Source: a virus | Virus record (IMG/VR): IMGVR_UViG_3300006923_000170 | Coordinates: 1 to 20,259 of that record | Length of the DNA stretch: 20,259 nucleotides | Reading direction: 5' to 3' (one strand) | Shown here: piece after piece, positions 1 to 20,259 of the stretch | How the letters are laid out: every line of letters begins with the position of its first letter | Position numbering within the stretch: position 1 is the first letter of the stretch | Made by a program: the position numbers and the translations under genes | Notes under the pieces: generated by a model | Told to the model about the DNA's origin: nothing | Database searches by the model: none | The model's input: the letters and a program-made list of their open reading frames with translations, nothing else

Positions 1-620
1 AACGATCTGAGTGCTGCGACCAGTGCGGCATCGTCAACCGTTCCAGCGTCGAGGACTGGTGCAACGGTTGCGTTGTGTTGCGTCCAATACCCATTTACCC
101 ATTCTGCATGTGCCTGCCGTGCTGCTTCTTCGGCTTGCCGTGCTTCTTCCTCGGCTTGTCTCGCCGCCTCTGCTGCTTCCCAATCGACCCGCGACTGAGT
201 GACATCTGCTTCGGTTAGACCGGCATTCGGTAGCCCGCCACCAAGAGCATAAAAGTCAGATTGCTGCTGGGCAGTAAGCAATCCCGCTGCGACCAAGCCA
301 GCGGTCAATGCTGCTGCATCCGATGCCCACGGTGAAACAGTGGTATCAATGACTGTTGATCGAGGTTTGTTGACATGGCTGAATAGCGCAGAAAGTCCCG
401 GCCCAAGTCCGTAGACGTTGCCAGTGATCTCGTCAATCAACGGACCTTCCCACGATCCAGTAATCGGATTGCGAGTCGCAAGTGCTTGGAACGTCAGATA
501 GTTTTCCAATTCACCCACCGGAATATCGGATGCTGTACTCGCTGCAAGCAAAGCAGCAATCTCGGCATCGGACATCTCTAGGTCTTCGAGCGGCTTGACC
601 TGCGTGATGTAGTCGATCAT
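1..620 (-). CDS. Partial phage protein of unknown function with Ala/Glu-rich coiled coil
   Basis: The frame is open from an ATG at 620 to the left edge (206 complete codons), so the C-terminus is missing. The start overlaps the stop of the gene to its right as ATGA, which implies translational coupling. Residues 1-145 look globular, with a segment containing NPITGSWEGPLIDEITG around 51-67. Residues about 146-173 are a repetitive EAAEAARQAEEEARQ-type stretch that should form a coiled coil or single helix, followed by a Trp-rich piece. I do not recognise the family. A virion or tail-associated role is possible from its place after the head genes, but nothing in the sequence proves it. Confidence 0.8.
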   Translation of the reverse strand, partial: MIDYITQVKPLEDLEMSDAEIAALLAASTASDIPVGELENYLTFQALATRNPITGSWEGPLIDEITGNVYGLGPGLSALFSHVNKPRSTVIDTTVSPWASDAAALTAGLVAAGLLTAQQQSDFYALGGGLPNAGLTEADVTQSRVDWEAAEAARQAEEEARQAEEAARQAHAEWVNGYWTQHNATVAPVLDAGTVDDAALVAALRS

Positions 621-853
621 TTATTTTCGCCCTTGAGTTCCTTAACGTCTTTTCCCGTTTGCTCTGCGATGCTCTTCCAGATGCGGAGGCGATCCTCCTC
701 GCAATCTAAGTATCGCTTTTCCGCCAAATTAAGTTTGGCCTCGATGTCGTCGAAGTGACCCTGCACTTGTTTCCACAAGATGCCGATTACTCCACTCATG
801 CCGCCCACTGCTGTGACAAGCATTCCTATTGTCGTTGGGTCTGGCGTAGACAT
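617..853 (-). CDS. Small single-span membrane protein, holin-like candidate
   Basis: A 78-residue protein. An upstream in-frame start at 904 exists, but the ATG at 853 forms a TAATG junction with the preceding stop and is preferred. Residues about 8-27 are a hydrophobic, glycine-rich membrane segment. They are followed by a charged, helical tail (about 33-74) rich in Glu, Lys and Arg with one Cys at 51. One N-terminal span plus a charged cytoplasmic tail is a layout seen in class III holins and other small phage membrane proteins. It lies two genes downstream of a papain-like protease among other small membrane proteins, so a lysis role is plausible. The function is inferred from layout and position only. 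Confidence 0.7.
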   Translation of the reverse strand: MSTPDPTTIGMLVTAVGGMSGVIGILWKQVQGHFDDIEAKLNLAEKRYLDCEEDRLRIWKSIAEQTGKDVKELKGENK

Positions 854-1299
854 TACCGGCGTCTCCAACGAAAGAGGATTCCACGGCGAGCGGGGCGACT
901 GCATGTGCGAGCCTGACGAAAGATCGTGCGGACTGGCTGCGAGGTGGTGATGCTGCTTGCAACGCCGCAGACTCCGCTGGCGACTGCTCGTACTGGCTGA
1001 CGCTCAACGACTTCGCAAGATCCGTCAACGCAAGCAATGGGTTCGTCTGGCACGGCAACGGCTGCTTGGGCAAGAAAAGCCTCTGCGGATTCCGTTGACG
1101 ACAAGATGATCGGCTCAGCCGGTACTTCGGGAGCGTCTTCAGTAAGTTGCACGGGCTGCGCGGCGATTGCGTAATGGACTTTCGATTGCTTTGCTGCCGC
1201 ACCGCTTGGCATTTCGCCAGCGAATGCAGCGACAATCGCAAACACGACCGCGCCCGCCATGAAGTACAGGCAGGCATCAGCTAACTTGGACAGGTTCAT
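853..1299 (-). CDS. Membrane-anchored or secreted small protein, Arg/Cys-rich C-terminus
   Basis: A 148-residue protein with ATG at 1299 and an AAAGGAAC Shine-Dalgarno sequence about 8 bases upstream. Residues about 8-27 (LYFMAGAVVFAIVAAFAG) are a membrane anchor or uncleaved signal. The middle is Ala/Pro/Glu-rich. The C-terminal third carries four Cys residues and ends in a very basic tail (RWRRR). C-termini of the type 'GSCEVVERQPVR...FRWRRR' are common among short planctomycete proteins of unknown role. The gene starts just after the protease gene (1-base gap) and ends on the start of the next gene (TAATG). It may be a spanin-like or accessory lysis protein, but no specific family is recognised. 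Confidence 0.7.
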   Translation of the reverse strand: MNLSKLADACLYFMAGAVVFAIVAAFAGEMPSGAAAKQSKVHYAIAAQPVQLTEDAPEVPAEPIILSSTESAEAFLAQAAVAVPDEPIACVDGSCEVVERQPVRAVASGVCGVASSITTSQPVRTIFRQARTCSRPARRGILFRWRRR

Positions 1300-1300
1300 T

Positions 1301-2077
1301 TCAATGTTCCTTTACTGCTTTGACAGATCGAACGACTACTGACTCAAATGGCTTGGCTTTGGAGTTCCAGACTTCCCCATACCCGTCGTCGCCCCAGCTC
1401 CGGTCCCAGCTATTTGCGAAACCAAGCCCCCACTCTATGCTCCTGCCGCTGCCTCGGTACAAGCCGCATAAACCAGCGACAAGATGCCTCCACCAGTTGA
1501 ACGCCAAAGTGCATGGCGAAGGGTCAACGGGGTCAATCAGGCAGGACATCACAGCATCGAAGTTGTCGCGAGGCATTTCCTCAAAGGTGACTAGCTTGTG
1601 CTTCTTGCAACTCTCTAGCACTTTGGGATCTGACTCTAGTAAGCGGTTGTTGCTGAACTCAGGCCAGACATCGAAAGTGGGGCATCCCCTTTCTTGCAGG
1701 TATCTTGTTGCCTCGACCCCAAAACCACCTTGATTGCGATAACGCTTGCCCATCGCTGCTGTCGCGTGTGCGTTCAGGTTTGGAACCGGATCAATCCCTT
1801 GAGCAGCGTATCGGTTAAGGATGCAACCGACAGTGCCATACATCCAGCAATAGCCGTAGCGACCCTGATTCAAGATTGGGACGCTGTTGCCTTTATGGAT
1901 GTCGATTGGCCTTGTCTTGTTTTTCTTCTGCAACTCGATCAGCTCTACCCAGTCTTTTCGCGGGTAGATCTTGCCTGTGTACTGCTCATGCGATGAATAC
2001 TCAGGAAAGAGATCCCAGTCGCGATCTTTGTATCCGCAGATCCTATCGGTGTTTGCGTCCCAGCTAATGTCAATCAT
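1301..2077 (-). CDS. Papain-like (C1 family) cysteine peptidase
   Basis: A 258-residue protein. The ATG at 2077 overlaps the previous stop (ATGA), with an AGGAG site about 6 bases upstream. The C1 peptidase signature is complete. Gln71 is the oxyanion-hole residue in LNQGRYGYCWMYG, Cys77 the catalytic nucleophile in GYCW, His198 the base in WWRHLVAG and Asn222 in GFANSWDRSWGDDGYGEV. The domain thus spans about residues 55-250, close to the usual length of a mature papain domain. There is no obvious signal peptide or long inhibitory propeptide, so export would need help. It is flanked on both sides by small membrane proteins, which suggests lysis or host-envelope degradation. Prohead protease is less likely because it is far from scaffold and capsid genes. 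Family assignment is firm; the role is inferred. Confidence 0.9.
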   Translation of the reverse strand: MIDISWDANTDRICGYKDRDWDLFPEYSSHEQYTGKIYPRKDWVELIELQKKNKTRPIDIHKGNSVPILNQGRYGYCWMYGTVGCILNRYAAQGIDPVPNLNAHATAAMGKRYRNQGGFGVEATRYLQERGCPTFDVWPEFSNNRLLESDPKVLESCKKHKLVTFEEMPRDNFDAVMSCLIDPVDPSPCTLAFNWWRHLVAGLCGLYRGSGRSIEWGLGFANSWDRSWGDDGYGEVWNSKAKPFESVVVRSVKAVKEH

Positions 2078-2514
2078 AGCCTGCTCCTTATCTCTTCAAT
2101 CGCATCATCGACACTGCCGGGCATCGGGATGCAATCAAGGCGACCGGCCTGAGATCTAAACACTACTGATGGCGACTGCCCGTATCCGATCTCTGCCATC
2201 TCTTGTAGCCATGACTCCGCGCCAGAAGTGTCCTGACCAACCTCAAGTCTCCTTCGCTCAAGTCCGTTTTGCTCACAGAACTCATCGACCCTCATGCTGA
2301 CACTCGCTTGCCCTTGCCCCGGTGTCATGCTTTCGTCGGTGATGAATAACACTTGCGCTGACGGTTCAGAAGGAACAACAACAGCAGGGACAAACTTCTC
2401 CCAGTAGGACGTGTCGTACACCACCCAGACCAAAGCAATCGCGAGCAGCCAATTGACGCTTGGTTTGGAGCTGGCCTTTTCCTTGGGTGGGAGAGTAGTG
2501 GTGATCTCAATCAC
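2074..2514 (-). CDS. Membrane-anchored protein, possible thioredoxin-like fold without CXXC
   Basis: A 146-residue protein read from a GTG at 2514 that overlaps the previous stop (GTGA). Residues 1-19 are polar. About 20-36 (VNWLLAIALVWVVYDTSYW) form one membrane span, leaving a soluble domain of about 110 residues. That domain has a beta-strand (VLFITDE), a long helix (VDEFCEQNGLERRRLEV), a later strand with a Pro (SPSVVFRS) and a closing helix. This pattern recalls thioredoxin-like folds, but there is no CXXC pair. Its stop overlaps the start of the papain-like peptidase, so the two are probably co-translated and may act together at the membrane. The fold guess is weak. Confidence 0.75.
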   Translation of the reverse strand: MIEITTTLPPKEKASSKPSVNWLLAIALVWVVYDTSYWEKFVPAVVVPSEPSAQVLFITDESMTPGQGQASVSMRVDEFCEQNGLERRRLEVGQDTSGAESWLQEMAEIGYGQSPSVVFRSQAGRLDCIPMPGSVDDAIEEIRSRL

Positions 2515-2894
2515 GGCTTGTCTCCGATCTTGAGTTCGATTGAGCGGATTCGTTCGTCGATGTTATTGAGGGCTGACGTGAGCTTCTCGGTGTCAACCTG
2601 ATCTTCGATCTTTGTTGCGACAAGATTCAGCTTCGGCATCTTTGCACGGAGGTAATCGACTGCTCTTTCCGCTGTTGGGGCGAGTCCCCCGACAATCATG
2701 ATTGCAACAAGACCCACCATCTGGACTGCGCTCACTGCCGCAGTGATAAATAGTGTCACCAATGGAACACTTTCGTACCCCTCCGTTTCCTCGCTGAAAA
2801 ACCAATCGAACGCTCCAATCGCGTAAAGCTTGTAAACAAGGAAAAGGGTGAAGCACCCAACCAAAAACTGAAAGCTTTTATTTTCGCGCAACAT
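2511..2894 (-). CDS. Two-span membrane protein, class II holin-like candidate
   Basis: A 127-residue protein. The frame is open from a TTG at 2936, but the ATG at 2894 has a strong GAAGGAGAGG Shine-Dalgarno site about 7 bases upstream and overlaps the previous gene by only 17 bases, so it is preferred. There are two hydrophobic segments, about residues 8-28 and 44-70, separated by an acidic turn (SEETEGYES). The C-terminal part (about 90-125) is a charged helix ending in NIDERIRSIELKIGD. Two spans with a charged cytoplasmic end fit a class II holin topology. The gene is followed by a GTGA junction to the next membrane protein. The family is not recognised, so the holin idea rests on topology and neighbours. 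Confidence 0.72.
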   Translation of the reverse strand: MLRENKSFQFLVGCFTLFLVYKLYAIGAFDWFFSEETEGYESVPLVTLFITAAVSAVQMVGLVAIMIVGGLAPTAERAVDYLRAKMPKLNLVATKIEDQVDTEKLTSALNNIDERIRSIELKIGDKP

Positions 2895-3198
2895 AGCCCG
2901 CCTCTCCTTCGGTGTAGTGAGGCGGAACAGCCTCAAGACTAAATAGATTTTCGTCTAGCCACTTCATCACCAACTTTGTCACCATCTTCATGGCGATAGC
3001 TAGCAGGATGCTCCCGATCAGGGATTTGTAGCCCTTGCTCTCGATCAATACATGCCGAGTCTCCGCTACCGAGATCCTTAGAATTTCCGGCTTGTAAAGC
3101 GCGGGCTTCATGAATCTCCGCGCAGTTGACAAGTAGACAAGTCTTGCTGCCGAGCGAACGTCTGTTCTTCGCGTCTTGCTCATCATGTGATATTCCAT
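2878..3198 (-). CDS. Small basic protein with one membrane segment
   Basis: A 106-residue protein. A longer in-frame reading to 3336 overlaps the previous gene. The ATG at 3198 follows that gene's stop by 7 bases and has a GAAGGA site inside its end, so it is chosen. Residues 1-58 are basic (several Arg/Lys, including KTRRTDVRSAARL). Residues about 60-78 (LIGSILLAIAMKMVTKLVM) are an amphipathic or membrane helix interrupted by Lys. The end (about 84-106) is polar. I do not recognise it. Its place at the head of a run of small membrane proteins suggests a membrane or lysis accessory role. Confidence 0.65.
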   Translation of the reverse strand: MEYHMMSKTRRTDVRSAARLVYLSTARRFMKPALYKPEILRISVAETRHVLIESKGYKSLIGSILLAIAMKMVTKLVMKWLDENLFSLEAVPPHYTEGEAGYVARK

Positions 3199-3205
3199 CA
3201 CAGTT

Positions 3206-3760
3206 TCAGTCCTTCTTTTTGCTGTGTTTGTTGACGAGCTTTGTTCTAAGATTCCTTCTCGCATTATCGCTCTTTCTGCATTTTTCGTCGAGCTTTGGAT
3301 CTCTTGCCCTGCTTTGCTTTTCAAGCCGGTCCACAATGTCGCCCGCTAGTCGCTTTTTCTTTTTCGGCCCTCGGTATGCGTTGACCTTGACCATCCCATC
3401 GATGTCCATTTCCTTCTTAACAGCAGCGAACTTTACATCAGTGGTGTCTGACACCCAGGCAAGTGGATCGTTGTACTTTCCAAGCTGCCCGTTGTAGGTC
3501 TTGCCGTGAGTGTTAATCCCAGACTTCTTGGCGATGTCAACGATGTCCTCTCGCTGCTGGTCATCAAGACCGCGCATGCGCTCGTTTTCTTTCTTGGAGA
3601 ACTCCTTGCCTGTGTTCCAAGTGCCGGGAGCTTTCATAGAAGCGAGCATCGCTGCCATATTCGGGCTATTGCCCTCTTTGACCAGTCTGTCGTAAGTGCG
3701 TCTGTTGCCAGACGCATCCATATCTCGTTCGATCCTTAGTACATGTTCGGGATTCATCAC
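3206..3760 (-). CDS. Conserved-looking phage protein after portal, unknown function
   Basis: A 184-residue hydrophilic protein. The start is the GTG at 3760 (GTGA with the portal stop) or the ATG at 3757 (TGATG). An AGAGGA site lies 9 bases before the GTG and 12 before the ATG, which slightly favours the GTG. The N-terminal half is helical and charged. The middle contains a GQLGKYNDPLAWVSDTTDVK segment (about 91-110) that looks structured. The C-terminal 50 residues are strongly basic (KKKKR, RDPKLDEKCRKS, KHSKKKD) and could bind nucleic acid. Position directly after the portal suggests a virion or packaging role such as an ejected internal protein, but no family is recognised. Confidence 0.75.
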   Translation of the reverse strand: MMNPEHVLRIERDMDASGNRRTYDRLVKEGNSPNMAAMLASMKAPGTWNTGKEFSKKENERMRGLDDQQREDIVDIAKKSGINTHGKTYNGQLGKYNDPLAWVSDTTDVKFAAVKKEMDIDGMVKVNAYRGPKKKKRLAGDIVDRLEKQSRARDPKLDEKCRKSDNARRNLRTKLVNKHSKKKD

Positions 3761-5796
3761 TGCTGCTGATCCTCTTGTGGTGGAGGCTGTGCCGGGGGCG
3801 CATTCATCTGTATCAGCATTTGCTGCTCTGCATCGCCCATTAAGAATTGGTCAATTTCGATATCCATCGCGCGACCAAGCGCATCCATGTAGGCGTTGTA
3901 CGGACCAGTCACTCCGCTCATCATTGCTTGCTGAATCACAGGCAGGATGTACTGACCTACGTCAGTTAGCTGGGATATGATCGTGTCTTTGTTTGGCTTG
4001 CGGGCTGTGCCTGCTTCGACCCTGTAGCGAAAGTCTCTAGTGATTCTGGAAACATCATCAGTGAGGATTTGTTCTGCAAAGACCCTTGCTGCTGTGTTCC
4101 CCACAACAGGTTGCACGTCATCAAACTCTGCCAAGAACCTCATCGCTTGAATCTCCCTGGTCGCCGAGAGGCTCAGCCAGTCCTCCACTCGCGATGCCAT
4201 GTCGTCTGGCCTGACGTTGATGTTCTGCTGGCGATACTGAGCTTCCGCCGCAGACCTCATCTGCCTTGATGACTGCCCGTACATCAATTCCGTCAGTCCG
4301 AGAGATTTGTCGATTTGGGCGTTTGTCTGCTGAACCATCGTCCAAATATCTATCGAGAAATTTGGAGACTGCAAGAAGCTGATCGAATCGTTGATGCTCT
4401 TGCCGCTAATCCTCTCTATGTCGATGACCGAGAATGGGCCTTTCCCGCTTGTCAGTTGCGAGCGAATGTTCTCGCCTGCTTCCTTCATCACGCCAACATA
4501 GGTCTTGCTCCCGGCGGCAACCTTGTCAGCAATGAAAGACATGCACCAGTTGACAAACTTCAGTAACCCGATGCACGGCTTAATCATCGAGATCGGCCAG
4601 ATCTCTCCTGGCTTGTTGTAGAACGACAGGCGGCAGATGGGCCAACCTCCGTCGCTCATGTAGTCATCCCAGTAAGGGACAGACCATGAAGTTTGCTCAA
4701 GGATTAGGTCGCGGTCTCCTGTCTCAAGAACTTCCGGCGAAAGATTTAGCGGGTACTTGCATTGCTCGCAGATTGCGAGGTAGACAAAATCGCCCAGCTC
4801 ATCCAGTCCATTCACTCTCCTGTCTTTTTCGTTGAGCTTGATATTTTGACCAGCTCCGTTCTTGGAGTAGACCTCCCAGTACTCAACCAAATCATGCGTT
4901 GTTCCAGCATACGAGCCATCGCCGTTGCGCTTGCGGTTCCGAGAGTTGTCCGCTGCGGAAAGCCTTGCGTATTTGCCTTTCAATGACCCCTTTGGGAGGT
5001 TGAATTTCTCTTCGACTAGATTGACTGGCTCGCAGCTCCGTAAAGCGATCCAAGTGCAGTCTCTCCAGTACTTGGCGTCTGGATCAACAAGTAGATCCTT
5101 GTTCGATCTGTATCTGCTCCTTGCGATCTTCGGCCCTCCTCCTGGCGGCTGCTCAACCTTGACTTCCATCAGGCCAAGGCCAGTGATGATCGCTTCGGTG
5201 ATCGCAAGGCGCGCTTCGTCTTGCTTGCTCCCTTCTTGCTGGATGTAGTTTGAGATCCTTTCCAGTATATGAGCATGGTCGCGATCGATGGCGCTTGCCT
5301 TCTCGTCGACGTTAATAGACTGCTGGTAGTTCTGCACTAACTGCTGATAGGTAGCGACAAGCCCAGGGTCGTCGACAATGCCCTGCTGTATGGCTTGGCC
5401 CATTTCCAAGATCTGCATGGCTTCGATGTTCCCAGCGTAAAATGTCTCAATGGAGACCTCTGGGTTTTCTCGTGGCGTGACAGCAATGATTGGGTTTTGG
5501 TGATACAAAACAGGACCAAACATAGCGACCGCTTCAAACAGTCGGTTTACCGACATCTCAAACTGAGGCAACTGCACGTCTGGGGAGAGGAAACCGTCGT
5601 GACCTCCCCCTTTACTTCGCATGGATGACCACATGTGATTGGCGGGGCCGTCGTAGAAAGCCATCGCTTCGTCCGCATATGCGTCGAACTTTCGCTTCCT
5701 GTCTTTCCTTGCAGCGGAGAACACTCGCTTCCAGCGATCTACGATCGGCTCAAGCGGGTACTTTCTTGGCTTTGCTGGAGTTCCGTATTCGTCCAT
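3757..5796 (-). CDS. Phage portal protein
   Basis: A 679-residue protein. The ATG at 5796 has an AGGAC site about 6 bases upstream, 8 bases after the preceding stop. The portal is the ring at the capsid vertex through which the terminase packages DNA. Portal-like features include the N-terminal helical region (WKRVFSAARKDRKRKFD), a central beta-rich region with the WSVPYWDDYMSDGGWPICRL type of layout, and a conserved-looking stem segment at about 500-524 (GLTELMYGQSSRQMRSAAEA) followed by long helices. The C-terminus is Gln/Pro-rich (about 645-679). The length is near that of P22-like portals (about 700). It lies one small gene after the large terminase, the standard pairing. The family call comes from overall pattern and context; the exact portal type is uncertain. 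Confidence 0.85.
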   Translation of the reverse strand: MDEYGTPAKPRKYPLEPIVDRWKRVFSAARKDRKRKFDAYADEAMAFYDGPANHMWSSMRSKGGGHDGFLSPDVQLPQFEMSVNRLFEAVAMFGPVLYHQNPIIAVTPRENPEVSIETFYAGNIEAMQILEMGQAIQQGIVDDPGLVATYQQLVQNYQQSINVDEKASAIDRDHAHILERISNYIQQEGSKQDEARLAITEAIITGLGLMEVKVEQPPGGGPKIARSRYRSNKDLLVDPDAKYWRDCTWIALRSCEPVNLVEEKFNLPKGSLKGKYARLSAADNSRNRKRNGDGSYAGTTHDLVEYWEVYSKNGAGQNIKLNEKDRRVNGLDELGDFVYLAICEQCKYPLNLSPEVLETGDRDLILEQTSWSVPYWDDYMSDGGWPICRLSFYNKPGEIWPISMIKPCIGLLKFVNWCMSFIADKVAAGSKTYVGVMKEAGENIRSQLTSGKGPFSVIDIERISGKSINDSISFLQSPNFSIDIWTMVQQTNAQIDKSLGLTELMYGQSSRQMRSAAEAQYRQQNINVRPDDMASRVEDWLSLSATREIQAMRFLAEFDDVQPVVGNTAARVFAEQILTDDVSRITRDFRYRVEAGTARKPNKDTIISQLTDVGQYILPVIQQAMMSGVTGPYNAYMDALGRAMDIEIDQFLMGDAEQQMLIQMNAPPAQPPPQEDQQQ

Positions 5797-5804
5797 TTTG
5801 CGTC

Positions 5805-6215
5805 CTAGCCTTCAAGGTCTTTGATGCGTTGTTCCAGATCACGAAACCGAGTTTCTATTTCTAGCTTTTCTTTCGTGAACTCCCAAACACCGTCGATGTG
5901 GTTCCTGATTTCTTGATTCTCCAGAAGCCTTGGGTCATCGATGTGATAGCAGTCGTCTGCACCTTGGTTTTGGTAGGTGATAGAGATGGATCTTTCTCCG
6001 ACCATCGCGACGAAGCCAATCTCAGAGTTTCTTTGTGAGACCATGCAGTTTCGATAAAAGATGATCGACTGCCCCCTGACGGGGCGTGGCATCTCCCATC
6101 TTTCTTTGCTCGCTGGCTCATCCACTGCCGGAACCAGCGTCTCTGGCTCATCAAGCTGGCCGGAAGGTGCTTTTTCTTTTGTTGTCGCGCGAGCGGCTGC
6201 TCTTTTTTTAGCCAT
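5805..6215 (-). CDS. Small protein between terminase and portal, C-terminal coiled coil
   Basis: A 136-residue protein. The ATG at 6215 overlaps the large terminase stop by 8 bases and has a GAAGGAAC site about 5 bases upstream. An in-frame upstream start at 6260 would run deeper into the terminase gene and is not preferred. The N-terminus is basic (MAKKRAAARATTKEK) and followed by an acidic/Pro linker. Residues about 40-100 hold a beta-rich domain with short strands (GQSIIFYRN, IGFVAMVG, RSISITYQNQ). Residues about 106-136 are a predicted coiled coil (FTKEKLEIETRFRDLEQRIK). It may be a small structural or packaging accessory protein. No family is recognised. Confidence 0.75.
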   Translation of the reverse strand: MAKKRAAARATTKEKAPSGQLDEPETLVPAVDEPASKERWEMPRPVRGQSIIFYRNCMVSQRNSEIGFVAMVGERSISITYQNQGADDCYHIDDPRLLENQEIRNHIDGVWEFTKEKLEIETRFRDLEQRIKDLEG

Positions 6216-7935
6216 CGATAGTTCCTTCGGGTCCAAGAATGATTGTCTGGCTAATGCCAAACGGGTTCATGGCTTCTTGCCGCTCCTGCTTCCTTCTTCT
6301 GTACGCCCTGACGCGCCGCTGACCAGGCGTCTCCACTCTGCGACGGCCCTTTGGTTTTTTGTATGGCTCGCTTGCGTCAGCTATGAATGCAGAGAGATAC
6401 TCCAGGCATTCAATAGCGTGAGTATTTGTTCTTCGGTTGCCGGTGTCGGTAATCATCCCGCCGACCTTCTTCTTGCGAAATCTCCGCATCTCTCGGTCGA
6501 GATTTGGGCAGGCTTCGAAGTCAACAAGGATCTGAGGTGCGCCCGTCCCGTCTGTCGACAGCATTCCCCTCATCACCTCTTCTCGGTAGCTGATGACGCT
6601 GCACCCTGCAAGGAATCTGTGCCTTGTCTCTATGCAGGACACGCCGAGTTCTTGCATGTCGCGCTCGTAAGCTTCTCTTGGGGAGATTCCCGTGTCGAGC
6701 GAGGTTAGATTTCCCCCGTGAGCGTCGATGATGAAGTTCTGGAACCAGAACCCTGCTGTCGCGTCGTGAAGGGCTTTTGCTATTAACCTAGAAGTACACT
6801 GGCGAATGTAGATCTCGCCGTAGACGAGATGCCAGTTCGCGCTGGGTGGCGTTGCAATGAGAATCGCCGCCCCGGTGTCGTGGCCGGGGTCAACAGCAAG
6901 CCTTCTGCACCAGTGGACTGGCACTCTTCGCTCTTTAAGGTACTCATCTGGCTCGCCGCCGAGCTGCCCAGGGTATCCGTCGACAGAATGTACCCCATGG
7001 GTCCACATTGGATACACAAGAACCGTGTCGGTAACGAGCTGACCAAGCGCACGCTTCTTGTAGACATCATCCCCCATCGACTTCCAGCCTGCGATCGCTG
7101 CGGCCTTTGCCTCTTCCGGCAGGTAGGGGTTGCTCTCCATCGAGATCTGATAGACGACAGTTGTGGGCTTCTTTCCACCGCGATCGTGCGACTCTTTTTG
7201 CGTGTCGGCTCGCTCAGCGAATCTCGCTATACAGTCGTTTTCGTCGTGTGGGAGCGCAGACCAAGTTAGCCTTCCCGCCCTGTCAATCAAGCGACCCGCT
7301 GATTCTTCGTACCAGCTTGGGTCTAAGATATCTTCGTCAATATGAATCAGGTCAGCCGAAAAGCCTTGCTCTGGCTTTGATCTGCTTGAAAACGCCTTGA
7401 TCTCCCACCCAGTCTTGAGGTGGACATTGCTGAAGATGTTCTTTGCGCGATCCTGCCAAACGATCCTATCGATCATCCTTGGTGGAATGAGTGGCGGCGC
7501 TGGCTTTGCTTCGCTTGCTCTTGCTTTGTCTTGAGGAACCCATGGTCGGTAGACCCGCCATAAGCCAGTCTCCGTGTCCCTAATCATCTTGAATGCGCCT
7601 GCCTTGAACAGATATGGGTAGACAACATTTCCGATGTGCCAAGCCTTGTAGGCGACGATTCCGAGAACGCCGTCTTTCACGGGATACTTTCCGTGTGGGT
7701 CTTTCCCCAGTACAGCGCGCGCGTCCTCTACGAATCCCGCAAGAGACTTACCTCCTCGGTTTCCTCCCATCAGCATGCACTCAGTCGCGCGGGATTTATG
7801 AAAGGCGTCTTGCAGGGGCTGTGGCACATACAGGTTCAGCGCTTCAATCCTGCGGTTCGCGATTTCATTCGCTATGCGGAGAGCTTTCTTCTTTGAGTAG
7901 CTACTCTTCCCTGACTCTCGGGTAGGGCTATTCAT
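6208..7935 (-). CDS. Terminase large subunit
   Basis: A 575-residue DNA-packaging motor with ATPase and nuclease domains. The ATG at 7935 lies in an ATGAATAG overlap with the upstream gene and has an AGGAGG site 6 bases upstream, so longer upstream readings are rejected. Walker A is GGNRGGKS at 57-64 and Walker B is LIHIDED at about 196-202. The RNase H-like nuclease domain starts near 345, with Asp349 in VDPGHDTG and Asp404 in FIIDAHGG. The third metal ligand probably comes from the region ITDTGNRRTNTHAIECLEYL (about 495-514: Asp497 or Glu509). The C-terminal 50 residues are very basic. It follows the candidate small subunit and precedes the portal, a canonical local order. Confidence 0.94.
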   Translation of the reverse strand: MNSPTRESGKSSYSKKKALRIANEIANRRIEALNLYVPQPLQDAFHKSRATECMLMGGNRGGKSLAGFVEDARAVLGKDPHGKYPVKDGVLGIVAYKAWHIGNVVYPYLFKAGAFKMIRDTETGLWRVYRPWVPQDKARASEAKPAPPLIPPRMIDRIVWQDRAKNIFSNVHLKTGWEIKAFSSRSKPEQGFSADLIHIDEDILDPSWYEESAGRLIDRAGRLTWSALPHDENDCIARFAERADTQKESHDRGGKKPTTVVYQISMESNPYLPEEAKAAAIAGWKSMGDDVYKKRALGQLVTDTVLVYPMWTHGVHSVDGYPGQLGGEPDEYLKERRVPVHWCRRLAVDPGHDTGAAILIATPPSANWHLVYGEIYIRQCTSRLIAKALHDATAGFWFQNFIIDAHGGNLTSLDTGISPREAYERDMQELGVSCIETRHRFLAGCSVISYREEVMRGMLSTDGTGAPQILVDFEACPNLDREMRRFRKKKVGGMITDTGNRRTNTHAIECLEYLSAFIADASEPYKKPKGRRRVETPGQRRVRAYRRRKQERQEAMNPFGISQTIILGPEGTIDG

Positions 7936-8527
7936 CGATGCCCTCCTGCATGTCAACCACATCGCCCTCAAGAGTAGGCAGTGCAGTCGATGGAAGGTCG
8001 TTGTTTTCTTGGTATTCCACCAAGTGCTGCCGCATGACTTGCAGCAAGTCCTTCTCTTCCATCATGTCCAACTGGCGCTCTGCAAGCCCGAGCTTCGTGA
8101 CCTTTCCTGCGAGCTGCATCATCATGTCGTGTATCTTGACTCGCTTTTGACTGCCAGGGTCACAAGCCAAGTAGGTGGCGAATAGATGCTTTGCCCACCC
8201 GTTTACGCCTCCAAAAGGACGCATCATCGCTTCGAACACTTCATTGATATGTGGATCGAAGCTGCCTCCACTCGAAAGCCCTCCAAGAGTTTCGAGTCCT
8301 TCTCTTTCAATTTCCGCTAGCTTTGCATCAAGCCTGTCCTGTTTCCTCTTTTCATTGATCGTTGACCTGCACGCTTTACAAACGTCCCTGTGACCATCTT
8401 CCTTTGCCTCGTCCTTATGGAACTCTTCAAGGCTCTTCCGCATGCCGCAGTGAGTGCAGAACTTCACCCCAGCAGCGTTCGTGACTGCTTCGATGGGATC
8501 TTCGGCAGGAGAGCGTTTCTTTACCAT
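7928..8527 (-). CDS. Zinc-finger phage protein, candidate small terminase subunit
   Basis: A 199-residue protein with ATG at 8527. Residues 24-53 form a CxxC-x22-CxxC zinc-binding module (Cys24, 27, 50, 53) of the type seen near HNH nucleases and in phage packaging proteins. No His-based nuclease motif follows, so it is probably DNA-binding rather than catalytic. The C-terminal 120 residues are helical (WAKHLFATYLACDPGSQKRV, ERQLDMMEEKDLLQVMRQHL). It is directly upstream of the large terminase with an 8-base overlap, so it is the best candidate for the DNA-recognising small subunit. No good Shine-Dalgarno sequence precedes the ATG; a terminator-like hairpin sits there instead, about 10 bases upstream. 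The subunit call is inferred from position. Confidence 0.7.
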   Translation of the reverse strand: MVKKRSPAEDPIEAVTNAAGVKFCTHCGMRKSLEEFHKDEAKEDGHRDVCKACRSTINEKRKQDRLDAKLAEIEREGLETLGGLSSGGSFDPHINEVFEAMMRPFGGVNGWAKHLFATYLACDPGSQKRVKIHDMMMQLAGKVTKLGLAERQLDMMEEKDLLQVMRQHLVEYQENNDLPSTALPTLEGDVVDMQEGIDE

Positions 8528-8536
8528 TTGACTGCA

Positions 8537-8580
8537 TAAAAATAGCGGACGAACCCACTGGCGGCTCGTCCGCTAAAAAT
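8537..8580 (-). terminator. Intrinsic terminator-like hairpin before the terminase genes
   Basis: A perfect 10-bp inverted repeat (TAGCGGACGA at 8543-8552 and TCGTCCGCTA at 8566-8575) with a 13-base loop. On the minus strand it is followed by a run of five T. It ends about 10 bases before the ATG of the zinc-finger gene, so it can stop transcripts from the capsid genes before the terminase genes. An A-run also precedes it on that strand, so it could act in both directions. Partial read-through or antitermination would be needed to express the terminase genes, as there is hardly room for a separate promoter after it. Confidence 0.75.
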
Positions 8581-8605
8581 GCCTTCCTGATGGACTTAGC
8601 CTACA

Positions 8606-9178
8606 TCAGACCCACTCAGGCGCAAGCTCAACATCGACCAAGGCTCCGTCGTCTGCCGGGGAGGCGCTCGCCTCCAAAGTGGTTCCAAGGATCAGGCCGT
8701 GGTCTGTTCCCAAAGTAGCGTCCGCGACCACGCCGCCTGCGGCTGCTTTGATAGCGTCACCAGCGGTCAGGGTCACAGCGGTTGATGCTTGACGCACCTT
8801 GGCCGGTCCTTTCACAATCGCATAAAACAAGTCGTTATCTGCGACGGTCGAAGCACCCAGGGTTGGGTCGACAACCAAGCAGCATCGATCGCCAGAAGAC
8901 GACTTTGCTGCGGCAGTGCCAACACCTGCGTGACCTCCATCGATGTCGATGACAACAATGTCGCCAGCGGCAAGGGTCGATCCGGTCTTGTTGCGAAGGA
9001 TGCGAGCGATCACTCGTCGTCCAACAACCCGCTTTGACATGTTCGATGCGTCAGCAACGTCAGTCGTCACGGGGAACGTGTACTCTCGACCGTCCAGTGC
9101 GGTGTTGATGTCCACGTTGTCGTCGTTCTGACCTGGGATGGTCTCACCCAACCCGAAGTCTGCAATACTGTCTAACAT
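8606..9178 (-). CDS. Candidate capsid decoration or head-stabilising protein
   Basis: A 190-residue protein with ATG at 9178 and an AAGGA site 9 bases upstream, lying in the loop of a small hairpin. It is acidic and rich in Ala, Gly, Val and Asp. Alternating short strands recur, such as TLAAGDIVVIDIDGG (about 68-82), TLTAGDAIKAAAGG (about 140-153) and LVDVELAPEWV at the end. This beta-rich layout with 'AAGD' and 'TAGDAI' turns resembles DUF2190-like and other small phage head proteins. It lies immediately after the major capsid gene, the usual place for a decoration protein. No domain is certain, and a head-completion protein is the main alternative. Confidence 0.68.
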   Translation of the reverse strand: MLDSIADFGLGETIPGQNDDNVDINTALDGREYTFPVTTDVADASNMSKRVVGRRVIARILRNKTGSTLAAGDIVVIDIDGGHAGVGTAAAKSSSGDRCCLVVDPTLGASTVADNDLFYAIVKGPAKVRQASTAVTLTAGDAIKAAAGGVVADATLGTDHGLILGTTLEASASPADDGALVDVELAPEWV

Positions 9179-9182
9179 TATT

Positions 9183-9198
9183 GAAGTTCCTTAACTTC
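9183..9198 (-). promoter_or_regulatory. Hairpin presenting the Shine-Dalgarno sequence of the decoration gene
   Basis: On the minus strand the leader reads GAAGTT-AAGG-AACTTC, a 6-bp inverted repeat with the Shine-Dalgarno sequence AAGGA at its loop. If the top pair is open, the loop is six bases ending in GGA. A GGA in a hairpin loop over a ribosome site is the classic target type of CsrA/RsmA proteins, and a CsrA-like gene is present at 19428-19670. The hairpin is visible; its regulation by that protein is a guess. Confidence 0.4.
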
Positions 9199-9212
9199 TA
9201 GGGTTATGGGGG

Positions 9213-10373
9213 CTACGAGGTATGCTCGCTGTTTGGCTTCCAGACAACAAAGTTGCGAGGCGACTTGTACTTGATGTTACTCAAGGTCGACACAACAGCA
9301 TTCATCGACTGGGTGTTGATGTCGTATTGCGCTCCACCCTCATCCTCGAAGAGGTTGTCCGTGAGGGAGAGAAGCTCAATGCAGTCCAGATTGATGCCGA
9401 AGGCATAGCCAGAAGGAACAGCGTTCTCAAAGCTGAGTTCAATTCCGTCGAACTTGAACACATTGCGGAATCCGAGAGAGACCAAGCTGTCTGGAGACTG
9501 CTTAACCTCGATCGTCTGCCGACCATCGTTGTGGTCTTTCAACTGAATGAACAGTGAGCGATCCATGAACACGTTCGTAATCTGACCATCGATTGTCGAG
9601 TTACGCTGGGCATGAGTCACGCCATAGCGAATCGCCTTTTCGAGGTCAGCGCCGGGGTTGCTTCCGTTGCCAAACGCAGTGCTGTCACGCTGGACAATCA
9701 GTGGCGACCAGAAGTCGAACTGGCTGTCCTGGGTGCCTTCCGGCCACGGAAGAGCCGAATCGTGCTGCGATCCGCCGTAGCTGCCAAGTGCGCAGTTCAG
9801 GTTGGCATAAGTTGCCGATGGCATGAAAACCTTATCGGCAGTGTTGTGGTTTCGCGCGCCACTGCCGTCGTTGTTCATGGTCTGACCAGCGGTTCGGCTC
9901 AATGTCTTGAAGCCGTGCCAGAACATGAGCTGCTCTGGGTCTTCGCCATCAACATAGAACTGAGGGCCAAGTTCGTGCATCAAAGACTCTTTAAGGCGCT
10001 CTGCGAACCCGTCGAGGACTCTAATGATGGCAGCTTCGCCCTTATTTTTTTCCATCTCACGGCGCTTAATACTGTCCGTGACTTCATATCCGCGCCAGTC
10101 GATTGCTGCCGTCTTGAATTGAGCGCTGGGAGTGAACGATCTTGAGTTCTCTCCGGTAGCGCCTGCAATTTTGTGCAGCTTATACCGAACCGGCCACTGG
10201 ATGCCTTCGCCTCCATGACCAGTGCTGATTCTGCCAGCCGACTCCATGAGAGCCATAATCTGGTAGTTTTTCTTGACGGCGCTTTCAACTTCACGAAGAA
10301 GTTTAGGCATCGTTGTGTGAAGGCTTCGAGCCCATGCGAACCGATCGAAGTTCTGAAATCCACTTTGCGGCAT
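9213..10373 (-). CDS. Major capsid protein candidate
   Basis: A 386-residue protein with ATG at 10373 and an ideal AAGGAGG site 7 bases upstream, consistent with high expression. Residues 1-60 are helical (RSLHTTMPKLLREVESAVKK), followed by a Gly-rich turn (STGHGGEGIQWPVRY) and a mixed alpha/beta body. The C-terminal part (about 265-386) contains strands such as VFMDRSLFIQLKD and FKFDGIELSFE and ends NFVVWKPN. The size, the long helix early in the chain and the position directly after a scaffold-like gene suggest an HK97-fold major capsid protein. The lack of a visible protease next to it, with a separate scaffold, points to a P22-like rather than HK97-like maturation. The assignment is by pattern and context. 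Confidence 0.78.
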   Translation of the reverse strand: MPQSGFQNFDRFAWARSLHTTMPKLLREVESAVKKNYQIMALMESAGRISTGHGGEGIQWPVRYKLHKIAGATGENSRSFTPSAQFKTAAIDWRGYEVTDSIKRREMEKNKGEAAIIRVLDGFAERLKESLMHELGPQFYVDGEDPEQLMFWHGFKTLSRTAGQTMNNDGSGARNHNTADKVFMPSATYANLNCALGSYGGSQHDSALPWPEGTQDSQFDFWSPLIVQRDSTAFGNGSNPGADLEKAIRYGVTHAQRNSTIDGQITNVFMDRSLFIQLKDHNDGRQTIEVKQSPDSLVSLGFRNVFKFDGIELSFENAVPSGYAFGINLDCIELLSLTDNLFEDEGGAQYDINTQSMNAVVSTLSNIKYKSPRNFVVWKPNSEHTS

Positions 10374-10400
10374 CGAATCGCCTCCTTACGTTGTGGACGG

Positions 10401-10434
10401 TTAAAAATTACTCGCCGAGTTTCATCGCGGCGAG
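10401..10434 (-). terminator. Intrinsic terminator-like hairpin at the end of the scaffold gene
   Basis: CTCGCCG (10411-10417) pairs with CGGCGAG (10428-10434) around a 10-base loop. On the minus strand the stem runs into GTAATTTTTAA, giving a five-T tract right after the stem. The stem includes the last codons of the scaffold gene and the stop codon TAA sits between stem and T-run. Only about 27 bases separate the T-run from the major capsid start and they hold its Shine-Dalgarno site, so the hairpin probably attenuates or protects transcripts rather than ending the operon. Confidence 0.6.
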
Positions 10435-11481
10435 TGTTTCCTCTCCAAATGACATCTGGCTGCGACCCGTTGGATCGCCACCGCTTTCAGCAGACACTCC
10501 GTTGAAACTCGTTTGCCTGCTGCGAGCTGTATTGGTTCGGCCCCGCATCGCGCTTCTCTGGTTTGCAGCGATGTCAGTTGCCGTCTGGTGCGAGGGATTT
10601 GCAGAGGTGAGTCTTCCACTCTGTCCAACACCCATCGCCATTTGTGCGTATCGAATCTGACTTGAGACGGAACTCACTCCGTCAGCAGCAACATTCTTCA
10701 TGTGCTGAACGAACTGCTCGCCTTCGTTTGAGTAGACAAACTCGCCGCGAAGGTTTTGCATGTATTGGCCTGTTGCTGGGTCTTTTGTGTAGAGCCAGTT
10801 GGCGTTTTCATTCACGAAGCTATCGATAGATGCAGACTCTTGTGCTTGAGTTTGTTTCTGCTCGTAGCTTTTTTCGAACCTCTCTTGGATCATCGACTCC
10901 ACGCGCTGATCGATTGCAGCCGAGAATGCTCGCGGGTCTTGCAGGACTTCCTGCCACTTACGAAGGTTCTTATCGATTCCAAGTATCTGCTCTCGGGTGT
11001 CGTCATCAACGTGGTCTGCGATGATGCGATTGCCTTCGTCGTCGACCTCGATGTACTGGCTTGCCCACGAAGGGTCTTTCCAGTCGTCGGCGATTTGCGA
11101 AAGAGGGTCTTTTGCAGTCGGCTGCTCAGGCGCAGCGTTACTTGCAGGCTGATGTGTCTCGCGAGATCTGAGCTGATCTTGGTAGAATTGTATTTGGTCG
11201 GCGTACTGCTGGACTTGGCTATCTCGCTGACGATTTGACTCAACAAGAGCTTCTACTGCATTGTCGACATCATCAAATGTCTGAAAACCCGCCCGCTGAA
11301 GAGTCTGCTGCCACGCAGATGTGGTTTCGGTGGCCTCCGTGCCACCGTCACCCTCTTGCAGGGATGGCAACGGGGGCGAGCCATCGCCTGCTTGTGCTTG
11401 AGTTTCGCCCTGAGCGTCCAGCTCTTCGCTTGCAGGTTCCAGGGCTTCTTGCTGGTCTGCGCTCAGGTCGTCTTGGGTCAT
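10408..11481 (-). CDS. Capsid scaffold-like protein
   Basis: A 357-residue, acidic, Gln/Glu-rich, low-complexity protein. The ATG at 11481 has a weak GGAA site 8 bases upstream; the longer reading from a TTG at 11547 is less likely. Residues 1-60 are disordered and acidic. About 80-125 are helical with heptad-like Gln/Asp repeats (VESNRQRDSQVQQYADQIQFYQDQL). About 205-240 form another charged helix (EERFEKSYEQKQTQAQES type). The C-terminal part has a basic, Ser/Asn-rich tail. This elongated helical composition next to the major capsid gene is typical of scaffold proteins, which bind capsid subunits during assembly and leave afterwards. It is the first gene of the minus-strand head operon, next to the divergent control region. 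Confidence 0.75.
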   Translation of the reverse strand: MTQDDLSADQQEALEPASEELDAQGETQAQAGDGSPPLPSLQEGDGGTEATETTSAWQQTLQRAGFQTFDDVDNAVEALVESNRQRDSQVQQYADQIQFYQDQLRSRETHQPASNAAPEQPTAKDPLSQIADDWKDPSWASQYIEVDDEGNRIIADHVDDDTREQILGIDKNLRKWQEVLQDPRAFSAAIDQRVESMIQERFEKSYEQKQTQAQESASIDSFVNENANWLYTKDPATGQYMQNLRGEFVYSNEGEQFVQHMKNVAADGVSSVSSQIRYAQMAMGVGQSGRLTSANPSHQTATDIAANQRSAMRGRTNTARSRQTSFNGVSAESGGDPTGRSQMSFGEETLAAMKLGE

Positions 11482-11614
11482 TTTGTCGTTCCGTGAGTTT
11501 GGGAAAGCCCCTCGGCTGCACGAATGGTGCATTTGAAAAGCTTTCAATCAAACTCATCTGGCGCGATCGGCCAGCATTGCACGGAAATACACAGTAACGG
11601 GGAGAAGTTTTTTG
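11482..11614. promoter_or_regulatory. Divergent intergenic control region with three dyads
   Basis: 133 bases separate the leftward head operon from the rightward three-gene island, so both must start here or read in from upstream. Three inverted repeats lie close together: TGCAC-5-GTGCA (11517-11531), TTGAAA-3-TTTCAA (11533-11547) and CTGGC-7-GCCAG (11558-11574). They are candidate operator sites, for example for the HTH protein encoded next to them. No convincing -35/-10 pair of the sigma-70 type was found by eye on either strand, so the promoters may depend on a phage or alternative factor. Confidence 0.45.
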
Positions 11615-11851
11615 ATGACGAAAGACCTTCCGCCTGAGCTGATGGCGCTTATGCCGCTAACAGATCTCAGGACGGAGCTTAGGAAACGAGGCATCATCGA
11701 CGTGCCTCGGAGTACGGTTCGCAACTGGTATCTATTTGGTGTCTCTACTCCAGGGGGAAGAGTGAAGCTAAAGACACGAAGAGTTGGCAATCGAAGGATG
11801 TCCTCGGTCAAATGGACACTCGAATTTCTGGAACAGCAAGGATCAACCTAA
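11615..11851 (+). CDS. Small HTH DNA-binding protein, DUF1580-like
   Basis: A 78-residue protein. The ATG at 11615 (second codon of a TTG-ATG pair) has a GGGGAGAAG site 7 bases upstream. Residues about 17-40 (LRTELRKRGIIDVPRSTVRNW) form a helix-turn-helix of the MerR/excisionase type. The following part (GVSTPGGRVKLKTRRVGNRRMSSVKWTLEFL) is the wing and a second helix. The pattern 'STV..W...G...GR.VKL...RVG..R..S' is that of planctomycete DUF1580-type proteins. It is the first gene of the plus-strand island and faces a dyad-rich intergenic region, so it may regulate the divergent promoters or act as an excisionase. The function is inferred. Confidence 0.75.
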   Translation: MTKDLPPELMALMPLTDLRTELRKRGIIDVPRSTVRNWYLFGVSTPGGRVKLKTRRVGNRRMSSVKWTLEFLEQQGST

Positions 11852-11869
11852 CTCGCAAGGAGAGCGACG

Positions 11870-12565
11870 ATGAGTAGAGTGCTAGTAATACCAGACACGC
11901 ATTGCCCAGCAATGCTGCCGGAATTTCCAGAGTGGCTAGAGGAGATCTACCATCAATGGCAGTGCGAGAGAGTGGTTCACATCGGGGATCTCGTTGACAA
12001 CGTGGCCCTTAATTTCCACAAAAAACACCACTCGCTCAAAGACCCACTGGTCGAGCGAGAGAAAGCGCTCAAGCAGGTTGCCAGTCTCGTCAAGGCATTT
12101 CCGAAGGCTGACTGGTTGCTTGGCAACCACGATGTGCTGCCGTGGAGGTGGTGCGACGAAGTAGGGATTCCCCATCAGTACATGCAGCGTCCAGCGGCGA
12201 TCTGGAAAACCAAAGGATGGAAAGCACACCCTCGATATACCAGCTTGGTCATTGACGGAGTGATTTATCGGCACGGCGACATGGGGAAAGGTGGTCGTAT
12301 GCCCGCGACCACCAATGCCGTTGCAGAGGGAACGTCTGTCGTGCAAGGACACCACCATACTGCTGCGGGTGTTGAATATATTTCCAACTCTCGCGGCAGA
12401 CTGTTCGGGTTGCAGGTTGGCACAGGGATTGACGTTGACTCGCTGCACTTTGAGTATGGCAGACGCTTTGGGCCGAATCGCTGCGTCCTCGGCTGTGGCA
12501 TCGTCATCGACGGACACACGGCTATGTTTGAGCCGATGCCCATCAAGAAGAGGAAGTCGCGATGA
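11870..12565 (+). CDS. Calcineurin-like metallophosphoesterase
   Basis: A 231-residue protein; the ATG at 11870 follows an AAGGAGAG site. All metal-binding motifs of the calcineurin-like superfamily are present in order: DTH at 9-11, GDLVDN at 39-44, GNHD at 85-88, HGD at 135-137 and GHHH at 160-163. These bind two metal ions and hydrolyse phosphoester bonds in nucleotides, nucleic acid ends or proteins; which substrate is used here cannot be told. The size matches phage-type members. There is no signal peptide, so it acts in the cytoplasm. It overlaps the next gene by ATGA and is co-transcribed with the HTH gene. Phage members are often thought to act in DNA processing or against host defence, but that is an inference. 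Confidence 0.92.
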   Translation: MSRVLVIPDTHCPAMLPEFPEWLEEIYHQWQCERVVHIGDLVDNVALNFHKKHHSLKDPLVEREKALKQVASLVKAFPKADWLLGNHDVLPWRWCDEVGIPHQYMQRPAAIWKTKGWKAHPRYTSLVIDGVIYRHGDMGKGGRMPATTNAVAEGTSVVQGHHHTAAGVEYISNSRGRLFGLQVGTGIDVDSLHFEYGRRFGPNRCVLGCGIVIDGHTAMFEPMPIKKRKSR

Positions 12566-12849
12566 AAAGCGAGATACGCAACGTCAAGCTCGATGGCAAG
12601 GCATGGCGAATCCAATTCATCACCAAGAAGAATTGCCCGAGCGACAGGTGGGGAGACTGCAATGATAAGACGCAAACTATGCGAGTGAGGGTAGATCTCA
12701 GCGACCAAAACACACTCGACACCTTCTTGCACGAGATGCTGCACGCTGCGTCCTACCAGTTATTCAGCGAGGACTGGGTATCCGAGACAGCAACCGAAAT
12801 GACCAGGGCCTTGCTTGCGTCAGGAAGGATCAAGGTCGTGCGAGATTAG
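12562..12849 (+). CDS. Small HExxH metallopeptidase-like protein
   Basis: A 95-residue protein whose ATG overlaps the phosphoesterase stop (ATGA). It has a gluzincin/SprT-like core: HEMLHA at 57-62 (His57, Glu58, His61) and an acidic helix SETATEMTRALL, in which Glu75 may be the third metal ligand. The N-terminal half has short strands and a CPSDRWGDC segment. Such very small 'HExxH' proteins occur in phages and mobile elements and are related to SprT/ImmA-type peptidases; their substrates are mostly unknown. Its end overlaps the convergent minus-strand gene by 4 bases. Being next to an HTH protein suggests a possible repressor-cleaving pair like ImmA/ImmR, but the length is short and this is speculative. 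Confidence 0.8.
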   Translation: MKSEIRNVKLDGKAWRIQFITKKNCPSDRWGDCNDKTQTMRVRVDLSDQNTLDTFLHEMLHAASYQLFSEDWVSETATEMTRALLASGRIKVVRD

Positions 12850-13133
12850 CGAGGGTGCTTTCGGCTCAGCCTGTGACCTCGCCTCTTGCCGTCTAGATAC
12901 TTAGCGAGTCGTCGCTGTTGGTATGTCCTGGGGTAGAGGCACATTTGCCCTCCAAAGTCCTTCGCCGGTCGGTGGTCGCTAACCCGTATCTTGATCGTCC
13001 TTTTTCCCTTGGTCGCGTACACATATCGACTGAGACTCCGGTTGGACCGGCTGTGGGTAACAGACCAGTCCCGTTCGTGCAAAGTACTGACAACCGAACG
13101 AACAACGCGAGCAATCGCTTTCGCTTCGGACAT
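12846..13133 (-). CDS. Small basic protein of unknown function
   Basis: A 95-residue, strongly basic protein with ATG at 13133. It has a helical start (AKAIARVVRSVVSTLHERDW), a beta-like core (SRYVYATKGKRTIKIRVSDHRPAKDF) and a basic tail. The 'IKIRVSDH' pattern with aromatic and basic surroundings is seen in small phage and plasmid proteins that I cannot name. No clear Shine-Dalgarno site precedes the ATG. The start lies inside the out-of-frame end of the KGD-type gene, so translation is probably coupled to that gene. The 3' end overlaps the plus-strand peptidase gene by 4 bases (convergent). Confidence 0.65.
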   Translation of the reverse strand: MSEAKAIARVVRSVVSTLHERDWSVTHSRSNRSLSRYVYATKGKRTIKIRVSDHRPAKDFGGQMCLYPRTYQQRRLAKYLDGKRRGHRLSRKHPR

Positions 13134-13209
13134 TCCATTTGATCTCGTCGTAGTTGGTGTAATACCGCTCCCTGTTCACCGGGCGCGGAGAATCGCCTTT
13201 CCCGGCCAT
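12979..13209 (-). CDS. KGD-type small conserved protein with out-of-frame extension
   Basis: The N-terminus MAGKGDSPRPVNRERYYTNY and the following DEIKWN match a small conserved phage/bacterial protein type ('KGDKPRPV...Y..NYD.I.W') that usually ends soon after this point. The ATG at 13209 overlaps the previous stop (TAATG) and has a GGGAGGA site about 6 bases upstream, so the start is well supported. Here the frame stays open for about 50 more codons (76 residues in all), which overlap the next gene in a different frame. The extension is Cys/Gln-rich and looks like a shadow of the overlapping gene. The function of the family is unknown. Confidence 0.6.
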   Translation of the reverse strand: MAGKGDSPRPVNRERYYTNYDEIKWNVRSESDCSRCSFGCQYFARTGLVCYPQPVQPESQSICVRDQGKKDDQDTG

Positions 13210-13304
13210 TACAAGTCCTCCCTAAGCGGGGAGCGGGAAATCAAGAGGACCAGCAGGCTGGCTGACAAGGCAAGAAAACCGACTAGGCAGAGGGCGCTAC
13301 TCAT
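13209..13304 (-). CDS. 31-residue membrane peptide
   Basis: A small gene coding for 31 residues. The ATG at 13304 overlaps the previous stop (ATGA) and the TAA at 13209 overlaps the next start (TAATG), so it fills the gap exactly. An AGGGAG site lies 8 bases upstream. Residues about 5-24 (LCLVGFLALSASLLVLLIS) are a single membrane helix, followed by a polar end (RSPLREDL). The exact fit between two coupled junctions and the clear membrane helix support it as real. Its role is unknown; small single-span phage peptides can regulate membrane proteins. Confidence 0.6.
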   Translation of the reverse strand: MSSALCLVGFLALSASLLVLLISRSPLREDL

Positions 13305-13321
13305 TTCAATTTCTCCCTTGC
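13301..13321 (-). promoter_or_regulatory. Coupling cassette copy 3 (AREKLK-stop / membrane peptide start)
   Basis: The third copy of the 21-base unit. It encodes AREKLK-stop and starts the 31-residue membrane peptide through ATGA. The ribosome site is GGGAGA instead of GGGAGG, so initiation may be somewhat weaker. Confidence 0.65.
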
Positions 13322-13633
13322 ATTCATTACGTCAGTCCAGTCGCCAGCGCCGCCAATTTCATTAAACGCATCCACCGCATCGAGCAGGTCTTGCACGAGT
13401 TCATCTCGCGTCTTGGGGTTGCTTGTCTTGATGCGTATGTAATCGCCGTCAGGTAGTTCACTACACCGATACACAAATATCGGAGTTCCATTGACGTGGT
13501 AGCCTTCGCACTTTCCCCAGTGCATATTCGATTCTCGCATGACAGGTCCGTGCCATAACTCATTCGTCGCATGATCCAAAAACATCGCGGGACTGTCGTA
13601 AGTCGTATCGTCGAAGAACTTTCGCTCACTCAT
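13301..13633 (-). CDS. Array gene 3: unique N-terminus plus shared C-terminal module
   Basis: A 110-residue protein. The ATG at 13633 overlaps the previous stop (ATGA) with a GGAGG site 7 bases upstream; the in-frame start at 13672 is rejected. Residues 1-70 are unique, with His, Trp and Cys residues (HATNELWHG, NMHWGKCEGYHVNG) and beta-like strands. Residues 75-110 (starting TRDELVQDLLD) match the last 36 residues of the next gene in the array at 18 of 36 positions and share the pattern V-M-x-A-R-E-x-L-K at the end. The nucleotide sequence of that end also carries the coupling signal for the 31-residue gene. The function is unknown. Confidence 0.75.
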   Translation of the reverse strand: MSERKFFDDTTYDSPAMFLDHATNELWHGPVMRESNMHWGKCEGYHVNGTPIFVYRCSELPDGDYIRIKTSNPKTRDELVQDLLDAVDAFNEIGGAGDWTDVMNAREKLK

Positions 13634-13650
13634 TTCAATTCCTCCCTTGC
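13630..13650 (-). promoter_or_regulatory. Coupling cassette copy 2 (AREELK-stop / next start)
   Basis: The same 21-base unit at the next junction: AREELK-stop overlapping ATGA, with GGAGG ending 7 bases before the ATG. It differs from copy 3 at one base (G/A at the tenth position). Reuse at successive junctions suggests duplication of the module together with its coupling signal. Confidence 0.7.
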
Positions 13651-13911
13651 TTGCATCACTTTCACTTTCCATTCGTATATCCGCAGTAACTTGCCCTGGT
13701 CAATTACATCCAGCAGGTCTTGGACCAGTTCCTCTCTAGTTTTTGGTGGCGGAACATACGGTGGCGGTGCGGGCATCCATGGGTCACCCAGTTTGATACT
13801 GCGCGCTTGGTTCCAGTCGATATGATGCTTGGGGCCGTCGGAAGGCACCAATACATCGCCGTCCTCGTCACATTCATACTCCCACGGCAGTCGATCAATA
13901 ATCCAACTCAT
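13630..13911 (-). CDS. Array gene 2: Pro-rich N-terminus plus shared C-terminal module
   Basis: A 93-residue protein. The ATG at 13911 overlaps the previous stop (ATGA) with a GGAGG site 7 bases upstream. The N-terminus (about 1-30) is acidic with aromatic residues (WIIDRLPWEYECDEDGD). A Pro-rich linker (APPPYVPPPK, 48-57) leads into the 36-residue shared module (58-93, TREELVQDLLDVID ... AREELK). The linker suggests two separate parts: a variable recognition piece and a common helical tail. The function is unknown; the module might mediate oligomerisation or binding to one common partner. Confidence 0.75.
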   Translation of the reverse strand: MSWIIDRLPWEYECDEDGDVLVPSDGPKHHIDWNQARSIKLGDPWMPAPPPYVPPPKTREELVQDLLDVIDQGKLLRIYEWKVKVMQAREELK

Positions 13912-13928
13912 CTCAGCTCCTCCCTTGC
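13908..13928 (-). promoter_or_regulatory. Coupling cassette copy 1 (AREELR-stop / next start)
   Basis: A 21-base unit that reads GCAAGGGAGG...ATGA on the minus strand. It encodes Ala-Arg-Glu-Glu-Leu-Arg-stop of one gene and at the same time supplies the AGGGAGG ribosome site, a 7-base spacer and the overlapping ATG of the next gene. It differs from copy 2 at three bases. Confidence 0.7.
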
Positions 13929-14132
13929 TTCAACAACTCTGTCGATCCACTGCGACTGTTGCTGTGGGTCAGAGTGTTTGCCATTGGCATCGATCACGCC
14001 GAGCAGGCTTCTCATCCGCTGGATGGCTTCCGCAGCATCGTCGCAGTCAAAGCAGATCTGGTGGTCAATGTCGTCCCGATTTGCGTGTTCACGAAGGTCG
14101 TCAACAAGACGTTTGTACTTAGGGTGTGCCAT
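13908..14132 (-). CDS. Array gene 1: small helical protein with shared C-terminal module
   Basis: A 74-residue protein with ATG at 14132 and an AGAGGAGAG site upstream, overlapping the resolvase end by 14 bases. It is mostly helical: KYKRLVDDLREHANRDDID, then CFDCDD, then AAEAIQRMRSLLGVIDANGK. The end (LLGVID ... SQWIDRVVEAREELR) is a more distant version of the module in the next two genes, with an insertion before the Trp. The last codons again form the Shine-Dalgarno and ATGA signal for the next gene. The function is unknown. Confidence 0.72.
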   Translation of the reverse strand: MAHPKYKRLVDDLREHANRDDIDHQICFDCDDAAEAIQRMRSLLGVIDANGKHSDPQQQSQWIDRVVEAREELR

Positions 14133-14529
14133 TGATCTCTCCTCTTGGCCTCATGACTTCTTCCGGTGGCTGTTCGGAAAGGCTGTCGATTACGCCAGTC
14201 GCATCGAGCAAGCCATCCCGACTGGGTGCTGCGGATGCCTTGACCAGATCAAGGTACTCCCACCAAGTAATCAGCACCAAGCTCTCACCCGAGTCTTCGC
14301 GAAACGCTACAGCGTCCACGTTTTCGTTTGGGCAAAGGAACTTGGCAATCTTCTTTCGGCGCTTGGCTTGGATTCTCTTTCCATGCACAAGTAGGTCGAC
14401 CTCTTCGTGCATGCCAAGGCTTCTACCATCACTGGCGTACGCACGCTTTGATTCAAGGCCGCTCTCTTTCGCTTGATTGACCAACTCCCTCTCGTAGGTG
14501 TTGCCTTTTCTTTTGCTTGCGCTTGTCAT
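14119..14529 (-). CDS. Hjc-like Holliday junction resolvase / PD-(D/E)XK nuclease
   Basis: A 136-residue protein. The ATG at 14529 overlaps the previous stop (ATGA) with a GAGGTG site 6 bases upstream. The N-terminal pattern KRKGNTYERELVNQAKESGL (Glu13 or Glu15), then RAYASDGRSLGMHEEVDLLV (Asp45) and RIQAKRRK (Gln54-x-Lys56) fits the archaeal Hjc-type resolvase fold, with Gln in place of the usual Glu in ExK. QxK variants are known in the PD-(D/E)XK superfamily. The C-terminal 40 residues are polar and variable. It would cut branched DNA during phage replication or before packaging, in line with the nearby exonuclease and helicase. Family confidence is good; junction specificity is not proven. 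Confidence 0.75.
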   Translation of the reverse strand: MTSASKRKGNTYERELVNQAKESGLESKRAYASDGRSLGMHEEVDLLVHGKRIQAKRRKKIAKFLCPNENVDAVAFREDSGESLVLITWWEYLDLVKASAAPSRDGLLDATGVIDSLSEQPPEEVMRPRGEINGTP

Positions 14530-14804
14530 TCTGCACCTCGTAGTGGTTTGACCGTGACATCGACAGAGACAGTTACCTCGTGCCGAAACTCCAACTCAGG
14601 CTGTTCCATGTCCCGCACCATGATGTGAAGAACCTTTGGAAGACGCTTTATCTTCGACCGAGAGTAAAGCCACCTGGCGGCTCGTGATGCGGACTCGACC
14701 ATGGTGACGTTCCCGCATGCGATCCATTCGGTGTCGCCCTCCACTCGCGCTTGTCGTTCTACTGGCTTGAGGTCTTGTCTCTTGTCTAGGTGTGCTGCGG
14801 TCAT
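14526..14804 (-). CDS. Small protein of unknown function upstream of the resolvase
   Basis: A 92-residue protein. The ATG at 14804 overlaps the previous stop (ATGA) with an AGGAG site about 7 bases upstream; a longer reading to 14849 lacks this support. It is basic at the N-terminus (HLDKRQDLKPVERQARVEG). It then has a WIACGNVTMVESASRAARWLYSRSKIKRLP segment and ends with beta-strands (EFRHEVTVSVDVTVKPL). The strand-rich end and the basic middle could form a small nucleic-acid-binding domain, but no family is recognised. Confidence 0.72.
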   Translation of the reverse strand: MTAAHLDKRQDLKPVERQARVEGDTEWIACGNVTMVESASRAARWLYSRSKIKRLPKVLHIMVRDMEQPELEFRHEVTVSVDVTVKPLRGAE

Positions 14805-15217
14805 TTGGTTTCTCCTGCTGCGATCGTAAGGCTTGCTAGTGAGTCCCATGAGCGCGTCACACGCTCCACGGCTTTCTTGATTTCCTCGCCACCCCGAGCT
14901 GAAGAGGCAGTTGCCAGGGCGTCTTCGAGGCGGCGCTGCGCGTTCGATACATTGATTTTCTCTACCACGGCATCAATGACATTGCCTTCAACATCCAGGC
15001 CGATGCACTTGAGGTTCTTTAGCATCACTCGAATGTCGGCTGCGTCCTTCGAGGCAACAGCTCGCAAGCCGGATGCAACGATCTCGCTCTGGATGCTTTC
15101 AGGGTCAATCGCATCTGTGATCTTTTCCCTGTCTCCTGTCTGAGCCAAAGCCACCCCAAGAGCAATAAGCTCTAAGTGGTAAAGCCTTGAGTCTCTCATC
15201 TGTTTAGGTGTTCTCAT
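14801..15217 (-). CDS. Helical phage protein, unknown function
   Basis: A 138-residue protein. The ATG at 15217 has an AGGAG site about 7 bases upstream and is preferred over an upstream in-frame start at 15262. It is all-helical: YHLELIALGVALAQTGD, SEIVASGLRAVASKDAADI, then a middle IGLDVEGNVIDAVVEKI and a final helix (GGEEIKKAVERVTRSWDSL). The first half weakly resembles the helical N-terminal domain of DnaB-type helicases, but no ATPase part follows. It is the first gene downstream of the 15218-15571 gap and so may head its own transcript. The function is unknown. Confidence 0.72.
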   Translation of the reverse strand: MRTPKQMRDSRLYHLELIALGVALAQTGDREKITDAIDPESIQSEIVASGLRAVASKDAADIRVMLKNLKCIGLDVEGNVIDAVVEKINVSNAQRRLEDALATASSARGGEEIKKAVERVTRSWDSLASLTIAAGETK

Positions 15218-15436
15218 TACTAACTCCTGATAATGAAATTGTTTCTTGAGCAGGAGCGGCACTGCGCAGCCCCCCTTACCCCCCGTAGCAGATACGGAAG
15301 GAAGAGAAGTTGCGCTAGCGTGTTTCCGTCACTTTCGCGGACACCGCTCGGTTCGCCCCCTTTGCTCACCGAACCACAGGCTCGCCTGTGGCAGCACGCG
15401 ATCAATTTGTGGGCCTCGCGTCACACAGCCCGTAAA

Positions 15437-15493
15437 GGAGGATGCAGGAGTCGAACCTGCGCTGGCGCTTGTGGGGCCAGTGACCATCACCTC
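15437..15493 (-). other. tRNA-like element: intact T-arm, degenerate 5' half
   Basis: On the minus strand, GCAGG-TTCGACT-CCTGC (15444-15460) is a perfect T-arm with a consensus T-loop, followed by ATCCTCC like a 3' acceptor strand. Just before it, CTGGC-n9-GCCAG (15462-15480) is an anticodon-arm-like hairpin, but with a 9-base loop. No D-arm fits and the 5' sequence GAGGTG pairs only partly with the acceptor strand, so a normal tRNA is excluded. It may be a tRNA 3' fragment such as a phage attachment core, a decayed tRNA, or a minimal D-armless structure of about 56 bases. Confidence 0.45.
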
Positions 15494-15515
15494 AACACAA
15501 CTAAAATGGAGTGTC
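15480..15515 (-). repeat. 36-bp direct repeat, copy 1 (next to tRNA-like element)
   Basis: Matches 15551-15586 at 33 of 36 positions. On the minus strand it starts GACACTCCATTTTAG, which would read Asp-Thr-Pro-Phe-stop like the end of the SSB-like gene, but no gene precedes it here. It includes GTGA-TGG-TCAC, a small inverted repeat, and overlaps the tRNA-like structure. Confidence 0.8.
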
Positions 15516-15550
15516 TGATAAGGAAAAGTTGGTACATTTTCTTAAAACAT

Positions 15551-15586
15551 GTGACCATCACCTCAAGACACTTAAAATGGAGTGTC
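15551..15586 (-). repeat. 36-bp direct repeat, copy 2 (end of SSB-like gene)
   Basis: The second copy contains the last codons and TAA of the SSB-like gene plus about 20 bases downstream. In this copy GACACT pairs with AGTGTC (6 bp) around the stop codon, followed by GTGA-TGG-TCAC, so two small hairpins can form in the mRNA 3' end. The starts of the copies are 71 bases apart. Confidence 0.8.
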
Positions 15587-15829
15587 GCCTTCGCCAAGAG
15601 TCGCACCAGCGGGTGCGACTGAGCCCGGTGCTAGCTGATCTTCCTTTGACTGAAACCGGAGACTAAGAAAGCTCCCCGTCCCGTCCTTGCGCTCCTTGAC
15701 CCAACCCGAGATCCAAAACTCCTTGTTCTCGATCTCGCAGCTCCCCCGGTAGTCTGGATGCGTTTCCTTTTCCTTTCGCTCGTTCCGGCTGATGATTCCC
15801 GACATGTTGTTGTCGTACTCTTGAGCCAT
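15572..15829 (-). CDS. Small SSB-like protein with DTPF C-terminal tip
   Basis: An 85-residue protein with ATG at 15829 and an AAAGGGA site about 8 bases upstream. The core (NNMSGIISRNERKEKETHPD, YRGSCEIENKEFWISGWVKE, TGSFLSLRFQSKED) matches a widespread phage/plasmid small protein pattern ('N.RKEK.THPDY.GSC...G..YWISGW.K') with an OB-like, strand-rich composition. The last residues, EGDTPF, mimic the acidic DDDIPF tip through which bacterial SSB docks repair and replication proteins. A flexible linker (about 64-79) separates core and tip, as in SSB. It probably binds single-stranded DNA or competes for SSB partners. It lies with helicase and exonuclease genes. Single-strand binding itself is inferred. 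Confidence 0.78.
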   Translation of the reverse strand: MAQEYDNNMSGIISRNERKEKETHPDYRGSCEIENKEFWISGWVKERKDGTGSFLSLRFQSKEDQLAPGSVAPAGATLGEGDTPF

Positions 15830-16058
15830 TTTTGTTTCCCTTTAGAAGTGCCTGCTGGCGGTTTGAATATGCAACCCTGCAACGCTGCATGAATTGCTGG
15901 TCTTTTGTGTGCGGGAGCTTGTTCACCTTGTGGACCCGCATGACATCCCCAAGAAACTTGAGGATCTCGATTGTGCTTGCTGACTCAACAGCAGACATGA
16001 ACACGTCTGAGTTGAACTTGCCTTTCTCTTTAGTAGTCATCCTGATTGCTCTTGGCAT
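15663..16058 (-). CDS. Small helical protein downstream of the helicase
   Basis: A 131-residue frame. The ATG at 16058 overlaps the helicase stop (TGATG), with an AAAGGG site 6 bases upstream; the later ATG at 16040 is an alternative. Residues 1-75 look real: a basic start (TTKEKGKFNSD), a helix (FMSAVESASTIEILKFLGDVM) and a second basic helix (HTKDQQFMQRCRVAYSNRQQ). Beyond about residue 76 the frame overlaps the whole N-terminal part of the SSB-like gene in another frame (167 bases). It becomes Gly/Arg/Gln-rich without clear structure, so this tail is doubtful. The function is unknown. Confidence 0.6.
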   Translation of the reverse strand: MPRAIRMTTKEKGKFNSDVFMSAVESASTIEILKFLGDVMRVHKVNKLPHTKDQQFMQRCRVAYSNRQQALLKGNKNGSRVRQQHVGNHQPERAKGKGNASRLPGELRDREQGVLDLGLGQGAQGRDGELS

Positions 16059-17617
16059 CACAGACCCTTTGGCTTGAACTTCGGATAGACCTGACGGATT
16101 GGCTTGTGCCACCTATCAGACCCAGATGCGGGCAAACCGATCGAGCTAGCAATCGGCACTATGTCAAGCTTGTTTGCTTGCGTTACGGCGAGCCTGTGCG
16201 CTTGCTTCACTGAGTGGCCGCACCTGTACCCCGCATACAATCGCCCGCGAAGAATGTCATCAAAGTTCTTCTTTGGCTTGTGCTTGACCATGCGGCCCTT
16301 CTTGACCAAGATCGTTCCGTCCAGTTCGCGAACCTTCCGAACGCTCATCTTGTGCTTCCATCCACAAGACGGACATTCCTGACCACCAGTCCTGTAGTTG
16401 TCGCACTTAGGACAGCAGATCGGTTCTGCTTCTGGACCTTGCTGGCTCTCGCGAGTCTGCTTCTCTTTCCTTTGGATGGACCGATTCGTGTCGTCGAGAT
16501 CCCAGGATTGCTCCTGATTCGGTAGCCCATGACGGTCGATGTTTCCGCCGTGGTCAATCAAGAGCGCGTGATCGAGACTCGGGTGGTATCGCAAAATCCT
16601 TCCGGCCGACTGAAGGAAGGTGCTTCTCGCCCCCATGCTGCATGCAAGAATCCCGCAGTAGACGTGAGGAAGGTCAATCGCCTCCCGAAGCACGAACCTA
16701 TTCCAGATGATCTGAATCGCTCCGCTGCGACTCGCTTCAAAAACAGCCTCGCGTGACTCCGAGTTAGACACATACTCCTGATCCTCGATGACTCCCTGGC
16801 TGTTCCGAGTGGCAATCGCGACTCGTTCACCGTCGATGTGGGCAGACGGGATACCGTTCGCCATGAACCGTTCGTGAAAGAAGCGACTCTCCGCGACACC
16901 GGGAGCAAACCCGATCGTCGAAAGTCCCTGCGGATTGAGTCGCTTCCAGTTCTCAAGGACAGTCCCGAAGATCTTCTTCGGGTTGTTGATCTCTGCGTTC
17001 CGCCTTTGCGAAAACTCACCTTCTGAGTTTGTCTTCAGTCGCTCAAGGTCTGGCCGGTCAGGGCCAAAGCACATGACAGGGAGATGCGCCTTGCAGGCAA
17101 GCAAATCACGAAAGGTCGCCTTCGTCACAAGCTTGTCGTAAATGCCACCCATATTCACCGGGGTAGCGGTAAAGCCAAACAGATGAGCGCCAGCCTGCGT
17201 GTGCTTCTGAAAAACCGCCGAAGCCTGACCACCTGTTTGCTGATGTGCCTCGTCAACGATCACCACATCCGCATAAGGAAACGGATGCCGATAGTCACCA
17301 AGGCGAGAAGCGACCGTCTGCAACTGACAAACTTGCAATGGAGCAGATGGGTCCGAAGCCCCGCCAAACTCTGCTGCAACCACCCCGGCATTGATCTGGT
17401 TGCCCGCAGCCACGTCCATGATCTGCTTGGTGTTTGACTTGCGGCAGCTATAGATGGCAACGCGATTGCCCTTCGCTATAGCACCTTTTGCTATCTCCAG
17501 CATGATTGCTGTCTTGCCAGCGCCGCACGGAAGTGCCACGCCGATCTTCTTCTCCCCGGCTCTCGTGAGGCGCTTGACCTCACTGAGCGTTGCGTCCTGA
17601 TGGGGCCAAAGCTTCAC
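16058..17617 (-). CDS. SF2 DNA/RNA helicase with C-terminal zinc ribbon
   Basis: A 519-residue protein. The start is a GTG at 17617 that overlaps the previous stop (GTGA) with a GGAGG site 7 bases upstream; a longer reading to 17665 overlaps the upstream gene. Motif I is PCGAGKT (30-36), motif II DEAH (122-125), motif III FTATP (149-153) and motif VI QSAGRILR (336-343). All are standard for superfamily 2 helicases of the type III restriction/UvsW group. Residues 402-418 form a CPKC-x9-CPSC zinc ribbon, and a basic region about 440-519 follows. It may unwind or branch-migrate DNA in recombination-dependent replication, a UvsW-like role. The neighbouring HTH protein and exonuclease support that. 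Confidence 0.93.
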   Translation of the reverse strand: MKLWPHQDATLSEVKRLTRAGEKKIGVALPCGAGKTAIMLEIAKGAIAKGNRVAIYSCRKSNTKQIMDVAAGNQINAGVVAAEFGGASDPSAPLQVCQLQTVASRLGDYRHPFPYADVVIVDEAHQQTGGQASAVFQKHTQAGAHLFGFTATPVNMGGIYDKLVTKATFRDLLACKAHLPVMCFGPDRPDLERLKTNSEGEFSQRRNAEINNPKKIFGTVLENWKRLNPQGLSTIGFAPGVAESRFFHERFMANGIPSAHIDGERVAIATRNSQGVIEDQEYVSNSESREAVFEASRSGAIQIIWNRFVLREAIDLPHVYCGILACSMGARSTFLQSAGRILRYHPSLDHALLIDHGGNIDRHGLPNQEQSWDLDDTNRSIQRKEKQTRESQQGPEAEPICCPKCDNYRTGGQECPSCGWKHKMSVRKVRELDGTILVKKGRMVKHKPKKNFDDILRGRLYAGYRCGHSVKQAHRLAVTQANKLDIVPIASSIGLPASGSDRWHKPIRQVYPKFKPKGL

Positions 17618-18246
17618 TTGATTGCCTCCACTTCTTTGCGAATGCGATTGACCGAAAGATAGCACGAGACAGACAGCCCGAGGTTGCCAAGCTGAAACTC
17701 AAGCTTGGCGAGGCTCTCCAACGCTCGTCGCTGCGCTCCCGCAACCACTGGGTCGGAAGTGCTGAGGAGTGGCTTGTGTACCATTGGGGTACAACTCGCG
17801 GGCGATGACGGTGAAGGCGACGGCGACAACCCGTGCATGACCTTTGCCTCACGAACGTGCGAAGCCTTGATCTCGCACGAATGGCTGTCAGACGCAATGG
17901 TCGCAGCCGAATCGAAAACATCTTTCAGTTTGTCATCTGGGACTGCCGTGAACTCACGAAGCTTTCGCTCGTTGTTAATGCTTGAAAGCAGTGGATCGCC
18001 GCCGACCTCTGCTTGTAGTTTTTCCTTCGCCACGCTGGCCTGCATCATTTTGTACCCGTAGCTGCGCTGCACTCCCCATGCGTCTCGCAGGTACGATTCA
18101 AACGTATCGAACCCCCGCTCTTTGTAGAGCCTCGCTTCGTTGATCTGCCTGAGCGCCTTCCAAGCTTTCATGCCTGCGTCGAACCCAGACTCGACGATCG
18201 TTTCAAGGTCAGTGAGCGCCTTGCTTATGACTGCGACTTTGGTCAT
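17614..18246 (-). CDS. HTH DNA-binding phage protein, possible replication initiator or regulator
   Basis: A 210-residue protein with ATG at 18246; AAGGA lies 9 bases upstream and the previous stop ends 3 bases before. Residues about 28-75 (AWKALRQINEARLYKERGFD, TFESYLRDAWGVQRSYGYKM) match a helical, HTH-like domain ('L..I...RLY.....TFE.Y....WG.SRSYAY') common in phage and plasmid proteins. The middle (about 137-165) is Ser/Pro-rich and flexible. The C-terminus is again helical (RRALESLAKLEFQLG). It is coupled by GTGA to the helicase, so it may load or target the helicase or regulate this operon. The exact role is inferred. Confidence 0.75.
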   Translation of the reverse strand: MTKVAVISKALTDLETIVESGFDAGMKAWKALRQINEARLYKERGFDTFESYLRDAWGVQRSYGYKMMQASVAKEKLQAEVGGDPLLSSINNERKLREFTAVPDDKLKDVFDSAATIASDSHSCEIKASHVREAKVMHGLSPSPSPSSPASCTPMVHKPLLSTSDPVVAGAQRRALESLAKLEFQLGNLGLSVSCYLSVNRIRKEVEAIK

Positions 18247-18248
18247 TC

Positions 18249-18608
18249 CTACTTAATCCTTATTCCATTGACGGTGCGTCCTGCAAATCTGACCTTTCGG
18301 TCGACCCACAGGGTTATTTCCTGGCCTGCCCACTCGCGAACATCTGTCCCGAACTTGCGGACGAGAGACTTGCGATTAGTTGAATTTAGGACGAGCTGCT
18401 TCTGCTTACCCTCAAATTCCAGCGTGTATACCGTGTCTTCCTTTCGCCCCTTATCAAACTCGACGTTTCGATATCGGTGGCAGCGAATCACCTTCACCAC
18501 CACGTCACCAACATCGAGGATGTCCTCACTGCTGAGCCACGGAGATTCTTTCATCTCACTGCTGCGGCCCTCAAAGACTTCGCCTCCCGGCTTTGATTGC
18601 TTAGGCAC
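18249..18608 (-). CDS. Conserved small phage protein of the recombination module
   Basis: A 119-residue protein. The GTG at 18608 overlaps the exonuclease end by 8 bases and has a GGAGG site 7 bases upstream; the in-frame TTG at 18632 is not preferred. Residues about 30-119 form a beta-rich domain. Features include DVGDVVVKVIRCHRY, TVYTLEFEGKQKQLVLNSTN and a Trp near WAGQEITLWVDRKVRFAGRT, ending in NGIRIK. The pattern 'LVLN.TN...L...FG.D...W.G..I.L......F.G....GIRI' is one I associate with phage proteins beside RecE/lambda-type exonucleases. It may bind single-stranded DNA or partner the nuclease, but the function is unproven. Confidence 0.72.
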   Translation of the reverse strand: MPKQSKPGGEVFEGRSSEMKESPWLSSEDILDVGDVVVKVIRCHRYRNVEFDKGRKEDTVYTLEFEGKQKQLVLNSTNRKSLVRKFGTDVREWAGQEITLWVDRKVRFAGRTVNGIRIK

Positions 18609-19455
18609 TGAATCCCTCCAATTCTTCCTCAAGGTTCTTCAAGTCCCACGGATTGAGGGAAAGAAGGTTCGGCTTGTCCTCCCAGTCTTCCGACCAGTCG
18701 CCGAGCGACCTGCGGTTCTTCAGGTCGCCAAGCAAGGCAACGTAGCTTTCGCTTCCCCGTTCGCGAGAGATCGGGTCGAACAAGTACTGAACGATCCGGT
18801 GCGGAGCGACTGACTCGACTACCCAGAATACGAATCGAACTGGCTTTTCATGGACATGCGCCAGTCCCGAGGAGTAGTGAGCATCTTGCAGCCAATAAAG
18901 CATGTTCTTTGCGACTCGCTCCCATTTGCTAGGTGCGACCGATTCAGTGACTTTGAGGTCATAGCAGACGACATGACTCTCACCGACGTACATAAAGTCT
19001 GGCTTGCAACGGCAAGCGATGCCCGTTCCGTGGTCCGTCCAGAAGACAGGCTTCTCAAACTCGATGCCATCCATCTCGATCAACGTCCCGAGAGTATGCC
19101 CCAACACCGAGTTGCAGCATCCCACGATACGCTTGAAGTCGTTGTCCTTGACGACGACCTTACCCTGCGCCTTCGAGTATTCACGAAAAGCAGAAGCAGG
19201 CTTTGGATTCAACGAGCCATTCTTCTTCAGGCAGTCGGCTGGATAGAAGGAAACCAGCTCCTCGACACTCTTCTTCTCTAGCAGCACCTTGTGAACTAAA
19301 TCGCCGATCATCACGCAACTCTTGTCGCTTATGTCAGGCGAGGTTTCGCTGCGCTCCTCATGGCGGCGATTGAAAAGGGAAACGTCCCGGTAAAAGTCCT
19401 TCAACTGTGTCGCACTCAACAGGTTGACTAGCGACTGGTATTCTTCGTTTTCCAT
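18601..19455 (-). CDS. RecE/exodeoxyribonuclease VIII-like PD-(D/E)XK exonuclease
   Basis: A 284-residue protein with ATG at 19455 and an AAAGGAAG site about 5 bases upstream. The RecB-type nuclease signature is present: His55 in GDLVHKVLLE, Glu134 in IEFEKP, Asp153 in CKPDFMYVG, Asp166-x-Lys168 in YDLKVT, and a QxxxY helix (Gln190-Tyr194, LQDAHYSSGL). This matches the catalytic core of RecE (exonuclease VIII), which degrades 5'-ended strands and leaves 3' tails for annealing. The C-terminal 40 residues are acidic. No RecT-like annealing protein is evident; the next small gene or one outside the window may fill that role. It overlaps the CsrA-like gene by 28 bases. Confidence 0.85.
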   Translation of the reverse strand: MENEEYQSLVNLLSATQLKDFYRDVSLFNRRHEERSETSPDISDKSCVMIGDLVHKVLLEKKSVEELVSFYPADCLKKNGSLNPKPASAFREYSKAQGKVVVKDNDFKRIVGCCNSVLGHTLGTLIEMDGIEFEKPVFWTDHGTGIACRCKPDFMYVGESHVVCYDLKVTESVAPSKWERVAKNMLYWLQDAHYSSGLAHVHEKPVRFVFWVVESVAPHRIVQYLFDPISRERGSESYVALLGDLKNRRSLGDWSEDWEDKPNLLSLNPWDLKNLEEELEGFSA

Positions 19456-19670
19456 GGCTTCCTTTCTGATTGTGACCGCTTAGCTGCCACTCCTCCGTCC
19501 CTGCTTGCCGCGCCGGTTTTTGATAGGCGTCCAACGCGAACGTCCTGCGGCGCATCCACGACAAGCTTTGCTTTGTTTGACCCTGCTACCTCAACGAAGA
19601 CATGAACTTCGTCGCCGGTTGGCAGAGTCAGCAAGATTCCCTCTTTATTACGTCTAGTGAGAACTAACAA
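19428..19670 (-). CDS. csrA: CsrA-like RNA-binding regulator, divergent
   Basis: An 80-residue protein. It is read from a TTG at 19670 that overlaps the previous gene's stop by 7 bases, with an AAGGGAG site about 8 bases upstream. The N-terminus MLVLTRRNKEGILLTLPTGD and the following EVHVFVEVAGSNKAKLVVDAPQDV match the five-strand CsrA/RsmA fold. Leu4 and Arg6 are kept, and Arg48 in VRVGR corresponds to the RNA-contact Arg44 of E. coli CsrA. It differs in a longer first loop and a 30-residue basic/polar tail in place of the short C-terminal helix. CsrA dimers bind GGA motifs in mRNA leaders and block or stabilise translation. A phage copy may act on phage or host messages; this is inference. 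Confidence 0.82.
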   Translation of the reverse strand: MLVLTRRNKEGILLTLPTGDEVHVFVEVAGSNKAKLVVDAPQDVRVGRLSKTGAASRDGGVAAKRSQSERKPWKTKNTSR

Positions 19671-20158
19671 TGAAACAACTCCCTTACTGGAATTTCCCTA
19701 ACGGCACTTCCCTCGAATCCGGTCCAAGCATCCATATAGACACTTCGCGGTTTTGACTTGCGAATCTCAGCGCAACGGCGAGAGATTTCATCCGGCAGTG
19801 GGAAACTATCGAGCTTCATTGCTCGACACTCGTTCTTAGAAAAGGTCGACCCGTCAGATGCCTGGACACATAGCTCGACCATTAGGACGAGATCTGTGCA
19901 TGCAGTGATTAACACGGACTGGCCTACAGCGTGTAAGCCAAGCTCAGATAGCAGAGCGCTCTTGCTATAGTCACACCGAAGGTGCGAAATAGATTTGCCC
20001 TTGTACCAAGAGATCGAAGCACGATCTCGTCGCCTCACGGCAGCACCCCGTAGTTCTTCAAACAATTCAGCCACCTTCCAAGGCTCTTTGAGATTCCACG
20101 TTCGGCCAGCATATCTGCTGTTTCTCAGACGCAAGGCGCGCTGTTTTTCCGAAGCCAT
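19664..20158 (-). CDS. Protein of unknown function upstream of the CsrA-like gene
   Basis: A 164-residue protein with ATG at 20158, the first start after an in-frame stop. The Shine-Dalgarno site is weak (GAGAG). The N-terminus is very basic (EKQRALRLRNSRYAGRTWN). The middle has hydrophobic strands (HAVGQSVLITACTDLVLMVEL). Several Cys residues and a basic segment (EISRRCAEIRKSKPRSVY) follow. It overlaps the CsrA-like gene by 7 bases, so the two are probably co-translated. No family is recognised. The 101 bases to its right hold no recognisable gene or promoter. Confidence 0.68.
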   Translation of the reverse strand: MASEKQRALRLRNSRYAGRTWNLKEPWKVAELFEELRGAAVRRRDRASISWYKGKSISHLRCDYSKSALLSELGLHAVGQSVLITACTDLVLMVELCVQASDGSTFSKNECRAMKLDSFPLPDEISRRCAEIRKSKPRSVYMDAWTGFEGSAVREIPVRELFHC

Positions 20159-20259
20159 GGACTCTCAACCATTTCCTCACCGCCCACCAGCTTTCCCCGT
20201 CTGGCCCGAGCGAATAACGAAATCAAGAGATCACAAACGCCGGTAATTAACGGCTGCTT

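Follow-up and report, generated by a model that had tools for sequence, protein, structure and literature searches.

A C-terminal module of small phage genes whose last codons appear to form the initiation site of the next gene

Results

The array genes and their junctions

The window analyzed here, the whole 20,259-base record of an uncultivated phage, contains a head-to-tail array of three small genes, a1, a2 and a3, all on the minus strand, each overlapping its successor by ATGA and lying downstream of a gene for a RusA-like resolvase. The features of this region are the following.

14119..14529, minus strand: gene for a RusA-like Holliday junction resolvase, preceding the array (phrog_244, E 2.6e-6)
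13908..14132, minus strand: gene a1, 74 aa, ending VVEAREELR (...WIDRVVEAREELR); weakly assigned to the module once the tail is left out
13908..13928, minus strand: a1/a2 junction, GCAAGGGAGGAGCTGAGATGA, coding for AREELR and stop, with the Shine-Dalgarno sequence GGGAGG, a 7-base spacer and the ATG of a2
13630..13911, minus strand: gene a2, 93 aa, ending VMQAREELK; C-terminal module TREELVQDLLDVIDQGKLLRIYEWKVKVMQAREELK
13630..13740, minus strand: a2 module including the stop codon, 36 codons
13630..13650, minus strand: a2/a3 junction, GCAAGGGAGGAATTGAAATGA
13301..13633, minus strand: gene a3, 110 aa, ending VMNAREKLK; C-terminal module TRDELVQDLLDAVDAFNEIGGAGDWTDVMNAREKLK
13301..13411, minus strand: a3 module including the stop codon, 36 codons
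13301..13321, minus strand: junction of a3 with a 31-aa ORF, GCAAGGGAGAAATTGAAATGA
13209..13304, minus strand: the 31-aa hydrophobic ORF, MSSALCLVGFLALSASLLVLLISRSPLREDL and stop, successor of a3; its own successor is overlapped as TAATG

The phrog_244 profile match covers residues 1-99 of the 136 in the window resolvase, most of the protein. At three window junctions the stop and start codons overlap in the NTGA manner expected of ATGA-coupled pairs, and a Shine-Dalgarno sequence lies inside the upstream gene at a suitable spacing: GGAGG, seven bases and ATG at two of the junctions, AGGGAG at the third. The initial annotation of this DNA had described 21-base junction units that combine AGGGAG with the ATGA of the next gene, as well as a closing protein pattern A-R-E-[EK]-L-[KR]-stop; the former are present as stated at all three junctions, and the latter occurs as AREELR in a1, AREELK in a2 and AREKLK in a3. 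The 3' end of the 31-aa ORF again reads AGGGAGGACTTG (protein end LREDL and stop), which is the ribosome-binding tail minus the module.

Two further ORFs of the window on the minus strand, 13209-12979 and 13133-12846 (MAGKGDSPRPVNRE... and MSEAKAIARVVRSVV...), share about 155 bases in different frames, an unusually long overlap. A relative of the second is present in the related phage L016 (4830-5117), where it too overlaps an upstream ORF, a different one.

Homology of the module

A search of the record with a2 recovered the a3 module at E 3.2e-6. The two proteins have a local alignment score of 86, against 50 for the best of 2000 shuffles, and after removal of the last seven residues the score is still 71, against a shuffle maximum of 49; a P-K-T-R linker precedes the module in both. 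To judge from these alignments, the 36-residue module of a2 and a3 is a true homology that extends past the tail, and a resemblance of a few residues by chance is ruled out for this pair. The case of a1 is different. Without the tail, 893 of 2000 shuffles reach the score of a1 against a2, 60 of 3000 reach its score against a leave-one-out profile, and profiles trained on just one of two phages, the window phage and its relative L016, recognize the modules of the other (a2, a3 and the L016 copies) but not a1. Nearly all of the a1 signal lies in the tail, and its membership is weakly suggested by these scores. The common module that had been attributed to all three genes is thus upheld for two of them. 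The N-terminal parts of a1, a2 and a3 resemble each other at the chance level in local scores against shuffles, and relatedness between them is not detectable; at the sequence level, this bears out the earlier description of these parts as unrelated. The C-terminus of the window resolvase (SRDGLLDATGVIDSLSEQPPEEVMRPRGEINGTP, 14119-14200) may be a decayed copy of the module; 21 of 3000 shuffles score equally well.

Database searches matched the module to no Pfam or PHROG family and to no convincing PDB sequence; the Pfam family Unstab_antitox (PF09720) scored 13.8 bits, below its gathering cut-off of 23.3, and was rejected. Single-protein scans of viral contigs found no match to a1 or a2 and, for a3, a lone match in a 2435-aa protein (L003) that is probably due to chance, and tblastn of a2 and of the second array gene of L016 (g2) in INPHARED was without a match. 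In 100 genomes from a single bacterial phylum, the module profile had just weak partial matches, inside long ORFs. The divergence within the module alignment is too high for a pattern scan. AlphaFold modeled a3 with low confidence (mean pLDDT 59.7), placing helices at 76-92 and 99-109 and, also with low confidence, strands ahead of the module. The module is thus predicted to be a helical hairpin, most likely a small part for interaction or oligomerization.

Gain, loss, fusion and doubling in related phages

A set of related phages was reached through the terminase. In one of these, L016, the same region has four modules in three genes. The first copy is fused to the C-terminus of the RusA-like resolvase (DAIDNCVGVCIDEEWRKVNEAREALRGDE), which matches phrog_244 like its window relative and carries the module in addition; the next gene, g2, has two modules in tandem, and the gene after it, g3, has one. 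A fold search with a model of the resolvase plus its module gave no significant PDB match, and we claim no fold for it. The first of the tandem copies lies inside its gene and is not followed by a start, and the module on the resolvase has a shifted, -8 overlap with the next gene; the module and the ATGA junction are therefore not inseparable. The junction sequence also recurs internally, as GCACGGGAGGATTTAGCTGGCGATGATGA, between the tandem modules at 3320-3370 of L016, which suggests an in-frame fusion of two coupled genes.

The corresponding region of L012-L014, L019, L022 and more distant relatives lacks the module, and it was found in none of 80 loci fetched with the resolvase except L025, the same contig as L016. 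In L110, the N-terminal part of g2 recurs (76% over 54 residues), as does that of g3 (67%), both on genes without the module that likewise carry the ribosome site of the next gene. The N-terminal parts of all three module-bearing L016 genes, the resolvase and two others, are found elsewhere without the module. Since L110 and other relatives have matching N-terminal domains and no module, this element is, on the evidence of gene content, a detachable and duplicating C-terminal or 3'-end piece that varies in number and in partner. The initial annotation had proposed that the module duplicates and swaps N-terminal parts, and had advised a search for relatives in which the array genes differ in number or order; both are borne out by the four modules of L016 and their absence from L110. 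Just two phage genomes are known to carry the module family of the window, with a1 a weak member.

Codons of the ribosome site

In the A-R-E columns of the window modules, wherever residues are identical so are their codons (9 of 9 comparisons), as against 12 of 31 in the rest of the module, and the corresponding figures in L016 are 18 of 18 and 32 of 54; these comparisons depend on one another, and a recent common origin is another possible source of synonymous identity. The arginine codon differs between the two phages (AGG versus CGG), and GGGAG is kept either way. The comparison of synonymous sites that the initial annotation had called for thus indicates that codons are fixed within the ribosome site and not in the rest of the module, a result that is supporting rather than decisive because of this lack of independence.

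The meaning of the tail

Gene ends that serve as the ribosome site of the next gene are common in phages and quite ordinary: we counted 177 ATGA junctions with a ribosome site within the upstream gene, representing 128 distinct tails in 102 loci. Unrelated phage genes at such junctions end in RE[EKDR][LI][KR], for example AREELK on L005 and AREKLK on L007, and tails such as FREKIK, FREKLR and FRERLK belong to an unrelated 60-aa family (L047-L082) with a similar site in the same frame. Because the same kind of site occurs in the same frame on unrelated genes, the tail is no evidence of protein homology; AREEL[KR] is, by this comparison, mostly the AGGGAG site and ATGA as read in that frame, a convergence and no family signature. 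The closing motif consequently fails as a mark of the module, recurring as it does on these genes and, as LREDL, on the 31-aa ORF of the window.

The 60-aa family itself, MIQITKWLNPDDETWYKGTYITTxEWLMIEKxRLxK...AIFREKIK and stop, was observed in L047, L054-L056, L063-L064, L073, L077 and L082. Its conserved last residues read as the ribosome site of the next gene.

The same layout in other module families

A search with the L016 junction pattern led to 34 contigs, about half of which bear another module, LxxALxRIRDxxFxxTLPDRMDAVRxIAREALE, that terminates various small genes and has a GCACGGGAGGCACTGGAATGA junction (uncultivated phages L128-L152). In L138/L139 three copies are packed into about 1 kb; L131, L134, L145 and L152 have two each. 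The search pattern contained the ATGA junction, which biases the coupling rate of these loci upward; three copies recovered by the profile alone are also coupled, one of them through TAATG, and one profile-only copy has R replaced by Q (CGG to CAG) with AGGAGG kept. Over all loci and the window, the profile of this family had no match to the window or L016 module. In INPHARED, tblastn found no convincing member, and the family is known here only from IMG/VR contigs.

In a second, phrog_1273-like family, LIAAAPELLEAL...ARAAIxKALGE, the next gene is overlapped or abutted in 9 of 11 annotated cases, as against 31 of 78 neighbor pairs (Fisher p 0.011). The last codons of its members (GGAGAAACAAAATGA, GGGGAGGAGTGATG) are the ribosome site and start of the next gene, and in some records the depositors placed the next ribosome site within the KALGE-type gene. 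Aligned with the window module, this family has an hhalign probability of 6%, and its profile matches neither the window nor L016. The layout is thus found in three apparently unrelated families, with duplication in two of them.

Public phage records probably contain unannotated small ORFs with starts that overlap KALGE-type stops (L104, 3063 onward; L126, 2041 onward), and at 2900-3147 of L120 the KALGE-type gene itself is likely to be unannotated.

Discussion

Translational coupling by overlapping stop and start codons (ATGA, -4 spacing) has been reviewed (PMC12548453), and termination-reinitiation is likewise described (PMC6728339). The window array has the -4 overlap, the Shine-Dalgarno sequence inside the upstream gene and the serial small genes of the reviewed cases. 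The difference is that the junction is there the property of a gene pair (PMC12548453), whereas in the window it appears to travel with a duplicated protein module; the string "duplicat" has no occurrence in the main text of that review. A literature search for earlier descriptions of such a system returned just general work on coupling and individual phages. Each ingredient is known, and it is the combination, a detachable and duplicating C-terminal module that is also the initiation site of the next gene, that we did not find described. The initial annotation likewise knew of no described system of this kind; the layout, however, is not unique, as the KALGE and IAREALE families share it. The IRD...DRMDAVRxIAREALE module resembles that of the window in its different N-terminal parts, its common C-terminal module and its arrays of two or three, and is unlike it in that the profiles do not cross-match. 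In the NAxLIAAAPELLEAL...ARAAIxKALGE family, the end of the C-terminal module is the ribosome site and start of the next gene, as in the window, but there is no detectable homology and the family occupies one place per record among the hits. The arrangement is thus a recurrent variant of ordinary translational coupling.

We consider it probable that several small phage genes have acquired, at their 3' ends, copies of a predicted helical-hairpin module of about 36 residues, and that the last codons of this module constitute the Shine-Dalgarno site, the spacer and the ATGA for the next gene. This interpretation builds on features read directly from the DNA: module homology, separability, duplication, an embedded ribosome site and synonymous fixation. 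On being duplicated, or joined by recombination to a new N-terminal part, the module would supply the following gene with a functional initiation site, so that the insertion or swapping of small genes would leave the chain of translation unbroken, and copied ends would be easy to tolerate, as the next start signal travels along. The tail would be conserved mainly because the ribosome site is under selection and of common descent; the remainder of the module is a homologous protein part. In this phage, coupling would proceed by termination-reinitiation or by re-binding at the embedded site, and recombination at 3' ends would presumably be the route of spread. The "portable coupling cassette" of the initial annotation captures a separable, duplicating piece with a synonymously fixed site; it overreaches in that the tail recurs on unrelated genes, the membership of a1 depends on that tail, L016 has its exceptions and the layout is not unique.

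There is a real possibility, though one short of an even chance, that the module is a protein part only, an oligomerization or docking tag for a shared partner, and that the embedded ribosome site is a packing default with no role in its spread. The abundance of ATGA junctions with embedded sites would fit such a default, as would the module-less L110 genes that also hold the next ribosome site and the persistence of an internal L016 copy with no start behind it; the synonymous fixation of the ribosome-site codons and the recurrence of the layout in module families without detectable homology argue against it. It is improbable that a1-a3 are full-length paralogues produced by plain gene duplication, with fast N-terminal divergence and a C-terminus preserved through its function and the ribosome site. 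The three genes are adjacent and of similar size, and a2 and a3 share their linker, but the chance-level similarity of the N-terminal parts, the strands tentatively predicted before the a3 module, and the L016 modules on a resolvase and two other N-terminal parts, all existing elsewhere module-free, speak against this. Least probable of all is convergence only, in which the shared ends would be a common AGGGAG...ATGA ribosome site in one frame and no module would exist: it accounts for a1 as well as homology does, and unrelated genes do end alike, but it is refuted for a2, a3 and the L016 modules, which are alike well upstream of the ribosome site.

If a copied module does provide the next initiation site, it offers a concrete route by which phages could accumulate and shuffle operons of small genes. 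A broader generalization strikes us as rather doubtful: that there is a class of phage 3'-end cassettes, C-terminal modules of several independent origins that have spread by gene-end recombination because they carry the next initiation site. Were it true, such cassettes would let phages add and shuffle small early genes while the translation of the operon is kept. For the short C-terminal motifs common to small phage proteins, part of the conservation may be that of a ribosome site and not of protein function; in annotation, AREEL- or KALGE-type tails alone are no proof of protein homology.

A shared-tail pair with another kind of junction was observed in another phage, L009, where two adjacent minus-strand genes (94 and 99 aa, starting at 5172 and 5468 in the numbering of the reversed locus) have a common C-terminal module that closes with YNYYINK; their last 24 bases are identical, and TAG follows.
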